Assembly (NCBI RefSeq): GCF_000758705.1
Contig: NZ_CP009287.1
Span: 496,001 to 560,000 of the forward strand
Direction: 5' to 3'
Source: Paenibacillus graminis
Lineage (GTDB): Bacteria > Bacillota > Bacilli > Paenibacillales > Paenibacillaceae
DNA: 64,000 nt
In this document: positions 1-64,000 of the stretch, piece by piece
Layout of the letters: every line of letters starts with the position of its first letter
Numbering within the stretch: position 1 is the first letter of the stretch
Translations under genes and position numbers: made by a program
Notes under the pieces: generated by a model
Told to the model about the DNA's origin: nothing
The model's input: only the letters and a program-made list of their open reading frames with translations
Database searches by the model: none

Positions 1-579
1 CTCGAAATTCCAGGTTAACTTCAGCTTATCCTTTTGAAAATAGTTTTGTGCTTCGCCAGTATCCACGAATTCGAACTTGACTGTAAAGCTGTCGCTGCTC
101 TGTGCTTTGATGCCGTCGGCTTCAGTGAGAATTTGATCCCATCCGGTATTGTTCACAAGATCCGGGGTTTGCCCCTTCAAGGCATCCAGTGTAGTTTCGT
201 ACACAACAACTTCCGGTGAGATAATCGTTCCTTTGTCATTGTTCTTCAGAAATTTGACCTTGATGAATTTGCTGAGATCGGCACCGTTGTTGTCGCCTAG
301 GGTATCTGTAACCTCAGTGGTGGTTTTCAGCAGAATCGAACCGATATCGAGGGTACCGTCATTTTTAAGTTTAAAAGTTTTGGTTACGGTGTCACCCGGT
401 TTCAGGTTTTGGATATCCACGATTACGGAAGGATCGGAGTTCAGATCCAGTGTGCCTGCTGCAAAGGTAGCCGTACTTGTTGCAGTATCACTGAAGTATG
501 CGAAGGTCCCTCCGCCAATCAAAGACAAACCGAGTGCTGCCGATGCGATGCCAAAACCCAATGTTTTTTTGATACCCAT
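1..579 (-). CDS. tasA: TasA/camelysin-family matrix fibre protein (partial)
   Basis: The gene is cut by the left window edge; 193 codons are visible, starting at ATG 577-579 after a GAGGAGG ribosome binding site. The N-terminus (MGIKKTLGFGIASAALGLSL) is a signal peptide, followed by GGGTFAYFSDTATSTATFAAGTL, split here as GGGTFAYFSD then TATSTATFAAGTL, which is the typical start of TasA/CalY (peptidase M73) proteins. Later segments (LKPGDTVTKTFKLKN, KLKLTWNFE) also fit the family. TasA is secreted after SipW cleavage and forms extracellular fibres of the biofilm matrix. It is last in an operon behind sipW, as in B. subtilis tapA-sipW-tasA. Whether it acts as TasA or as the related camelysin cannot be told from this part. 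Confidence 0.88.
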   Translation of the reverse strand, partial: MGIKKTLGFGIASAALGLSLIGGGTFAYFSDTATSTATFAAGTLDLNSDPSVIVDIQNLKPGDTVTKTFKLKNDGTLDIGSILLKTTTEVTDTLGDNNGADLSKFIKVKFLKNNDKGTIISPEVVVYETTLDALKGQTPDLVNNTGWDQILTEADGIKAQSSDSFTVKFEFVDTGEAQNYFQKDKLKLTWNFE

Positions 580-664
580 ATTCGAATTCCTCCTCTGATT
601 TGTGTAGCTGCTGATAAATGTATTATTGTATCTTCCGTTTCGTAGGCGGAAGCGGACAATCTGT

Positions 665-1252
665 TCAGGACTGTATGTCAGTTCCCGGCGGCGCTTGGGG
701 GAGTGCGGTGTTTTTGCGCTCAAGGGCGGTCAGTGCCTTCCATGAGCTGTAGAGTGCATAGAGCAGGAGCAGCAGTCCGGGAACGATCATCAGGACCACA
801 CTGCCGGCTTTGGAGGCGGCAAAATTCATGGCATATCCTATATAAGGAACGGTGACTCCGGTATACTCGGCTACAACATTCCCCGAACTGACAGGCGTCA
901 TATCGACAGCATCATTGTTATCGCCTTTTGTATGATAGACCACTTCTCCGGCAGCGTTTTTGGCAGAAGCGTCCACAATGCGGTGAGTGATCAGAATGTT
1001 ATCCCCGCTAATGAAGGTAATGACGTCGCCTTTTTTGAACCGGGTCATATCTCCTCCGGGCTTCAAGGCGACTATGGAGCCGGTCTGAATGCCAGGTTCC
1101 ATCGAACCGGACAGCACCGTTTTGATCTCATATCCGAAAAGGGAAGGTTCACCCCCTGAAGCTCTGGAAACTACTACGGCTGCTGCCAGCACCACGAAAA
1201 TCAAAATCATCACTGCGGATATTGTATGGCTGATTATTTTTTTGATAAGCAT
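665..1252 (-). CDS. sipW: Type I signal peptidase SipW (ER-type)
   Basis: This 195-residue protein has an N-terminal membrane anchor (about residues 8-30), a catalytic Ser in SGSMEPG (Ser50) and a His in LITHRIV (His90) in place of the Lys of classical bacterial signal peptidases. That Ser-His arrangement marks the ER-type SipW subfamily. A second membrane segment lies near residues 150-175. It should cleave the signal peptides of TasA and probably of the protein encoded upstream. ATG 1252 was chosen because an AGGTGGAG site lies six to seven bases upstream; an in-frame GTG at 1264 has no such site. The start lies two bases beyond the stop of the upstream gene, so the two are translationally close. 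Confidence 0.9.
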   Translation of the reverse strand: MLIKKIISHTISAVMILIFVVLAAAVVVSRASGGEPSLFGYEIKTVLSGSMEPGIQTGSIVALKPGGDMTRFKKGDVITFISGDNILITHRIVDASAKNAAGEVVYHTKGDNNDAVDMTPVSSGNVVAEYTGVTVPYIGYAMNFAASKAGSVVLMIVPGLLLLLYALYSSWKALTALERKNTALPQAPPGTDIQS

Positions 1253-1253
1253 G

Positions 1254-2546
1254 TCATTCTCCACCTTTAATGGGTTGTGGCTCCGAAGGCGATGCGGTCG
1301 GTTCAGGACTCTTAATCGGAGGCTCTGTTGCCTGTGGTTCTTGGGAAGGTGTTTTGATCACGTCCCCATCCGGAGTTGTGATTTGGTTATCGGCGGTTGG
1401 TGCCGGAGTGGTGCCGGCTGCCGGTTCTTCAGAAGCTCCAGCAGGTATTGCCTCAGATCCAGGAGCAGCTTCCGGCGTATTTATAGGAGTTGCCTCAGGT
1501 GTAGCTGGTGTGGCCGCAGGTGAGGCTCCCGGCGTGGTTTTTGGTTCAGCCTGGGCCTTCGCTTCGTTTTCCTTTTGCTGCTTCTCATATTCCAGTTTTG
1601 CTTCTTCGTCCTTTTTGGCCTTTTCCAGTGCTTCCTGACGGGTTTTCTCAAGCTCTTCAAGCCGCTTGCTCCGGGTCTGGCTGAGAAGCTGCTGCTGGAG
1701 CTCCAGTCCTGAAATATCTGCGGTTACTGCATCCCTGATATTGTTCAGCTCAGCTTCCAACTGCTCATATGAAGAAATCAGTTCATTGGACAGTTCTCCC
1801 GAAGGCTGGACCCTTGGAGTCAAGATCGGCAAGGAATGTAAGGGTTCTTCCGCGCTAAAATGAAGTTGGTTGTAAACAGCTTCGTTAACGGTTAATGGGG
1901 ATGAAACCGTGTTGTTCTGAATTGCCTTCAGGTAGCTGACAATTCCGGTTATGGAAGCACTGAAGGATGCGGAGAGCACACCGCTTTGGCTTACACTGCT
2001 TTGCAGCTCGTTAAAGAATTGCCCATCCTTGATTTCCAGACAATTGGGATCCAAATCGGTCATGTATCCTCCAATCTGTACCAGGACCGCCGCCGCCGCG
2101 CTGATCTCTGCATGAATTCCATTCCAAATCTCGTTGTTAGCCGCTGTTTGCCCGTTGATGGCATTCAGATCCGACTGAAGCGCTGCTATCTGCCTTGAAA
2201 TCTCCTGTTCCGCTGTCTCAAGCTCTTCTAAAGACATGGACTCTACTCCGGAAAGGCCTGGAACACCTGCCTGCGGAGTGTAACTTTTCAAGGATGCCTT
2301 TAGAGCTGCAGCCGCATTGAGATGATCTTTCAACGCATTGAGCAGCTGCTTCACGGATTCAGGGAATACCTTGCAAAAGCCAATCGTGCTCACTGTCTCT
2401 GCGGTACCGCTAAACCCTCCGTAAGTACTGCCTATCTGGCCGGAGGTATACAGCAGCAGAGCAGATACGGCCATTCCAGACTGCAGGATGCGAAGACCTT
2501 TTTTGTGGTTTTTTCTTTTACGCCGTTTGGCGGATCTGGGGTACAG
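1254..2546 (-). CDS. Secreted/anchored coiled-coil, Pro/Thr-rich protein in TapA position
   Basis: The first gene of the sipW-tasA operon. It has a basic N-terminus and a hydrophobic segment (MAVSALLLYTSG), then a short motif STYGGFSGTAE resembling the region after the signal peptide in SipW substrates. A long helical, coiled-coil-prone middle (residues about 70-330, Gln/Glu/Leu-rich) follows, and the C-terminus of about 90 residues is rich in Pro, Thr, Ser and Glu. By position it matches TapA, the TasA anchor of B. subtilis, but I see no clear sequence relation. The first ATG (2474) lacks a ribosome binding site. An in-frame CTG at 2544-2546 lies seven bases after GGAGGG and adds 24 residues including the basic stretch KRRKRKNHKK, so I chose CTG. 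Function is inferred from context. Confidence 0.7.
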   Translation of the reverse strand: MYPRSAKRRKRKNHKKGLRILQSGMAVSALLLYTSGQIGSTYGGFSGTAETVSTIGFCKVFPESVKQLLNALKDHLNAAAALKASLKSYTPQAGVPGLSGVESMSLEELETAEQEISRQIAALQSDLNAINGQTAANNEIWNGIHAEISAAAAVLVQIGGYMTDLDPNCLEIKDGQFFNELQSSVSQSGVLSASFSASITGIVSYLKAIQNNTVSSPLTVNEAVYNQLHFSAEEPLHSLPILTPRVQPSGELSNELISSYEQLEAELNNIRDAVTADISGLELQQQLLSQTRSKRLEELEKTRQEALEKAKKDEEAKLEYEKQQKENEAKAQAEPKTTPGASPAATPATPEATPINTPEAAPGSEAIPAGASEEPAAGTTPAPTADNQITTPDGDVIKTPSQEPQATEPPIKSPEPTASPSEPQPIKGGE

Positions 2547-2595
2547 AGGCGGGCCCTCCTCTCATGGCTTCCTAAGGATCTTATTCGCTATATTC

Positions 2596-2611
2596 GTTCT
2601 TTATTAAGAAC
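2596..2611. promoter_or_regulatory. SinR-like operator box, proximal
   Basis: The sequence GTTCTTTATTAAGAAC is a near-perfect palindrome containing GTTCTTT, which fits the published B. subtilis SinR box GTTCTYT. It lies about 50 bp upstream of the start of the TapA-position gene and just downstream of a possible -10 (TATGAT on the minus strand, 2631-2626, with a poor -35 at 2654-2649). Binding here would block transcription of the matrix operon. The regulator's identity is inferred. Confidence 0.5.
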
Positions 2612-2744
2612 AAGTTCGTAAGGAAATCATACACCGTCGTCCTTAGAAAAGAAAAATACCGATTTCGTCTAAATGTTCGCAATAAAGATCGTATATTATT
2701 GATTACCTGCGTATATCTGCATATATCGCTGTTTTTTGAAAATT

Positions 2745-2760
2745 GTTCTTAATTAAGAAC
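2745..2760. promoter_or_regulatory. SinR-like operator box, distal
   Basis: GTTCTTAATTAAGAAC is a perfect 16-bp palindrome and differs from the proximal box by one base. It lies about 200 bp upstream of the matrix operon and about 90 bp from the first 51-bp repeat. Two matching boxes about 150 bp apart suggest cooperative or looping repression, as an inference. Confidence 0.5.
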
Positions 2761-2852
2761 GAATGGATAGAGGGCTAGTCCGTCTGATTAGGAACATGCA
2801 TGAGGCGCTGGATAGGAATGGATTCAGGGACTGGAATGGCGGCCTAGAGGGA

Positions 2853-3821
2853 GGAAACAAAGGCAGAAATACCTTTGATTGGAGCCAGAACGGGCCAGAG
2901 GGAGGAAACAAAGGCAGAAATACCTTTGATTGGAGCCAAGATGGCCTGGGGGCTGGAAACAAAGGCAGAAATACCTTTGATTGGAGCCAGAACGGGCCAG
3001 GGAGAGGAAACAAAGGCAGAAATACCTTTGATTGGAGCCAGAACGGGCCAGGGGGAGGAAACAAAGGCAGAAATACCTTTGTTTGGAGCCAGAACGGGCC
3101 AGGGGGAGGAAACAAAGGCAGAAATACCTTTGTTTGGAGCCAAGATGGCCTGGGGGCTGGAAACAAAGGTAGAAATACCTTTGTTGGGAGCCAAGATGGC
3201 CTGGGGGCTGGAAACAAAGGCAGAAATACCTTTGATTGGAGCCAGAACGGGCCAAGGGGAGGAAACAAAGGTAGAAATACCTTTGTTTGGAGCCAGAACG
3301 GGCCAGGGAGAGGAAACAAAGGTAGAAATACCTTTGATTGGAGCCAGAACGGGCCAGGGAGAGGAAACAAAGGTAGAAATACCTTTGATTGGAGCCAGAA
3401 CGGGCCAGGGGGAGGAAACAAAGGTAGAAATACCTTTGATTGGAGCCAGAACGGGCCAGGGGGAGGAAACAAAGGTAGAAATACCTTTGTTGGGAGCCAA
3501 GATGGCCTGGGGGCTGGAAACAAAGGTAGAAATACCTTTGATTGGAGCCAGAACGGGCCAGGGGGAGGAAACAAAGGTAGAAATACCTTTGATTGGAGCC
3601 AGAACGGGCCAGGGAGAGGAAACAAAGGTAGAAATACCTTTGATTGGAGCCAGAACGGGCCAGGGAGAGGAAACAAAGGTAGAAATACCTTTGATTGGAG
3701 CCAGAACGGGCCAGGGGGAGGAAACAAAGGTAGAAATACCTTTGTTGGGAGCCAGGATGGCCTGGGGGCTGGAAACAAAGGCAGAAATACCTTTGTTTGG
3801 AGCCAGCACTGTGGCCAGGGT
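2853..3821. repeat. Tandem array of 19 x 51-bp hairpin repeats
   Basis: Nineteen copies of a 51-bp unit run head to tail without any length variation. Each unit contains AAAGGYAGAAATACCTTT, a 7-bp stem closed by GAAA, extended to 10-11 bp in units followed by TTTGTTGGG or TTTGTTTGG. Where Y is C, the minus-strand RNA keeps a G-U pair. Units differ at a few positions only (Y = C/T, GATT/GTTT/GTTG, CAGAACGGGCCA/CAAGATGGCCTG). Because 51 is a multiple of three, several frames stay open on both strands (one would encode repeats of GNKGRNTFDWSQNGPGG), but none has a ribosome binding site and changes do not favour third codon positions. I therefore call it a non-coding minisatellite. Confidence 0.9.
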
Positions 3822-3837
3822 TGCAAGATAAGCCGGT

Positions 3838-4761
3838 TTAAGTAACCGGATCATTGATGGAGTCGCGCATGTGCTTAACGTCGCTGATCGGCGGACGCCC
3901 AAACATGCGGGCGTATTCCCGGCTGAACTGGGAGGGGCTCTCGTAACCGACACGGTAGCCCGCGTCAGCGGCGTCCAAAAACTCTGTAAGCAGCAAGCGG
4001 CGGGCGACTTGCAGCCGGATAGCCTTTTGATACTGGAGCGGGCTCATGGCGGTGACCTTTTTGAAATGCTTGTGCAGCGCTGAAGGACTCAGGTTGACCT
4101 CCTTTGCCAGGTCTTCAATCAGAAGAGGCTTGGCATAGTCGCGGTTGATTAGCTGGATTGCTTCGGAGATGCGGTAGGCATGGCTGCCGATAAAAGCAAA
4201 CTGTGTGATGGACGCACCTTGCTCGCCTTGCAGTACCCTATAAAGAACCTCACGGGTAACCAGCGGTGCGAGAATCGGAATATCTTCGGGAGTATCCGCA
4301 AGTTTGACCAGCCGGAGAACGGCATCCAGCAGCGAAGGAGTGGACTTGCTTACGATAATCCCACGGCCTGTTTTTCCATCCCATTGCGGAGGGTTCCCTT
4401 TGACGATATCCAGGATGATATCCGGAGTGAAATTTAACTGGAGGCTGAGGTAGGGTACTTGCGGCGACGCCTCCGTGATTTTGCCGATAATGGGCAGATG
4501 AACAGGAGTGACCAGATAGCTGGCCGGATCATAGGTGTAGCTTTCATTGCCAACGGTGGCTGTCTTGGAACCTTGCACGATAATGCATAGGGAGGGGACG
4601 TTAATGGAATGCCTTGGCTCCAGCACATAAGAGGAGCGTCTGAAAAAAAGTGAAGGCACAGCCGAAGGATTTACACCTTCAGAAGGTGTATGACGTTGAA
4701 TCCGCAACGCCAGTTCATGCTGATACTCTGAAATCGAAGGCTCGATGGCGGATAGGTTCAT
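3838..4761 (-). CDS. AraC family transcriptional regulator
   Basis: A 307-residue regulator with an AraC_N-type (AraC-type regulator N-terminal, YqhC-like) ligand or cupin-like domain in the first about 190 residues and a double helix-turn-helix at about 205-295 (LLIEDLAKEVNLSPSALHKH, then VGYESPSQFSREYARMFGRPP). It is divergently transcribed from the short-chain dehydrogenase at 4938, and regulators of this subfamily often control the adjacent oxidoreductase gene, so that is its likely target. ATG 4761 follows an AAAGGAGG site. Its stop codon is only 16 bp from the last 51-bp repeat. Confidence 0.9.
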   Translation of the reverse strand: MNLSAIEPSISEYQHELALRIQRHTPSEGVNPSAVPSLFFRRSSYVLEPRHSINVPSLCIIVQGSKTATVGNESYTYDPASYLVTPVHLPIIGKITEASPQVPYLSLQLNFTPDIILDIVKGNPPQWDGKTGRGIIVSKSTPSLLDAVLRLVKLADTPEDIPILAPLVTREVLYRVLQGEQGASITQFAFIGSHAYRISEAIQLINRDYAKPLLIEDLAKEVNLSPSALHKHFKKVTAMSPLQYQKAIRLQVARRLLLTEFLDAADAGYRVGYESPSQFSREYARMFGRPPISDVKHMRDSINDPVT

Positions 4762-4937
4762 GGTTCTGTGTCCTCCTTTCTGTACGGTCAGATGAGCATA
4801 GTGTAACCACCAGGGGCAGGATTAGGCAAGGATTGAACATAAATGGTCTACCTCCGGGCCCTAAAAAATCCCCATAATGGACAGGTAAGCTACGGCACAG
4901 GCTGTGGCAAATAAGCAAACGGAAGAGGGATTCGGAT

Positions 4938-5675
4938 ATGTCAGGAATCAAAGGCAAGGTTATAGCGATTACAGGGGCAAGCAGTGGGATCGGTGAAGCA
5001 GCAGCGCTCCTTCTCGCAGAGCGTGGAGCGAAGGTTGTGCTGGGAGCGCGTGGAGCCGGACGTTTAGAGGCGCTGGCGTCCCGCATTGCGGATGCAGGCG
5101 GTGAAGCTGCATATGCAGTTACAGATGTGAGACGCCGTGACGATGTGCTGGGTCTAGTTAACCTGGCCTGTGAACGGTACGGCAAGCTCGATGTTCTGAT
5201 CAACAATGCCGGCGTGATGCCGATATCTCCCCTTGATGAGCTGCGCGTTCAGGATTGGGAGGATATGATCGATATCAATGTAAAAGGGGTACTGTACGGA
5301 ATTGCGGCTGCCCTCCCAGTGTTCCGTAAGCAGGGATTTGGGCATTTCGTCAACACGGCTTCTACCGCAGCCTTTCGCATTGTGCCGAACATGGCCGTGT
5401 ATGCCGGGACGAAGTTTGCTGTGCGCGCCATCTCTGAAGGGCTGCGCCAGGAGGCTGGCGACAAGCTGCGCGTGACCATTATTTCACCGGGCATGACCCG
5501 GACGAACTTTGCGGAATCCATGACAAACCCGGAAATCAAGGCCAAGCTGGAGGAATCCCGGGATGAGATCGCGATGCCGGCAGACGCCATTGCCCGTGCT
5601 GTCGCGTATGCGATCGAGCAGCCGGAGGACGTAGATGTAAGTGAGGTTATTATCCGTCCCACGGCCCAGGGATGA
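4938..5675 (+). CDS. Short-chain dehydrogenase/reductase (SDR)
   Basis: A classical SDR of 245 residues. It has the Rossmann motif TGASSGIG (residues 12-19), NNAG (88-91) and the catalytic Ser141, Tyr154 and Lys158 (YAGTK). Arg in GARGAGRL after beta-2 suggests NADP(H) preference, as in related clavulanate-dehydrogenase-like SDRs. The substrate cannot be told. It stands alone and is divergent from the AraC regulator, which probably induces it. The start follows GAAGAGG with a normal spacing. Confidence 0.9.
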   Translation: MSGIKGKVIAITGASSGIGEAAALLLAERGAKVVLGARGAGRLEALASRIADAGGEAAYAVTDVRRRDDVLGLVNLACERYGKLDVLINNAGVMPISPLDELRVQDWEDMIDINVKGVLYGIAAALPVFRKQGFGHFVNTASTAAFRIVPNMAVYAGTKFAVRAISEGLRQEAGDKLRVTIISPGMTRTNFAESMTNPEIKAKLEESRDEIAMPADAIARAVAYAIEQPEDVDVSEVIIRPTAQG

Positions 5676-5778
5676 GCGGTGCACAATAGTGCAGAGTAAA
5701 TGAAAAAGGTTACGATTCTTCTGGGCAGCACCACAATTCAAAATACCCAAAAGTAGACTCTCAGGAGCCGTGACAGAT

Positions 5779-5968
5779 TGAGGTGGAATAAGTCCACTTC
5801 AGGGGACGAAAAAGCTTCCCCAGGTAGGATTAGTGGGAAAAAGTAGAGTTAATTCAAGCGAATTCGGTGGTAAGGGGCCCAAACTGCCCAATTAGTTATC
5901 CTTTTTCCAGCTAGTGCTTGCGGGAAAGCGGGACGGCGGAGAATAAGTTTACTTTTTTCACTTAGGCT
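5779..5968. repeat. Intergenic four-module dyad element, copy 1
   Basis: Two forward modules (about 5781 and 5830; GTGGAATAAGTCCACTT and GTGGGAAAAAGTAGAG) are followed by two inverted modules (about 5888 and 5942; CTTTTTCCAGCTA and ACTTTTTTCACTTAG). The span, about 190 bp, matches the other complete copies. It fills most of the gap between the convergent SDR and aldo/keto reductase genes; no gene is seen in this spacer. Confidence 0.75.
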
Positions 5969-6090
5969 TGCGCAGATCCCTGGGCTTGCTGGAGCCAGAG
6001 CTTAACAGAGAGAACTGGAGGTTTCGGAGGACTGAGAGGTCTAGGAGGACTGAATGAAGGAAGAGTTTATCCGATAAGGGATAGTTACTT

Positions 6091-6126
6091 AGATCCCTCC
6101 CCTCATCGTGGAGAGGGGAGGGATCT
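6091..6126. terminator. Long perfect hairpin
   Basis: A 14-bp perfect stem (AGATCCCTCCCCTC and its complement) closes an eight-base loop. The T-run after it is short (TCTT), so its strength as a terminator is uncertain. It lies between the intergenic dyad element and the aldo/keto reductase terminator. Confidence 0.5.
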
Positions 6127-6136
6127 TCTTACTAAA

Positions 6137-6170
6137 CCCAAAAACCCAGCCTCCATCAAGAGGGCCGGGT
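6137..6170 (-). terminator. Intrinsic terminator of aldo/keto reductase gene
   Basis: On the minus strand ACCCGGCCCTCT pairs with GGAGGCTGGGT (some mismatches) and is followed by TTTTTGGGTTT. It lies 25 bp after the stop codon. Confidence 0.6.
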
Positions 6171-6194
6171 CATCGTGGGCAGACATGTTTTATA

Positions 6195-7172
6195 TTATGG
6201 CAGCTTCTCGCCGCGCGAGCTGACGTACAGGTCGTACCATTCCCTGCGGGACAGCTCCAGCTTGCCGGCATCCCTGCAAGCGGTGATCCGCCCAGGATTC
6301 ACCGTGCCGATGACCGGCTGGATTGCAGCCGGATGGCTCATCAGCCAGGAGAGGACAATCGCCTCGGGCGTAGTGTTCTTCTCCTCGGCCAGCGTCTTGA
6401 CCATGGCGGCTGTATTCACGATATTCTCCGGCTGCCCATCCAGAGAGCGTCCGCTGAATATTCCCTGGGCCAGCGGCCCCCAGGCCTGAAGCTGAATGTT
6501 CTCTGCCCGGCAGTATTCAATGGTGCCCTCTGGAAAAGTGATATCCTTCCATGGCTCCCGGTTGACACTGATTACCGCATCGACCCAGCTGATTTTGGCC
6601 AGGCTCATATGCAGCTGGTTAACGATAAAGGGTTCATCGCAATAGACCTGAAGCAGCTTGATCTGGGCCGCGCTCATATTGGAGACGCCGAAATGGCGCA
6701 CCTTTCCCGCCGTTTTGAGCTGGTGCAGCGCCTCAGCGACTTCCTCAGGGTCCATCAGCGGATCGGGCCGGTGCAGCAGCAGGATATCGATATACTCCGT
6801 TCCCAGGCGGGTGAGGGTTCCATCGACACTGTTCAGGATATGCTCTTTGGAAAAGTCGAACACATTGGAGCGGTCGCCCGGCTCCATTAGCTTGATTCCG
6901 CATTTGGACTGCAGAATGATCTCTTCCCGCAGACCCGGACGCTCCCTGAAAATCTGTCCGAATACCTTCTCGGCTTTTCCGCGGGTGTAGATATCGGCAT
7001 GGTCAAAAAAGTTAATGCCGATGTCCAGCGCGGCTTCCACCGCCTCATGGCCCTGCTTCACATTTTCTGCTGTAACCGGTTCGCGGTTCCAGCCTCCGCC
7101 CAGTCCCATGCATCCCAGGGCAATGCGGCTGGCGGGGATGCCGCGTTTGTTCAGTGGCAGCGTTTTCAGCAA
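6195..7172 (-). CDS. Aldo/keto reductase, YdhF-like
   Basis: A TIM-barrel NADPH-dependent oxidoreductase of about 325 residues. The catalytic tetrad is visible: Asp and Tyr in FDHADIYTRG, Lys in LQSKCG and His in LLLHRPDPL. The cofactor-binding end of the barrel includes WGPLAQG and PVIGTVNPGRI, as in E. coli YdhF-type (AKR11/12-like) enzymes. The substrate is unknown. The longest frame opens at 7202, but TTG at 7172 lies six bases after GGAGGG and gives the usual family N-terminus (LKTLPLNKRGIPASRIALG), so it is preferred. Confidence 0.88.
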   Translation of the reverse strand: MLKTLPLNKRGIPASRIALGCMGLGGGWNREPVTAENVKQGHEAVEAALDIGINFFDHADIYTRGKAEKVFGQIFRERPGLREEIILQSKCGIKLMEPGDRSNVFDFSKEHILNSVDGTLTRLGTEYIDILLLHRPDPLMDPEEVAEALHQLKTAGKVRHFGVSNMSAAQIKLLQVYCDEPFIVNQLHMSLAKISWVDAVISVNREPWKDITFPEGTIEYCRAENIQLQAWGPLAQGIFSGRSLDGQPENIVNTAAMVKTLAEEKNTTPEAIVLSWLMSHPAAIQPVIGTVNPGRITACRDAGKLELSRREWYDLYVSSRGEKLP

Positions 7173-7223
7173 GATGATCCCTCCGTGACAACAAAATAGC
7201 AATTCAAAGAGTATTGTACATCT

Positions 7224-7436
7224 TCAGAATCCGGTATGGTACTTCTTATCACTGGAGGAGCGGTGTTTGGTGCCTTCCTTATCCTTCTCTTCCTGCTTCT
7301 CCAGGTTCAAATCCTCCACCGGAATGGGATCAACATTCCGTTCACTTTCATCCAGATCGAACAGACTGGGATTCTCAGTGGGGTATTGCTCGGGATGGTC
7401 CCGCTTGTCTCCTTGGAGTTTGTTGTCTTTGTCCAT
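7224..7436 (-). CDS. Small hydrophilic acidic protein of unknown function
   Basis: A 70-residue protein, almost entirely polar and charged (MDKDNKLQGDKRDHPEQYPT and on), with no membrane segment and no recognisable domain. An AGGAG site eight bases before ATG supports expression. It lies downstream of the PadR gene on the same strand and could be transcribed with it or alone. It is likely intrinsically disordered. I do not recognise the family. Confidence 0.6.
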   Translation of the reverse strand: MDKDNKLQGDKRDHPEQYPTENPSLFDLDESERNVDPIPVEDLNLEKQEEKDKEGTKHRSSSDKKYHTGF

Positions 7437-7502
7437 GCGTCTTCTCCTCGCTTTCTGGCAGTTTGCTCATTAATAAACGGATTTCCTCCCCTGTAAACAG
7501 GA

Positions 7503-7526
7503 AAGAGGCCATTGGGGGCCTCTCTC
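7503..7526. terminator. Possible terminator after PadR gene
   Basis: AAGAGGCC and GGGCCTCTCT form a short GC-rich hairpin about 100 bp after the PadR stop. On the minus strand the tail is TTTCCTGTTT, so it is a weak candidate. Confidence 0.35.
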
Positions 7527-7629
7527 CAAACTTAAGGATGTATTTTCTCCAGTGAGAAACGATGCTATCCAGACTTCACTCGGAAAGGCCGCTTCAATGA
7601 AGGTTGTGGCAGGGTTATTGCAGGCATGC

Positions 7630-8190
7630 TCACAGATCAAGCGGTGTGCCGACATCATTAAGCTTCCGTTCGGTTACATCCGCATAGAGACGCTTCAGCC
7701 ATTTCAGCTCGGTCAGACTATGCTCGTATTTGCCGTACATCGCATGCAGTGCCGAGCGTGGAACAACAGCAATATGCTCCTCATACACCTGATAGGCATA
7801 GTTCACCCGATGCTCGGTTTCACGAATCCGTTCCTCCAGCAGCTTCTCCACCTTGCTCTGATCGATGTGGCGCGAGAACGCAAGGGCGGTGTAGAGCGGA
7901 TGGTAGAAGATATCGGTTTTTTTGATCTGCTGCAGGACCAGCTGCTCGAACAGGGTTTTGCCTTTATCGGTAATGCGGTAGATGGTCTTGTCCGGACGGT
8001 CGCTGCTGTGGATGACCTCAACGGATTCAATATGACCTTCCCCGGCCAGCTTGTCCACGGCATAGTATAAGGACCCCATTTGCAGCTTCATCATCTGGTC
8101 CATGGTGCGTTCCTTCATCACCAGCTTAATCTCATACGGATGCATATTCCGTTCCAGCAGCAGGCCGAGAATTACCATTTTCATCGACAT
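7630..8190 (-). CDS. PadR family transcriptional regulator
   Basis: A 186-residue regulator with the PadR winged helix in the first about 90 residues (MVILGLLLERNMHPYEI, then GSLYYAVDKLAGEGHIES and a wing ending YRITDKGKTLFEQ) and a helical C-terminal dimerisation domain (Vir_act_alpha_C type). It starts six bases after the MFS transporter stop, in one operon. PadR proteins beside drug exporters usually repress the exporter and respond to its substrates, so that role is inferred here. Confidence 0.9.
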   Translation of the reverse strand: MSMKMVILGLLLERNMHPYEIKLVMKERTMDQMMKLQMGSLYYAVDKLAGEGHIESVEVIHSSDRPDKTIYRITDKGKTLFEQLVLQQIKKTDIFYHPLYTALAFSRHIDQSKVEKLLEERIRETEHRVNYAYQVYEEHIAVVPRSALHAMYGKYEHSLTELKWLKRLYADVTERKLNDVGTPLDL

Positions 8191-8196
8191 GGCAGG

Positions 8197-9714
8197 TTAC
8201 CTCTGCTCACCGGCCGGCTGCTGTTTTTTGCTGTGATCGGTAAGACGGTCGCCCGGCATCAGGAGGACAAAAACAAATCCCAGCACGGCCGGAACCAGCG
8301 CCCACAAAAAGGTATGGGCAATCGAGCCGGATAGCGCATTGGTGATTTTCTCCAGCACGGGGGCCGGAATCTGGGCTCTGGCTTCAGGAGTCAGGGCCGC
8401 GCGCGGATCACCGAACGACGAGGTGGCACCTGCGCCGAAGGCGTCACTTAGCCCATTCGTGAAGCTGTTGCGCTGAATAATGCCAAAAATCGTAATGCCG
8501 AGCGTCATGCCCAGCGACCGCATGAAGGTGCTGGTCGAAGTGGCGGAGCCCCGCTGGCGCATGTCGAAATGATGGATCGAGGACATGCTGAGCACGGAGA
8601 AGGAGAAGCCTACGCCAAAGCCTGTCAGCGCCATGAACATATTCAGCATTAGCCGGGAGGTATCCGGGGCCAGCGTGCTCAAAGAGAACACCCCGGCCAC
8701 AAAGCAAACAGCCGACAGCAGCATGATATTGCGGAAGCTGGTCTTGGTGGTCAGCAGTCCGCCGGTCTGGCTGCCGATTACGGTGCCGATCATCATCGGC
8801 ATTAGAATCAGGCCGGAGTTAGTAGCCGAGCCGCCGTATACCCCCTGCACGTAAATCGGGATGTAAACTGTGGCCACGATAAAGGCAGAGCCATAGAACA
8901 GCCCCAGGATACTGCTGGTGGCGAATAGCCGGTTGCGGAACATGGCGAAGGAAATGACCGCCTCAGGCGCCACCCGTTCAATGAACAGGAACGAAATCAG
9001 CAGCACAGCGAAGCCGCCGAACAAGCCGAGAATTTGCGCTGAATCCCAGGCATATTGATTGCCGCCCAGTTCCAGGGCAAACATCAGGCAGATCACTGCC
9101 CCTACCAGCGTGAAGGCGCCGCCCCAGTCAATGCGCTGCTTGGCGTGGGAGACGGATTCCTTGTAGGACAGGGTGATCAGAATAAAAGCAACAACGCCAA
9201 TGGGCAGATTGATATAGAACACCCACTGCCAGCCGACATAGTCAGTAATGTAAGCGCCGAGAAGAGGACCTACCACGCTGGAAATACCAAAGACAGCGCC
9301 GAAGAGTCCGGTCAGCTTGCCTCGTTTTTCCGGGGGATAGATATCGAACATAATGGTGAAGGCAATCGGCATAAGCGCACCTCCGCCAATCCCTTGAACC
9401 GCCCGGTAGATACTGAGCTGGGTGATGCTGTTTGCGGTTCCGCACAGGGCGGAGCCAACCAGGAATACAATCAGGCCAAAGATAAAAAACCGCTTCCGGC
9501 CATACATATCGGACAGCTTGCCGAAGATCGGCGTTCCGGCCATTACCATGACCATATAGGCCGAGGTCACCCAGACGATTTTATCGAGTCCGCCCAGATC
9601 GGAAACGATGGTGCCCATAGCTGAAGCTACAATGGTGTTGTCCATAGCGGACATAAGGATACCCAGCAGCAGGCCGACAACTACAAGCTTAAGGTTACTT
9701 TCTTTACTATTCAT
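8197..9714 (-). CDS. MFS multidrug exporter, DHA2 (EmrB/QacA) family
   Basis: A 505-residue transporter with about 14 hydrophobic segments. Diagnostic features are DNTIVASAMGTI in segment 1, GKLSDMYGRKRFFIFG between segments 2 and 3, and motif C in GAVFGISSVVGPLLGAYIT in segment 5. The family exports drugs and dyes by proton antiport. It is the first gene of an operon with padR. ATG 9714 follows AAGGAG. Substrate unknown. Confidence 0.92.
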   Translation of the reverse strand: MNSKESNLKLVVVGLLLGILMSAMDNTIVASAMGTIVSDLGGLDKIVWVTSAYMVMVMAGTPIFGKLSDMYGRKRFFIFGLIVFLVGSALCGTANSITQLSIYRAVQGIGGGALMPIAFTIMFDIYPPEKRGKLTGLFGAVFGISSVVGPLLGAYITDYVGWQWVFYINLPIGVVAFILITLSYKESVSHAKQRIDWGGAFTLVGAVICLMFALELGGNQYAWDSAQILGLFGGFAVLLISFLFIERVAPEAVISFAMFRNRLFATSSILGLFYGSAFIVATVYIPIYVQGVYGGSATNSGLILMPMMIGTVIGSQTGGLLTTKTSFRNIMLLSAVCFVAGVFSLSTLAPDTSRLMLNMFMALTGFGVGFSFSVLSMSSIHHFDMRQRGSATSTSTFMRSLGMTLGITIFGIIQRNSFTNGLSDAFGAGATSSFGDPRAALTPEARAQIPAPVLEKITNALSGSIAHTFLWALVPAVLGFVFVLLMPGDRLTDHSKKQQPAGEQR

Positions 9715-9848
9715 GCTTTGCAGACTCCTTCTGAAAAAGTTTCGTGAGCCTCATTATAGTCAAATTTGAATAGGGTGGCAAGCATTATTTTCTGAAAATT
9801 TTAACGGATTTTCTTCTGTCCAGATGTCTGTCAATCAGGGGGAAACAC

Positions 9849-9881
9849 AAAAAAACCGCCGCCCATAGGGAAGAACGGCAG
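9849..9881 (-). terminator. Intrinsic terminator of GGDEF/HD-GYP gene
   Basis: On the minus strand CTGCCGTTC pairs with GGGCGGCGG (including G-U pairs) and is followed by seven T. It lies about 46 bp after the stop codon. Confidence 0.75.
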
Positions 9882-9927
9882 TAGAACTAAGTATTCCAAT
9901 AATGCGGCGAAATCATAACCGCTTCTT

Positions 9928-11769
9928 CTAGATTGCCGTTTCGCTCCCGCACACCTCTCTTTTTTCAATATATCGGATGAAGAATTCGGTTAGCTCAGGA
10001 TCGAACTGGCTTCCGGCACAGGCACGCAGCTCAACAATGGCTTCTTTGAACGATTTGGTCGGCTGGTAGGGCCGTTCGGTGGTCATCGCGTCGAAGGAGT
10101 CGATAATGGTCAGCATGCGGCATAACCGGGGGATTTCTTCGCCTTTGAAGCCGTAGGGATAACCTTTGCCGTCATAACGTTCGTGATGCAGCTCGATATA
10201 GGGGGCCAAATCTCTGAATTTTTCGTTGGTCAGCGCCATTTCCTTGCCCCAGATAACATGCCATTTGACCATTTCCCATTCCTCCAGCGACAGCTTGTCC
10301 TTTTTATTGAGGATTCCCCAGGGAATCTCCAGCTTGCCGATGTCATGAATGAGTGCGCCAAGTGTAAACTGCCGTTTGGAGAGGGTGTCCAGATTCAGCA
10401 GCTCGCTGATGTCCACTGCATAGCGGAAGACGCGTTTGGAATGCTTGAAGGTCTCCAGATCCTTGTACATGAACAGGTTCAGCTGCTGCTCAATATCGCG
10501 GACGTCCTCGCTGAAATCAACATCCCGCTCCAGCGGCGACTGGCTGCCATAGGTATGAACGAGGTTTTTACCTTGTCTTTTGGCATAATAGAGCGCCTGG
10601 TCGGCATGGTCTACGAGCTCTGATTTGAAATGGACATCCGGCTGGTATGCGGCGATGCCGGCAGAGAAGGCCAGACAGCCCTGGGGAAAAATTTCACTCC
10701 CTTCAAAACGGGAATGGTTAAGGGTTTTGCGCAGGGACTCCATGAAGTTTTTGGCCGCTAGAGCATCATAGCCCGGCATCAAGAGTGTGAATTCTTCCCC
10801 GCCATAGCGGGACACAATAATGTTCGTGTTCTCCGTCTCCCTCTTCAGCAGCTCCGCCAAGAAAACGATCAGCCCGTCGCCCTTGAGATGGCCGAACTGA
10901 TCATTGTACTTTTTGAAATCATCGATATCGATCATTGCCAGGGAGAGGGCGGCGCCGCTGATCTTGGAGCTGCTCATCTCCTCTTCCAGCGCCAGCTCAA
11001 AATAACTATGGTTGAACAGCCCCGTTCGCGGGTCGCGGTTGGACCGTTCCTCAATATCACGGTACATGCTGAACAGCCGCTTGAAGGAATAGGAAATGAG
11101 AATGCTGAGGCACAGGAACAGTCCCAGGCCCACCATGTGATTATGGTACAGCAGAATCGTCAAGACCAGCGACAGCACCAGCGTACAGGCATAGGCGAGG
11201 ATGGTGTCAGTAAGCATTCCTTTGAGGGTATTGTACAGATTTTTGTGGTAAACAACGTAATAATAGAAGCCGATCAGCAGTGTGTTGAGAATAAAATATA
11301 CAGCCATAGCGCTTATATATGCTTCCAGGCGGCTGCTGAGCAGCGGCCCCTGGACACCCCCTAGCGCGGTAAAGACAATCGAAGCAGAAGCAACCATGAT
11401 GCAATAGACGGCAAAATTATTGAGGTGCTTCCACCACACCGTACTGCCCCATTCCAGGAGCAGCAGGACAAGGGAGCTAAGCAGCAGTACCATAAGGGTG
11501 AACGAGAGGCCAAAAATAAAAATGCAGGCTAAATAAACGGAGGAGTCGAGTGACAGTCCGTTTCCTTGTGGAGGAAGCTGAAAGGTGAAGACGGTCAGGA
11601 TCACTGCCGCTCCCGCCATGGCGGTAATCCAGCCCCAGGCGGAAGATGAGAAATGCAGAAAAGAACCTCCACCGTAAATAACAAACAAGCCTAGCCCGAT
11701 CAAGCATATGATAAAGGAGTACAAGTGTCCCCTGTTGTGCAAGAAGCTGCTGTTTATCCGTCGGAACAA
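9928..11769 (-). CDS. Membrane GGDEF and HD-GYP domain protein (c-di-GMP turnover)
   Basis: A 613-residue protein with about eight N-terminal membrane segments (residues 15-230), a GGDEF domain (about 245-400; active-site form RYGGEEF) and a C-terminal HD-GYP domain (about 430-600; HDIGK and HHERYDGKGYP present). Both catalytic signatures look intact, so it could make and degrade c-di-GMP; the RxxD inhibitory site before GGEEF is missing. The membrane part resembles no sensor domain I can name. The start is TTG after GAGGAGGGG. The gene stands alone between a terminator and the csoR promoter. A link to the matrix operon at 1-2546 is possible only by analogy. Confidence 0.9.
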   Translation of the reverse strand: MFRRINSSFLHNRGHLYSFIICLIGLGLFVIYGGGSFLHFSSSAWGWITAMAGAAVILTVFTFQLPPQGNGLSLDSSVYLACIFIFGLSFTLMVLLLSSLVLLLLEWGSTVWWKHLNNFAVYCIMVASASIVFTALGGVQGPLLSSRLEAYISAMAVYFILNTLLIGFYYYVVYHKNLYNTLKGMLTDTILAYACTLVLSLVLTILLYHNHMVGLGLFLCLSILISYSFKRLFSMYRDIEERSNRDPRTGLFNHSYFELALEEEMSSSKISGAALSLAMIDIDDFKKYNDQFGHLKGDGLIVFLAELLKRETENTNIIVSRYGGEEFTLLMPGYDALAAKNFMESLRKTLNHSRFEGSEIFPQGCLAFSAGIAAYQPDVHFKSELVDHADQALYYAKRQGKNLVHTYGSQSPLERDVDFSEDVRDIEQQLNLFMYKDLETFKHSKRVFRYAVDISELLNLDTLSKRQFTLGALIHDIGKLEIPWGILNKKDKLSLEEWEMVKWHVIWGKEMALTNEKFRDLAPYIELHHERYDGKGYPYGFKGEEIPRLCRMLTIIDSFDAMTTERPYQPTKSFKEAIVELRACAGSQFDPELTEFFIRYIEKREVCGSETAI

Positions 11770-11918
11770 CGCTGCCCCTCCTCTGCGTTCGTAATAGAGT
11801 AGTATGCCGGGTTCAAAGGAGCCTTTAAGTATACATTCGCTTTCTGATAGGAAACTCCTGCTAAATCATGACAAATGTAGTGGATGTCCGGGAAAGTGCG
11901 GAAAACAAAACGAAGGTA

Positions 11919-11948
11919 TTGACATACCCATGGGGGGTATATTATATT
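11919..11948 (+). promoter_or_regulatory. csoR promoter with CsoR operator
   Basis: A consensus -35 TTGACA (11919-11924) and a -10 TATATT or TTATAT (11942-11948) flank ATACCCATGGGGGGTAT (11924-11940), which has the ATACCC/GGGTAT form of CsoR operators. Binding in the spacer would block RNA polymerase until Cu(I) releases CsoR. Confidence 0.75.
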
Positions 11949-11970
11949 GATATTGAGGAGGCTGATTCCT

Positions 11971-12318
11971 GTGTCTACTAATGAGAAAGAGCACGCTGGG
12001 CATTCCTGCGGAGACGATTGTCATACTTCTGCCCCCGGCGTACGCAAAAGTCACCATTCAGCGGAATTCAAGAGCGGGCTTACCACCCGGCTCAACCGGA
12101 TCGAGGGCCAGATCCGCGGCGTCAAGGGCATGATCGAGCGGGATACTTACTGCGATGATGTGCTCAACCAGCTGGCGGCGGTCCAGGCTGCGCTGAACAG
12201 CGTCGGCAAGCTGCTGCTTGAAGGGCACATGAAGAGCTGTATTATTGAGCGGATCGAGGCCGGAGAACATGAGGTGATCGACGAACTGCTGGTCACGGTC
12301 AACAAGCTGATGAAATAA
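11971..12318 (+). CDS. csoR: Copper-sensing repressor CsoR
   Basis: A 115-residue four-helix DUF156-family repressor. The Cu(I) ligands Cys61 (DTYCDD), His86 and Cys90 (EGHMKSC) are present, which separates CsoR from the related RcnR and FrmR. The N-terminal 30 residues are His/Cys-rich (EHAGHSCGDDCH, SHH), an extension that may also bind metal. The start is GTG 11971, ten bases after GAGGAGG; an in-frame ATG at 11947 lies in the -10 region and cannot be used. It is followed by copZ and copA. Confidence 0.93.
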   Translation: MSTNEKEHAGHSCGDDCHTSAPGVRKSHHSAEFKSGLTTRLNRIEGQIRGVKGMIERDTYCDDVLNQLAAVQAALNSVGKLLLEGHMKSCIIERIEAGEHEVIDELLVTVNKLMK

Positions 12319-12416
12319 ATGTATACGCTAATCATACTTAAGCAGATGCTTCCGAGGCCAGTTTTGTACGAAGTAAATTCAGGAAGCACCCATAAAAATT
12401 TTAGGAGGGTTTATAA

Positions 12417-12617
12417 ATGTCTAATGTAACGTTGAATGTAGAAGGAATGTCCTGCGGTCATTGTGTCAGTGCGGTAGAGAAGGCGGTAAGCGGTGTGGGC
12501 GCCGCTGCGAAGGTGGATCTGCAGGCCAAGACCGTAGCTGTGGATTATGATGAGAACAAAGTGAGCCTCAGCACGATCAAAGCGGCCATTGAAGACCAGG
12601 GCTATGATGTAGTCTAA
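12417..12617 (+). CDS. copZ: Copper chaperone CopZ
   Basis: A 66-residue HMA-domain protein with the Cu(I) motif GMSCGHC near residue 10. It carries Cu(I) in the cytosol and hands it to CopA. A strong TTAGGAGGG site precedes ATG. It lies 98 bp after csoR and 113 bp before copA. Confidence 0.93.
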
Positions 12618-12699
12618 TTGGAATTGCACATATAAGGGCTTGGAGCGGGGAATCCTTGTGATTTCAGAGGCGCCAATGCCCTTTCTTCTACAAAAAATT

Positions 12700-12716
12700 A
12701 TACCCCATAGGGGTAT
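12700..12716. promoter_or_regulatory. Second CsoR operator, between copZ and copA
   Basis: ATACCCCATAGGGGTAT has two perfect 7-bp arms and is closer to the CsoR consensus than the site before csoR. It ends 13 bp before the copA start. I see no convincing -35 near it, so it may act as a roadblock or control a weak internal promoter. Confidence 0.65.
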
Positions 12717-12729
12717 GGAGGTGGAGAAC

Positions 12730-15183
12730 ATGGAAAAGACAGCGGAAACCTCACTGCAGCAGACCACACTGCAGATTACGGGGATGACCTGTTCGGCTTG
12801 CGCAGCACGGATTGAAAAGGGGCTCTCCCGTATGGAGGGAGTGTCAAAGGCCAATGTAAATCTGGCGCTGGAGCAGGCGACCGTCGGCTATGACCCTGCT
12901 GTTGCAGGCGTACCGCAGATTGAGGAGAAGATCCGTTCGCTGGGCTATGATACCCGTAAGGAATCGGCGGATTTTGATATTTCGGGCATGACCTGTGCGG
13001 CTTGCTCCGCGCGGATTGAGAAGGTGCTGGGACGCACGCCCGGCATTGCGGCAGTGAATGTGAATCTGGCGCTGGAAACGGCGCATGTGGAGTACGCGCC
13101 AGGGAACATTGGCGTATCCGAGATTATGGAGAAGGTCAGCAGCATCGGTTACAAGGCAACACTGAAGCAGGACCGCAAGGAGCAAGCCGATCAGCGCGGG
13201 CAGGAGATTCAGCGCAAGCGGAATAAGTGGATTATTTCTGCAATTCTCTCGTTCCCGCTGCTCTGGGCGATGGCAGGCCACTTCTCCTTCACGGACTGGA
13301 TCTGGACGCCGGAGCTGCTGATGAACCCTTGGTTCCAACTGGTGCTGGCTACACCAGTGCAGTTCATCATCGGCTGGCAATTCTATGTCAGAGCCTATAA
13401 AGCGTTGAGGAACGGCAGCGCCAATATGGATGTCCTGGTAGTGCTAGGCACCTCAGCAGCCTTTTTCTACAGTCTGTATCTGACAATAGACTCCTTGAGC
13501 ATGAGCGGTATGAGTCATACGGTAGACATGTATTATGAGACCAGTGCTATTCTGATTACGCTGATTCTTGTCGGCAAATGGTTCGAAGCCCTGGCGAAAG
13601 GCCGTTCCTCCGATGCGATCCGCAGCCTGATGGGGCTGCAGGCCAAGACCGCGCTGGTCGTTCGTGACGGTGCCGAGCTCAGCATCCCGGTGGAGGAAGT
13701 TATTCCGGGCGACCTCGTGCTGGTGAAGCCGGGAACGAAGGTCCCCGTCGACGGGGAGGTTGTCGAAGGGTTGTCCTCCGTGGATGAATCCATGCTGACC
13801 GGGGAGAGCATCCCGGTGGAGAAGAAACCGGGGGACAGTGTAATCGGAGCTACACTGAACAAAAACGGCATGCTGCGGATCAAAGCGCGCAAGGTAGGCC
13901 GCGATACCGCGCTTGCACAAATCATTAGAGTCGTAGAGGAAGCCCAGGGCTCCAAAGCGCCGATTCAGCGGATCGCTGATGTGATTTCCGGCATCTTTGT
14001 GCCGATTGTCGTGGGGATTGCCGCTGTCACCTTTGTGATCTGGTACATTTGGGGCGCTCCCGGCCAGTTCGCCGAGGCGCTGGAGAAAGCCATTGCCGTG
14101 CTGGTCATTGCCTGCCCGTGTGCGCTCGGTCTGGCTACGCCGACCTCGATTATGGCCGGTTCGGGGCGTGCGGCTGAATTCGGGATTTTGTTCAAAGGCG
14201 GGGAGCATCTGGAAGCGGCTCAGGGAATTCAGGTGGTCGTGCTGGATAAGACAGGTACCGTTACGAGCGGCAAGCCGGTGCTGACGGATATTCTGACGAC
14301 CACCGGCATTGCAGCACATGGCAGAGAAGCCGCAGAGAACCGCCTGCTGGCCCTTACAGCGGCTGCTGAGAAGCTCTCGGAGCATCCGCTGGCTGATGCG
14401 ATTGTCGCCGGTGCTGCCGCCAGAGGTCTTGAACTGCCGGAAGCCGGGGAGTTCCAGGCCGTACCGGGCCGCGGGATTACCGCAGTTGTCGGCGGACAGA
14501 CCGTAAGCGTAGGCACCCGCAGAATGATGGAGGAAGGCGGTTTAGAGCCTGGTTTATGGGCCCCCCTCATGACGAAGCTGGAGCAGGAAGGCAAAACTGC
14601 GATGCTTGTGTCCGTGGAAGGCGTGATCGCCGGGGTAGTAGCGGTGGCCGACACCATCAAGGAAACCTCGCGGGCAGCGGTAGCCAAGCTGCATGACATG
14701 GGCATTGAAGTGGTGATGATTACTGGAGACAACCAGATCACCGCCCAGGCCATTGCGGAGCAGGCCGGTATCCGTAAAGTGCTGGCCGAGGTGCTGCCGG
14801 AGGGCAAGGCTGCGGAGATCCGCAGGCTGCAGAGCAGCGGCGTCAAGGTAGCCATGGTCGGCGACGGCATCAACGATGCGCCTGCCCTGGCGATAGCAGA
14901 TACCGGGATGGCCATTGGCACCGGTACCGACGTCGCGATGGAAGCGGCGGACATCACGCTGATGCGCGGTGACCTCATGAGCATCCCGGATGCGGTCATG
15001 ATGAGCCGCAAAACGATGCGGAACATCAAGCAGAATCTGTTCTGGGCGCTTGCCTACAATACGATTGGCATCCCGATCGCCGCTCTGGGTTTCCTGGCCC
15101 CATGGCTGGCCGGGGCAGCGATGGCCTTCAGCTCTGTCTCGGTAGTCCTGAACGCGCTGCGGCTGCAGCGGGTGAAGCTGTAA
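12730..15183 (+). CDS. copA: Copper-exporting P1B-type ATPase CopA
   Basis: An 817-residue P-type ATPase with two N-terminal HMA domains ([14 protein letters not shown], then [14 protein letters not shown]), the membrane CPC motif ([13 protein letters not shown]), phosphorylation site DKTGT and hinge [15 protein letters not shown] is also present. This is the P1B-1 pattern for Cu(I)/Ag(I) export from the cytosol. The frame is open from 12640, but ATG 12730 follows GGAGGTGG and fits the family, while the extension spans the CsoR operator. It works with copZ and csoR. Confidence 0.95.
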
Positions 15184-15195
15184 TTAGAATAAGCA

Positions 15196-15232
15196 CGCCA
15201 AGTCTCCTGTCTTACGGGGCTTGGCTTTTTTT
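15196..15232 (+). terminator. Intrinsic terminator of copA
   Basis: GCCAAG and CTTGGC enclose a partly paired stem and are followed by seven T, 13 bp after the copA stop. Confidence 0.8.
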
Positions 15233-15357
15233 ATGGGTTAAGAATTGATTATACAATGCCAAAAACATGGATTTCCAAGCTTCAGCTAAAATGCTGAATG
15301 ATGCTGAATACGGCGCAATGATGCTGAATGACCTGCGAAGAAACAGGTGGGCAAGCG

Positions 15358-15543
15358 CTAGTTGGAAAAAGGGAACCTATTTCCCCAAAAAATCATCAAT
15401 CGTGAGTTTTAAGTGGAAAAAGGAAACTTAATTGGGCTATATTTCTCTATTTAAGGCGAAATGAGCTGGATTAGTTGACCTTTTTCCACTTAGCCTGCAT
15501 GCCAAGGTAGTTTCGAGCACATTAGTTTACCTTTTTCCACTTG
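15358..15543. repeat. Intergenic four-module dyad element, copy 2
   Basis: Forward modules at 15358 (TAGTTGGAAAAAGGGAACC) and 15409 (AAGTGGAAAAAGGAAACTTA), inverted modules at 15469 (TAGTTGACCTTTTTCCACTT) and 15521 (TAGTTTACCTTTTTCCACTT). Complete copy, 186 bp. The 60 bp before it hold three short direct repeats of ATGCTGAAT. No intact gene is present in the spacer after copA. Confidence 0.85.
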
Positions 15544-15668
15544 GATTGCCGCAGGGTTCGGGTAGAGGGTGCTCCAGGCAACGCTGAACGGAGATCCCTA
15601 AAAGCTAAGTTTTCCATTAAAGGCCGCGTACCCGATTTACTCTGAATGTTCCATGCTTTCCAGGTAAT

Positions 15669-15884
15669 ATGAAGGTTAGACTCGATCCATGTCCCGATTT
15701 CAGGAGCGTAAGTGTTATAAAAACAGCCAACTCTCCGGCGGTTAACAACAGCCAGGATGCGCAGTATCTGGAATGGACAGATTCCCCAACCAAGATAAGT
15801 TATACTATCTATGTCTCCGGAGGGAAGATTACAAAGGAGGCCCTGGTATCACTTGCTGAGCAGATTATCACCGGGCAATCGTAA
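15669..15884 (+). pseudogene. Probable fragment of a DUF4367-type lipoprotein gene
   Basis: The 71 codons end in YLEWTDSPTKISYTIYVSGG and KITKEALVSLAEQIITG, which resemble the C-terminal end of DUF4367 proteins (usually over 200 residues, lipoprotein or anti-sigma associated). No ribosome binding site precedes the ATG and no N-terminal part is recognisable upstream, where a repeat element sits. I read it as a decayed 3' remnant; a small real gene cannot be excluded. Confidence 0.4.
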
Positions 15885-15896
15885 CCCGCAATTATC

Positions 15897-15946
15897 GGAA
15901 AAGAGTTGTTCCGCAGACGGGAAGGATGCGGGACAACTCTTTTTAT
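15897..15946. terminator. Bidirectional intrinsic terminator
   Basis: AAAAGAGTTGTTCCGC pairs with GCGGGACAACTCTTTTT. It can end transcripts from both sides, including the EamA gene. Confidence 0.75.
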
Positions 15947-15982
15947 TGGATATTCATGCGCATCTGCTCATCAAGCAGCTTC

Positions 15983-16936
15983 TCACCTGCTTAAAGGCTC
16001 CGTCCGATCAGCGCCGGGTTTAGCTTTTGCTTTTTTCCGGCCCAGCAGGTTTGTGCCAACTACGCCTGCTATAATCAGGAACGAGCCGATCCAGTGATAC
16101 ACTGTGATCTCTTCCCCGAGAAAGAGGGCTCCGGCTGCAATGGAGACGATCGTCGAGAGATTGGTGAACACACTCATAAGGGAAGCTTCAATTTTGGACA
16201 AAATATAGGTGGAGGTCAGGGTGGTGACAAGGGATGCTATGACCCCCAGGTATACAGCGGACAGGATAAAGGTGCCGCTCTTGAGCGGGCTTAGGAAATC
16301 GCTGAACGTTCCGCCGGCCGCATGTCCGGTGAGCGAAATGATCAGGAAGGTGGCGAAGCCAATCCCCATCATCAGGTAGCTGAGCTCAGCGGGGCTGAAG
16401 TGCCTGGAGAGCGAACGGGCCAGCACGCTGTACCCGGCAAAAGCCAGACAGGTCATGAACAACAGCACAATCCCGGTCATATTGGACAGCTGAATGCTGC
16501 TCCCTTTCATCACGAAGATAAATACAACGCCAAATACAGACAGGAAAATACATAGCTTTTGCAGCAGAGTCGTCGTTTCCTTCAAGAAAATAGAGGCGAT
16601 GATCATCGTCACGACGGGAGTAAACGAATAAAGAATTCCTCCCTCGGCAGAGGTGGCATGCTGGAGTCCGAATACCTGAAGGGTGAAAAATCCGAGCGGG
16701 TACATGGCTGCCAGCAGCAGCGCCCGGCCAATGGGCTTGCCGCGGTAGGAGACTTTGACCCAGCCGAGAGCGACCGGGACCGACATCACTGCAAATGAGG
16801 CAGCGAAGCGGTAGGTTAGTGTGTCTAGCGGTCCGGCATGGCCGAGTGCCACTTTGGTAAACAAAAATGAGAATCCGATAATAACCGCATTGAGCACGGC
16901 AAAGGCATAAGCCAGCTTGAGTCCTTGTTTCTGCAT
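15983..16936 (-). CDS. EamA/DMT-superfamily transporter
   Basis: A 317-residue membrane protein with ten hydrophobic segments in two EamA repeats (about 8-140 and 155-300) and a basic C-terminal tail (GRKKAKAKPG). DMT exporters of this type move amino acids or other small metabolites. The gene is divergent from a MocR-type regulator, a common arrangement in which the regulator controls the transporter. ATG follows AAAAGGGAG. Substrate unknown. Confidence 0.9.
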   Translation of the reverse strand: MQKQGLKLAYAFAVLNAVIIGFSFLFTKVALGHAGPLDTLTYRFAASFAVMSVPVALGWVKVSYRGKPIGRALLLAAMYPLGFFTLQVFGLQHATSAEGGILYSFTPVVTMIIASIFLKETTTLLQKLCIFLSVFGVVFIFVMKGSSIQLSNMTGIVLLFMTCLAFAGYSVLARSLSRHFSPAELSYLMMGIGFATFLIISLTGHAAGGTFSDFLSPLKSGTFILSAVYLGVIASLVTTLTSTYILSKIEASLMSVFTNLSTIVSIAAGALFLGEEITVYHWIGSFLIIAGVVGTNLLGRKKAKAKPGADRTEPLSR

Positions 16937-17040
16937 AGGTGCATCTCCCTTTTGTGAACATGACAGGATCGTATAAACGTCTTATCTGTTATTTAAAATT
17001 AAAGGGAAATCCGCAGCCCAACAATATCTGTTTTTCGCTA

Positions 17041-17074
17041 CTGTACCGATACAGTTTCCTGATTCCTGTATAAT
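17041..17074. promoter_or_regulatory. Promoter region between EamA and MocR genes
   Basis: A consensus -10 TATAAT (17069-17074) for the regulator gene lies after the palindrome CTGTACCGATACAG (17041-17054), with a further CTGTA at 17066. No good -35 is present, which fits activator or autoregulator binding at the palindrome. Confidence 0.45.
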
Positions 17075-17139
17075 GAATGAACAAGAACAATGATAATATG
17101 AACAGCAAATCCTAAGCTGAAGGCGAGGTGAGGCGTACC

Positions 17140-18483
17140 ATGAAAAAGTATCTGGCGGTCTTATCCGACATGGAGAAGCGGATCAAGGGAGGAGAATACA
17201 GCCCGGGGCAAAAGCTGCCTTCCGTGCGCAGCAGCGCAGAATTCTACGGGTGCAGTGTCAGCACCGTTTTGCGGGCTTACGGGGAGCTGGAGAGAACACA
17301 TGCGATTTATTCGATTCCGCAGAGCGGCTATTACATGGTGGAAAAGTCAGAAGAGCCGGGACCTGCCGGGAGCAGCGGGATGGTTGATTTTGCCTCGGCT
17401 TCGCCGGATCTGAACGTATTTCCGTATTTGGATTTCCAGCATTGCCTCAACAAAGCGATTGACCGGTACAAGTATCACCTGTTCACCTATGGTGATGCGC
17501 TGGGACTGGATACACTGCGGCATACGCTGGTGTCGCATCTGGTGGAGTATCAGGTTTTTGCCAGGGTGGAGCGTATCATCATCACTTCGGGTATCCAGCA
17601 GGCACTGGAGATTCTGGCCAGAATGCCGTTTCCTAACAGCCGGACAGAGATTCTGGTCGAACAGCCGGGATATGATATTTATCTGCGGTATCTGGAGGCG
17701 GAGGGACTGCCCGTGAGCGGGATCGCCCGTTCGGCAGCCGGCATTGACCTGCGGGAGCTGGAGGCTTGGTTCGCAAGCGGCAGATTTAAATTTTTCTATA
17801 CCATGCCCAGGTATCATAATCCGCTTGGAACGTCTTACAGTACGGAGGAGCGGAAAGCCATTGCCGCACTAGCCGGCAAATACGATGTGTACATCGTGGA
17901 GGATGATTACATGGCCGATCTGGGTGCAGAGCAGCGTTTTGATCCAATATTTGCGTATGACCAGACTTCACATACCGTGTATCTGAAAAGCTTCTCCAAA
18001 ATCATTTTTCCGGGACTCAGGCTGGGTGCGGCCGTGGTGCCGGAACCGCTGCTGGAGACCTTCCGGGCGTATAAAGGATACACGGACACCTCGTTGTTAT
18101 CCCAGGCAGCGCTTGAGGTGTACATCAAGAACGGCATGTACGGGCATCATAGGCACAAAATAAAAGCTATGTACGCAGAAAGAATCCAAGCGGTATATGA
18201 GGCGCTTGCGCGGCACAATACGGAAGGCCTGATAGAGGTGTCTGCGGCCAGCTCGGGCGTCTATCTGCAATTCAAGCTGCCGGTAACCGTGAATTTGGAA
18301 CGTCTGGTCAAGCGGCTGGCGGAGCGGAAGATCAGCGTTGTGTCCGGCAATGGATTCTATCTATCCGGTTACCGGAACCGGGAAAAGTTCATGCGCATCA
18401 GCATCTCCCGCGCCCGGATGGATCAGATTGATGAGGGTGTCAGGGCCATTGTCCAGGAGGCGGCACGGGGAAGCGGGTGGTAG
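17140..18483 (+). CDS. MocR-type regulator (GntR HTH fused to aminotransferase fold)
   Basis: A 447-residue protein with a GntR winged helix (residues about 1-70; GQKLPSVRSSAEFYGCSVST) linked to a fold-type I aminotransferase domain. The PLP lysine is in YLKSFSKIIFPGLRLG and the PLP-contacting VEDDYMADL segment is present. MocR proteins sense PLP or PLP adducts of amines. It is divergent from the EamA transporter, its likely target. ATG 17140 was chosen because AGGTGAGG lies six bases upstream; GTG 17128 overlaps this site. Confidence 0.9.
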   Translation: MKKYLAVLSDMEKRIKGGEYSPGQKLPSVRSSAEFYGCSVSTVLRAYGELERTHAIYSIPQSGYYMVEKSEEPGPAGSSGMVDFASASPDLNVFPYLDFQHCLNKAIDRYKYHLFTYGDALGLDTLRHTLVSHLVEYQVFARVERIIITSGIQQALEILARMPFPNSRTEILVEQPGYDIYLRYLEAEGLPVSGIARSAAGIDLRELEAWFASGRFKFFYTMPRYHNPLGTSYSTEERKAIAALAGKYDVYIVEDDYMADLGAEQRFDPIFAYDQTSHTVYLKSFSKIIFPGLRLGAAVVPEPLLETFRAYKGYTDTSLLSQAALEVYIKNGMYGHHRHKIKAMYAERIQAVYEALARHNTEGLIEVSAASSGVYLQFKLPVTVNLERLVKRLAERKISVVSGNGFYLSGYRNREKFMRISISRARMDQIDEGVRAIVQEAARGSGW

Positions 18484-18488
18484 AGCGG

Positions 18489-18522
18489 GCTGTTCCTGTT
18501 GTCGGAACACTCTTTTGTGTTC
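18489..18522 (+). terminator. Weak terminator after MocR gene
   Basis: TGTTCC and GGAACA form a short stem followed by CTCTTTTGT, just after the stop codon. Confidence 0.4.
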
Positions 18523-18562
18523 ATAATATGCCTATAACAGAAAAAAGAGAGGCGAACCTATT

Positions 18563-19315
18563 GTGAAACCGAATAACGAAACCCTTGAGCTGTTGAACCG
18601 CCACACCTCTGTCCGCCAGTTTCAGGACAAGCCCGTGAGTGATGAGCAGCTTGCAGCTATTATCGGGGCAGGCCAGATGGCTTCCACTTCAAGCAATGTC
18701 CAGGCATATTCGGTCATTGCCGTGACGGAGCCGGATCTGAAAGCCCGGCTGTCCAAGCTGTCCGGCAATCAGGCCTATATTGAACAATGCCCGGTGTTCC
18801 TGGTCTGGTGTGCCGATCTGTACCGGCTGCGGGAGATCAGCGGCCCGCACCTGCAGGGGGCAGCTTCCTATGAGGGGTCCACAGAAAATCTGATCGTGGC
18901 CACCGTCGATGTAGCGCTTGCCGCGCAGAATGCGGCGGTTGCGGCGGAATCGCTGGGTCTTGGCATCGTGTATATTGGCGGGGTGCGCAATAATATCGCA
19001 GAGCTGTCAGAGCTGCTGGGCCTGCCGGAGCTGGTCTATCCGGTTTTTGGCATGTGCCTCGGCTATCCCGCCGGAGTGAACGGCATCCGTCCGCGTCTTC
19101 CGCTTCAGGCGGTGCTTCATCATAACGGCTATCAGGCAGATGCCTCGGTAGAGCAGGTTAAGGCCTATGATGAGGTCACCCGGGATTACATGCGGCAGCG
19201 GACCGGGGGGCAGAAGGATACACCGTGGTCGGAGATGATGGCGGGCCGTCTTGCCCAGCCTTCCCGGCTGCAGATGAAGGAGTTTCTGCTGCAAAAGGGG
19301 TTTATGCAGAAATAA
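18563..19315 (+). CDS. NADPH-dependent nitroreductase, NfsA/FRP family
   Basis: A 250-residue flavoprotein. The N-terminal RHTSVRQFQDKPV and ASTSSNVQAYSVIAV segments bind FMN phosphate and isoalloxazine in NfsA/FRP enzymes, and the C-terminal tail (SEMMAGRLAQPSRLQMKEFL) is the family's usual dimer arm. These enzymes reduce nitroaromatics, quinones or flavins with NADPH. The start is GTG after AGAGAGG. It follows the MocR gene after a weak terminator and may be partly co-transcribed. Confidence 0.9.
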   Translation: MKPNNETLELLNRHTSVRQFQDKPVSDEQLAAIIGAGQMASTSSNVQAYSVIAVTEPDLKARLSKLSGNQAYIEQCPVFLVWCADLYRLREISGPHLQGAASYEGSTENLIVATVDVALAAQNAAVAAESLGLGIVYIGGVRNNIAELSELLGLPELVYPVFGMCLGYPAGVNGIRPRLPLQAVLHHNGYQADASVEQVKAYDEVTRDYMRQRTGGQKDTPWSEMMAGRLAQPSRLQMKEFLLQKGFMQK

Positions 19316-19364
19316 GGCCGGATGGTATAGTGCCCTTCAAGTTCTAACTGTAATAATCATATCT

Positions 19365-19407
19365 AAGCCTTTCTGTCAGCGCTGGACGCCTTGCAGGAAG
19401 GCTTTTT
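19365..19407 (+). terminator. Intrinsic terminator of nitroreductase gene
   Basis: AAGCCTTTCTG pairs with CAGGAAGGCTT (one G-U) and is followed by TTTTTG. Confidence 0.8.
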
Positions 19408-19475
19408 GAATGTTTAGGAAATTATGATTTCTTTCGCTTGTGAAAATATTGTGCATACAGTTAGGGATAAGTAGA

Positions 19476-19760
19476 CGTGAATTCAGCGAATTCACCCGGC
19501 AGGGTGGTAAACAGCCGGATTCGATAGACTTTTTTCCAACTCGCGCTGGCGAAGAAGCAGGTGAACAACCGCTAGTTGGAAAAAGGGAACTTATTTCCCC
19601 TCAAAATCAAAAAAATGGGATATTTAAGTGGAAAAAGGAAACTTAATGGGGTGATTTTACTCACTCAGGAGCGAAATGAGCTGAATTAGGGATCCTTTTT
19701 CCAACTTAGGCTGCGGAGATCCGTGTGCTGGGGCAAATTAGTGGTCCTTTTTTCCACTTG
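19476..19760. repeat. Intergenic dyad element, copy 3, with 5' extension
   Basis: The core (19571-19760) has forward modules at 19573 and 19625 and inverted modules at 19684 and 19737. About 95 bp upstream (starting GTGAATTCAGCGAATTCACC) closely resemble the same region of the copy at 48466, so these two form a subfamily. No gene is seen between 19316 and 19963. Confidence 0.85.
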
Positions 19761-19856
19761 TGTGCGCAAAATCGATTACATATCCTGGTGGAAACATCTT
19801 GCTGCACCATTTATGAAAATTAATAAATTCCTTAAAAGTCCAGAAACGAAAATTCA

Positions 19857-19903
19857 GGTGACAATTGTCACCCGAAAAAAATGACAGTCTATACTGATGT
19901 CAT
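19857..19903 (+). promoter_or_regulatory. Promoter with repeated TGACA/TGTCA half-sites
   Basis: A perfect palindrome GGTGACAATTGTCACC (19857-19872) is followed by ATGACA-N11-TGTCAT (19881-19903). The -10 TATACT (19890-19895) lies inside the second pair and TTGTCA in the first could be a -35 (spacing 19). These are good candidates for binding by the LuxR-type response regulator of the operon downstream. Confidence 0.55.
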
Positions 19904-19963
19904 CTTCCGTTTTTTAATACCATGGAAGTACAGCAAAAACATACGGTGACGGAGGAAAAAGAC

Positions 19964-20878
19964 ATGAGCCATGTGATTGAAATGAACAGGGTCAGCAAGA
20001 TCTTTAATGATAAAAAGGCCGTTGACGGCATCAGCTTCACCATCGGGAAAGGCTCCATTACAGCCGTACTCGGGCCAAACGGCGCAGGCAAAACAACCAT
20101 GCTGTCGATGCTGCTGGGGCTGCTTACGCCCACAGAAGGCACGGTGAAGGTATTCGGGCTTGCTCCAAAGGATGTGAAGGTGCGCGAACGCTGCGGGGCC
20201 ATGCTGCAGGAGGTGAGCGTAATGGACCGGCTGAAGGTCCGCGAGATCATCGCTCTGATCCGCAGCTACTACCCGCAGCCGATGGATATGGAGTTTCTGG
20301 TCAGGGCGACAGGGCTTGCTCCGGCCGATCTGAACCGCTATGCCGAGAAGTTATCCGGCGGCCAGAAGCGCAGCCTGGCCTTTGCGCTGGCGCTGGCGGG
20401 AAATCCGCAGCTGCTGTTCCTGGACGAACCGACGGTTGGCCTGGATACTACGGCCCGTCGGCAGTTCTGGGACACGGTGCGGGAGCTGGCTGCGGGGGGA
20501 ACAACCATTTTGTTCACGACTCATTACCTGCAGGAGGCTGAGGAGATTGCGGACCGGATTCTGTTGTTCAGCCAGGGGACGCTCGTAGCGGATGGCAGCC
20601 CGGAAGAGATCAAAGCGAGAATGATCAAGCAGTCGCTGTCCTTCCTGCCGGCCGGAGATGCGGCAGCTCTGCGCGGACAGCTGCTTAAGCTGGCGCCCGT
20701 TGTAGACTGCTATGACAAGGACGGCCGTATCCATGTGGCAACAGAAAATACGGACGAGGCGCTCCGGGCGATTTTTACAGGCGGACTTGCCGTGAGGAAT
20801 GTGCGTATTCACCAGGGAAGCCTGGATGAAGCATTCGAACAATTGACCCGCAACCACGAGGAGGATATGAAACGATGA
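19964..20878 (+). CDS. ABC transporter ATPase (drug/antibiotic export type)
   Basis: A 304-residue ATPase with Walker A GPNGAGKTT, signature LSGGQKRSLAFALAL, Walker B LLFLDEPTVGLD and switch His (TTHYLQEAEE). The sequence and operon (ATPase, permease, DesK-type kinase, LuxR-type regulator) match the B. subtilis yvfRSTU layout. It powers the permease encoded next, with a four-base overlap. The frame is open from 19922, but ATG 19964 follows GGAGG by eight bases. Substrate unknown; antimicrobial peptide or lipid export is typical. Confidence 0.92.
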   Translation: MSHVIEMNRVSKIFNDKKAVDGISFTIGKGSITAVLGPNGAGKTTMLSMLLGLLTPTEGTVKVFGLAPKDVKVRERCGAMLQEVSVMDRLKVREIIALIRSYYPQPMDMEFLVRATGLAPADLNRYAEKLSGGQKRSLAFALALAGNPQLLFLDEPTVGLDTTARRQFWDTVRELAAGGTTILFTTHYLQEAEEIADRILLFSQGTLVADGSPEEIKARMIKQSLSFLPAGDAAALRGQLLKLAPVVDCYDKDGRIHVATENTDEALRAIFTGGLAVRNVRIHQGSLDEAFEQLTRNHEEDMKR

Positions 20879-21612
20879 GAATTGTTGCTATGCAGTGCAA
20901 AGCAGAAATGCTGCGGATATTCCGCAATCCCTATTATGTATTCTGGTCTTTATTAATGCCCATCCTGTTCTATTTCATCTTCACCAGAGTGGTGAATACA
21001 GGGACGGATGATGTATCAGAATGGCAGGCGCACTACCTGATGTCCATGGCCGCATTCAGTGTAATGGGGTCCGCTATAATGACGCTGGGCATCCGGCTGG
21101 TCCAGGAACGGACACAGGGCTGGAACACATTTATCCGCATTACCCCGCTTCCGTCTCCCGTCTATTTTGCCGGTAAAATGTTCGGCCAGACCCTTATGCA
21201 TCTATTTTCGGTGATCTGTATTTTTGCCGCGGGATATCTGATTAACGGTGTATCGCTGACCGCCGGACAATGGGTGCTGAGCGGAGTATGGATTCTGGCG
21301 GGCTCGCTGCCTTTTCTCGCGCTTGGCACACTTGTGGGCTTCATGAAACGGGTCGATACGGCGAGCGGTATCAGCAACGTGCTCTATATGGGTCTGGCGG
21401 TTGCCGGAGGCATGTGGATGCCGCTTGAGATTCTGCCAAAGGTAATGCAGCAGATCGGCCATTGGCTGCCTTCTTATAATTACGGGGAGGGGGCTTGGAA
21501 AATTGTTGGCGGGGGTTATCCGCAGTGGAGTAATATCCTGATTTTGCTCGGATATCTGGCTGCCTTTATGTTACTATCGGTCTATATCCGAAAAAAACAG
21601 GAAGCGGTGTAA
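20875..21612 (+). CDS. ABC-2 type transporter permease
   Basis: A 245-residue protein with six hydrophobic segments, of the ABC-2 family (LLMPILFYFIFTRV near the N-terminus, then SAIMTLGIRLVQERTQG). It forms the membrane channel with the preceding ATPase, whose stop codon it overlaps (ATGA). The kinase gene follows six bases later, so all four genes are one operon. Confidence 0.9.
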   Translation: MRIVAMQCKAEMLRIFRNPYYVFWSLLMPILFYFIFTRVVNTGTDDVSEWQAHYLMSMAAFSVMGSAIMTLGIRLVQERTQGWNTFIRITPLPSPVYFAGKMFGQTLMHLFSVICIFAAGYLINGVSLTAGQWVLSGVWILAGSLPFLALGTLVGFMKRVDTASGISNVLYMGLAVAGGMWMPLEILPKVMQQIGHWLPSYNYGEGAWKIVGGGYPQWSNILILLGYLAAFMLLSVYIRKKQEAV

Positions 21613-21618
21613 TCTACT

Positions 21619-22770
21619 ATGGCGCGCAGGCAGTTCCGGTTGTTTCCGCAAAGATTCGGCTTTTTCCCTTATATGTGGCTCCTATACTTGTTGTTTCCGG
21701 TCATCAATCTGCAAGAGGAGCATGGAATCAAGCTGGTGCTTGGCGCAGCGATGCTGGTCCTGTTCGCCGTGACCTACCGGCAGCTTTATTGGGCCACCGG
21801 CAGAGCTTTTACCCTGTGGCTGGCTGTGCAGATGCTGATTATTGTAATTCTAAGTGCAGCCTATACGCCTTACGATCTGTTTATGGGCTTCTTTACCTCG
21901 AATTTCATCGGCTGGTACACAAGGGAGAAGCATTTTAAAATGGCTTTTGCTGTATTCGCGGCCATGGTGCTTGTCCCGCTGATCGCGGCTACTTGGGGAA
22001 TGGCGGTAGGGGATTTGCTGTTCCTGTACCCATTCATGATTATTATGCTGGTCTTCCCGTTTGGCATACGCTCACTGTACCGCAAAAGAATGCTGGAAAA
22101 GGAGCTGGACCAGGCCAACGAAGTCATCAAGGAACTGGTTAAACGCGAGGAACGGATGCGGATTGCCCGGGACCTGCACGATACGCTGGGGCACACGCTG
22201 TCGCTGATTACCCTCAAGAGCCAGCTGGTCGAAAAGCTTGCGGCCAAGGATGCCGAACGCACGCAAGCCGAAGCCAGGGAGATCCAGCGGATTTCACGCG
22301 CGGCGCTGCGCCAGGTCCGTGAACTGGTGTCGGAGATGCGGGCCGTATCCGTAGCTGAAGAGCTGGCGGAAGTGGGGGAAATGCTGCGTACAGCGGATAT
22401 AGCCATGGAAATCGAGGGCGATGCCCAGCTTGAGGGCGTATCAGACCTTACTCAGAATATTCTAAGTCTCTGCATCAAGGAGGCTGTGACCAACATTGTG
22501 AAGCATAGTGGAGCGGACTGGTGCCGGATTGCCCTTGCCATGACAGAGGGAGAGGTACAGATCTCCATTGAGGATAACGGAGTTGGACTGCACCCGCAGG
22601 AGCAGGAAGGCCATGTGCGGGACGAAGGCAACGGGATGAAAGGGATGGCTGAACGGCTGTCATTGATTGACGGTTCTTTGAAGCTGAGTTCAGGCGAAAA
22701 GAGGGGGACGGTCTTGACTGTTGCCATCCCGAGAGTCGTCAAGGAAAGAAAGGATGGAGTGACTGCATGA
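21619..22770 (+). CDS. Sensor histidine kinase, DesK/HisKA_3 type
   Basis: A 383-residue kinase with five to six N-terminal membrane segments (residues 15-150) and no large outside domain, a coiled linker, the HisKA_3 motif RIARDLHDTLGHTLSL (phosphoacceptor His187) and an HATPase domain (NIVKHSGA, GNGMKGMAERL). Such kinases sense membrane state or a membrane-bound ligand, often through the partner ABC transporter. It overlaps the response regulator by four bases. Confidence 0.92.
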   Translation: MARRQFRLFPQRFGFFPYMWLLYLLFPVINLQEEHGIKLVLGAAMLVLFAVTYRQLYWATGRAFTLWLAVQMLIIVILSAAYTPYDLFMGFFTSNFIGWYTREKHFKMAFAVFAAMVLVPLIAATWGMAVGDLLFLYPFMIIMLVFPFGIRSLYRKRMLEKELDQANEVIKELVKREERMRIARDLHDTLGHTLSLITLKSQLVEKLAAKDAERTQAEAREIQRISRAALRQVRELVSEMRAVSVAEELAEVGEMLRTADIAMEIEGDAQLEGVSDLTQNILSLCIKEAVTNIVKHSGADWCRIALAMTEGEVQISIEDNGVGLHPQEQEGHVRDEGNGMKGMAERLSLIDGSLKLSSGEKRGTVLTVAIPRVVKERKDGVTA

Positions 22771-23369
22771 TACGCATCGTAATTGCCGAAGATCAGCGCC
22801 TGCTGCGCGGGGCCATGGCTTCGCTGCTGGATCTGGAGGACGATATAGAAGTGGCAGGAGAAGCCGGGGACGGGGCGGAGGCGCTTGCTGTCATTGAACG
22901 GCTTCAGCCGGATGTATGCCTGATGGACATAGAAATGCCCTATAAAAGCGGGCTGGATGTAGCGGAAACCTTGAAGGCAAAAGGCTGCGCCACCAAAATC
23001 ATTATACTGACCACCTTTGCCCGTCCGGGCTATTTGGAGCGCGGCGTGAAGGCCGGGATTCAAGGGTATCTGCTGAAGGACGAGCCGGTAGACAAGCTGG
23101 CGGATGCGATCCGCCGGGTCATGGACGGCCACCGGGAGGTGTCTCCCGAGCTTGTCTTCGGCAGCCTGCGGGAAGAAAATCCGCTGTCTGACCGGGAGCG
23201 GGAAATCCTGAAGCTGGCCGGCGGCGGCCAGAGCGCCGGGGAAATCGCAGCTGCGCTGCACCTCTCCTATGGTACTGTCCGCAATTACATATCCGAGATT
23301 CTGAACAAACTGGAAGTGAAGAGCCGCATTGAAGCCGTGCGGCTGGCGGAGGAGAAGGGCTGGATTTAG
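22767..23369 (+). CDS. Response regulator, NarL/LuxR type
   Basis: A 200-residue regulator with a receiver domain (phosphoacceptor Asp54 in CLMDIEMP; conserved Lys in LLKDEP) and a LuxR-type helix-turn-helix (LSDREREILKLAGGGQSAGEIAAALHLS, given here in parts: LSDREREILKLAGGG and QSAGEIAAALHLSYGTV). It is paired with the DesK-type kinase and probably controls its own operon through the TGACA half-sites at 19857-19903. Confidence 0.92.
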   Translation: MIRIVIAEDQRLLRGAMASLLDLEDDIEVAGEAGDGAEALAVIERLQPDVCLMDIEMPYKSGLDVAETLKAKGCATKIIILTTFARPGYLERGVKAGIQGYLLKDEPVDKLADAIRRVMDGHREVSPELVFGSLREENPLSDREREILKLAGGGQSAGEIAAALHLSYGTVRNYISEILNKLEVKSRIEAVRLAEEKGWI

Positions 23370-23490
23370 GGGAGTGCGCAGTGGAACTGAAGTGCAGATT
23401 TCCCCGGGTAGACCGGAGGGAAAGTGCGGTGGCGATTTTTACCAGATTGCCCGGGCATACTTTCTTAAACCGCAGCTGGGTGGTTGTGCT

Positions 23491-23640
23491 GGAAAGTTGG
23501 AAAGTAAAGAAGTTGGAAAGCAGGAAAGTCGGGAGTCGGAAAACAGGAAAGTCGGGTGTCGGAAAGTGTGGAACCCGGAAGGCAGTAAAGCTGGGAGTCC
23601 AAAGCCGGGAAGTGTGAAGGCCCGAAATCGGCGGGGGAGT
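23491..23640. repeat. Purine-rich degenerate GGAAAGT repeats
   Basis: About ten imperfect copies of a 7-8 bp unit (GGAAAGTT, GGAAAGTC, GGGAGTC) give a strongly strand-biased, purine-rich tract. The frames it opens read as low-complexity KVGSRKTGK-type peptides without ribosome binding sites, so I do not call a gene. It lies between the response regulator stop and dyad element copy 4. Confidence 0.6.
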
Positions 23641-23664
23641 AGGAGAAAAGTGCATGTGGGAGGA

Positions 23665-23852
23665 GTTAGTTGGAATTTGTACACTTAAATAGCTGGAATT
23701 TGCGTGTTTTTGGGATTTAGTTGGATTTCCTCCACCTAATTTAGGCTATGGACCAGCGAATAGGCTTCAGGAGCCGATTTAGTTGTACTATTTCCCACTA
23801 ATGATTAAGTATCCTTGTTATATGCAGATTTAAGTATACTTTTTCCCACTAA
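23665..23852. repeat. Intergenic four-module dyad element, copy 4
   Basis: Forward modules at 23665 (TAGTTGGAATTTGTACACTT) and 23716 (TAGTTGGATTTCCTCCACCT), inverted modules at 23777 (AGTTGTACTATTTCCCACTA) and 23829 (AAGTATACTTTTTCCCACTA). Complete, 188 bp, between convergent genes. This copy is more diverged in the forward modules. Confidence 0.75.
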
Positions 23853-23874
23853 ATGCTGACCCGGCATAGCAAAC

Positions 23875-23913
23875 CAGGCCCGGCTACCCTGATATAAAGG
23901 GCAACCGGGCCTG
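23875..23913. terminator. GC-rich hairpin between convergent operons
   Basis: CAGGCCCGG pairs with CCGGGCCTG, with an inner CCCT/AGGG stem. Tails are TTTATT on the plus strand and GTTTGC on the minus strand, so termination is best for rightward transcripts. Confidence 0.6.
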
Positions 23914-23981
23914 TTTATTGCAGCTGGGCCTAGACAGCTGGAATTTAAACTGCTTGAACCGCAAATTGCAATGGCGCAGGC

Positions 23982-24989
23982 TTACTTGGCAGCCTTCGCC
24001 TGCTCCTCGCGCATCCATTGGGACAGCTGGCGCTTCAGCTTCAGGAATTCGGGCGATTCCGTAATTTCCTCGCGGCGAGGGCGCGGGAAAGGAACATCGA
24101 CGGTATGCAGGACGGAGCCGGGACGTCCGGAGAAGACGTAGATGCGGCTGGAGAGGAGCAGCGCCTCCTCGATATTGTGGGTGATGAACAGCACGGAGCG
24201 GCGGTTCTCCTCCCACAGCTCCAGCAGCCAGCGCTGCATTTCGCTGCGCGTCAGCGCATCCAGCGCGCTGAACGGCTCGTCCAGCAGCATCAGCTCCTGC
24301 GGCGCCAGCAGCGCCCGCAGAAAAGCGGCCCGCTGCTGCATGCCGCCAGACAGCATATGCGGGTAGGCGCGTTCGAACCCGCCAAGGCCGACCTTGTCCA
24401 GCCAGTGGCGGGCGGCCGCCCGCGCTTCCGCCCGCGGCTTGCCCTTCAGCTCACCCGCGAGCAGGACATTGTCTTCGATGGTCCGCCACGGGAACAGCGC
24501 AGGCTGCTGGGGCATATAGCTGATCTCGCCGCGCTGTCCGGTGACCGGCTTGCCGTTCATGCTTATGGTTCCGGCATCGGGCTGCTCCAGGCCGCCGATA
24601 ATGTGGAACAGTGTGCTTTTGCCGCAGCCGGAGGGGCCCACGATGGAGACGAATTCCTGCGGCTCCACCTTGAGCGAGACATGGTCCAGCACCAGGGTTT
24701 CACGGCGGCGGTGGAAGAAAGCCTTAGTCACGCTGTCCACTTCCAGCGCTGGCGGCGCTCCGGCCATGCGGGCTGCATCAGCCCGCTCCGCCTCAGTCCG
24801 GCCCCCGTCGGGTCCGGCCATGCGGGCCGCATCAGCCCGCTCCGCCTCAGTCCGGCCCCCGCCGGGTCCGGCCATACGGACCGCTCCAGCCTGCTCCGCC
24901 TCAGCCTGCCCCCCGCCGCTGCAGCCCCGGCTGCCGTCAGCACTTGAGCCTGCGGCTCCATCGCGGCCGGTATCCGTAATATGAGTCAT
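23982..24989 (-). CDS. Thiamine-precursor ABC transporter ATPase (ThiZ-like) with repeat-expanded N-terminus
   Basis: Last gene of a thiamine-regulated operon. Residues from about 85 on form a nitrate/taurine-class ATPase: Walker A GPSGCGKST, a Q-loop in MPQQPALFPW, signature LSGGMQQRAAFLRAL, Walker B LMLLDEPFSALD and switch His (FITHNIEEALL). The first about 85 residues are Ala/Gly-rich and contain three 18-residue repeats (RTEAERADAARMAGPDGG), encoded by 54-bp direct repeats; family members normally begin near ALEVDSVTKAF. ATG 24989 lies seven bases after GAGG. The ATPase part is complete, so the gene should work. Confidence 0.88.
   Translation of the reverse strand: MTHITDTGRDGAAGSSADGSRGCSGGGQAEAEQAGAVRMAGPGGGRTEAERADAARMAGPDGGRTEAERADAARMAGAPPALEVDSVTKAFFHRRRETLVLDHVSLKVEPQEFVSIVGPSGCGKSTLFHIIGGLEQPDAGTISMNGKPVTGQRGEISYMPQQPALFPWRTIEDNVLLAGELKGKPRAEARAAARHWLDKVGLGGFERAYPHMLSGGMQQRAAFLRALLAPQELMLLDEPFSALDALTRSEMQRWLLELWEENRRSVLFITHNIEEALLLSSRIYVFSGRPGSVLHTVDVPFPRPRREEITESPEFLKLKRQLSQWMREEQAKAAK
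24762..24922. repeat. 54-bp direct repeats inside the ThiZ-like gene
   Basis: Two nearly identical and one diverged copy of a 54-bp GC-rich unit encode the N-terminal RTEAERADAARMAG repeats. The frame is kept. Confidence 0.75.
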
Positions 24990-25054
24990 GTTCATTCCTC
25001 TTTCTTTCCGGAAAGCCTAAACCGGTTATTCTGTAACGTAGTGCTCAGCCTGTA

Positions 25055-25816
25055 TCAAGAGGTCTTGCGCGGCTTCCAGCGGACCAGCCACTTTTCCAGC
25101 AGGGCGATCAGGGCGAACAGCACCAGACTAAGAAGCACAATAATTACAATGGCAACGAACATCCGGTCTGTGCGGTAGGAGGCCTTCTGCAGCAGCATGT
25201 AGTAGCCGATGCCCTTGTCCGCGCCGATCCACTCCGCGACCACCGCGCCCATGACCGCGTAGGTTGCGGAGATTTTCAGGCCCGAGAACAGGGAGGGCAG
25301 GGAGCCGGGCAGCTCCAGCTTGGTAAAGATCTGCCACTTATTTGCCCCGGCCATTTTCATATAATTCATCATGATCCGGTCGCTTTGGGCCAGCCCGCCC
25401 ATGGCGGCGACGGCAACCGGGAAGAAGCAGACGAGTGTGATGAGGACGATTTTGGGCATCAGCCCGAACCCGAACCAGATGATCAGCAGCGGCCCGAGGG
25501 CAATCGATGGCACATTCTGGCTGAGAATCAGCAGCGGGTACAGCGCTCTTTTCAGCCAGGGCACTAGATGCAGCAGCAGAGCTACAATAAGGCCCACCCC
25601 TGTGCCGACAGGAAAGCCGATCAGGGTCAGCCGCAGCGTAGCCGCCGTATGCGCCCAGATGCCCGAAGCATTGCCCCGGGATTCGCGGGCGATATCGCCG
25701 GGGCTTGGCAGCATCCAGGAAGGTACATGGAACACGGAAACCGCCAATTGCCAGGCCCCCAGAAAAAAGATGACCGCCACAAGGGGCGGCCAGATTTGGT
25801 TCCAGTATGATCTCAC
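25055..25816 (-). CDS. Thiamine-precursor ABC transporter permease (ThiX-like)
   Basis: A 253-residue BPD_transp_1 permease with six membrane segments and the EAA-type loop (MKMAGANKWQIFTKLELPGSLP) that docks the ATPase. It overlaps the stop of the thiamine-binding protein gene by four bases. With the neighbouring binding protein and ATPase it should import a pyrimidine precursor of thiamine; the TPP riboswitch upstream supports this. Confidence 0.9.
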   Translation of the reverse strand: MRSYWNQIWPPLVAVIFFLGAWQLAVSVFHVPSWMLPSPGDIARESRGNASGIWAHTAATLRLTLIGFPVGTGVGLIVALLLHLVPWLKRALYPLLILSQNVPSIALGPLLIIWFGFGLMPKIVLITLVCFFPVAVAAMGGLAQSDRIMMNYMKMAGANKWQIFTKLELPGSLPSLFSGLKISATYAVMGAVVAEWIGADKGIGYYMLLQKASYRTDRMFVAIVIIVLLSLVLFALIALLEKWLVRWKPRKTS

Positions 25817-26106
25817 GGCCGGTATTTTTCCGTCAGCTTGTCCATGCTGATCCCGGTGGGGTTATGGGCGATCTTGATCTGTGAGATGACGCTGGGGCTG
25901 CCGGAAGCGATCAGTGCTTCGTGCATTTGGCGCACCACTTCGAGCAGTTCGTTCAGTTCACCTTCCATCGTGGTTTCGAGCGGGTTCACCTGGTGTTTGA
26001 CACCGGATTGCTGAATCACCTCAATGGCCTTGTCTACATAAGGAATGGAATCCTCGTTGTTCGGAGTTTTAGGGATGACTTGAATGCTGAGCAGGGTATT
26101 GGCCAT
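25813..26106 (-). CDS. MTH1187/YqgV-family thiamine-binding protein
   Basis: A 97-residue protein of the thiamine_BP family (ferredoxin-like fold), with LLSIQVIPKTPN at the N-terminus, IPYVDKAIEVIQQSG and NPLETTMEGELNELLEVV. Family members are cytosolic and bind thiamine or its pyrimidine. Its place between the lipoprotein and permease genes of the operon suggests it receives or buffers the imported ligand. It overlaps the permease gene by four bases. Confidence 0.85.
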   Translation of the reverse strand: MANTLLSIQVIPKTPNNEDSIPYVDKAIEVIQQSGVKHQVNPLETTMEGELNELLEVVRQMHEALIASGSPSVISQIKIAHNPTGISMDKLTEKYRP

Positions 26107-26154
26107 GTCAATCAGATCCTTTCAGGTTTGGTATCGTAGGTTTGCACAGTAGAA

Positions 26155-27225
26155 TTACTGGCCTTGCGGCAAATAATCATTGGTGAACGCTGAAGCGGCA
26201 TCCAGCGGTTTGTCCAGCAGCTTCAGGCCGTACATCCAGTCGGCGTAATTCTTCCAGACCTCTGCTTTTTGCTCACCCCAGCGGGCGGCATCGTCTTTAT
26301 ATTTCGGGCTCAGCCATTTCTGGCTGGCGAGGACCAGCTTAGGGTCGAGATCCGGCACAGCCTTGGAGAGGATAGCGGCCGCTTCTTCCGGCTTGTCGAT
26401 CGCATATTGATAGCCTTTGGTTGTAGCCGCAAGGAAAGCCTTCACCAGCTCCGGATGCTTGGCAATTTCCTTTTCGCTGGTGGTCAGAACCGGGGTGTAG
26501 TAATCCAGCTGCGGCGCGTAATCCTTCAGATACAGCATGTCAACCGGCTCGCCGCGCAGCTCGGCTTCGATACCGGTCCATGCATAGAAAATCCACGCAA
26601 AATCGATGTCGCGTTTTACGGCAGTGAAGAAGTCGGCTTCTCCGATGTTGACCAGCTTCACCTTTTTGACATCGCCGCCTTCAGGGTCCATGATCGCTTT
26701 CATGGCAGCTTCTTCAGCCGGGGAGCCCCAGCCGCCGTAGGTTTTGCCTTCAAAATCTTTGGGCGTCTTGATCTTGCGGTCTTTCGGAGCGGCAAACCCC
26801 GAGGTATTATGCTGGATGATGGCAGCGATTGAGACGAGCGGCACATCCTGCAGCCGGGCCAGTGTGAGCGCCTCCTGGGCACTGATGCCAAAAGCGGCTT
26901 CGCCTGAGGTGACCATTGTGTCGGCTCCGGCTGCACCAGGCTGCACTATTTCTACATCCAGGCCTTCCTCCTCATAATATCCCAGCTCCTTGGCTGCATA
27001 GAGGCCGGTATGGTTGGTGTTTGGCGTCCAGTCCAGAGCGACCTTAATTTTAGTCAGCTCTTTTGGAGCGTCAGCCGCCGGGGCGGTGGCCTCAGGCGCG
27101 GCGGAGCTGTCTCCGGATGGAGCAGCGCTATTCCCGCCGGAATTTGCATTATTGCTGCCGCAGCCGGCCATTACGATGACCAGCATGCAGCTGATGCAGA
27201 GCATTAGTGTTTTTTTGACTCCCAT
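26155..27225 (-). CDS. thiY: Thiamine-pyrimidine (HMP-type) substrate-binding lipoprotein, ThiY-like
   Basis: A 356-residue NMT1/THI5-like binding protein. The signal peptide ends in a lipobox (VIVMAGCGSN), followed by a Ser/Ala-rich linker. The conserved start of the mature domain, VALDWTPNTNHTGLYAAKELGYY, given as VALDWTPNTNHTG and LYAAKELGYY, is diagnostic for ThiY/HMP-precursor binding proteins. It is the first gene after the TPP riboswitch, so thiamine pyrophosphate should switch the operon off. ATG follows GGAAGGAGAG. Confidence 0.92.
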   Translation of the reverse strand: MGVKKTLMLCISCMLVIVMAGCGSNNANSGGNSAAPSGDSSAAPEATAPAADAPKELTKIKVALDWTPNTNHTGLYAAKELGYYEEEGLDVEIVQPGAAGADTMVTSGEAAFGISAQEALTLARLQDVPLVSIAAIIQHNTSGFAAPKDRKIKTPKDFEGKTYGGWGSPAEEAAMKAIMDPEGGDVKKVKLVNIGEADFFTAVKRDIDFAWIFYAWTGIEAELRGEPVDMLYLKDYAPQLDYYTPVLTTSEKEIAKHPELVKAFLAATTKGYQYAIDKPEEAAAILSKAVPDLDPKLVLASQKWLSPKYKDDAARWGEQKAEVWKNYADWMYGLKLLDKPLDAASAFTNDYLPQGQ

Positions 27226-27281
27226 TTCTTCTCTCCTTCCAGCTCTCCCCAGTCTTCCAAATTCTGATGATGTCCATACCC

Positions 27282-27309
27282 AAAAAAGCGCCCCGGAGAT
27301 CGGGACGCC
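27282..27309 (-). terminator. Riboswitch-linked terminator of the thiamine operon
   Basis: On the minus strand GCGTCCC pairs with GGGGCGC and is followed by six T. It lies between the TPP aptamer and the first gene, as expected for transcriptional control. Confidence 0.8.
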
Positions 27310-27361
27310 TGCATTTGCGTTAGGGACCGCTTAAGCCAATTGGCTGAATAGCGGGTGATGG

Positions 27362-27448
27362 ATTCCTACGCTGGCATTATCCAGATCAGGTATAAGGGTC
27401 AGTATCTTTGCGGGATACACTCTCAGCCGGCCCATTCCAGCCCCCCTG
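27362..27448 (-). ncRNA. TPP riboswitch aptamer
   Basis: The minus strand holds the conserved TPP (THI element) sequences in order: GGGGGGCTGGAATGGGCCGG, then CTGAGA, then GACCCTTATACCTGATCTGG and ATAATGCCAGCGTAGG. The first and last parts pair to close the three-way junction. A terminator follows 53 bp downstream. It controls the ABC operon 27225-23982. Confidence 0.95.
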
Positions 27449-27488
27449 GTACTATGAAGTTATGGGTATTGCTGTGTTCTTACGGTGT

Positions 27489-27517
27489 ATTATAGCTGTC
27501 GCCTGCGGGGTTGTCCA
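27489..27517 (-). promoter_or_regulatory. Promoter of the thiamine operon
   Basis: On the minus strand TGGACA (27517-27512) and TATAAT (27494-27489) are separated by 17 bp. Transcription would start about 35 bp before the riboswitch aptamer. Confidence 0.75.
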
Positions 27518-27583
27518 GTAGCCGTCTGCCAGAATGCGGAAATGTGCCCAGAACGTCCAGACCGCCGGGGTAACCTGGCCTTA

Positions 27584-27592
27584 TGTTATAAT
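27584..27592 (+). promoter_or_regulatory. Extended -10 promoter of the B12-protein/kinase pair
   Basis: TGTTATAAT has the TGn extension and a consensus -10, 45 bp before the start codon. No good -35 is visible, which is usual for extended -10 promoters. Confidence 0.45.
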
Positions 27593-27637
27593 ACGGACAA
27601 GGCTCTACAATTCCGTTTCTGAAAAAGGAGTGACCCT

Positions 27638-28702
27638 ATGTTCGCTGACCAGCAACATGCCGGAGAACGGCTGAAGGCGCTAGCGGAGCAGTTGGCGGAA
27701 GAAGTCACTTTGCGTCAGTATGAGCGGCAGCCCGGGCTGCGGCAAAGATTCGGCCCTTCCGGCATAGCAAGAACCAAGCAGGATTCTCTTTATCATTTCC
27801 GGTATCTGGCCCAAAGTGTGGCGCTGGATAGCCCGCTTTTATTTATAAATTATATTATCTGGCTGAAAGTCCTGCTCGCACAGTATAAGATTACGGCCGA
27901 GGATCTGCAGATCAATTTGGATCTGATGAAGGATGCTATAAGTTCCCAGGTGGAAACACCAGAAAAGGAGCTGATTATAAGCTATCTCGATATGGGGATA
28001 CACCACGCACGCGGAGAGGACAGCCTGCCTACCTTTCTTCTTCCGGAAAAGCCCTATTACCACGAGGCAGAGGAGTACCTGAAGCTGCTTCTGGCCGGTG
28101 AACGCCGTAAGGCTTCGGAGTTCGTGCTGGGGCTGCATGAGGACGGTGTGCCTATCCGTGATCTCTATCTGCATCTCTTCCAGAACAGCCAGTATGAGAT
28201 TGGCCGTCTATGGCAGCTAGGCCGCATCACTGTAGCCCAGGAGCATTACTGTACAGCCTGTACCCAGAGTATCATCTCCCAGCTCTACCCGCGTTGGATT
28301 GAGGCAGCACAGAAAAGCAAAAAAACGCTGGTAGCGGTCGGCGTGGGCGAGGAGCTGCATGAAATCGGATTGCGGATGCTTGCTGATTTCTTCGAAATGG
28401 AGGGCTGGAACACCTGCTACTTGGGTTCCAATATGCCCGCAGAGGGACTGATCCGCTATTTAAAAGAGCAGCCTGCCGATCTCCTGGCCGTCTCGATTAC
28501 CATGACTTATCATGTGTCGGAGGTTCAGCGTTTGATTGCCTCGATCCGCACGCATGCCGGACTGGACCGCATGAAAATTCTAGTCGGCGGAATGCCGTTT
28601 AATATCGACAGAGCATTATGGGAAAAGGTTGGAGCCGACGGCTACGCCCCGGACGCCAAAGGGGCGCTGGAAATGGCGGCACAGCTGATTCCCCGGAACT
28701 AG
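27638..28702 (+). CDS. Stand-alone cobalamin-binding protein with CarH-type photoreceptor motif
   Basis: A 354-residue soluble protein. Residues 1-130 are helical with no family I can name. Residues about 140-225 form the helical B12 cap and contain W192-x9-E202-H203, exactly the Wx9EH motif of CarH/LitR adenosylcobalamin photoreceptors. Residues 230-350 form the B12-binding fold: VGVGEELHEIG (His241, the lower axial ligand, with Glu instead of the usual Asp two before it), YLGSNMP and VGGMPF. No DNA-binding domain is present. The hybrid kinase gene follows 36 bp later and is the likely output. Light or B12 sensing is inferred from the motif. Confidence 0.85.
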   Translation: MFADQQHAGERLKALAEQLAEEVTLRQYERQPGLRQRFGPSGIARTKQDSLYHFRYLAQSVALDSPLLFINYIIWLKVLLAQYKITAEDLQINLDLMKDAISSQVETPEKELIISYLDMGIHHARGEDSLPTFLLPEKPYYHEAEEYLKLLLAGERRKASEFVLGLHEDGVPIRDLYLHLFQNSQYEIGRLWQLGRITVAQEHYCTACTQSIISQLYPRWIEAAQKSKKTLVAVGVGEELHEIGLRMLADFFEMEGWNTCYLGSNMPAEGLIRYLKEQPADLLAVSITMTYHVSEVQRLIASIRTHAGLDRMKILVGGMPFNIDRALWEKVGADGYAPDAKGALEMAAQLIPRN

Positions 28703-28738
28703 CACCCAGAGAACTTATACAAAAGGCGGGATATAGAA

Positions 28739-30424
28739 ATGGCCGACCACGAGCAGGAAGTCCGGAAACTGAGGGAAACCATTGAGCGGCTCTCGCATCA
28801 AGTAATTCAGGGACAGCAGAGAGAAGAACAGACCCTCGCAGAATTCTCCGCGATGAACAATGAATTAATTACGATGCACCGGCTGCTTGCGAAGAACAGT
28901 GCCGGCCTTAAGGAGATGAAGGAGGAGGCGGAGGAGGCCAACCGGGCGAAAAGCCTGTTTCTGGCTACAATCAGCCATGAAATCCGCACGCCGATGAACG
29001 GCATTCTGGGAATGACCGAACTTCTGGAGGCTGAAGGTGCGACGGACGGGCAGCGGGCTCATCTGGAAGTTATCCGGGAATCCGCACAATACCTGCTGCA
29101 GATGATCAACAACCTGCTGGATATCTCGAAGATTGAAGCCAGTAGAATGGTACTGGAGAAGACACCGCTTAACCTGCGTGGTCTGCTTGAGCATGTGGTC
29201 CGGCTGCTCTCTACGGCTGCCGTGAAGCGCGGGAATATTCTGAAATGGCAGGTTGCGGACAGAGTAGACCATACTCTAAGCGGTGATTCGTCGAAAATTC
29301 TTCAGGTCCTCATCAATCTGGTGGGAAATGGACTAAAGTTCACACAGAACGGTGAAGTGGAAGTGACTGTAAGGCTGCTTCGGGAGGATGCGGCCCAGCA
29401 GTACCTATGCTTCGAAGTCAGGGATGAGGGTATCGGCATTCCACTGAAGGATCAGGCAACGCTGTTCCGGCCCTATTCACAGATCAGCAGCGAGTCGGCA
29501 ATGGCAGTGGAGGGCACGGGGCTTGGCCTGTCGATCTGCAAGTCCATGGTGGAGCTGATGGGCGGGACGATTATGGTGGACAGCGCCCCTGGCCGGGGCT
29601 CAACCTTCCGGTTTGAGGTTGCGCTGGATAAGACGCTGAGCCTGAAGGAACCGGCTCCCGCGGGTGAAGCGGTATTGCCGGAGGCCCGCTTCAGCACGCA
29701 GCCGGTGCTGGTTGCAGAAGACAACGGACTCAACAGCACCCTCTTGCTGCTGCAGCTGAAGAAGCTGGGCATTACAAATGTGCAGATGGTCGGCAGCGGC
29801 AAGGAAGCTGTCGAAGCCTGGCAGCAGGGAGAGTACGGGCTTATTCTGATGGACAGCAGGCTTCCCGGTATGAACGGAGGGGAAGCGGTCCGCAGAATCC
29901 GGCAACTGGAGTCTTCCGGGGCAAGGCCGAGAATTCCCATCATCGGGGTGACCGGGGATGGATCGGAGGAGAGCCGGGCACAGTTTTTCGAGGCTGGTCT
30001 GGACGACTGGGCGGTTAAGCCTTTGAACCTGGAGCGGCTGAGGCAGCTTCTGGACAGATGGTTCAGCCCCGGGCCTTATATCCCGGTGCTGGATGCGGAT
30101 ACCATTTCCGGTATCCGGGAAATGGACGGGGAAGAGGCGCCGCAGCTGCTCCAGGCGCTGGTGGAGATGTTCAAGGATGATACGCCGCTCCGGCTGACAT
30201 CCCTGGAGGCAGCCTTTGCTGCAAGGGACCTGCCTGAGATGGCGGCCGTGGCCCACGGCCTGAAATCAGGCAGCCTGAGCATAGGAGCAAAGCACTTTGC
30301 CCATTTGTGCGCAGCGGTTGAATGCCATGCCAGAGAGGGTGAGTATGAACCGGCTGCACGGGTGCTGCCGAAGCTTGCCCCTGCGTATGCGGAAGCGTGC
30401 CGGGAACTGGAGAGCCTGCTGTAG
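28739..30424 (+). CDS. Soluble hybrid histidine kinase (HisKA-HATPase-REC-HPt)
   Basis: A 561-residue kinase. Residues 1-70 are a coiled coil without membrane segments or a sensor domain. HisKA follows ([18 protein letters not shown], His80), then HATPase ([24 protein letters not shown]), a receiver (VLVAEDN, Asp in [10 protein letters not shown], Lys in AVKPLN) and a C-terminal HPt domain (His in [12 protein letters not shown]). The parts form a full His-Asp-His relay that must end in a separate response regulator, none of which is adjacent. Lacking its own sensor, it probably takes input from the B12-binding protein encoded just upstream. Confidence 0.9.
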
Positions 30425-30445
30425 TTTTGGCGGGCTGTTTTTTTT
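30413..30445 (+). terminator. Intrinsic terminator overlapping the kinase stop codon
   Basis: AGCCTGC pairs with GCGGGCT and is followed by eight T; the stop codon lies in the loop. Confidence 0.8.
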
Positions 30446-30451
30446 GCACAG

Positions 30452-31912
30452 TTAGTCATGTCCCTGATATCTTTTTCTCCGGCGGCTGCGGATTCCGCTC
30501 CACAGCTGCTTCAGGCTCAGGCCGATACTGACGGCAATGCCGGTTAAGGCAACGAACAGCGCCAGATATTCAAACGGGGAGTACTCCAGCATCTTGCTCC
30601 ATTCAATCTTGCCCTTAAGGTCTTCGATCACTTGGTTCATGCCATAAATACCGCTGACTACCGTGAACACCGTCAGGATCATCAGCAGCGTATCCCTTCG
30701 TTTGGCCTGGAATTTCTCCTGGTATTGAAACAGGTCATTCAGGGTCATTTTGACCTCTTCGAACAGGGCATCATTGCCGTAAACCTTGCGGAGCTGGAAA
30801 AAAATCTCTCTCCCCTGGGACTGCGAAATCAGCTCCAGAAAATAAAATTTGGCCGAGAACTTGTTAATCAGAAAAATCAGCTTCTCAATTTCGTCATAAT
30901 CATGATTAATCCGCAGGCGGGAATGCATGTTGGCCAGCTTCAGCAGTACTATTTTGTGAAAAATACTCAGCAGCAGCCCGTAATAGTATTCCCCATACAT
31001 CTGGTTCACAAGCTGGGTGGCCAGCCCTGGTTCGGCCCGGCTCAGGCAGCAGAATGTCTGCTCATTCGTCATATAGTAGGTTTCCGGTCCCCAGCGGCTG
31101 TAGGAATGCTCACGGCAGTAATCCTCAATATAACCGGGGTCGCTGGCGCTGATGTGGGGCTTGCCTTCCGCAGTCAGGCCGTCCAGCTGGGAAGCCCGGT
31201 AGCGCAGCGCCTCGCTGATTTCCCCTGCTTCCTCCTGCCGGTCAAAACCATAAAAGGCTTGAACCAGCATTCTTTCATCGACAAAAAACGGCAGGGTTTC
31301 GAAGTACGCCCCGTTGATTTCCGAAGGGTCCAGAAAAGGCTCCAGTCCGCGAGCCAGATTCCGGAACACAAAATCCTCTACTTGCTCAAAGGACCTGTCA
31401 TGGCAATGAATGGTGGTCTGTTTGTCCTGGTAGGAGACATCCTCCAGCGTGCGGAAGCGGTCAGCGAATTCCAGGGCAACACTGAATGGGAGAATCTCTT
31501 CCTCTACGCGGATTCTGACGGTCAGGAAGCCCAGCTCGAAAGGACAGATGAACACATCTGTAGAGAGTACCTTAAAATGAACGGACTGGGCTGGCATATC
31601 CAGCCTGCAGGACAGATTGTTGGCCCGGGAAAAACGGCGGAAGGAATCCCTGTCCTTCTCCCGCGGGAACAGCACATGGGCGGCAAACGGGAGGTAGCTG
31701 CGCTCCATTTTTTCATGGGACACGCAGTAGCCTTCGCCGTAATAAGCATCCTCCAGCTCTTTGTTGCTAAGAAAAAACCGGGTGAAGCCATCCAACGTCA
31801 ATTGCCGGATTAAATTCATATCCTCGCCCTCTTTGAGGGAGAAGGGGAAAATAAACTGCAGCAGCGCGGTATGTAATGTTGGTTCGGCATCTGCCGGGTT
31901 AAGTTCTGGCAT
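30452..31912 (-). CDS. CorA-like membrane protein with YGMN motif
   Basis: A 486-residue protein. The first about 400 residues are soluble and mixed alpha/beta then strongly helical, with no domain I recognise by name. The C-terminus has two membrane segments (about 405-425 and 450-470), the first ending in SGIYGMNQVIEDL. The YGMN motif at the end of the first of two C-terminal helices is the signature of CorA magnesium channels, though the cytosolic part is longer than usual. A divergent CorA-type ion channel is likely, but the transported ion is unknown. ATG 31912 lies eight bases after AAGGGTGG; GTG 31924 overlaps that site. Confidence 0.7.
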   Translation of the reverse strand: MPELNPADAEPTLHTALLQFIFPFSLKEGEDMNLIRQLTLDGFTRFFLSNKELEDAYYGEGYCVSHEKMERSYLPFAAHVLFPREKDRDSFRRFSRANNLSCRLDMPAQSVHFKVLSTDVFICPFELGFLTVRIRVEEEILPFSVALEFADRFRTLEDVSYQDKQTTIHCHDRSFEQVEDFVFRNLARGLEPFLDPSEINGAYFETLPFFVDERMLVQAFYGFDRQEEAGEISEALRYRASQLDGLTAEGKPHISASDPGYIEDYCREHSYSRWGPETYYMTNEQTFCCLSRAEPGLATQLVNQMYGEYYYGLLLSIFHKIVLLKLANMHSRLRINHDYDEIEKLIFLINKFSAKFYFLELISQSQGREIFFQLRKVYGNDALFEEVKMTLNDLFQYQEKFQAKRRDTLLMILTVFTVVSGIYGMNQVIEDLKGKIEWSKMLEYSPFEYLALFVALTGIAVSIGLSLKQLWSGIRSRRRKRYQGHD

Positions 31913-32178
31913 TATGGGTTCCACCCTTACACACAGGATAATTACACGTTCTATATTACCCTAATTTCCAGGCTGCCACGCTAATCATGAACCGTAGGGC
32001 AGCAAAAGCGGCCAGGCCAAGCCCGGGGGCTCTTTCTGTAATGGGTTATGGCTGGACGCGGGATTCAATACCCTCAGTACGGGTACACTATTACAAGCAA
32101 CGTGTGTATCATCAATCCAAACTGCGGCGTGGATATATAAACTTATATCCGCATGAATTGAAAGGAGCTATGTCGTCA

Positions 32179-32616
32179 ATGGATAACAGAGAGCTGGAAC
32201 AGACGATCATCAAGACGCTGGATGACAACAAGTTCGGGTCCTTCGGCACGATAGAAGCCGGCAACAAACCTAAGGTGCGTTATATGGCGGTATTTCATGA
32301 CGGACTTCAGATTTATTTGGCTACCAACCGCAAAACGCATAAGGTAGAGGAGCTGAAGGATAATCCGAATGCTTTTCTGCTGCTTGGATATGAACAGGGC
32401 GGCGGCAAGGATGTACTGGAGATTGAAGCGACAGTTGCCGTGACCAAGAATGAAGGCCTCCGTTCCAAAGTATGGAACAAAGAACTGGAGAAGTGGTTCA
32501 AGGGTCCGGAAGATCCTGATTACGTGATCCTTGAGCTGCAGCCGACACGGATAGAATATATGGGCAAGGACCAGCAGCATGGGGTCTGGGAAGGTTCGGC
32601 GGCGGTCTCCGGCTAA
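32179..32616 (+). CDS. Pyridoxamine 5'-phosphate oxidase-like protein (general stress protein 26 type)
   Basis: A split-barrel FMN-binding-type protein of about 145 residues (FGSFGTIEAGNKPKVRYMAV, given as FGSFGTIEAG and KVRYMAV; then IYLATNRKTHKVEELKDNPN). The C-terminal KNEGLRSKVWNKELEKWF and YVILELQPTRIEYM match the YdaG/GSP26 group, induced by stress in B. subtilis; flavin or other cofactor use is not settled there. The frame is open from 31987, but AAAGGAG lies 11 bases before ATG 32179 (and two before ATG 32170), so the long version is not used. Confidence 0.85.
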   Translation: MDNRELEQTIIKTLDDNKFGSFGTIEAGNKPKVRYMAVFHDGLQIYLATNRKTHKVEELKDNPNAFLLLGYEQGGGKDVLEIEATVAVTKNEGLRSKVWNKELEKWFKGPEDPDYVILELQPTRIEYMGKDQQHGVWEGSAAVSG

Positions 32617-32680
32617 TAGGGGAAGCAAGGCCAGCAACCCCCCGGATTTATGGCAGACGCTATCTTTGGAATACACTTAT

Positions 32681-32718
32681 AGCCATCTTTGAACCTTACG
32701 GTTCCGGGATGGCTTTTT
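32681..32718 (+). terminator. Intrinsic terminator
   Basis: AGCCATC/GATGGCT with an inner GAACC/GGTTC stem, followed by five T, 65 bp after the preceding stop. From here to 33050 I see no gene, only non-coding sequence. Confidence 0.8.
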
Positions 32719-33058
32719 ACTTTCTATTGAGGATAAGATACGCAAGCCCAATGACGATAATCCTGCTTATTGTACAACAATCGGATTATGCGGCCTGCTC
32801 CAGTTGATTTTGGAATGGTGGGGAATCTCTGCGGTCGTAGGCTTTAGATGTTATTCACCCGCCAGGGCGATTTTGTTCCTGGACTGGAATGGAATTGATT
32901 GTGCCCCCTTGTCCGGTTGACTTACTTATTGGGCCATGGCTGGCTTACGGGAAATCATGATATACTTTATCCGCAGGAAAACCCGCATCGTAAGCATAAG
33001 CTGCCTAGAATCCTACCGTCAATAACGTATAAATTCAAGAAAGCTGCAGCAAGGGATT

Positions 33059-33245
33059 GAAGTGGAATTAGTGCACTTAAATCGGCCCGAAAGCGTCCAA
33101 AAGAAGGTATAAGTTGGAATTAGTAGACTTATTTGAAGTGATTTCACCTGAAAGGCCGGAAATGGGCCGGATTAGGTTTACTTTTTCCAACTAGCGCCGG
33201 CAGATGAACGGGTGGGGCGATGTTAAGTTCACTTTTTCCACTTGG
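33059..33245. repeat. Intergenic four-module dyad element, copy 5
   Basis: Forward modules at 33060 (AAGTGGAATTAGTGCACTTA) and 33111 (AAGTTGGAATTAGTAGACTT), inverted modules at 33171 (TTAGGTTTACTTTTTCCAAC) and 33223 (TTAAGTTCACTTTTTCCACT). Complete, 187 bp, upstream of the response regulator gene. Confidence 0.85.
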
Positions 33246-33384
33246 GCTGGGCCGTCTAGCTTAGAGGAATATGAAATTACTAGGAGAAACATCAGATAAC
33301 CGGCAGGCGAAAAAACTGGAGGCTCCCAAAGGACATCGGAGCCATTTTTTGCTTTTTTCAGAAAAGAGAAAGGATTTGACTTGT

Positions 33385-34059
33385 ATGAGTGTTACCTTGC
33401 TGTATGTTGAAGATGACCGGGAGATCGGAAGCGCCGTCTCCGCCGATCTGCGGGAACGAGAATATGCTGTCCGCTGGCTGGAGAGCGGGGAGGGTGCTGT
33501 AGAGGCTGCGGCGGGCTGCCAGCTGGTCATTCTGGACGTCATGCTGCCCGGGCTGGACGGCTTCACTGTAGGCCAGCGGCTGAAGCGGGCGTATCCGAAC
33601 CTGCCGGTCCTGATGCTGTCCGCGCGGGCTTCCATCGATGACAAGCTTCAGGGCCTGGAGTTCGCCGATGATTATTTGACCAAGCCTTTTCATCCGGATG
33701 AGCTGGCGGCGCGGATCGAAGTACTGTTAAGACGGACAGGAGCTGTCCTGTCCATCCCGTTGAAGCTGAAGCATCTGATGGTGTACGAAGGGGACAACCG
33801 GATCATAGAGGCAGCCAGCGGCAAAGAAATTTTGCTTACCGGCAAGCAGTTTCAGATTTTCTCCTATTTGCTGCGCCATCTCGGCCAAATACTGACGAAG
33901 GAGCAGATCTATGAGGCGGTCTGGGGAGAAAGCTACATAGAAGGCGATAAGACACTGATGGTGCATATCCGGTATCTGCGTGAGAAGCTTGAGCTTGATC
34001 CGGCTGCTCCGGAGATTATCGAGACAGTCCGGGGAATCGGCTACCGGGTGAGAGCATGA
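33385..34059 (+). CDS. Response regulator, OmpR type
   Basis: A 224-residue regulator with a receiver domain (phosphoacceptor Asp51 in LVILDVMLPGLDGF, Lys in YLTKPF) and an OmpR winged helix (LTGKQFQIFSYLLRHLGQIL, then VHIRYLREKLE and ETVRGIGYRVRA). The segment GLEFADDYLTKPF is one residue shorter than the usual GLExGADDY, a small deletion near the switch region. It overlaps the kinase gene by four bases and controls, by analogy, the ABC genes downstream. ATG 33385 follows AAAGGA; the open frame from 33271 is an extension without support. Confidence 0.9.
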   Translation: MSVTLLYVEDDREIGSAVSADLREREYAVRWLESGEGAVEAAAGCQLVILDVMLPGLDGFTVGQRLKRAYPNLPVLMLSARASIDDKLQGLEFADDYLTKPFHPDELAARIEVLLRRTGAVLSIPLKLKHLMVYEGDNRIIEAASGKEILLTGKQFQIFSYLLRHLGQILTKEQIYEAVWGESYIEGDKTLMVHIRYLREKLELDPAAPEIIETVRGIGYRVRA

Positions 34060-35486
34060 GACAACCGGGTTTTTTTCGTAAGCTGCATGCTTCACTCCTC
34101 TCACGTTACCTGCTGATTATTATGACAGCGATGCTGTTCATTCCCGCTGTGCTGGTGATCATTCCACTGACTCTGAACACGGCGCAGGAAGATTTGCCTA
34201 AGGAATACAGGAAATATCAAAACATTGCAGAAATGGAAGAAAAGTGGCATAAGGAAGCGGCAGGCCTGCTTGGCAGCTCCCCGGAGAGAATCAATAATCG
34301 GCTAAGGGCGTTAAGCTCCACCTACAGCCTGGCTGCGATGTTCTGGGTGGATGGGGAGGGGCGGACCCGGCTGTCGCTGGAGTCCGCTGATCCGCAGCTT
34401 TGGCAGCAGAATGAACGGCGCTCTATCCCCCCGGTATGGACCGCTGCAGAGGCGATTTCCTTTATGAAAAAAAGCATGGTGTATAATCCAAAGCCATTAA
34501 GTATTGTCGCTTTTGTGGGGGACCGTGCTGAAGCCGGGGAAGGTTTTATGGTCATGCAAATTCCCGGCGCCCTCAGAGAGCGGCATTCTTTCGACGGGAT
34601 GAGTTTAAGATTTACGCTGGTGATGTTTGTGCTTTTTACAGGCTTCATGGTTGTTTCGCTGCTGTTCTTTATCCAAATCCGCAAAAGGCTGCTGCGGCTG
34701 GAGACGGCCATGGCCTTCACCGGAGAAGACGGTGTGCCGCAATTGATTGATCCGGGCAAGCCCGATGAGATTGGCCGTCTGGAGACGGCCTTTAATACCA
34801 TGGTAACCGAGCTTGCCGCCAGCCGTACGCGTGAAGCGGAGGAAGAGGGGCTGCGCAAGCGCCTTGTCTCCGATTTGTCGCATGATCTGCGGACCCCGCT
34901 CACTGTGATCCGCAGCCATCTGCATATTCTCGGCAAGGAACAGCTGACCGTGCGGGGGCATGAATCCCTGAAACTGATGGATGAACGGATTGAAAGCCTC
35001 GGTGTCCTGATCGAAAATCTGCTGTCCTACAATCTGCTCAGCAGCGGACGGATGACTCTGAAGCCGGAGCGCAAAGATGTTCTGCGGCTGCTCAGGGAAA
35101 GTGCTGCAGCGTGGTATCCGCTGTGGGAGAAGGAAGGGTTCCAGATTGAGATTGAACTGGAGGGGGAGCCGCTGTATTGGAATGTGGATGAGAGCTGGTT
35201 CCGCCGCATTCTGGATAATCTGTTCCAGAATATAGTCCGGCACGCGCGGAGCGGACTCTTCGTGGGGGTGGCTGTGGAGGACAGGGAAGGCGAACGTGTC
35301 ATCGTCATCCGCGACCACGGCCATGGCCTGGGCAGCAGCTCCGGGTCGAAAGGTGCAGGCCTGGGCTTATCGATTGTCGATCTGCTGCTGAAGCGGATGG
35401 AGCTGGAATGGAAGGTGGACAGCACCAAGCAAGGCACCACTATAGTAATCCTAAGTTTGCCGCACGGAAATTTAAACAAAACTTAA
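34056..35486 (+). CDS. Sensor histidine kinase, HisKA type
   Basis: A 476-residue kinase with a membrane segment at 20-40, an extracellular domain of about 145 residues, a second segment at 185-207, HAMP, HisKA (LVSDLSHDLRTPLTVIRSHL, His276) and HATPase (DNLFQNIVRHA, RDHGHGL, KGAGLGLSIVDLLL). A large outside domain suggests direct sensing of an extracellular compound. Neighbouring ABC genes resemble lantibiotic immunity transporters, so a cell-wall-active peptide is a likely signal. Confidence 0.9.
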   Translation: MRQPGFFRKLHASLLSRYLLIIMTAMLFIPAVLVIIPLTLNTAQEDLPKEYRKYQNIAEMEEKWHKEAAGLLGSSPERINNRLRALSSTYSLAAMFWVDGEGRTRLSLESADPQLWQQNERRSIPPVWTAAEAISFMKKSMVYNPKPLSIVAFVGDRAEAGEGFMVMQIPGALRERHSFDGMSLRFTLVMFVLFTGFMVVSLLFFIQIRKRLLRLETAMAFTGEDGVPQLIDPGKPDEIGRLETAFNTMVTELAASRTREAEEEGLRKRLVSDLSHDLRTPLTVIRSHLHILGKEQLTVRGHESLKLMDERIESLGVLIENLLSYNLLSSGRMTLKPERKDVLRLLRESAAAWYPLWEKEGFQIEIELEGEPLYWNVDESWFRRILDNLFQNIVRHARSGLFVGVAVEDREGERVIVIRDHGHGLGSSSGSKGAGLGLSIVDLLLKRMELEWKVDSTKQGTTIVILSLPHGNLNKT

Positions 35487-35545
35487 ACTTGGCTGCCCCG
35501 TGCTTTTAACCTTGGAACGATATGCTGGTTACCGAGGTGAAGAAA

Positions 35546-36460
35546 ATGGCGCAAGCAGTGATTGAAACGACAAATTTATTGAAGGAATACCGTGGCCGGG
35601 CTGCGGTGGAGCATTTGAATCTGAATATAGGCAAAGGGGAAATCTACGGCTTCCTTGGTCCCAACGGTGCGGGCAAAACAACCACCATCCGCATGCTGCT
35701 GGGGCTGATTAAACCGACTTCGGGAAGCATTAAGATCTTCGGCCAGGATTTGAAACGGAATAAGCTGCAAATCCTGCGCAAAGTGGGTTCGCTTGTAGAA
35801 TCGCCCTCCTATTACGGGCATTTGAGCGCCTTGGATAATCTGGAGGCGATCCGCCGCATCCTGAATGTGCCAAAGTCCCGAATTGCTGAGGTGCTGGATA
35901 TTGTATCCTTAACAGGTGAAGAAAAGCGTCCGGTCAAGGGCTTTTCCCTGGGTATGAAGCAGCGGCTTGGCATCGCCGCCGCACTGCTCGGCAGCCCCGA
36001 GCTGCTGATTCTGGACGAGCCCACCAACGGACTGGACCCGTCAGGCATTCAGGAGATCCGCTCGCTGATTAAGCGGCTACCCGTAGAAGAGGGGATTACG
36101 GTCCTGGTATCCAGCCATCTCCTTAGTGAAATTGAGCAGATGGCTGGAACGGTCGGCATTATCCGTGCCGGCAGGATGGTGTATCAGGACACGATCGCCC
36201 ACCTGCAGCAGCAGGCGGCCGGAGATTTGCGTCTTGCCGTGTCAGAGCCGGAAGAAGCACTGATTCTGGCCAACCGGAGGGGCTGCGGAGGCACATTGCA
36301 GGAAGGGCGCATTACCCTGCCCCGGATGAGCGATGTCCGGGTGGCGCTATTGATCAAGGAGCTGGTCGAAAACGGCCATGCCATCTACCGCGTGGAGGAA
36401 CACAGACAATCGCTGGAGGACTTCTTCCTTCAGGTCGTCGAAGGAGGCCAATCCGTATGA
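35546..36460 (+). CDS. ABC transporter ATPase, LanF/BcrA type
   Basis: A 304-residue ATPase with Walker A GPNGAGKTT, signature region FSLGMKQRLGIAAAL (a Gly-Met variant usual in BcrA/LanF proteins), Walker B LLILDEPTNGLD and switch His (SSHLLSEIEQM). The C-terminal domain (AGDLRLAVSEPEEA) fits the group. It serves the two permeases that follow, giving the LanF-E-G order of bacteriocin immunity transporters. ATG 35546 lies six bases after GAGGTGA; ATG 35522 has no site. Confidence 0.9.
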   Translation: MAQAVIETTNLLKEYRGRAAVEHLNLNIGKGEIYGFLGPNGAGKTTTIRMLLGLIKPTSGSIKIFGQDLKRNKLQILRKVGSLVESPSYYGHLSALDNLEAIRRILNVPKSRIAEVLDIVSLTGEEKRPVKGFSLGMKQRLGIAAALLGSPELLILDEPTNGLDPSGIQEIRSLIKRLPVEEGITVLVSSHLLSEIEQMAGTVGIIRAGRMVYQDTIAHLQQQAAGDLRLAVSEPEEALILANRRGCGGTLQEGRITLPRMSDVRVALLIKELVENGHAIYRVEEHRQSLEDFFLQVVEGGQSV

Positions 36461-37173
36461 TGTGGCGTTCCCTCTCGGCGGATTGGCTGAAAATCCGCGG
36501 CAAAGGCTTATGGTTCCTGGTCTTCCTCGGCCCTGTGGGACTCCTTGCCATGCAGGGGCTGAACTTCGGCATGCGCTATGATTATCTGACAGGAGAGTAT
36601 CAATCCGACCTGTGGGGCGGACTGCTGTCTAACCTGGCCGACTTTGTGCCCGTGGCGCTGTATCTGGGAGGAACGCTGGTCTGCTCGCTGCTGGCGAATG
36701 TGGAGCATCAGATGAGCTCCTGGAAGCAGCTGCTGGCCCTGCCTATCTCCCGGACCTCCGTATTCATGGCCAAGCTGCTGATCTGTCTGCTGCTTGTCGC
36801 CGTCTCCTGCGCGCTGTTGTCTGTAGGGACGGTAGTCTTGGGGCTGCTGCTTGGTTTTGGTTCACAGCCGGTTCCCTATGCGGATGTGCTGCGGATTGGC
36901 TTTGCTTCTTATGCCGCTGCACTGCCTGTGATCGCTCTGCAGCTGTGGCTCTCCTTGTCGAGCCGCAACCAGACGCTGCCTGTATCGCTTGGCCTTACCC
37001 TGTCACTGTTGAGCCTCTTCTCGACGTTCCTGTCTGAATGGGTTCCTTTGTCCTGGCCTGCCCTCGCCTGGAGCACTTCCCGGCCTTGGCTGTTCAGCGG
37101 GGCGGGACTGCTGCTGGGTCTGCTCGTGCTGCTGCCGGGCGCTGTGCATTTTGCACGAAAGGATGTGAACTAA
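36457..37173 (+). CDS. ABC-2 permease, lantibiotic immunity LanE/LanG type
   Basis: A 238-residue membrane protein with six hydrophobic segments. The motif SSWKQLLALPISRTSVFMAKLL after segment 2, given as SSWKQLLALPISRTS and VFMAKLL, is typical of MutE/EpiE-type permeases (ABC-2_4 family). It overlaps the ATPase gene by four bases and is a paralogue of the next gene. Confidence 0.87.
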   Translation: MMWRSLSADWLKIRGKGLWFLVFLGPVGLLAMQGLNFGMRYDYLTGEYQSDLWGGLLSNLADFVPVALYLGGTLVCSLLANVEHQMSSWKQLLALPISRTSVFMAKLLICLLLVAVSCALLSVGTVVLGLLLGFGSQPVPYADVLRIGFASYAAALPVIALQLWLSLSSRNQTLPVSLGLTLSLLSLFSTFLSEWVPLSWPALAWSTSRPWLFSGAGLLLGLLVLLPGAVHFARKDVN

Positions 37174-37175
37174 TC

Positions 37176-37916
37176 ATGGGGATCTTCTGGAGAGTTCTGT
37201 CCGCAGAAAAACTCAAAATGTCCAAATCTTATATCTGGTTGCTGATTATAGGTAGCCCCGTAGTAGCTATGCTCATTGGAGCGCTTGCCAATATGGAGGA
37301 AGAAGGGCAGCCGATTACCTGGGAAGTACTGCTTAGTGTGATGTCGCTGTTTCATGCCATGTTCTTCCTGCCGGTGCTGTCAGGGGTTTTTGCTGCGCTG
37401 ATCTGCCGTGCAGAGCATGCCGACGGTGGCTGGAAGCAGCTGCTGGCCCTGCCGGTTACGCGAACTTCCGTATATCTTGCCAAATACACTATGATTATGG
37501 CGCTGCTGGCTGCTGTGCAGCTGCTGTTTTTTGCAGCGGTGCTTGGTGTGGGCGCGCTGCGTGGTGTAGATGTGCCGATCCCCTGGACGATGTTCCTTGC
37601 AAGCATCTTCGGCGGCTGGCTGGCCTGCATGCCGCTGGCTGCAATGCAGCTGGCGATATCTCAGAGCTGGAGCAGCTTCGGTGCTCCGCTCGCGCTGAAT
37701 GTGACCCTGACCATGCCGAATATGCTGATTGCCAATTCTAGCACCTATGGACCTTATTATCCCTGGCTTCAGCCTATGCTGGCCATGTCTCCTTTTGGGA
37801 AGGACCGCTTTGGAGCCTTCAATTTACCGCTGGAGAGCCTGATAACCGTTGTACTGGGCAGTTTGATTTTATTCTTAGCCGTCGGCCTGCTCTCCTTCCG
37901 GCGTAAAGCCGTCTAG
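37176..37916 (+). CDS. ABC-2 permease, lantibiotic immunity LanE/LanG type (second)
   Basis: A 246-residue paralogue of the preceding permease with the same GWKQLLALPVTRTSVYLAK motif and six membrane segments. The two permeases and the ATPase would form one exporter that removes peptide antibiotics from the membrane. ATG 37176 is two bases after the preceding stop codon; the longer open frame overlaps that gene. No lanthipeptide biosynthesis genes are present, so it is a resistance rather than a producer cluster. Confidence 0.87.
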   Translation: MGIFWRVLSAEKLKMSKSYIWLLIIGSPVVAMLIGALANMEEEGQPITWEVLLSVMSLFHAMFFLPVLSGVFAALICRAEHADGGWKQLLALPVTRTSVYLAKYTMIMALLAAVQLLFFAAVLGVGALRGVDVPIPWTMFLASIFGGWLACMPLAAMQLAISQSWSSFGAPLALNVTLTMPNMLIANSSTYGPYYPWLQPMLAMSPFGKDRFGAFNLPLESLITVVLGSLILFLAVGLLSFRRKAV

Positions 37917-37963
37917 GCCTGGCAGCGCTGCTGCTTGCGCTCTTCCCGTCCCCTGCTGTTCCA

Positions 37964-38013
37964 TGGACATCGGGTAAAGTTTTGTTATAATTAATCGTAG
38001 AAGCTTCGATTAA
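37964..38013 (+). promoter_or_regulatory. Promoter of the ArsR-type gene with inverted repeat
   Basis: TGGACA (37964-37969) and TATAAT (37986-37991) are 16 bp apart. The inverted repeat TTAATCG-N9-CGATTAA (37991-38013) starts at the -10 and could be an autoregulatory operator. It differs from the ATATGA/TCATAT operators of the efflux genes. Confidence 0.6.
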
Positions 38014-38055
38014 CCATCGGTGAAGCCGGGTGAATAGATGGAGGAGGGCGAGAGC

Positions 38056-38421
38056 ATGGAGCCAGCGGCACTTGAAGAATGCGACAATACATGCAACGGT
38101 TCGGAGCTGGAACCGGAATCTATGGCGTTGATCCTGCCTGACCGCGGGACCACGGATAAAATGGCGGAGATGTTCAAGGCTTTGGGCGATCCAACAAGAG
38201 TACGGATGATCTATGCCCTGTCGCAAAGAGAGCTGTGTGTGCATGATTTGTCATCCATCCTGGATATGGGGCAGTCGGCGGTATCCCACCAGCTCCGCTA
38301 TCTGCGCAATCTGCGGATTGTGAAACGCCGCAAGGAAGGCAAAACCGTGTATTATTCGCTGAATGATGCGCATGTGGAGCAGATTTTCCTGCAGACCCAT
38401 GAGCATATCCGGCATGAATAG
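38056..38421 (+). CDS. ArsR/SmtB-family metal sensor (CzrA/CadC-like)
   Basis: A 121-residue winged-helix repressor. The alpha-5 zinc site D-A-H-x10-H-x-x-H (in NDAHVEQIFLQTHEHIRH) matches CzrA/SmtB ligand spacing exactly. The protein also has an N-terminal C-x3-C (ECDNTCN) and ELCVHDL, the place of the CadC alpha-3N cadmium site (ELCVCDL) with the second Cys replaced by His. It could therefore bind metal at both sites. It likely represses the CDF and CadA genes nearby, which share a typical SmtB-type operator. ATG 38056 follows GGAGGAGG. Confidence 0.88.
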   Translation: MEPAALEECDNTCNGSELEPESMALILPDRGTTDKMAEMFKALGDPTRVRMIYALSQRELCVHDLSSILDMGQSAVSHQLRYLRNLRIVKRRKEGKTVYYSLNDAHVEQIFLQTHEHIRHE

Positions 38422-38429
38422 GTGAAAAA

Positions 38430-38461
38430 GACTGCCCCAATTGCTTGAGGGCAGTCATTGA
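38430..38461 (-). terminator. Intrinsic terminator, leftward
   Basis: GACTGCCC pairs with GGGCAGTC; on the minus strand TTTTTC follows. It can stop transcripts of the CDF gene before they enter the ArsR-type gene. Confidence 0.6.
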
Positions 38462-38468
38462 CAGTACA

Positions 38469-38505
38469 GGACAACCGGAGATTGGCGGTTGTCCATCTTT
38501 ATTTT
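38469..38505 (+). terminator. Intrinsic terminator of ArsR-type gene
   Basis: GGACAACCG pairs with CGGTTGTCC and is followed by ATCTTTATTTT. Confidence 0.75.
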
Positions 38506-38509
38506 AACC

Positions 38510-39496
38510 CTATACCCGCAGCTCCCCGTGTTTCACGGAAGAATTCTCGATCTGCAGTGTTGTATGCTGTATCGCAAAATGGTTCTCCACTACATTAATT
38601 GCCTTCTGGAGTATGCTATGGGGGTCAGCGTGATCCTTGATCAGCAGATGTCCGCTGAGTGCATCAAGTCCGGATGTGATGGTCCAGACATGCAGGTCAT
38701 GGACATCTTCGACCCCGTCGATGTTCAATAAGGCTTCTTTGATATCATTGGTGTTAACGGAAACCGGCGTCCCCTCCATCAGAATATGGAAAGCCTGCTT
38801 CAGAACCCCCCAGGCCCCTCTAAGGATAAGCAGCGCTACCAGAACGCTAATGATTGGATCGGCGATATACCAGGAGAACAAATTCATGATCAATCCTGCC
38901 AGCAGGGCACCAACGGAGCCGAGGGCATCACCCATGATATGCAGGTATGCGCTGCGTACGTTGATGTTCTCCTTGGTATCGCTTTTGCGCATAAGGGACC
39001 AGGCGCTGATCAGATTGGCCAAAAGTCCTACAGCCGCTATGATCATCATAGTGCCGCTTGCCACTGCCGGTGGTTCAAAAAACCGCTGCCAGGCCTCCCG
39101 GATAATAAATCCGGCAATTACAAACAGCGTAACACCGTTGAATAATGCAGCCATAATTTCGAACCGGTAGTAGCCGTAGGAATTCTTCAATGAAGGCGGT
39201 TTGACGGCAAAAATCATTGCCACAAGACTTAAGGCTAATGAAGCGGTGTCGCTCAGCATATGCCCGGAATCCGAGAGCAGAGCCAGACTGCCGGTAACTA
39301 ATCCGCCGAAGAATTCGAGAAACATAATGCCTCCGGTAATGATCAGGGCGATCAGCAGTCCTTTTTTGTTATTTGGCGCGTGGGAATGGCTGTGACCGGA
39401 ATGGCTGTGTCCGTGTCCGTCATTATGTACATGCTTCTGCTTCCCATTATGCTCGTGATGCTCGTGGGCATGCCCTTGGTGGCTGTGGTTATTCAT
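38510..39496 (-). CDS. czcD: CDF-family zinc/cadmium/cobalt exporter (CzcD-like)
   Basis: A 328-residue cation diffusion facilitator. A His-rich N-terminus (HSHQGHAHEHHEHNG and more) precedes six membrane segments with the metal-site motifs LLSDSGHMLSDTASL and HIMGDALGSVGALLAG (HxxxD in segments 2 and 5). A C-terminal ferredoxin-like domain follows (VEDVHDLHVWTI). It exports divalent metal by proton exchange. ATG 39496 follows AAAGGGG. An SmtB-type operator lies 23 bp upstream. Confidence 0.92.
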   Translation of the reverse strand: MNNHSHQGHAHEHHEHNGKQKHVHNDGHGHSHSGHSHSHAPNNKKGLLIALIITGGIMFLEFFGGLVTGSLALLSDSGHMLSDTASLALSLVAMIFAVKPPSLKNSYGYYRFEIMAALFNGVTLFVIAGFIIREAWQRFFEPPAVASGTMMIIAAVGLLANLISAWSLMRKSDTKENINVRSAYLHIMGDALGSVGALLAGLIMNLFSWYIADPIISVLVALLILRGAWGVLKQAFHILMEGTPVSVNTNDIKEALLNIDGVEDVHDLHVWTITSGLDALSGHLLIKDHADPHSILQKAINVVENHFAIQHTTLQIENSSVKHGELRV

Positions 39497-39518
39497 AAAA
39501 ATGACCCCTTTCCGCGAA

Positions 39519-39574
39519 AACATATGAATGATTGCTCATATGTTAATATTAAACGGGATGAAAGCAGATTACAA
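39519..39574 (-). promoter_or_regulatory. CDF gene promoter with SmtB-type operator
   Basis: AACATATGA-N8-TCATATGTT (39519-39544) is an inverted repeat of the ArsR/SmtB operator type. On the minus strand TAATAT (39551-39546) and TTGTAA (39574-39569), 17 bp apart, are possible -10 and -35 elements, with the operator just downstream. Confidence 0.65.
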
Positions 39575-39778
39575 GGGACAAGTTAACTGTTGGCTGTATG
39601 TTAGTATAGCTCCGCGGGGTGTTTTTGCCGTATCTCTCAATAATTATGAAGTCAAAGTCCTGCAATGTAAAAGCCTTGCGACGTAGATTATCCTTCTCCT
39701 TCTCACGGGAACGTATACTTTTACGAGTTGAAGCCGGACAAGCCGTGAGTTCATGGAACCTATTGAGGCTATGAGGGG

Positions 39779-39966
39779 ACTTAGTGGAAAAAGTAAAACT
39801 AATTTCCCGGAATTCGCGGCTTACTGGGTTTTAGTGGGAATTTGTAAACCTAATTCATGACAATTACCCCCATACGGGTTATTTCGGCTGGATTAGTGGT
39901 ACTTTTTCCATCTACCTCACATCCAAGGGCCGGCAGAGAGGAATTAGTGATCCTTTTTCCACCTAA
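39779..39966. repeat. Intergenic four-module dyad element, copy 6
   Basis: Forward modules at 39781 (TTAGTGGAAAAAGTAAAACT) and 39833 (TTAGTGGGAATTTGTAAACC), inverted modules at 39892 (TTAGTGGTACTTTTTCCATC) and 39943 (TTAGTGATCCTTTTTCCACC). Complete, 188 bp, between the divergent CDF and CadA genes. The remaining spacer to 40170 shows no gene. Confidence 0.85.
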
Positions 39967-40172
39967 CCTACGGTGTGCGAACAGGAGCTGCCTTTCGTTC
40001 ATCATAACCAAGGATGCCTCAGGAGCAATAAAAACGTGCACTGGGCGGATAGTGATGGTTCCTGCTATAGCAGGCTGCTTCCTGAGGATCATCAATAAAA
40101 CTATAGTCCAGTTAAGCGAGGCAGGGCAGCTCGTGCTTGTGAGTAAATTGGAAAACTATGCTGTTTTTCGCA

Positions 40173-40239
40173 TTGACACCTCAAGATTAAGAGGCATATA
40201 ATGTGTGTAAGTAAACATATGAACAAATACTCATATATA
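40173..40239 (+). promoter_or_regulatory. cadA promoter and SmtB-type operator
   Basis: A consensus -35 TTGACA (40173-40178) and -10 TATAAT (40197-40202) with 18-bp spacing. The operator AACATATGA-N8-TCATATATA follows at 40214-40239, near +5 to +30, and matches the one before the CDF gene. Confidence 0.8.
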
Positions 40240-40255
40240 GGTTTGAACAAGGGAG

Positions 40256-42550
40256 ATGGGTGTTTTGAATGTGGTTCAAGGTAATGTGAGACGTCAGTGG
40301 ATGCTCGAAGGACTGGACTGTGCCAATTGCGCCATGAAGATCGAAAATAAGGTCAAGAAAATCGAAGGAGTAACGTCCTGCTCGGTAAATTTCACCATGA
40401 AGATGATGACCCTGGAAACTGCGGCGGCCGATGCCGAGGCAGTGTCCGCCGAGGCCCGGCGGGCGGTGAACATTCTTGAGCCTCACGTGAAGGTAAAGGA
40501 AGTGAAGCCGGCAGGGGTGCGCAGGAACCTGCAGCCAGGCCCCGGCCCGCAACATGGTCACAGCCACGAAGCGCATGCTCACACCGATGCGCATGGTCAC
40601 AGCCACGAAGCGCATGCTCACACCGATGCGCATGGTCACAACCGCGAAGCGCATGCTCACGCCGATGCGCACGGGCACAGCCATGAACATGGGGAGGGCA
40701 ATACCCGCCGTATCCTGCTGCGCCTGGGAGCCGGAGCCATCCTTGCGGCGGCCGGAATGTTCCTGCCGGTCAGCGGAATCCTGGAGCTGCTGGTTTTCCT
40801 GGCCGCTTACCTGATTGTCGGCGGCGAGGTCGTCTGGTCTGCTGCCCGGAACATCGTCCGGGGACAGGTTTTCGACGAAAATTTCCTGATGGCACTTGCA
40901 ACGATAGGGGCCTTCGCTATTGGAGAATACCCTGAAGGCGTAGCCGTTATGTTATTCTATCAGGTTGGCGAGCTGTTCCAAGGGATGGCTGTCAACCGTT
41001 CCCGCCGCTCCATCACGGCGCTGATGGATATCCGCCCCGAGTTCGCTAATTTGAAGGAAGCCGGCAGTCTAAGACGTGTGGCGCCGGAAGAAGTAGGGAT
41101 TGGCGATCATATTGTGGTCAAACCGGGGGAAAAGGTGCCGCTGGATGGAATGATTATTGAAGGCAGCGCGATGATGGATACTTCGGCGCTGACCGGGGAA
41201 TCGGTCCCGCGTACAGCTGAACCGGGCAGCAAGGTGCTGAGCGGATTTATTAACCGCAATGGTGTGGTTACGATTGCGGTTACGCAGACCTTTGGGGAAT
41301 CGGCCGTCTCCAAAATCCTGGAGCTGGTACAGAACGCCTCCAATAATAAGGCAAAAACAGAGAATTTTATCACCAAATTTGCCAGAGGCTATACACCTGT
41401 AGTGGTTATTACCGCGCTGCTGCTGGCTGTAATCCCTCCGCTCGTGCTGAGCGGGGCCACTTTCTCGGACTGGATCTACCGGGCGCTGGTGTTTCTCGTC
41501 ATCTCCTGCCCCTGCGCGCTGGTCGTCTCCATACCGCTTGGCTTCTTCGGCGGCATTGGCGCAGCCTCCAAAAGCGGTATTCTCGTCAAAGGCAGCAACT
41601 TCCTGGAGGCCTTGAACGATGTTAAGGTGGTTGTGTTTGATAAGACAGGAACGCTCACCAAAGGCGAATTTAAGGTAACGGGGACCTACCCTTCGGAGGG
41701 CTTTAAGGAGAACGAGCTGCTCCGGACAGCCGCATATGCCGAGAGCCACTCCAGCCATCCGATTGCGGAGTCCATCCGGGCGGCTTACGGCAAAGAAATT
41801 CCCGGTGACGCTATAGCGGACTACAACGAAATATCCGGGCACGGCATTGCCGTTATGGTGGAGGGCAAGGCGGTACTGGCCGGGAACGCACGGCTGATGG
41901 CGCGTGAAGGCATTGCCAGCCGGACGCCTGAACAGAACGGAACAGTGGTCCATATCGCCATTGATAAGCAGTATGCGGGTTATCTGGTCATTGCTGATGA
42001 AGTAAAGGAGGATTCGCTTCAGGCGGTTCAGGCACTTGGACGGCTGGGCATCCACAGAACCGTAATGCTGACGGGCGATGCCTCAACGGTTGCGGAAGCC
42101 GTTGGGCAGCAGCTAGGGATTGAGGAGATTCACGCTGAACTGCTGCCACAGCACAAGGTCGAAGCTATCGAGAAGCTGGAGCGGGAGAAATCACAGCGGG
42201 AGAAGGTTATTTTTGTCGGCGACGGGATTAATGATACTCCGGTACTGGCCAGGGCGGATGTCGGCATCGCTATGGGCGGACTGGGCTCGGATGCGGCGAT
42301 TGAAGCGGCAGATATCGTCATTATGACTGACGAACCGTCAAAAATTGCCACAGCGGTCAGCATTGCCAAGCGCACGCGCACCATCGTTTGGCAGAATATT
42401 ATTTTTGCCCTGGCGGTGAAGGCCTTATTCCTGCTGCTGGGAGCTTTCGGAATTGCCACGATGTGGGAAGCCGTCTTCTCGGATGTGGGTGTGACTGTGC
42501 TTGCGGTGCTAAACAGCGTCCGGGCGCTGCAGGTTCCCAAATCTGTGTGA
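40256..42550 (+). CDS. cadA: Zn/Cd/Co-exporting P1B-type ATPase (CadA/ZntA)
   Basis: A 764-residue P-type ATPase with one HMA domain (LEGLDCANCAMKIENKV), a His-rich linker made of three 13-residue repeats (GHSHEAHAHTDAH), the membrane motif VISCPCALVVSIPLG, TGES, DKTGT and GDGINDTPVLARADVGIAMG. The CPC plus DCANC pattern is that of P1B-2 Zn/Cd/Pb exporters. It is controlled, by operator match, with the CDF gene. The start is uncertain: ATG 40256 directly follows GGGAG, so TTG 40265 at normal spacing is an alternative. Confidence 0.93.
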   Translation: MGVLNVVQGNVRRQWMLEGLDCANCAMKIENKVKKIEGVTSCSVNFTMKMMTLETAAADAEAVSAEARRAVNILEPHVKVKEVKPAGVRRNLQPGPGPQHGHSHEAHAHTDAHGHSHEAHAHTDAHGHNREAHAHADAHGHSHEHGEGNTRRILLRLGAGAILAAAGMFLPVSGILELLVFLAAYLIVGGEVVWSAARNIVRGQVFDENFLMALATIGAFAIGEYPEGVAVMLFYQVGELFQGMAVNRSRRSITALMDIRPEFANLKEAGSLRRVAPEEVGIGDHIVVKPGEKVPLDGMIIEGSAMMDTSALTGESVPRTAEPGSKVLSGFINRNGVVTIAVTQTFGESAVSKILELVQNASNNKAKTENFITKFARGYTPVVVITALLLAVIPPLVLSGATFSDWIYRALVFLVISCPCALVVSIPLGFFGGIGAASKSGILVKGSNFLEALNDVKVVVFDKTGTLTKGEFKVTGTYPSEGFKENELLRTAAYAESHSSHPIAESIRAAYGKEIPGDAIADYNEISGHGIAVMVEGKAVLAGNARLMAREGIASRTPEQNGTVVHIAIDKQYAGYLVIADEVKEDSLQAVQALGRLGIHRTVMLTGDASTVAEAVGQQLGIEEIHAELLPQHKVEAIEKLEREKSQREKVIFVGDGINDTPVLARADVGIAMGGLGSDAAIEAADIVIMTDEPSKIATAVSIAKRTRTIVWQNIIFALAVKALFLLLGAFGIATMWEAVFSDVGVTVLAVLNSVRALQVPKSV
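40553..40687 (+). repeat. 39-bp direct repeats encoding the CadA His-rich linker
   Basis: Three copies of a 39-bp unit plus a partial fourth encode alternating His residues. The first two copies are identical, so copy number may change between strains. Confidence 0.8.
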
Positions 42551-42594
42551 ACCCTGGGCAATAGTTATGGGAAGCAAATAAATAATATGAAAAA

Positions 42595-42641
42595 AATAAG
42601 CATTCGAGATCCCATAATGTGGGTCTTGAGGCTTATTTTTT
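42595..42641. terminator. Bidirectional terminator after cadA
   Basis: AATAAGC pairs with GCTTATT around an inner AGATCCC/GGGTCT stem and is flanked by A- and T-runs. Confidence 0.8.
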
Positions 42642-42736
42642 ATGCTGAAACTAATGGTCTTTGTCTGTTATTGCCGATATAACACTATAGATTTACAGCA
42701 TATGGAAGATTATTATCAGTTTTGCTGGGGGGAACT

Positions 42737-44767
42737 ATGGTGGATAAGACAGATGTACAGGAAAAAATGAAAATGAAAGCAAAAGAAAGAAAAACAGCAT
42801 CCGTTCAAACCAAATGGTCGCTTGTGATTCTTGCCATTGCCATTGTGCCTTTACTGGGAACAACCATCTTTTTCATGCAGTATTTTGGCGGGGTAACCCG
42901 GTCGAACAGCGAGGAGCTGGCCACTAAAATATTAGAGATGAACACTTCGCGCATCGATGAATGGTTGAAGAGCAGGACCTCTGCCGTGCAGGAGCTTATT
43001 GCGCAGCATCCGGAGTTCGATACCGCGCAGCCGCAGAGTATTTTTCCGGTGGTTAAGATCCTTGAAGAGAGTGATAACCAATCGGAAGGCTACAGTGTCA
43101 TTAACAAAGATGGCTTGCTGACCAATACGATGAACCTGACGGCCGATATGGCGAAATCCGCTTATTTCTTAAAAGCCAAGGAATCCCTTGCGCCGGCATT
43201 GGGAGATATGTCGTACCTGGAGCCGCTTAAAAAATACATCATTCCGCTGCTCGTTCCTGTAGTAGATAAGGAGCAGCAGTTTAGCGGGGCAATTGCGTTT
43301 TCGGTTACCCCTGATATTTTAAATGAGATGAGCAAAAGTATCCATGTGGCTGAGAGCGGCTACGGCTATGTAGTCTCCGGCAAAGGGGACTATTACGCAT
43401 ATTCCGATATGAGCCGGATCGGGAAAAATATGGCTGATTATGCCAAGAAGCCGGAACTGAAGAAGGCTGTCACCGCCATGCTCAGCCGCGAAAGCGGTTC
43501 GGAGACCTATACGGGTGAAGACGGAAAGACAATTATTACATATTACAAGACCATTCCCGGTACGGATTGGAAGCTGATGATCAATGTGCCGAAAAGCGAG
43601 ATTTTTTCCAAAGTGAATGCGGCTCAGCGCTTGGCTACCCTATTAATCATCGGCATCATCCTGCTGGTGACATTGATTTCACTCTATCTTACCCGTATGG
43701 CGGTTAAGCCGCTTGTGGCTATCTCCGGTGTTATGAAAAGAGTGGCCGAAGGCCATCTGAGTGAAAGGGTGGAAGTCCGTTCGGGGGATGAAATCGGACA
43801 GATGAGCAAAAGCATCAATGATACGGTCAGTTCGCTGTCTGGAATTGTCGGTACGATTGATACCACCGTGCTGCAGGTAGCCGCCGCTGCCGAGGGGCTG
43901 CTGGAATACGCCAACCATTCTTCAAATACCTCCGCTGAGATTGCTACCGTCATCCAGGAGGTAGCGCAGGGTATGGAGGAGCAGTTCAAGGGATCGGAGC
44001 AGTCGGCCCGGGCTACCGAAGAAATGGCTGTGGGGCTGCAGAGAATTGCGGAATCCTCCGTAAGTGTGTCCGATCAGGCGGAAACGGTAAGTACAGAGGT
44101 TCATAACGGCTATCTGGAGATTCAATCCACGCTTGAACAAATGACGGTCATCACTACAACCGCAGGCCAAACTGCTGATCTGATCCAGACCCTGACGCAG
44201 CAATCGGAACATATCGGACAAATCATCGATGTCATCTCCGAGATCGCTAATCAGACCGGGCTGCTCTCGCTCAACGCTTCAATAGAAGCAGCCCGCGCAG
44301 GCGAGCATGGACGGGGCTTCGGCGTAGTGGCAAATGAAGTGAAGAAGCTGGCTGAACGCACCAATGCCTCGATTGTTGATATTGTCGATCTGATCAAGCA
44401 GATTCAGGCCTCCACAACCAATGCTGCACAGTCCATGGAGAAAAGCATCGCCGAGATTGGCGACGGTATGGGCAAAATGAAAAATGTGGGAATCTCCTTT
44501 GAACATATCCGTTCCTCTATCCGTGAAGTTTCGCTGCAGATCCAGGACGTTTCCGCCATCAACGAAGAAATGTCTGCGGGAACCGAGGAAATCACTGCTT
44601 CAGTCTCCGATATGCTGACCATTGCCAAGGATTCGGCGGATAATGCCCAGGCGGTATCCCACGCTTCTTCCGAACAAATGGAGCTTATGAAAAAGGTAGT
44701 CAGCTCGGCGCAATCCCTCAATGAGATGATGACCACGCTGAAAGGCGAGATTGAGAAATTCCGCTAA
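42737..44767 (+). CDS. Methyl-accepting chemotaxis protein (dCache-type)
   Basis: A 676-residue receptor with a membrane segment near 30-50, an extracellular dCache-type domain of about 250 residues (ending [20 protein letters not shown]), a second segment at about 300-320, HAMP ([20 protein letters not shown]) and a cytoplasmic signalling domain with the hairpin tip [22 protein letters not shown], given as [14 protein letters not shown] and [12 protein letters not shown]. It should signal through CheA/CheW encoded elsewhere. ATG 42737 follows GGGGGG; the ligand is unknown. Confidence 0.93.
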
Positions 44768-44785
44768 GCTTACTTAAAAACCACA

Positions 44786-44837
44786 AAAACACCCCTGGGC
44801 CCTGCACACTCCCGTGTGTGAAGTTGAGGGGTGTTTT
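44786..44837. terminator. Bidirectional terminator between convergent genes
   Basis: AAAACACCCCT pairs with AGGGGTGTTTT; an inner CACAC/GTGTG hairpin forms the top. Confidence 0.8.
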
Positions 44838-44845
44838 CTGTTATT

Positions 44846-45823
44846 TCAGACCTTTTCTTCTAGGTGCAGGCTCTCAATGCCCCGGCGGATAATGCTGCAG
44901 GAAGCCTCAAGCTTCTTGGATTCCTCTGCACTCAGGTTCAGCTCCAGCAGTTCCTGTATGCCGCCCCTGCCGATGATTGCCGGTGCTCCGGCGCATACAC
45001 CGCTTTGGCCGTATTCCCCGTCCAATATGGCGGAGACGGCAATGATTTTATGCTCATCATTCAGGATGGAGCGGGTGATGTAAGCCAGCGCGCTGCCGAT
45101 GCCAAAATGCGTCGAGCCCTTGCGCGTGAAGATCTCCCAGCCGGCATCCTTGGTTTTGCGGGCGATGTCTTCCAGATCCAGTGTGCTGAACCGTTCCCGG
45201 TGCTGCTCTATGATCTGCAGAACCGGTTTGCCGCCGATGGTCACATGGGACCAGGCAACAAACTGGGACTCGCCGTGTTCCCCGAGCGCATAACCGTTGA
45301 CACTGCGGGGATCGATGGTAAAGACCTCCGACAGCAGCGTCTTCAGCCGCGATGAGTCAATAGATGTTCCGGTGCCGATGACTCTGTGGCGGGGCAGGCC
45401 GGAAATTTTCCATACCATATAGGTGACAATATCAACAGGATTGGCGGCAATCACGAAGATGCCATCGAAACCTCCGGCCATAATTTCGGTAACAATATCC
45501 TTGGTGATCACTGCCGCAGCATCAAGGACATCCAGTCTGCTCTGTCCCGGCTTGGGATTGGCGCCCGCTGTCAGAATGACAACGTCCATTCCGGCGCAAT
45601 CGCTGGAGGTGCCGGCATAGACCTTGGTGCGTGTTCCGGTAAAATCCATGCAGTGCGAGAGATCAAGCGCTTGTGCCATGGCGCGGTCATAAGTACGGTC
45701 AATCATCATGATTTCGTCGCATATAGCCTGATTGACCATGGAATAGGCACAGCTGGAACCGACCATTCCCGAGCCGACGATCGCCACTTTTCTTGATTTA
45801 CTTTTCAATTGTCTTGTCCCCAC
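44846..45823 (-). CDS. L-lactate dehydrogenase family protein
   Basis: A 325-residue NAD-dependent 2-hydroxyacid dehydrogenase of the LDH/MDH family. It has the Rossmann motif VGSGMVGSS, the catalytic His183 (GEHGES), Asp156 and Arg159 (DSSRLK) and loop Arg96. The substrate loop reads [11 protein letters not shown]: Pro90 stands where lactate dehydrogenases have Gln102 and malate dehydrogenases Arg102, so pyruvate may not be the main substrate. The start is GTG 45823 or, with better spacing to GAGAGTGGGG, TTG 45808. Confidence 0.85.
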
Positions 45824-45995
45824 TCTCTAAAAGTATGCTTATATTCTAACTGATCTCATCGTAAGTTACCTGACATCAGGAATAAAAAAACTTGCTGTTT
45901 CGTGCGAGTTTGGTCAAAAGTGACATGAGAGGTTAGGAATGTCTGGGCGGATTATTAGTAGTATATGCATATTAGCGGAAAAGGGGGAATGTAAG

Positions 45996-46025
45996 ATGAC
46001 AATGAACCGTAGAATGATCCATTAA
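45996..46025 (+). CDS. Possible nine-residue peptide or small RNA
   Basis: A micro-ORF (MTMNRRMIH) follows a GGGGG site by seven bases and ends just before a strong terminator at 46033-46080. It may be a short translated transcript or just the end of a small RNA. No gene follows on this strand, so it is not an attenuator leader for a neighbour. Confidence 0.3.
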   Translation: MTMNRRMIH

Positions 46026-46032
46026 AAATAAA

Positions 46033-46080
46033 GGAGCATTCTTGAGGCTGCGAGGCTCCCGAATGCTCTTTTTTATAATT
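46033..46080. terminator. Intrinsic terminator, usable in both directions
   Basis: GAGCATTC pairs with GAATGCTC and is followed by six T; on the minus strand the tail CTTTATTTTT follows, so it also serves the CcdC-like gene. Confidence 0.7.
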
Positions 46081-46091
46081 AAATGATGTTG

Positions 46092-46598
46092 TCAGCCCCG
46101 GGGCTCAGGGATATGGGCCTGCGGAGGAACCAGCCGGATGTAACGCTTATACATGAATAATCTCCAGTGCAGAATCATGCCGAAGGCCAATATGAAGAAA
46201 AGACCGCCTGACTGCGGAATGGATATATATTGATTGATAAACTCATGCAGCACTGTGCGGATCAGCAGCAGTCCAAGCAGGATGAAGGCGAAGCTTTTGG
46301 AGCGCCGGGCATAAATCAGGCCTTCCCGTTCTTCAAACTTGGTGCTGCGCATCAGAGGGTAGGCAAAAATAAACCAGCCGACCAGAAAAGCTGCAACCGC
46401 CCACCACCAGGGAAATCTGACCTCGGGAACAACAAACATGGCAAAACCGGTGGACATGCCCAGCGGGGGAATCCAAATTTTGCGGATCGTCACCGGACGC
46501 GCGCTAGCTTTCAGGCGGATGAAAATAACCATCAGTGCCATGAATACAGCCCCCAGAGTAGAACCGACATGCAAAAGTGAAGGGTTGATATTGCCCAT
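46092..46598 (-). CDS. CcdC family (DUF1453) membrane protein
   Basis: A 168-residue protein with about five membrane segments. The segment PVTIRKIWIPPLGMSTGFAM after segment 1 and EEREGLIYARRSKSFAFILL in the middle are typical of the CcdC/YvlC-like family. CcdC lies near cytochrome c maturation genes in B. subtilis, but its function there is unclear, and no such genes are close here. A GAAAGG site precedes the ATG. Confidence 0.8.
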   Translation of the reverse strand: MGNINPSLLHVGSTLGAVFMALMVIFIRLKASARPVTIRKIWIPPLGMSTGFAMFVVPEVRFPWWWAVAAFLVGWFIFAYPLMRSTKFEEREGLIYARRSKSFAFILLGLLLIRTVLHEFINQYISIPQSGGLFFILAFGMILHWRLFMYKRYIRLVPPQAHIPEPRG

Positions 46599-46730
46599 GA
46601 TTCACTTTCCTTTCTGTGATTTGTGTCACTTATTTTTCCATTATAGCAGAAAAAAGAAGGCAAAACATTGAACCCTATCAGCGGGAATCCCGCAGCTGTT
46701 TCTCCTGAAGCCACAGCTTAAGCCGCAAGA

Positions 46731-46757
46731 AACCCGCCAAGGGAGACCTTGGCGGGT
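46731..46757 (-). terminator. Intrinsic terminator of GlsB-type gene
   Basis: CCCGCCAAGG pairs with CCTTGGCGGG; the minus-strand tail is TTTCTTG. Confidence 0.6.
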
Positions 46758-46806
46758 GTAAGTGCCAGCCCTGCTAAGCAGGTCTGGTTGCATATAAGGT
46801 TATTCC

Positions 46807-47067
46807 TTAAGAACGGCTGCGTCCGCCGACCGAACGGAGGATCAGGCTGACGATAAAGATCAGGACAATCGCACCGATAAGTGACGGGAAGACATAGAAA
46901 TCGCTGATCTTAGGTCCCCAGCTTCCCAGCAGCATGCCGCCGAGCCAAGAACCGAGAATACCGGCGATAATGTTGCCGATAACACCGCCCGGAATATCTC
47001 TGCCCATAATCAGACCGGCCAACCAACCAATGACGCCACCAACAATCAACATCCACAGAAAACTCAT
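46807..47067 (-). CDS. GlsB/YeaQ/YmgE family stress-response membrane protein
   Basis: An 86-residue protein with three membrane segments and Gly-rich repeats (WMLIVGGVIGWLAGLIMGRD, then GVIGNIIAGILGSWLGGMLL), the typical pattern of the transglycosylase-associated GlsB/YeaQ family. Members are often induced by envelope or general stress; their molecular role is unknown. AAGGAG precedes ATG. Upstream GTTTAA-N13-GGTTAA only loosely resembles a SigB promoter. Confidence 0.9.
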   Translation of the reverse strand: MSFLWMLIVGGVIGWLAGLIMGRDIPGGVIGNIIAGILGSWLGGMLLGSWGPKISDFYVFPSLIGAIVLIFIVSLILRSVGGRSRS

Positions 47068-47197
47068 TATGCTTCAGCTCCTTCATGTTTTGTTATCTTC
47101 GATGGTTACTATTAACCTCATGCCGGACGTTTAAACCAGGTGTCAAATATTGTCGGCAGCTTTATAATTAGTATTCAAGTATGTCCAAAAATATGCT

Positions 47198-47224
47198 GTT
47201 TAAACCCGGTGAGGTAGTGGGTAC
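47198..47224 (+). promoter_or_regulatory. Possible SigB-type promoter of lactonase gene
   Basis: GTTTAA and GGGTAC are 15 bp apart, close to the SigB consensus GTTTAA-N12-15-GGGTAT. It lies 117 bp before the lactonase start. Whether the organism has SigB is not known from this window. Confidence 0.4.
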
Positions 47225-47340
47225 ATAAACATGTTATAGTGAAAAAAGTGCGGAACCCTGAGGTGTATTCCTTAACTTAAAGGGTATATAAGAAGTAAGT
47301 GAAACTACGCGCGAATATACAATAGAAGGAGCCGCTGCCC

Positions 47341-48405
47341 ATGCAACAGCCAAATGAAGTCCTATTTTATGCAGGAACCTACAACAGCGTTGATCAAGAT
47401 GCGATTATACTGGGGGCTTTGAACAAGGATACCGGAGAAATGAGAATCCTGAACAGCACGAAGGGGATTGAGAATCCATCCTATCTGGCAGTGAACAGCT
47501 CAGGGACTGTGCTGTATGCCGTAAGTGAGAAAGATGAGGGCGAGGTCTATGCGTACGCCATTGAGCCCGGCAGCAAAGCGCTGCGCCTTCTGGGAAGCAG
47601 GCCAACGGAGGGGGGCGCTCCGTGTTACGTGTCTATTTCCCCGCAAGAGGATTACATATTTGTCTCCAACTATTCGGGAGGCAACGTCAACATTTTTCCG
47701 GTGGAGGCCGATGGCTCGCTTCAGGAGATGTCCGCCCAGGTAAAGCACACGGGGTCCGGGCTGCGTGAAGACCGGCAGGAAGCGCCTCATCCCCATTCGG
47801 TCATTCCTGACCGGTCGGGACGACATGTGCTTGTCTGCGATCTGGGCCTGGACCAGATTGTATTCTACCGTGTAGAGGACGGCAAGTTGGCTACCCATCG
47901 CGAAGTTCCGCTTCCGCCGGGTTCGGGTCCACGCCATCTGGCCGGACATCCGTCGGGACAATGGTTGTACCTGATCAACGAGCTGAACAGCACAATTACT
48001 GTGTTCGCGAGTGATGAGCAGTCCGCTGATCTGAAGATTCTGCAGAACATCAGCTCCCTTCCGGAGCATTATGCCGCCGGCAGCGACGACACTGCCGCCG
48101 ACATTCATGTATCGCCGTGCGGCCGTTTCCTGTACGCCTCCAACCGCGGGCACGACAGCATCGCAGTGTTCCATATCGACGCATCCACGGGCCTGCTGGA
48201 AGCGCAGGATTGGGTCATTTCCGGAGGTAGGACGCCGCGGAATTTTGCCATTATCGGGGGGATGCTGCTTGCGGCCAACCAGAACAGTGATAATATTGTC
48301 TCCTTCAGAATCGACCGTGAGACCGGCAGACTCATTCCTACCGGCAATGAGCTGGATCTCACATCACCGGTCTGCCTGAAGCTGTTGAATTTACAATCGG
48401 ACTAG
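47341..48405 (+). CDS. pgl: Lactonase-family beta-propeller (6-phosphogluconolactonase-like)
   Basis: A 354-residue seven-bladed propeller of the YkgB/Pgl type. Family segments include NPSYLAVNSSGTVLYAVSE, VSNYSGGNVNIFPVEADGSL, HPHSVIPDRSG, GSGPRHLAGHPSGQWLYLINE and YASNRGHDSIAVF. The enzyme may hydrolyse 6-phosphogluconolactone in the pentose phosphate pathway, though many members have no proven substrate. AGAAGGAG precedes ATG. Confidence 0.88.
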   Translation: MQQPNEVLFYAGTYNSVDQDAIILGALNKDTGEMRILNSTKGIENPSYLAVNSSGTVLYAVSEKDEGEVYAYAIEPGSKALRLLGSRPTEGGAPCYVSISPQEDYIFVSNYSGGNVNIFPVEADGSLQEMSAQVKHTGSGLREDRQEAPHPHSVIPDRSGRHVLVCDLGLDQIVFYRVEDGKLATHREVPLPPGSGPRHLAGHPSGQWLYLINELNSTITVFASDEQSADLKILQNISSLPEHYAAGSDDTAADIHVSPCGRFLYASNRGHDSIAVFHIDASTGLLEAQDWVISGGRTPRNFAIIGGMLLAANQNSDNIVSFRIDRETGRLIPTGNELDLTSPVCLKLLNLQSD

Positions 48406-48465
48406 CAGGGAGTGGCCTTGGCTGCAATGAAAAGTAGAAAAGTTCGTTGCTGGGCCGAGAGGGCC

Positions 48466-48643
48466 TGAATTCAACGAATTCACCCAGCAGGGTGGTATTC
48501 AGCCGGATTCGATAGCCGTTTTCCAACCCGCGCTGGTGAAGAAGCAGGTGAACAACCGTTAGTTGAAAAAAGGGAACTTAATTGGGTAATTTTACTCCTC
48601 CAGCAGCGAACTGAGCTGAATTAGTGGTCCTTTTTCCACTTGG
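48466..48643. repeat. Intergenic dyad element, copy 7 (incomplete)
   Basis: One forward module (48559; TTAGTTGAAAAAAGGGAACT) and one inverted module (48620; TTAGTGGTCCTTTTTCCACT). The 95 bp before the forward module closely match the extension of copy 3. It fills most of the spacer between the convergent lactonase and hydrolase genes. Confidence 0.7.
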
Positions 48644-48733
48644 AAGGGCCGCGGATTCATGTTGGAATTGAAATCCACAACAGCTACGTTATCTGGTGAA
48701 GGGCGGTTGCCGTTTGGGTCCTCTCAAATGAAG

Positions 48734-51055
48734 TTATTTTTCTGTTTGTTGTATAATAGCGGTTTGCTTGGACCCTTCCATACTGGTGCTTTTAAGGTAG
48801 AAGCCGATATCATCCAGCATAATTTTGTCGCCCTCTCCTCGCAGGTAGAAGGTGATTTCGCTTAGTTTTTTCGGGTCAAGCCCGGGTTCTTCCTCCACAA
48901 AACGTTCAAAAGGCAGCTCATAAGTCTGAAATACGGCTTCCGAGAGATCGCCGTATTTACCGTCGCTTATCCGCTCCTCAAGCCAGGGGAGGAGAGTGAA
49001 CCGGGTCTGCGGCAGAGGCAGGATATCCATCACTTCATTCAGCGGAAGGCGGGCTGCTGCATGATTGCTGTCCTTCAGCTCGACTTCCACATCGGGGGAT
49101 GCCGCCGTCTTTGCCGCATCCGGGGTATCCTTGGTGTCGGCATTGCGGTTAGCCATCGAGAACGTTAGCCCGGCAGCACCAGACCCGGCAAGCCCGCTCG
49201 CAAAGCTATTCTTCAGCTTGATGCTGTAGTAACTCTCACCGCCGTCCTTTGCGCTGTGTTCCAGCAGCAGCCCATTAGTGGCTTTGCTCTTGGATTCCCG
49301 GTCCTTGGCGGCCTCCTCACTCCAGATTAGCCCCGCTGCTTCCGCGGTTCCGCCGGTGAGGGTGTGCTTGTTGCGGTCCTCATCAAAGGTGGCTACAACG
49401 ATATCACCGCCGCTCTGAAACCGGTTATAGTATGCGGTGCCGGGAAGCCACTGTAGTCCGCTGCGGTAATCGCGGAACAGATCCTGGTAGACTTCCTTTC
49501 CATCCAGGGTAGTCTCCAGAAAGGCGGTGACATAGACCTTGGCGATTTGGCGCTGCGCGTCTCCATCCATAATATCCGTGCGGTCCAGAAACAATCCCGC
49601 CGGCAGCGACTGGTCGTACAGCCCCCAGCTGGTATTGAACTGGCTGTGATTGGCATCGGCGATGTATAGCGAGCTTTTGAATGACGAAGCGGCTCCCGTA
49701 AAGGAAGAGCGGATATACTGCCGGTCTCCGTAGAAATCATGCACATCGCCATCGCGGGCACCTTGAAGGGTCAGGTAATTAACGTCCACCAGACGGGCCT
49801 GCTGATCATCAATGGCTTTGTCCGTAGGAGCAAGCGCGATAACCGAAGCGATGTGAAACTGTGCGGTTGCGGCAAGAGCAGGATCATTCTTGAACCAGCG
49901 GCCGGCATCTGCAGCCATGGCTACGGCCTGCCCGCCCCGGCTGTGTCCGAGCAAGGCAGTCCGGCTATAATCCACTTTCTGATAGAAAGGATTGCCGGAT
50001 TGCCCGGCAAAAATGCCGATCTGCTGCAGATGCTTCAGGATCATCCAGGTGCGTACCTTGAAATCATTATCCGGAATGCCCGACCAGGCGGAATAGTTCA
50101 AAAAGTTCTCATCGAGAGACACCGCGATAAACCCCCGGCTGGCCAGCTGTTCGCCCAAGTAGGCATAACCCCCCTCTGAATAATCCTCCATCATATGGTT
50201 GCCGTGCACCATCAGCACAAGCGGGTAAGGTCCTGCGCCATCAGGCATCCAGACCCGGGCGTTTACAGGAAGCGCGCTGTAATCGAAGCCCCAGAATAAG
50301 GTGCGCAGCTTGGGCCAGCTTGTAATATAAGCAGAGGCATCTGCCGCAGAAGTGATAAGCTCAGCCCCATCGCCATACTCGCTTCGGTGGAGATCCTGCC
50401 CGCTGCCGTAAGTGAAGCTGTGAAAAGTATAGTTCCCCGGCTCTCCCGGATTTTCGGCATGGATGGGAGCCGGGCTTCCGCCGGATACGCTCGCCTCAGG
50501 CAATGTATCGCCATTGCCCCGGGTAGAGAGGGCGAGCGGAGAAGCGAGCACCACGGCTGCCAGCAGCAGTCCCATGGTGAACCGGCGTCTGCGCAGGAGC
50601 CCTATGGCCAGGCCCCCCAGGCCGCCGAGCAGGACGGTGATTCCAGCAACGGCTGCTGCAGCTTCAAGCTCCAGATCGGCATAATAGAAGACTAGCAGGA
50701 CAGCTCCTGAAGCGCTCAATAAAGAGCCCGCGTAGAGGCGCGGGATGCGCAGTCCGGACAGGGCCAGCAGCACTGCCAGAATATTTCCGGCACCAGCCAG
50801 GACCAGGGTTGCCGCACAGGTGGCCAGCATCACATCGGCGGCAGTTCCGAGGCCGGTAGGGATGCCCAGAACTGCTGCGGCAAACACCAAAAAGCATATT
50901 AACCAGGGTCCGGCAAGCGCCGTTCGCCATAGTTGGGTATCGTAGCGGTACGTGTCCAGAATGCGCCTTGCCAGCTCCCTAAGGATACGCTTGTGCAGCC
51001 GTGGCCGCTGCGGTGCGGGCGCAGGTACAGGCACATATTCCAGATTCATTCCCAT
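48734..51055 (-). CDS. Membrane-anchored alpha/beta hydrolase
   Basis: A 773-residue protein. Residues about 50-195 hold about five membrane segments; the rest is outside the cell by hydropathy. An alpha/beta hydrolase domain follows (VLMVHGNHMMEDYSEGGYAYLG, given as VLMVHGNHMMED and YSEGGYAYLG; nucleophile Ser in LLGHSRGGQAVAMA), similar to dienelactone hydrolase or PET-hydrolase-like enzymes. The C-terminal 200 residues look like a beta-rich carbohydrate- or lipid-binding domain. The substrate is unknown. ATG 51055 lies six bases after GGGGGAG, better than the ATG at 51088. Confidence 0.85.
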   Translation of the reverse strand: MGMNLEYVPVPAPAPQRPRLHKRILRELARRILDTYRYDTQLWRTALAGPWLICFLVFAAAVLGIPTGLGTAADVMLATCAATLVLAGAGNILAVLLALSGLRIPRLYAGSLLSASGAVLLVFYYADLELEAAAAVAGITVLLGGLGGLAIGLLRRRRFTMGLLLAAVVLASPLALSTRGNGDTLPEASVSGGSPAPIHAENPGEPGNYTFHSFTYGSGQDLHRSEYGDGAELITSAADASAYITSWPKLRTLFWGFDYSALPVNARVWMPDGAGPYPLVLMVHGNHMMEDYSEGGYAYLGEQLASRGFIAVSLDENFLNYSAWSGIPDNDFKVRTWMILKHLQQIGIFAGQSGNPFYQKVDYSRTALLGHSRGGQAVAMAADAGRWFKNDPALAATAQFHIASVIALAPTDKAIDDQQARLVDVNYLTLQGARDGDVHDFYGDRQYIRSSFTGAASSFKSSLYIADANHSQFNTSWGLYDQSLPAGLFLDRTDIMDGDAQRQIAKVYVTAFLETTLDGKEVYQDLFRDYRSGLQWLPGTAYYNRFQSGGDIVVATFDEDRNKHTLTGGTAEAAGLIWSEEAAKDRESKSKATNGLLLEHSAKDGGESYYSIKLKNSFASGLAGSGAAGLTFSMANRNADTKDTPDAAKTAASPDVEVELKDSNHAAARLPLNEVMDILPLPQTRFTLLPWLEERISDGKYGDLSEAVFQTYELPFERFVEEEPGLDPKKLSEITFYLRGEGDKIMLDDIGFYLKSTSMEGSKQTAIIQQTEK

Positions 51056-51246
51056 GATTCTCTCCCCCGGTAATTGCGCTGATTTCACACGTTTTAACCT
51101 TTGTTTTTAACCTGTTTTTTGACCTATAAGATGTAGCAATAATATTACTTTGGCGCCGCAATAACAAGTGATTTTTGCAGGAACAGCCGCCACATGCTTC
51201 CGTCAGGCCGGCTGAAAAAGACTTTTCGCTATTTTGAAAAAAAGGT

Positions 51247-51302
51247 TTGACAGGGTGCTGAGGTTTCAGTATTATATCTTCATAACCTACTAAGTTGGTA
51301 GG
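51247..51302 (+). promoter_or_regulatory. Sulfate operon promoter with Rrf2/CymR-type operator candidate
   Basis: TTGACA (51247-51252) and TATTAT (51270-51275) are 17 bp apart. The inverted repeat CCTACTAAGTTGGTAGG (51286-51302) follows at about +5 to +20. Its shape is that of operators of Rrf2-family regulators; CymR, the cysteine-dependent repressor of sulfur genes, is a likely candidate but only by analogy. Confidence 0.6.
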
Positions 51303-51328
51303 AATAATTGAATAAGTTCTTACCGTAC

Positions 51329-51418
51329 AGACGGAGGAACGCCCGCCATAGCTCGCAGACACGTGTCCACAGGACCGGTCTGACCTGCCGTAAGCGGGCC
51401 TTCCTCCGTCTATTTTTT
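51329..51418 (+). ncRNA. Structured leader with terminator before the sulfate operon
   Basis: AGACGGAGG-aac-GCCCGC pairs with GCGGGC-ctt-CCTCCGTCT, and six T follow. The roughly 47-base loop can fold further (GCAGAC/GTCTG with an inner GTCC/GGAC). It lies between the operon promoter and the first gene, so most transcripts would stop unless antitermination occurs. It lacks the conserved sequences of SAM-I riboswitches and T-boxes. Confidence 0.65.
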
Positions 51419-51492
51419 GCGTAAAGGCAGCAACGCTGAATGACGGGAACTTCATGGGGTGTCAAGAGAAAATGACAGGGGAGTGGCTTGTG

Positions 51493-52605
51493 ATGAAAAT
51501 AGGGATCAAAAAGGGACTTATCACAGGATTCGCATTATTATTGACGGCAGGTCTTGCGGCTTGCGGCAATAACAATGCAGGCAATGGGGCGGCCGCAGCA
51601 ACAGATGCACCGGCAGCAAGCAATGCGGCAGGAGCAGCAGAAACTACTAAGGCTCCGGCAAAAGATCCGGTAGAACTGCTGAATGTATCCTACGACCCGA
51701 CACGCGAGCTGTACGAGAATTATAACAAGGCGTTCTCCGCCTATTGGGAGAAAGAAACGGGCCAGAAGGTTACGGTCAAACAGTCGCATGGCGGTTCCGG
51801 AGCCCAAAGCCGGGCGGTGCAGGAAGGTCTGGAAGCGGATGTGGTCACTCTTGCCCTCGGCTACGACATTGACGCACTGAAAGACAAGGGGCTGATTAAT
51901 GAAGGCTGGGAAAGCAAATTCGAGCATAACAGCTCCCCGTACACCTCGACGATTGTGTTCCTGGTACGCAAAGGTAACCCCAAAGGCATCAAGGATTGGC
52001 CGGATCTGCTGAAAGCAGGGGTGGAGGTCATCACTCCGAACCCGAAAACCTCCGGCGGGGCACGCTGGAACTATCTTGCCGCCTGGGGCTATGCGCTCGA
52101 CCACAACAACAATGATGAAGCCAAGGCGCAGGAATTTGTCCAGGAGCTGTTCAAGCACGTACCCGTGCTGGATACCGGGGCGCGCGGGGCAACCACAACC
52201 TTTGTAGAGCGTGGAATCGGCGATGTGCTGATTGCCTGGGAGAATGAAGCCTACCTGTCGATCAAGGAGCTGGGCCCGGACAAATTCGAAATCGTCAACC
52301 CGTCCGAGAGCATTCTGGCCGAACCGCCGGTGGCCGTAGTAGACAAGGTCGCGGATAAAAGAGGCACCCGTGAGGTAGCCGAAGCTTACCTGAAGTACCT
52401 GTACACCGAAGAAGGACAAAAGATCGCTGCCGACAACTACTACCGTCCGACCCTGGAGAGCGTGAAAGAGGAATACAAGGACAAATTCCCTGAGATCAAG
52501 CTGTTCACACTCGCAGATAAATTCGGAACCTGGAAAGAAACCCAAGAGAAGCATTTCAATGACGGCGGGATTTTCGACAAAATTTACGTGCCTGGTGGCA
52601 AATAA
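51493..52605 (+). CDS. sbp: Sulfate-binding lipoprotein
   Basis: A 370-residue binding protein of the sulfate/thiosulfate family. The signal peptide ends in a lipobox (LAACGN), followed by an Ala-rich linker. Family motifs include [33 protein letters not shown] and [20 protein letters not shown]. It captures sulfate outside the membrane for the two permeases that follow. ATG 51493 was chosen over 51454 because the signal peptide begins here and GGGGAG lies upstream. Confidence 0.93.
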
Positions 52606-52705
52606 TAACCAAAGCGGCTGAGAGCGGGAGAACAGCAGCAGGAGTTGCTGTAACCAAGTTCGTGTATGGTAGCTGATCGGCCGGCAAGCCGAAGGCAGGA
52701 AAGGG

Positions 52706-53557
52706 ATGAACAGGTCAATGAATGTCACCACTACGGCTGCGGTGCCGCGCAAGGTGCTGCCGGGCTTCGGACTTACGATGGGCTACAGCGTACTCTATCT
52801 GAGTCTTGTCGTATTGCTGCCGCTGTCGGCATTGTTATTCAATTCGACGGGGCTGAGCTGGGCCAAATTCTGGGATATCGCAACGGACCCGCGCGTTCTG
52901 GCCTCGTACCGGGTCAGCTTGAGCACTGCGGCAATGGCAGCCTTGGCCGATGCTTTTCTGGGGCTGCTGCTGGCTTGGGTGCTGGTGCGTTATGAGTTTC
53001 CGGGCAAAAGAATCTTTGATGCCCTGATCGATCTGCCGTTCGCGCTCCCGACAGCTGTAGCAGGTGTCTCCCTGACAGCACTGTATTCGCAAAATGGCTG
53101 GATCGGCTCTCTGCTGGAACCGCTGGGGCTTAAGATCGCCTTCACACCGCTGGGCATTACGCTCGCGCTGATGTTCATCGGTATTCCCTTTGTCGTCCGT
53201 ACCGTTCAGCCGGTGCTGGAGGACTTGGACCGGGATATGGAGGAAGCTTCGGCAACGCTGGGAGCGGGCCGCTGGCGGACCTTCCGCAGCATCGTGATCC
53301 CGGAGCTGATCCCGCCGCTGCTTACCGGCTTTGCGCTGGCGTTTGCCCGGGGAATCGGGGAATACGGGTCCGTGGTATTCATCTCCGGCAATATGCCGAT
53401 GCGCACAGAGATTGCTCCGCTGCTCATCATGTCGAAGCTGGAGCAGTTCGATTATGCCGGAGCGACAGCAGTAGCGCTGCTGCTGCTGCTGATCTCCTTC
53501 CTGATGCTGCTCGTGATCAACACGCTGCAGCGCTGGGCCCGCAAGACTTCGCGATAA
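52706..53557 (+). CDS. cysT: Sulfate ABC transporter permease CysT
   Basis: A 283-residue permease with six membrane segments; [20 protein letters not shown] and the docking loop [20 protein letters not shown] are typical for CysT/CysU. It pairs with CysW. ATG follows AGGAAAGGG, 100 bp after the binding-protein gene. Confidence 0.92.
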
Positions 53558-53585
53558 GCAGACCAATAATTCAGGAGGTATAATC

Positions 53586-54449
53586 ATGGCTGGTACTGTC
53601 CCTATGGCTGCCCCCCGTCCGCACCGGACTGCAGCATCCCCTGCAACAACGGAATCTTCCACCGTGAAGTGGGTGCTGGTCGCAGCGGCTGGTCTTGTGC
53701 TGTTCTGGCTGATTGCACTGCCGCTGATCGTGGTGCTGACAGAGGCGCTGAAGCGGGGCTGGGATGTCTTCCTGGCAGCGCTGACCGATCCGGATGCCGC
53801 TTCCGCCCTGCGGCTGACGCTGCTGGTTGCTGTAATCACCGTGCCGCTGAATACCCTGTTCGGGGTGATGGCTGCTTGGGCGGTGACCAAGTTCTGTTTT
53901 CGCGGTAAAGGGTTTCTAATTACGCTGATTGACCTGCCTTTTGCCGTATCGCCGGTCATCGGCGGGCTGATCTTTGTGCTTGTCTTCGGTTCGAACGGCT
54001 GGTTCGGGTCCTGGCTCAGCGCCCATGACATTAAGATTGTCTTTGCCCTTCCGGGCATCGTGCTCGCCACACTGTTTGTGACTTTTCCTTTTGTGGCCCG
54101 CGAGCTGATTCCGCTGATGGAGGACCAGGGCACTCAGGAAGAGGAAGCGGCCATTACACTCGGGGCTCATGGCTGGCAGATTTTCTGGCGCGTAACGCTG
54201 CCGAATATCAAATGGGGGCTGCTGTACGGAATTATCCTCTGCAATGCGCGGGCGATGGGAGAGTTCGGTGCAGTATCCGTTGTATCCGGGCATATTCGCG
54301 GTGAGACGAACACGCTGCCGCTGCATGTTGAAATTTTGTATAACGAATATCAGTTTTCGGCTTCCTTCGCCGTTGCTTCGCTGCTGCTGCTGCTCGCTTT
54401 GGTAACGATGATCGTAAAAAGCTGGCTTACACGCAAAAATGCACATTGA
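53586..54449 (+). CDS. cysW: Sulfate ABC transporter permease CysW
   Basis: A 287-residue permease with six membrane segments and the docking loop [40 protein letters not shown] is typical for CysW. A strong CAGGAGG site precedes ATG, 28 bp after cysT. The expected ATPase gene cysA does not follow. Confidence 0.92.
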
Positions 54450-54549
54450 CAGTCTGTTTGCTTCCATGCTAAGTTAAACCATAGTATACAGGTTGGTTAT
54501 AACGGAATTAGCGCATAATCCCCCTGTCCGGGGAGAGGGAGGCTGGAGA

Positions 54550-54771
54550 ATGGCTAAGCCACTGAAAGTGGATGAGGTATGGCTTGCGCGGATTACGGAG
54601 CTTTTGGACGATATGGAATTCGGTTCCCTGCACATCGTGGTGCATGAAGGGCAAATTGTGCAGATGGAGCGGACCGAGCGCAAGCGTTGGGAGAACAGCA
54701 CTGCTAATACACGTTATAGTGGAGAGGCCGGAAGCCGGCGGACCGATTCCCGTTCTGCGGGACGAGGATAG
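54550..54771 (+). CDS. YezD family protein (DUF2292)
   Basis: A 73-residue protein with the DUF2292 core WLARITELLDDMEFGSLHIV and HEGQIVQMERTERKRW, followed by an unrelated polar tail. YezD proteins often lie beside sulfate transport or sulfur metabolism genes, and this one closes the sulfate operon; its role is unknown. ATG 54550 follows GAGGGAGG; the open frame starting at 54493 is not supported. Confidence 0.85.
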   Translation: MAKPLKVDEVWLARITELLDDMEFGSLHIVVHEGQIVQMERTERKRWENSTANTRYSGEAGSRRTDSRSAGRG

Positions 54772-54778
54772 TTGCTTA

Positions 54779-54810
54779 AGAAAGACCTTCATCCGGGTGA
54801 AGGTCTTTCT
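54779..54810 (+). terminator. Intrinsic terminator of the sulfate operon
   Basis: A 13-bp stem (AGAAAGACCTTCA and complement) with a short loop, eight bp after the last stop codon, then GTTTC. Confidence 0.8.
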
Positions 54811-54837
54811 GTTTCACTGTTTAGGGCGGGGGAGATA

Positions 54838-54888
54838 AAAAAAACGGGTGCGCTGTCCCATGAAGGACGGTGCAGCCGTTTTTTTCTG
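54838..54888. terminator. Second bidirectional terminator
   Basis: AAAAAACGG and CCGTTTTTTT enclose a GTCC/GGAC hairpin. On the minus strand it ends the DUF-type membrane protein gene. Confidence 0.7.
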
Positions 54889-54968
54889 AAATGAGAGATT
54901 TCCTCTTGCGTTTTGTACAATCCATTTATCATGGCTCGTGAGTGCGCTCCTCTTTTTAAGCTTCCCCG

Positions 54969-55277
54969 TTAGTAGCGCGGTGTGCGCCGTGAGGCGGATA
55001 TCCCCTCAATGAGCAGAATAATTGCAGTCACAGCGTGCATAATCCAACCAACAAAAGGAATTAACGCGACAACCGAGGTAACAATCCCAACCACGTTGCC
55101 GACAATAGGTCCACGCTCTCTCAACAGCAGTACTACGGCAACTGCGTGCAGAAGGAACGCAACACCCAGCGGTGCCCAGGCATTAGCGACGACAAAAGCT
55201 CCGCCGATGAACGGCAGCGCCAAAAAAGCCTCATAAGCAAAGGTCCCCCATTTGAACAGTTTTCCTATTGGAGTCAT
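54969..55277 (-). CDS. Small membrane protein of unknown function
   Basis: A 102-residue protein with three to four membrane segments (AFLALPFIGGAFVVANAW, LGVAFLLHAVAVVLLL, VGIVTSVVALIPFVGWIM, AVTAIILLIEG). No domain is recognised by me. ATG 55277 lies seven bases after GGGTGA; TTG 55292 overlaps this site. It stands alone between terminators and the GNAT gene. Confidence 0.75.
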   Translation of the reverse strand: MTPIGKLFKWGTFAYEAFLALPFIGGAFVVANAWAPLGVAFLLHAVAVVLLLRERGPIVGNVVGIVTSVVALIPFVGWIMHAVTAIILLIEGISASRRTPRY

Positions 55278-55529
55278 GATGACTTCACCCAACCTTTCGG
55301 CATAATAATATGATCCTATTCCACAGTTTACCCAAGAATACGGGCAGAGAATATTCCAGCTGTAAAAGAACAGCGGCTTTGAGTCATTGTACGTTCTGAA
55401 ATGGATAATGTTTCAAGATGCAGTGTATCTGTCAGACTATTCTTGCTTGCCGGCAGTGGTGTCATATATATTGATAGCAGCTGCAGGTCTCACAGCAGTA
55501 CAGCGGAGTTATAGAGAGGAGCAGGCGTG

Positions 55530-55940
55530 ATGATGGAGGATAAGCTGGAAATCCGCCATGAGCGGCCTTCGGTAGAACAATATCTGGCGCTGCGGATGGA
55601 AGCAGGATTGAGCGCAATGAGTGCCGGGGGAGCGGAAATCGGGTTGCCCCGGTCCGTATTTGCAGTGACTCTGTATGAAGAGGGCGCGCTTGTCGGAATG
55701 GGGCGCGTGGTCGGGGACGGAGGCTGCTTTTTTCAAGTGACCGATATTGCCGTGAAGCCATCCTGTCAGGGACGCGGCCTGGGGAAGATCATAATGCGGG
55801 AAATCCGCAGTTTTTTGGATACGGTGCCGGACAGGTCTTATATCAGTCTGATTGCCGATGGAGAGGCCGCAAGGCTGTATGCGCAGTACGGCTTTGAGCC
55901 GGTCATGCCTGATTCGCAGGGAATGTTCCTGCGGCGCTAA
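55530..55940 (+). CDS. GNAT-family acetyltransferase
   Basis: A 136-residue GNAT protein. The acetyl-CoA loop is VKPSCQGRGLGKIIMREI, preceded by the beta-4 strand FFQVTDIAV and followed by YAQYGFEPVMPDSQGMF. Substrate unknown; the closest type is YkkB/YitH-like small-molecule acetylase. A GAGGAG site precedes the starts GTG 55527 and ATG 55530. Confidence 0.88.
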   Translation: MMEDKLEIRHERPSVEQYLALRMEAGLSAMSAGGAEIGLPRSVFAVTLYEEGALVGMGRVVGDGGCFFQVTDIAVKPSCQGRGLGKIIMREIRSFLDTVPDRSYISLIADGEAARLYAQYGFEPVMPDSQGMFLRR

Positions 55941-55990
55941 TCTTGGAGATAATAAGAACAAACTGCGAATAGAAAGTGAGGGTTTCTGGT

Positions 55991-56623
55991 ATGGATGTTG
56001 TGGTTTTTGGAGCCACGGGAACGATCGGCAGAGCCATTGTGCAGGAAGCGTTAAATAGAAAACATGAGGTCACCGCAGTGGTCCGCAATCCGGCTTCACT
56101 GGAGCTGGAACATGAGCGCCTGCAGGTCATTGTTGCAGATATTCTGGACCCGGTGGCGGTAGCAGAGGCTGTACGCGGGCATGAAGAGGTAATCAGTGCT
56201 TTTGGTCCCGCAGCCGGAAGGGAGAACGATCTGGTGCGCGCGGCGGAGAGTCTGCTGGAGGGTATGCAGGCTGTAGGGCTAAAGCGCCTGCTGGTGATTG
56301 GCGGCGCGGGAACCCTGAAGACGGAGTCGGGCGAGTGGCTGATGGATACGCCGGGGTTCCCCGGGAAATTCCGGCTGCTGGCGGAGGCGCATGGACATGC
56401 CTATGAAATCTATAGCGCCTCTTCATTGGACTACACGTATCTCAGCCCGCCTGCCGTCATCCGCCCCGGCCGCCGGACCGGACAGTTCCGCATCGGCCTG
56501 GACCGTCTGGTGGTAGATGAGGACGGAGACAGCAGCATCAGCGTGGAGGATTTTGCTGTAGCTGTCATTGACGAACTGGAGGAAGGAAACTTCAGCCGGT
56601 CCCGGTTTACGGTGGGATACTGA
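55991..56623 (+). CDS. NAD(P)-binding atypical SDR (YwnB/YhfK-like)
   Basis: A 210-residue protein with a Rossmann fold: VVVFGATGTIGRAIV, VRNP after beta-2 (NADP preference) and LLVIGGAGTL. It matches NAD(P)H-binding atypical SDRs such as YwnB and BVR-B. The substrate is unknown. ATG 55991 is used because it begins the Rossmann strand; the frame is open from 55976. Confidence 0.87.
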   Translation: MDVVVFGATGTIGRAIVQEALNRKHEVTAVVRNPASLELEHERLQVIVADILDPVAVAEAVRGHEEVISAFGPAAGRENDLVRAAESLLEGMQAVGLKRLLVIGGAGTLKTESGEWLMDTPGFPGKFRLLAEAHGHAYEIYSASSLDYTYLSPPAVIRPGRRTGQFRIGLDRLVVDEDGDSSISVEDFAVAVIDELEEGNFSRSRFTVGY

Positions 56624-56673
56624 GCGGGGACAGGCCTGTCCGGAGCGTATGCCGAACCAAATATGAAGTAAGG

Positions 56674-56699
56674 CCTTCCGTTTTCGGGAGGTTTTTTTT
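56674..56699 (+). terminator. Intrinsic terminator
   Basis: CCTTCCG and CGGGAGG (one G-U) with a TTTT loop, followed by eight T. Confidence 0.85.
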
Positions 56700-56799
56700 G
56701 GTAACAGGGCAGTAGAACCCTTGGAATATTCGGAGTAAACAGGATTTGCTTGAGTCCCCTGTACCAAGTACAATCGAATCAACTAAGGGGGCTGGGCTA

Positions 56800-58695
56800 A
56801 TGTATATAGTGACTGCGCAGGAAATGCGGGAGCTGGACCGCCAGACGATTGAGCGGCTGGGCATCCCGGCGGTAGCGCTGATGGAAAATGCGGGCAGGGC
56901 CATTGCGGAGGAGATCCTTAAGCTTTGCCGCCACAGATCCGGCAAAGCTGATACCTCTGCTGCATGGACACTTGGGACAGGCGGAGGTGTGCACCAGCCG
57001 GGCCGCACTGAGGCTGGCACACCGGGCAGGAGCGCGGACGGCGGAGCGTACAGTCCGGGTGGAATGCGGGGCGGCGGCGTGTACGGACCAGGTGGAGCGC
57101 GGGGCGGCGGCGTGTACGGACCAGATGGAGCGCGGGGCGGCAGAGTGTACGGACCAGATGGAGCGCGGGGCGGCGGCGTGTACGGACCAGATGGAGCGCG
57201 GGATGGCAGGGTGTACGGACCAGATGGAACGGGGGGCGCAGGCGGCCCGGGGATCAAGCCGCCGGGCTTCACGGTCAGCGGCGATAGCGCGCTGACCCTA
57301 GAGCATGCCGGCGCCGAGCATTGGCTCATCCTGGCCGGCAAAGGCAATAACGGCGGCGACGGACTGGCCGCCGCCCGGCACCTGCGTGAGGCGGGCATCG
57401 CCGTCACGCTGGTGTACGCGGCCGCGCCGGAGTCGCTGGCCGGCGAAGCCGCCCTGCAGCGTGATGCCGCTGCAGCCCTGGGCCTGCCCGCCGTAGTCTA
57501 CGGCCGGGACCGGGTGGACTTTGCCGCATGCAGCGGCATCCTGGATGCGCTGCTCGGCACCGGCAGCGCGGGCGCCCCGCGCGGTGCCTATGCGGAGCTG
57601 ATTGCCGCCGCAAATGGCAGCGGCAAACCCATTGTGTCCGCAGACATCCCCAGCGGGCTGGATGCGGACACGGGCCAGACGCATGAGCCATGCATTCATG
57701 CGGCGGTGACAGTCTGCCTCGCGTTTCTCAAACGCGGGCTGCTGCAATATCCCGGCGCGGGCAACGCCGGGCAGGTGGTGGTCCGCTCCATCGGCATTCC
57801 CGCTGCCTTGGCGCAGAAGAGCGGCGTGCCGGCGAGCCTGCTGACGCCGGAGGTGCTGAAGGCGCGTCTGCAGGTCGACGTTTCGCGCCGCCGTTCGCCC
57901 GAGGGCCACAAGGGCACCTACGGGCATGTTCTGCTGGCAGCGGGAAGCCTGGGCATGAGCGGTGCAGGACTCCTTGCCGCCCGGGCCGCTCTCCGCGCAG
58001 GCTGCGGCCTGGTGACCTGGACGCTGCCTACAGCGCTGCTGCCCTATGTCATTGGCGCAGCCCCGGAGCTGATGCTGGCAGCGGCCGGCGGTGAGAATGG
58101 CACCTGGAGCGCCGGGACTGCCGCAGAAGTGCTGCGGTTAAGCAAGGGCAGAGATGTCACTGCTGTAGGGCCGGGGCTTGGACGGTTTGAGGGCGATCAG
58201 GAATGGCTGCGGATGCTGTGGGAAGGCATCGCTGCTCCGCTTGTTATCGATGCCGATGCGCTGAATATTCTTGCGGACAGCCATTACAGCTCCTGGGCAA
58301 GCCGCCGCCATCCGGTGATCCTGACGCCTCATCCGGGGGAGATGGCCCGGCTGGCCGGAATATCTACGGCTGAGGTGCAGAGGGACCGGATCGGCCTGGC
58401 GCTGGCTTATGCCCGGGAGCATGGGGTAACCCTTGTGCTGAAGGGGGCCCATACGGTGGTCGCCACGCCTGAAGGGGAGGCTTATGTGAATATCACGGGC
58501 CATCCGGGTATGGGAACCGGCGGTGCGGGCGATGTGCTGACCGGCATCATTGCGGGGTTGCTTGCGCAAGGGCTCCATGCTGCGCAGGCAGCGGCCTTTG
58601 GCGTCTATCTGCACGGCCTGGCCGGGGAACGGGCTGCCCGCCAGCGCCATGATCCGTCGGCATTGATCGCCGGAGATATCATCGAGGCGCTTTGA
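56800..58695 (+). CDS. nnr: Bifunctional NAD(P)HX epimerase/dehydratase with repeat insertion
   Basis: A 631-residue fusion of YjeF_N epimerase and ADP-dependent dehydratase domains, which repair hydrated NAD(P)H. The epimerase has ALMENAGRAI, AGKGNNGGDGLAAARHL, DALLGTGSAG and DIPSGLDADTG. The dehydratase has GSLGMSGAGLLAARAALRAG, LTPHPGEMARL, VLKGAHTVV and the nucleotide motif GTGGAGDVLTGIIAGLLAQG. Between ALMENAGRAI and AGKGNN is an insertion of about 110 residues rich in Gly, with five 11-residue repeats (RGGGVYGPDGA). The family is usually about 500 residues, so the insert explains the extra length. Confidence 0.92.
   Translation: MYIVTAQEMRELDRQTIERLGIPAVALMENAGRAIAEEILKLCRHRSGKADTSAAWTLGTGGGVHQPGRTEAGTPGRSADGGAYSPGGMRGGGVYGPGGARGGGVYGPDGARGGRVYGPDGARGGGVYGPDGARDGRVYGPDGTGGAGGPGIKPPGFTVSGDSALTLEHAGAEHWLILAGKGNNGGDGLAAARHLREAGIAVTLVYAAAPESLAGEAALQRDAAAALGLPAVVYGRDRVDFAACSGILDALLGTGSAGAPRGAYAELIAAANGSGKPIVSADIPSGLDADTGQTHEPCIHAAVTVCLAFLKRGLLQYPGAGNAGQVVVRSIGIPAALAQKSGVPASLLTPEVLKARLQVDVSRRRSPEGHKGTYGHVLLAAGSLGMSGAGLLAARAALRAGCGLVTWTLPTALLPYVIGAAPELMLAAAGGENGTWSAGTAAEVLRLSKGRDVTAVGPGLGRFEGDQEWLRMLWEGIAAPLVIDADALNILADSHYSSWASRRHPVILTPHPGEMARLAGISTAEVQRDRIGLALAYAREHGVTLVLKGAHTVVATPEGEAYVNITGHPGMGTGGAGDVLTGIIAGLLAQGLHAAQAAAFGVYLHGLAGERAARQRHDPSALIAGDIIEAL
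57067..57231 (+). repeat. 33-bp tandem repeats inside nnr
   Basis: Five head-to-tail copies of a 33-bp unit encode RGGGVYGPDGA-type repeats. The frame is kept. They lie between two conserved epimerase motifs, in a loop region. Confidence 0.85.
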
Positions 58696-58809
58696 TTCCG
58701 GAGGCGAGGGCGTTGTGATACTTATGAAGAGCAACTGTTGCCTCCTGTATCACCTTGTCTGAAATGCACACCGTAGCCAAGCAGAAGTCTTTTTAGCCAT
58801 AGGCAGTAT

Positions 58810-59265
58810 TCAGAACAACACCAGACAGATCAGCGGGACAAACAGGGCGAATACCGGAAGCAGGAGCGGCTGACGTTCTCCGGCCAGCTGGGAAAGCCGG
58901 AACAGCAGCAACGCAAATATCCCGGCGATACCGCAGGTCACAGCGTCCCCACCCTGCTCCGCGGCCAGCCATACGCCTGCGCCATAGCCGCAGGCCGCAT
59001 ACAGCACAAGGGCCGGGGTGAGCGAATCGAAGCGGAACACGCGCAGCAGGGCATCCGATACCAGTGCGGCCGGCAGCCCATAGGCATAGATGGCATAAGG
59101 CACCGAGGTCGGCCAGCCCTCCGGTACACCCTCGGTATGCGGAAATGCGAGCATAACCAGAGAGACCAGCATAAATGTCAAACCGGCGGCAGACAGCTTC
59201 GTCAGTGCATACATCCCTGCACTCAGCCTCACGGATGGAAGATCATAATCCTTCAACTTGTTCAT
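58810..59265 (-). CDS. Membrane protein of unknown function
   Basis: A 151-residue protein with four to five membrane segments (GLTFMLVSLVMLAFP, YAIYAYGLPAALVSDALL, PALVLYAACGYGAGVWLA, GIAGIFALLLFRL, LLLPVFALFVPLICLVLF). No family is recognised. AAAGGA precedes the ATG. It lies 33 bp after the SDR gene on the same strand and is probably co-transcribed with it. Confidence 0.75.
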   Translation of the reverse strand: MNKLKDYDLPSVRLSAGMYALTKLSAAGLTFMLVSLVMLAFPHTEGVPEGWPTSVPYAIYAYGLPAALVSDALLRVFRFDSLTPALVLYAACGYGAGVWLAAEQGGDAVTCGIAGIFALLLFRLSQLAGERQPLLLPVFALFVPLICLVLF

Positions 59266-59298
59266 GAGTTTAACATCCTTTCTGGAGTGAACATGGCG

Positions 59299-60198
59299 TT
59301 AGCTGGTCACCATGTCCCCTCCGTTAACATGAATGCAGGTTCCGGTAACGTAAGTGGAGTCGGGTCCGGCCAAATAGACGTAGGCTCCCGCCAGCTCGTA
59401 GGGCTGGGCGGCCCGCTTGAAGGGGGTATCAGTACCGAATACACTGACTTCTTCGGCGGGGTAACTGGACGGAATCAGCGGGGTCCACACCGGACCGGGA
59501 GCCACGCTGTTGACACGGATTCCACTGTCGGCAAGCGACAGGGCGAGGGAGCGGGTGAACGTGACAACAGCGCCTTTGGTGGATGAATAATCAATGAGCT
59601 TCTTATTGCCTTGGTAAGCGGTGATGGATGCGGTGTTAATAATGGAGGCCCCAGTGCACAGATGCGGCAGCGCGGCTTGCGTCAGGAAAAAGAACGGAAA
59701 AATATTCGTGCGGTACGTCTCGTACAACTGCTCTTCCGAGATATCCAGGACGCTCTGCTGCGGATACTGTACCCCGTGATTGTTGACCAGGATATCCAGT
59801 TTGCCGAAGGTCCGCACGGTATGCTCCACCGCCTGGATACAGTTCGCTTTATACCGTAAGTCGGTCTGAATCCGCAGGCAGCGCTGTCCCAGCTCTTCAA
59901 TACGCCGCTGTGTGGCTTCGGCATCGGACGCCTCATAGAGGTAGGCAATGGCGACATCCGCACCTTCTTTGGCAAAAGCAATCGCAGCGGCTTTCCCGAT
60001 CCCGCTGTCTCCGCCGGTAATCAGCGCAACCTTGCCGTCCAGCTTTCCGCTGCCGCGGCTGTCCGGGTTTTCGCTGATTGGCCGGGGCTGCATCAGACTC
60101 TCCAGTCCAGGCTGGCGGTCCTGATGCTGTGGGGGAAAGGCTATGGGCTGCACACGGCAGACCGTACGTTCTCCGTAATAGGGATATACAGGATTCAT
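59299..60198 (-). CDS. General-stress-type SDR oxidoreductase (YdaD/YhdF-like)
   Basis: A 299-residue SDR with the N-terminal extension typical of the YdaD/YhxC group (FPPQHQDRQPGLESLMQPRP). It has TGGDSGIGKA, NNHG (NNAG in most SDRs), a catalytic Ser in NTASITAYQG and YSSTKGA, and ends in NGGDMVTS. B. subtilis homologues are SigB-dependent; no SigB motif is obvious here. The substrate is unknown. ATG 60198 follows GAGGAG. Confidence 0.9.
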   Translation of the reverse strand: MNPVYPYYGERTVCRVQPIAFPPQHQDRQPGLESLMQPRPISENPDSRGSGKLDGKVALITGGDSGIGKAAAIAFAKEGADVAIAYLYEASDAEATQRRIEELGQRCLRIQTDLRYKANCIQAVEHTVRTFGKLDILVNNHGVQYPQQSVLDISEEQLYETYRTNIFPFFFLTQAALPHLCTGASIINTASITAYQGNKKLIDYSSTKGAVVTFTRSLALSLADSGIRVNSVAPGPVWTPLIPSSYPAEEVSVFGTDTPFKRAAQPYELAGAYVYLAGPDSTYVTGTCIHVNGGDMVTS

Positions 60199-60420
60199 TA
60201 GCGACACTCCTCGGGTGCATTCTGTGATTCTGTATATTTTTATGCATGCGCCCAGAAAAGCGTGCGCCCCCTCCTGTCCCCGCTACGCAGCTTGTGTCTG
60301 CCGGACATGCACATCTGAAGGAGCTGTACATGGAGAAATTGAATGCTATATGAGTCTATATGAGCTGACTGGAGCACTTGAAAGCCTGGGGAGCGCCAAA
60401 AGGCTCATCAAATGCTAAGG

Positions 60421-60608
60421 CTAAGTGGAAAAAGTAAAGCTAATTCGCTGAAATCCTGGCTGCAGAAGGTTTTAGTTGGATTTTGTACACCTAATTCGTG
60501 CATACTCATCCCTTACGGTCACTTTTAGTCGAATTAGTGGTACTTTTTCCAACATAATATGTACCATAAGCTGTGTGAGTCGGATTAGTGATACTTTTTC
60601 CAACATAA
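60421..60608. repeat. Intergenic four-module dyad element, copy 8
   Basis: Forward modules at 60421 (TAAGTGGAAAAAGTAAAGCT) and 60472 (TTAGTTGGATTTTGTACACC), inverted modules at 60533 (TTAGTGGTACTTTTTCCAAC) and 60584 (TTAGTGATACTTTTTCCAAC). Complete, 188 bp. Between 60199 and 60420 I see no gene. Confidence 0.85.
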
Positions 60609-60661
60609 AATGCACCATTAGCCGGATGAACCCGATTAGTTTCGACAGGAGGTGAAGCAGG

Positions 60662-61243
60662 CTGGAAAAGAACAACAGTCTGGTCCAGGCAGAAGATGAG
60701 GCGGGTAATGCGGTGCTTAGAGAGGTCCGGCAATTACTGCGGGAGCTGCGCATTCTGGAGCTGCTGGCAGAATATCATCCGCGGCTGGCAGGAACAGTGC
60801 CCCTGGGCATTCAGGTGGAGGGCAGTGACCTGGATATCATTTGTGAAGTACAGGGCCCCCGGCGCTTTACCGCAGAGGCCCGATGTCATTTCGGTCAGTT
60901 GGAGGGTTTTAATGCGGTGACCCGTACAGTGGGGGGTGTAGTACGCACCAAAATTAATTTTGTGGCGGGCGGTTGGCCGATTGAACTGTTTGGGCAGCCC
61001 TTGCCCACGGAAAAACAGAATGCCTGGCTGCATATGCAGGTGGAGGAACGGATACTGAAGCTGCTTGGACCCGGCTTTGCAGAGAAAATCCGCTCCCTGA
61101 AGTCCGGCGGCATGAAGACAGAGCCCGCGTTCGCCAAGCTGCTGAAGCTCGAAGGTGACCCTTATGAGGAAATGCTGTCTCTTGGCAGGCTGAATCCGGA
61201 GGAATTCAATGCTGTGTGCAGACGGGCTCAACCCTACATATAA
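60662..61243 (+). CDS. DUF4269 domain protein
   Basis: A protein of about 193 residues of the DUF4269 family, with GTVPLGIQVEGSDLDIICEV (a nucleotidyltransferase-like GS/DxD arrangement), INFVAGGWPIELFGQPLP and RHIVE-like QNAWLHMQVEERIL. Function is unknown. A strong AGGAGGTGA site lies six bases before CTG 60662 and this start gives the usual family N-terminus; GTG 60713 after GAGGCGG is the alternative and would shorten it by 17 residues. Confidence 0.8.
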   Translation: MEKNNSLVQAEDEAGNAVLREVRQLLRELRILELLAEYHPRLAGTVPLGIQVEGSDLDIICEVQGPRRFTAEARCHFGQLEGFNAVTRTVGGVVRTKINFVAGGWPIELFGQPLPTEKQNAWLHMQVEERILKLLGPGFAEKIRSLKSGGMKTEPAFAKLLKLEGDPYEEMLSLGRLNPEEFNAVCRRAQPYI

Positions 61244-61267
61244 AACAACGGAATTGGAGAGGAAACT

Positions 61268-61687
61268 ATGAATTACAGACCAATGACTGCTGAGGATTAC
61301 GAAGCCGCCTATCAGTTATGGGAGAATACCGGAGGTATGAAACTCAGCGGGGCGGACTCCCGGAAAGAAATACTCCGCTATCTGGAGCGCAATCCGGGAT
61401 TGAGCCAGGTAGCCGAGAACGGGGACAACACGCTTGCCGGTACAGCAATGTGCGGGCATGACGGACGCAGAGGGTATATGTATCATGTTGCTGTCAGCGA
61501 AGACGGCCGCGGCCAAGGCGTTGGCCGTGAGCTGGTATCCCGCTGCCTGGCCGGCCTGCTTCAGGAAGGGATCGAAAAATGCCATTTGATGGTCATTGAG
61601 AATAATGCCCTAGGCCGTAGCTTCTGGACAAGTATTGGCTGGGAGGAGCGGGACGGTATTGTCCTGTTCTCCAGTAATACCTTTTAA
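61268..61687 (+). CDS. GNAT-family acetyltransferase
   Basis: A 139-residue GNAT protein with the acetyl-CoA loop VSEDGRGQGVGRELVSRCL, preceded by RGYMYHVAV, and a C-terminal FWTSIGWEERDGIVLFS. It resembles YpeA-type acetyltransferases; the substrate is unknown. It lies 24 bp after the DUF4269 gene and is probably co-transcribed. GGAGAGGA precedes ATG. Confidence 0.9.
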   Translation: MNYRPMTAEDYEAAYQLWENTGGMKLSGADSRKEILRYLERNPGLSQVAENGDNTLAGTAMCGHDGRRGYMYHVAVSEDGRGQGVGRELVSRCLAGLLQEGIEKCHLMVIENNALGRSFWTSIGWEERDGIVLFSSNTF

Positions 61688-61781
61688 GTTACAGACAATG
61701 TCATGGTGTAGCTTTTACGCAGCTGCAGTATAATATAATGGAAAAGTATATTGTCGAATTTTGATAGGTGGGATTTGAACA

Positions 61782-62492
61782 ATGCGGTTCAAAGATGTAT
61801 TCTCAATTATTGGCCCGGCGATGGTCGGACCTTCCAGTTCGCATACAGCAGGCGCAGCAAGGATCGGAAGGGCTGCCCGGCAGGTACTGGGTGAGCCGGC
61901 GCGTGAGGCCGAGGTGACTTTCTTCGGTTCTTTTGCCGCTACGTATCAAGGGCATGGGACGGACCGGGCGATTGCCGGGGGCCTGCTGGATTTCGCTACG
62001 GATGATTCCCGTCTGCCTGATTCCATAGAACTGGCAGCCGAGGCCGGGATGGAGATTTCCTTTGGTCAAGGAACGGGCCTGTTCCCTCATCCCAATACGG
62101 TACGCTTGCGTCTGGTTGGTGCGCAGACAGGGACGGAACTGACACTTACAGGAATATCTATCGGCGGCGGAAATATTGAAATTGTGGATATTGACGGCTT
62201 TGGAGTAAAGCTTACAGGAATGTATCCGACGGTGCTGATTCAGCATATGGACTACCTTGGAGTGCTGGCCAGTGTTACAGAGGTGATGCGCAAAGGCCAG
62301 TTCAATATTGGGCACATGTCGCTGGACCGTAAAAATCGCAGTGGTGCGGCTCTTACGGTGCTGGAGCTGGATGAGGCGGCGACGCCGGGGCTGCTGTATG
62401 AGCTGAGGGCTCTGTCTGCTGTCAAATCCGTCAAAGTGGTGGATCTGAATGAATCCGCGCAAGAACTGAAAGGGAAGGACGACACACCATGA
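61782..62492 (+). CDS. sdaAB: L-serine dehydratase, beta subunit
   Basis: A 236-residue protein with the family start FSIIGPAMVGPSSSHTAGAARIGR, given as FSIIGPAMVGPSSSHTAGA and ARIGR, and a C-terminal ACT-like domain (YPTVLIQHMDYLGVLASVTE). With the alpha subunit it forms an iron-sulfur enzyme that deaminates L-serine to pyruvate. AGGTGGG precedes the ATG and the gene overlaps the alpha subunit by four bases. A TATAAT lies at 61729-61734. Confidence 0.95.
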   Translation: MRFKDVFSIIGPAMVGPSSSHTAGAARIGRAARQVLGEPAREAEVTFFGSFAATYQGHGTDRAIAGGLLDFATDDSRLPDSIELAAEAGMEISFGQGTGLFPHPNTVRLRLVGAQTGTELTLTGISIGGGNIEIVDIDGFGVKLTGMYPTVLIQHMDYLGVLASVTEVMRKGQFNIGHMSLDRKNRSGAALTVLELDEAATPGLLYELRALSAVKSVKVVDLNESAQELKGKDDTP

Positions 62493-63367
62493 ATTTTCAA
62501 ACCTTAAGCCAGCTGGCTGTATTATGCGAGGAGCGGGGAATGGGCATCGGTGCCTTGATGCTGGAGGAGCAGAGCGAGGAATCCGGCCGTTCCAAGGAAC
62601 AGGAATTCGCCACCATGAGCCAGTATTACGGGGTAATGAAGGAAGCTGTATACCGCGGCATGACAGAGGATACTACCTCGCGCAGTGGTCTGACGGGCCT
62701 GGATGCCCAGCGGGTTGCGTCTTACAATACGGCAGATGAGCCTTGTCTGGGCGGGCCTGCCGGCCAGGCCATGGCTTATGCGCTGGCTGTATCGGAGGTC
62801 AATGCGTCCATGGGCCGCATTATTGCCACGCCGACGGCCGGCTCCTGCGGAATTATTCCCGGCGTGTTTTTGAGCTGCCAGGAGCGTTTTGGCTGGGAGG
62901 ATGACTACATGGTATCCGGCCTGTTTGCCGCGGGAGCTATAGGGTATGTTATTGCCAATAATTCATTTGTTTCCGGAGCTGAGGGAGGCTGCCAGGCCGA
63001 AGTCGGTTCAGCCATCGGAATGGCGGCGGGAGCACTAACCGAGCTGCGAGGCGGCACGCCGGCGCAGGCCGTTCATGCTGTTGGCCTTGCGCTCAAAAAT
63101 ACACTTGGACTGATCTGTGATCCTGTAGGCGGACTTGTAGAGATCCCCTGCATCGTGCGTAACGGCTTCGGTGCCGTTACGGCGCTGGCCGCCGCTGATA
63201 TGGCACTGGCCGGGGTGCGCAGTGTGATTCCGTCCGACGAGGTCATCAAAGTCATGCTGGAGGTTGGCTCGGCCATGCCCGAGAAGCACCGGGAGACGGC
63301 CGGGGGCGGGCTGGCCCAAACCCCGACCGGACGGAAGATTATGAGGGATCTGCGCAACAAGAAATAG
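62489..63367 (+). CDS. sdaAA: L-serine dehydratase, alpha subunit
   Basis: A 292-residue protein carrying the Fe-S cluster cysteines (GSCGIIPGVFLSCQE, GGCQAEVG, LICDPVGGLVEIPCIVRN). It holds the catalytic part of the two-subunit serine dehydratase. Start and stop overlap of the two genes (ATGA) indicates coupled translation. Confidence 0.95.
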   Translation: MNFQTLSQLAVLCEERGMGIGALMLEEQSEESGRSKEQEFATMSQYYGVMKEAVYRGMTEDTTSRSGLTGLDAQRVASYNTADEPCLGGPAGQAMAYALAVSEVNASMGRIIATPTAGSCGIIPGVFLSCQERFGWEDDYMVSGLFAAGAIGYVIANNSFVSGAEGGCQAEVGSAIGMAAGALTELRGGTPAQAVHAVGLALKNTLGLICDPVGGLVEIPCIVRNGFGAVTALAAADMALAGVRSVIPSDEVIKVMLEVGSAMPEKHRETAGGGLAQTPTGRKIMRDLRNKK

Positions 63368-63418
63368 CGGCAGTCTTTATGATTTCTTGGCATCGGCATA
63401 TATTTGCTGATCCGCGGG

Positions 63419-63721
63419 TCAGAGCAGACGGAATCTTTCAAGCTGCTCCCATTGCCCTTCCTGCCGGAGAATTTCCGGCTGCTTGGGTCCCATAAGATCG
63501 AAATGCGGGAAGGGCCTGCGGTTATGAATGTACTGGGAAGGCAGCCCATGCTGCTCGCACCAGCTTCTCAGGCGGGACAGGTTGCTGCAGCCGACTTTGG
63601 TTACTGTTGTCATTCCCGGAAAGCGGGGGTCCAGCCAATAATGGGTCAGGAAAGCGATCTCTCCTGCAGAAACCGCCTGTTTCCAGCGGGTTAATTCTTC
63701 TCTGTTAATTCCGAAGGCCAT
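63419..63721 (-). CDS. YneQ-like hypothetical protein
   Basis: A 100-residue soluble protein (MAFGINREELTRWKQAVSAG, LTHYWLDPRFPGMTTVTKVG, HGLPSQYIHNRRPFPHFDL). It resembles the uncharacterised Bacillus YneQ family. The conserved Trp, His and Cys residues might bind a metal or ligand, but no function is known. ATG 63721 follows AAGGATGAG; the frame is open from 63766. Confidence 0.8.
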   Translation of the reverse strand: MAFGINREELTRWKQAVSAGEIAFLTHYWLDPRFPGMTTVTKVGCSNLSRLRSWCEQHGLPSQYIHNRRPFPHFDLMGPKQPEILRQEGQWEQLERFRLL

Positions 63722-63792
63722 TGTTGTCTCATCCTTATCTTTAATCCGTAATAGTAGTAACTCCATTATAACTTAAGAAAGGGGAGCGCATC

Positions 63793-63984
63793 ATGAACGG
63801 GCAAGTTAGAGCGGATATCCGCGCCGGACTTGAAGTGGATATTGTGCTGAAGCAGGACCAGGCTACAGGCAAACTTACCCACGGCGTGGTCAAAGACATT
63901 CTTACCAACTCGCCCCGCCATCCGCACGGGATCAAGGTACGGCTGGCTGACGGTCAAGTCGGGCGGGTCAAACATATCACGTAA
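63793..63984 (+). CDS. ywbE: YwbE family protein
   Basis: A 63-residue protein matching YwbE over its whole length: RADIRAGLEVDIVLKQDQAT, GKLTHGVVKDILTNSP and HPHGIKVRLADGQVGRVKHI. It is a small beta-rich protein of unknown function, conserved in Bacillales. GAAAGGGGAG precedes ATG. It is the last gene of the window. Confidence 0.93.
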   Translation: MNGQVRADIRAGLEVDIVLKQDQATGKLTHGVVKDILTNSPRHPHGIKVRLADGQVGRVKHIT

Positions 63985-64000
63985 TTGCAAAAGCGCTCCC

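Follow-up and report, generated by a model that had tools for sequence, protein, structure and literature searches.

What does a cobalamin-binding protein without a DNA-binding domain sense, and does it signal through the histidine kinase encoded beside it? Two genes of the soil bacterium Paenibacillus graminis raise this question within the window, that is, the whole stretch of 64,000 nucleotides that was analysed (contig NZ_CP009287.1, positions 496,001 to 560,000; coordinates below are those of the window). ORF A (27638..28702, +, 354 aa) and ORF B (28739..30424, +, 561 aa), both found where the first-pass annotation had placed them, lie on one strand with a 36 nt gap between them and an RBS-like stretch ahead of each. 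That annotation had taken the first for a bare CarH-type light receptor that signals by protein contact to a sensorless hybrid kinase. Its observation was confirmed and its interpretation partly supported. We consider it likely that ORF A is a photocobilin in which light, acting on adenosylcobalamin (AdoCbl) and on a bilin if one is bound, alters the protein, which then acts on ORF B via a coiled coil.

Pfam recognised two B12 domains in ORF A: a helical cap (B12-binding_2, residues 144-216, 28067..28285, +, E 5.5e-12) and a Rossmann domain (B12-binding, residues 231-344, 28328..28669, +, E 2.6e-19) with the axial His241, E238 and GxxxP at 263-267. W192, E202, H203 and H241 lie within or adjoin these domains, at the positions given earlier for a W-x9-EH cap and its axial His. 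The four residues of this CarH-type adenosyl pocket were invariant in 81/81 proteins (the window's plus those of 80 named loci, the best 80 of 328 matches), which means that the motif is no chance occurrence. The reported lack of a DNA-binding domain also held, as Pfam found none in ORF A and in particular no MerR domain at the N-terminus, where a globin fold stands instead. This domain had been overlooked: residues 1-127 (27638..28018, +) correspond to a phycobiliprotein-like globin of the bilin-binding type, or photoglobin (profile alignment E 3e-5; fold comparison). Thus the CarH-type cap stood, its description as bare did not, and a reading of ORF A as CarH minus its MerR domain was ruled out.

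Within the globin, D49 and W75 align with Asp270 and Trp296 of SasPcob, which are bilin contacts there; this register comes from the profile alignment at E 3e-5 and from a second match that is weak over that stretch alone (i-E 15). Both residues were invariant in the same 81 proteins (window plus best 80 of 328). With a B12 cap and Rossmann domain carrying W..EH and the axial His, a fused globin and the bilin-contact residues, ORF A is a photocobilin by architecture, predicted from its sequence to receive light through AdoCbl and a bilin and built in globin-then-B12 order. The second pigment is probably of the bile type.

Photoglobins are reportedly predicted light-sensing bundles tied to signal-transduction domains. 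ORF A shares the association of globin and B12 domain with the photoglobin of Schneider et al. 2022, and with the photocobilins SasPcob (8J2W/8J2X) and AbDPcob (8J2Y) it further shares the W..EH and E/DxH motifs. SasPcob is standalone, as is ORF A; ORF A differs from both photocobilins in having the globin first and a hybrid histidine kinase as its neighbour. Photocobilins were introduced as a class of B12 and biliverdin receptors responsive to green and red light (Zhang et al. 2024, PMC10979010). The main text of that paper places the B12 domain at either end in different groups, reports that a standalone photocobilin acts in trans on a diguanylate cyclase in vitro (activation) and calls the function of standalone members 'less clear'; the terms 'kinase', 'operon' and 'Paenibacill' are absent from it. 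CarH/LitR proteins (5C8E and others) differ from ORF A in their MerR domain and in lacking the extra globin. ORF A also carries Q193 at the position of TtCarH His132 (Q in 76/81 and H in 5/81 proteins, window plus best 80 of 328), and a bis-His light state is therefore not expected. AerR of Rhodobacter capsulatus (7TE2), unlike ORF A, has no globin domain, and it works with a transcription factor instead of a kinase.

Two features of ORF A count against the photocobilin reading. The covalent-attachment Cys of phycobiliproteins is absent from its globin, with T46 in its place. The SignatureFinder pattern for light-responsive cobalamin-binding domains comprises GxxW, EH, GxxH and GxxxP (PMC11796333); ORF A has the first (G189-W192), the second (E202-H203) and the last (G263-P267), and at the G position of GxxH it has E238. 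This position varies within the family (S in 23, G in 22 and E in 18 of 81; window plus best 80 of 328). The best NCBIfam match of ORF A was MtgC_2 (E 4.6e-19), which would fit an MtgC/MtbC-type protein that serves a methyltransferase system as corrinoid carrier, has no role in light sensing and lies beside a kinase only incidentally. We regard this as very improbable and rejected it on scores and gene context: the MtgC/MtbC scores were 68.7 (MtgC_2) and 54.7 bits against cut-offs of 370 and 350, photocobilins match ORF A better, the kinase neighbour is conserved across phyla, and no methyltransferase was recognised by eye beside ORF A in the window.

Divergent from ORF A we observed a TPP riboswitch (Rfam RF00059, 58 bits; 27346-27457, -), which precedes an ABC-transporter-like cluster on the minus strand (23982-27225). 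A tRNA scan of the 64-kb window found none.

ORF B is an intact-looking hybrid histidine kinase with an HPt domain. Pfam assigned HisKA, HATPase_c, Response_reg and Hpt, and H80, the N-, G1- and G2-boxes, D372 and H506 are all present. Its best NCBIfam matches were TorS/ArcB/BarA-type hybrid kinases, all below cut-off. These share the order HisKA-HATPase-REC-HPt; unlike them, ORF B has no recognised sensor, and ahead of HisKA (residue 70) there is no Pfam domain, only a coiled coil whose motif (residues 35-53, 28841..28897, +) is common to photocobilin-adjacent kinases and which we propose as a docking helix. A protein-database search with residues 1-64, which retrieves close relatives only, returned 14 proteins, all with the four domains of ORF B. 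At the end of ORF B a sequence scan marked a terminator-like hairpin with a T-run (30413..30436, +); terminator-like sites in the region were not above shuffled sequence (4 found versus a mean of 3.2), and promoter and terminator counts together were no higher than in shuffles.

The two genes keep together in the genus. Full-length A was present in 19 of 100 genus genomes, and B was adjacent on the same strand in all 19 (18 fetched loci and the window), which bears out the earlier claim of a dedicated kinase partner and shows the two genes to be neighbours in related genomes. Flanks outside the pair differ among relatives, so general synteny is not the explanation for the pairing. At a cut-off chosen by us (E <= 1e-120), B-like kinases occurred in 21/100 genomes, namely the 19 with A plus G014 (L139) and G017 (L138). 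Three observations here count against the preferred reading: the kinases of G014 and G017 persist without A, and that of G028 aligns with B over residues 1-519 only. The coiled coil is intact in the A-less kinase of G017 and degenerate in that of G014. In two genomes A occurs only in truncated form, G026 (L050, 82 residues matched) and G089 (L046, 278 residues; assembly 71% complete), and B is missing from both. In these two, the gene after the truncated A is shared with relatives, as if a single deletion had taken the end of A and the whole of B.

Searching with A alone gave 80 named loci (the best 80 of 328 matches, 57 of them from Bacillota), in 77 of which a kinase core lies downstream of A on the same strand. 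This count was obtained within 1100 nt using best scores; within 1000 nt and with one domain score per locus it was 76/80. The three loci without a kinase core are L065, where A is truncated, and L133 and L136 of Adhaeribacter, where the photocobilin is followed by a PAS-coiled-coil-like protein of 164-171 aa with a related motif and no kinase core; these two count against the preferred reading. A kinase tree of 74 of the 77 (L109, L110 and L126, each under 150 bits, were left out) spans 11 phyla by labels, several of which are those of metagenome assemblies. The pair is thus conserved across phyla. Among the titles and abstract openings searched, which did not cover Schneider et al. 2022, there was no description of it, and we do not claim that it is absent from print; the part of PMC8156234 that was covered holds nothing on it.

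The helix motif occurs in all 77 photocobilin-adjacent kinases (loci from the best 80 of 328 matches). Its common form, (D/E)E(F/L)S-x-(M/L)NNEL-xxx-QR-x-L-x-K-x-N-x-EL, with variants, was written after the 77 sequences had been seen. We also built a profile of 34 columns from 32 of these kinases (profile A2) and ran it on genomes chosen by genus or by carriage of A. Across the 100 genus genomes it matched at E <= 1.1e-14 in 21 places, spread over 20 genomes, and every one was a B kinase. Of these places, 20 adjoin A and the remaining one is from G017, which lacks A; the strongest match after them had E 0.128. The kinase of G014, where the motif is degenerate, gave no match. In 21 further genomes, drawn from those that hold the named loci and 19 of them outside Bacillota, the profile matched 23 proteins at E <= 0.01, at 25 places in all; 24 of these places (22 proteins) had an A homologue inside the fetched 3 kb. 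The exception, away from A, was a partial match in G109 (E 1e-5). One match in G106 belonged to a second photocobilin-kinase pair, outside the 80 loci. Since most other matches are kinases close to or included in the profile, this is a test of specificity, not a discovery. The motif is specific within the genomes searched, where the view of the coiled coil as a linker common to kinases at large was not supported, with the one partial match in G109 away from A. It is this specificity that leads us to propose a docking helix; we infer the contact, and with it the direction of its effect on the kinase.

Ahead of the coiled coil, about 100 further residues are present in kinases from other phyla and in those of seven Paenibacillus loci (L079, L082, L093, L103, L104, L105, L111); in the ones scanned, Pfam found no domain in this stretch. 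A predicted structure of this extension (mean pLDDT 72.0) matched PAS domains in Foldseek (best E 1.1e-4), which suggests a PAS-like domain. The window's ORF B does not have it. The description of the kinase as sensorless therefore holds for ORF B and fails for those distant relatives in which a PAS-like domain precedes the same coiled coil. On the kinase tree, which is rooted at its midpoint only, the PAS label requires two or more changes, a pattern consistent with a putative loss of the PAS-like domain in Bacillota. Kinase H-boxes vary as well (AHDLR, SHEIR, SHDFR, AHEIN), with the coiled coil kept. Separately, five Paenibacillus loci (L051-L055, in G067, G046, G021, G033 and G004) carry a split photocobilin, with a globin ORF of 122-160 aa on one strand and a B12 ORF of 224-235 aa on the other; after the globin comes a protein of 1207-1217 aa with a kinase core, which in L051 reads CheB-CheR-PAS-HisKA-HATPase.

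Could ORF A be a photocobilin that acts on another target, with ORF B merely co-transcribed? B-like kinases without A in G014 and G017, the Adhaeribacter neighbour without a kinase core and the CheB-CheR-PAS-kinase that adjoins the split photocobilin and lacks the motif would all fit. We nevertheless hold it to be quite unlikely: the motif sits on kinases with different H-boxes and almost only beside photocobilins, which is hard to explain without contact, and B is missing from both genomes with a truncated A.

If ORF A binds both chromophores, they have to be supplied. In P. graminis a match to cobalamin adenosyltransferase (PF01923) is present. The genome has no match to a canonical heme oxygenase, which counts against the preferred reading. 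B12-associated globins have been linked with heme oxygenase (PMC10151467). In the genus, canonical heme oxygenase was found in 7/100 genomes and in 3/19 with full-length A (G002, G063, G076), and as it is also absent from P. graminis we rejected it as the bilin source. In G063 (L035) the heme oxygenase gene (G063:C3:98535-99107) lies upstream of the photocobilin at a distance of about 4 kb; L063 is a further case.

A gene of the ABM fold (PF03992), related to heme-degrading monooxygenases, stands beside A in 27 of the 80 loci (best 80 of 328 matches; L067-L071, L073, L075, L079, L106, L109-L111, L113, L116, L119, L122-L124, L126, L129, L131-L137), upstream and on the same strand in 26 of them and on the opposite strand in L126. 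PDB relatives of its product are MhuD/HmoB and TT1380. All 27 proteins have Ser at the position of MhuD Asn7 and keep the Trp; both positions we take to be catalytic. The Ser suggests that the protein may do other chemistry or merely carry the bilin. The A-linked subfamily (E <= 1e-20) was present in six of the 100 genus genomes, beside full-length A in G004, G020 and G033 and beside a split photoglobin in G021, G046 and G067; none of the six had a heme oxygenase match. It was found neither beside the window's A nor elsewhere in the P. graminis genome, which has four other ABM-domain places; this counts against the preferred reading, and with 3/19 full-length-A genomes, P. graminis not among them, the subfamily was rejected as the bilin source. 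Thirteen of the 19 genomes with full-length A, P. graminis included, have neither gene, so that neither explains any bilin there, which again counts against the preferred reading.

These gaps bear on an alternative that keeps the pair and the contact and makes cobalamin status, that is AdoCbl presence or redox form, the signal, with the globin structural or holding another ligand. The missing heme oxygenase match would suit it, as would E238, which breaks the published light signature, and the behaviour of AbDPcob, for which the main text of PMC10979010 gives a bilin occupancy of about 20% and a lowering of activity by AdoCbl binding already in the dark. On the other side, D49 and W75 are invariant in 81/81 (window plus best 80 of 328), as if a bilin were kept, and the W/E/H residues of the adenosyl pocket are those of light receptors. 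We judge this alternative unlikely.

For the photocobilin reading we propose the following sequence of events. In the B12 domain of ORF A, His241 would be the lower ligand of the bound AdoCbl, whose adenosyl group would fit into the pocket of W192, E202 and H203; the N-terminal globin would be built for holding a bilin. Light, directly or via the bilin, would break the Co-C bond, and this cleavage would alter the shape or oligomer of ORF A. ORF A may then act in trans on ORF B, by way of the conserved coiled coil immediately ahead of the phospho-acceptor His, so that autophosphorylation changes and phosphate would pass from H80 via D372 and H506 to a presumably unlinked response regulator. Inspection of the window by eye revealed no response regulator close to the pair that lacks a kinase of its own, which agrees with the first-pass annotation and counts against the preferred reading; those at 22767-23369 and 33271-34059 each lie beside their own kinase.

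Within the reach of the literature searches, three things are new: a kinase partner that is conserved and has a specific coiled coil, a Paenibacillus form lacking the PAS-like domain, and the association with the ABM gene. More tentatively, and with some doubt on our side, the pair may be the Paenibacillus branch of a portable light-input module that occurs across bacteria, in which a standalone photocobilin sits on a dedicated docking helix. In evolution this helix would have been joined to kinases that differ in their H-boxes (in Adhaeribacter to no kinase core), some of them having a PAS-like domain and others not. The protein of the IsdG/MhuD fold that some branches encode alongside, with Ser for Asn, might make or handle a bilin, which need not be ordinary biliverdin. 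Given the linked ABM gene, one may ask which bilin serves where heme oxygenase is missing. The conserved kinase neighbour and the specific motif give standalone photocobilins a concrete candidate partner and contact site, and the helix, if it acts as proposed, could serve as an adapter for green or red light control of kinases. Recurrence of the gene pair in many bacterial phyla points to a candidate widespread light-signalling switch, and, if this is true, one input module would feed two-component signalling in many phyla.
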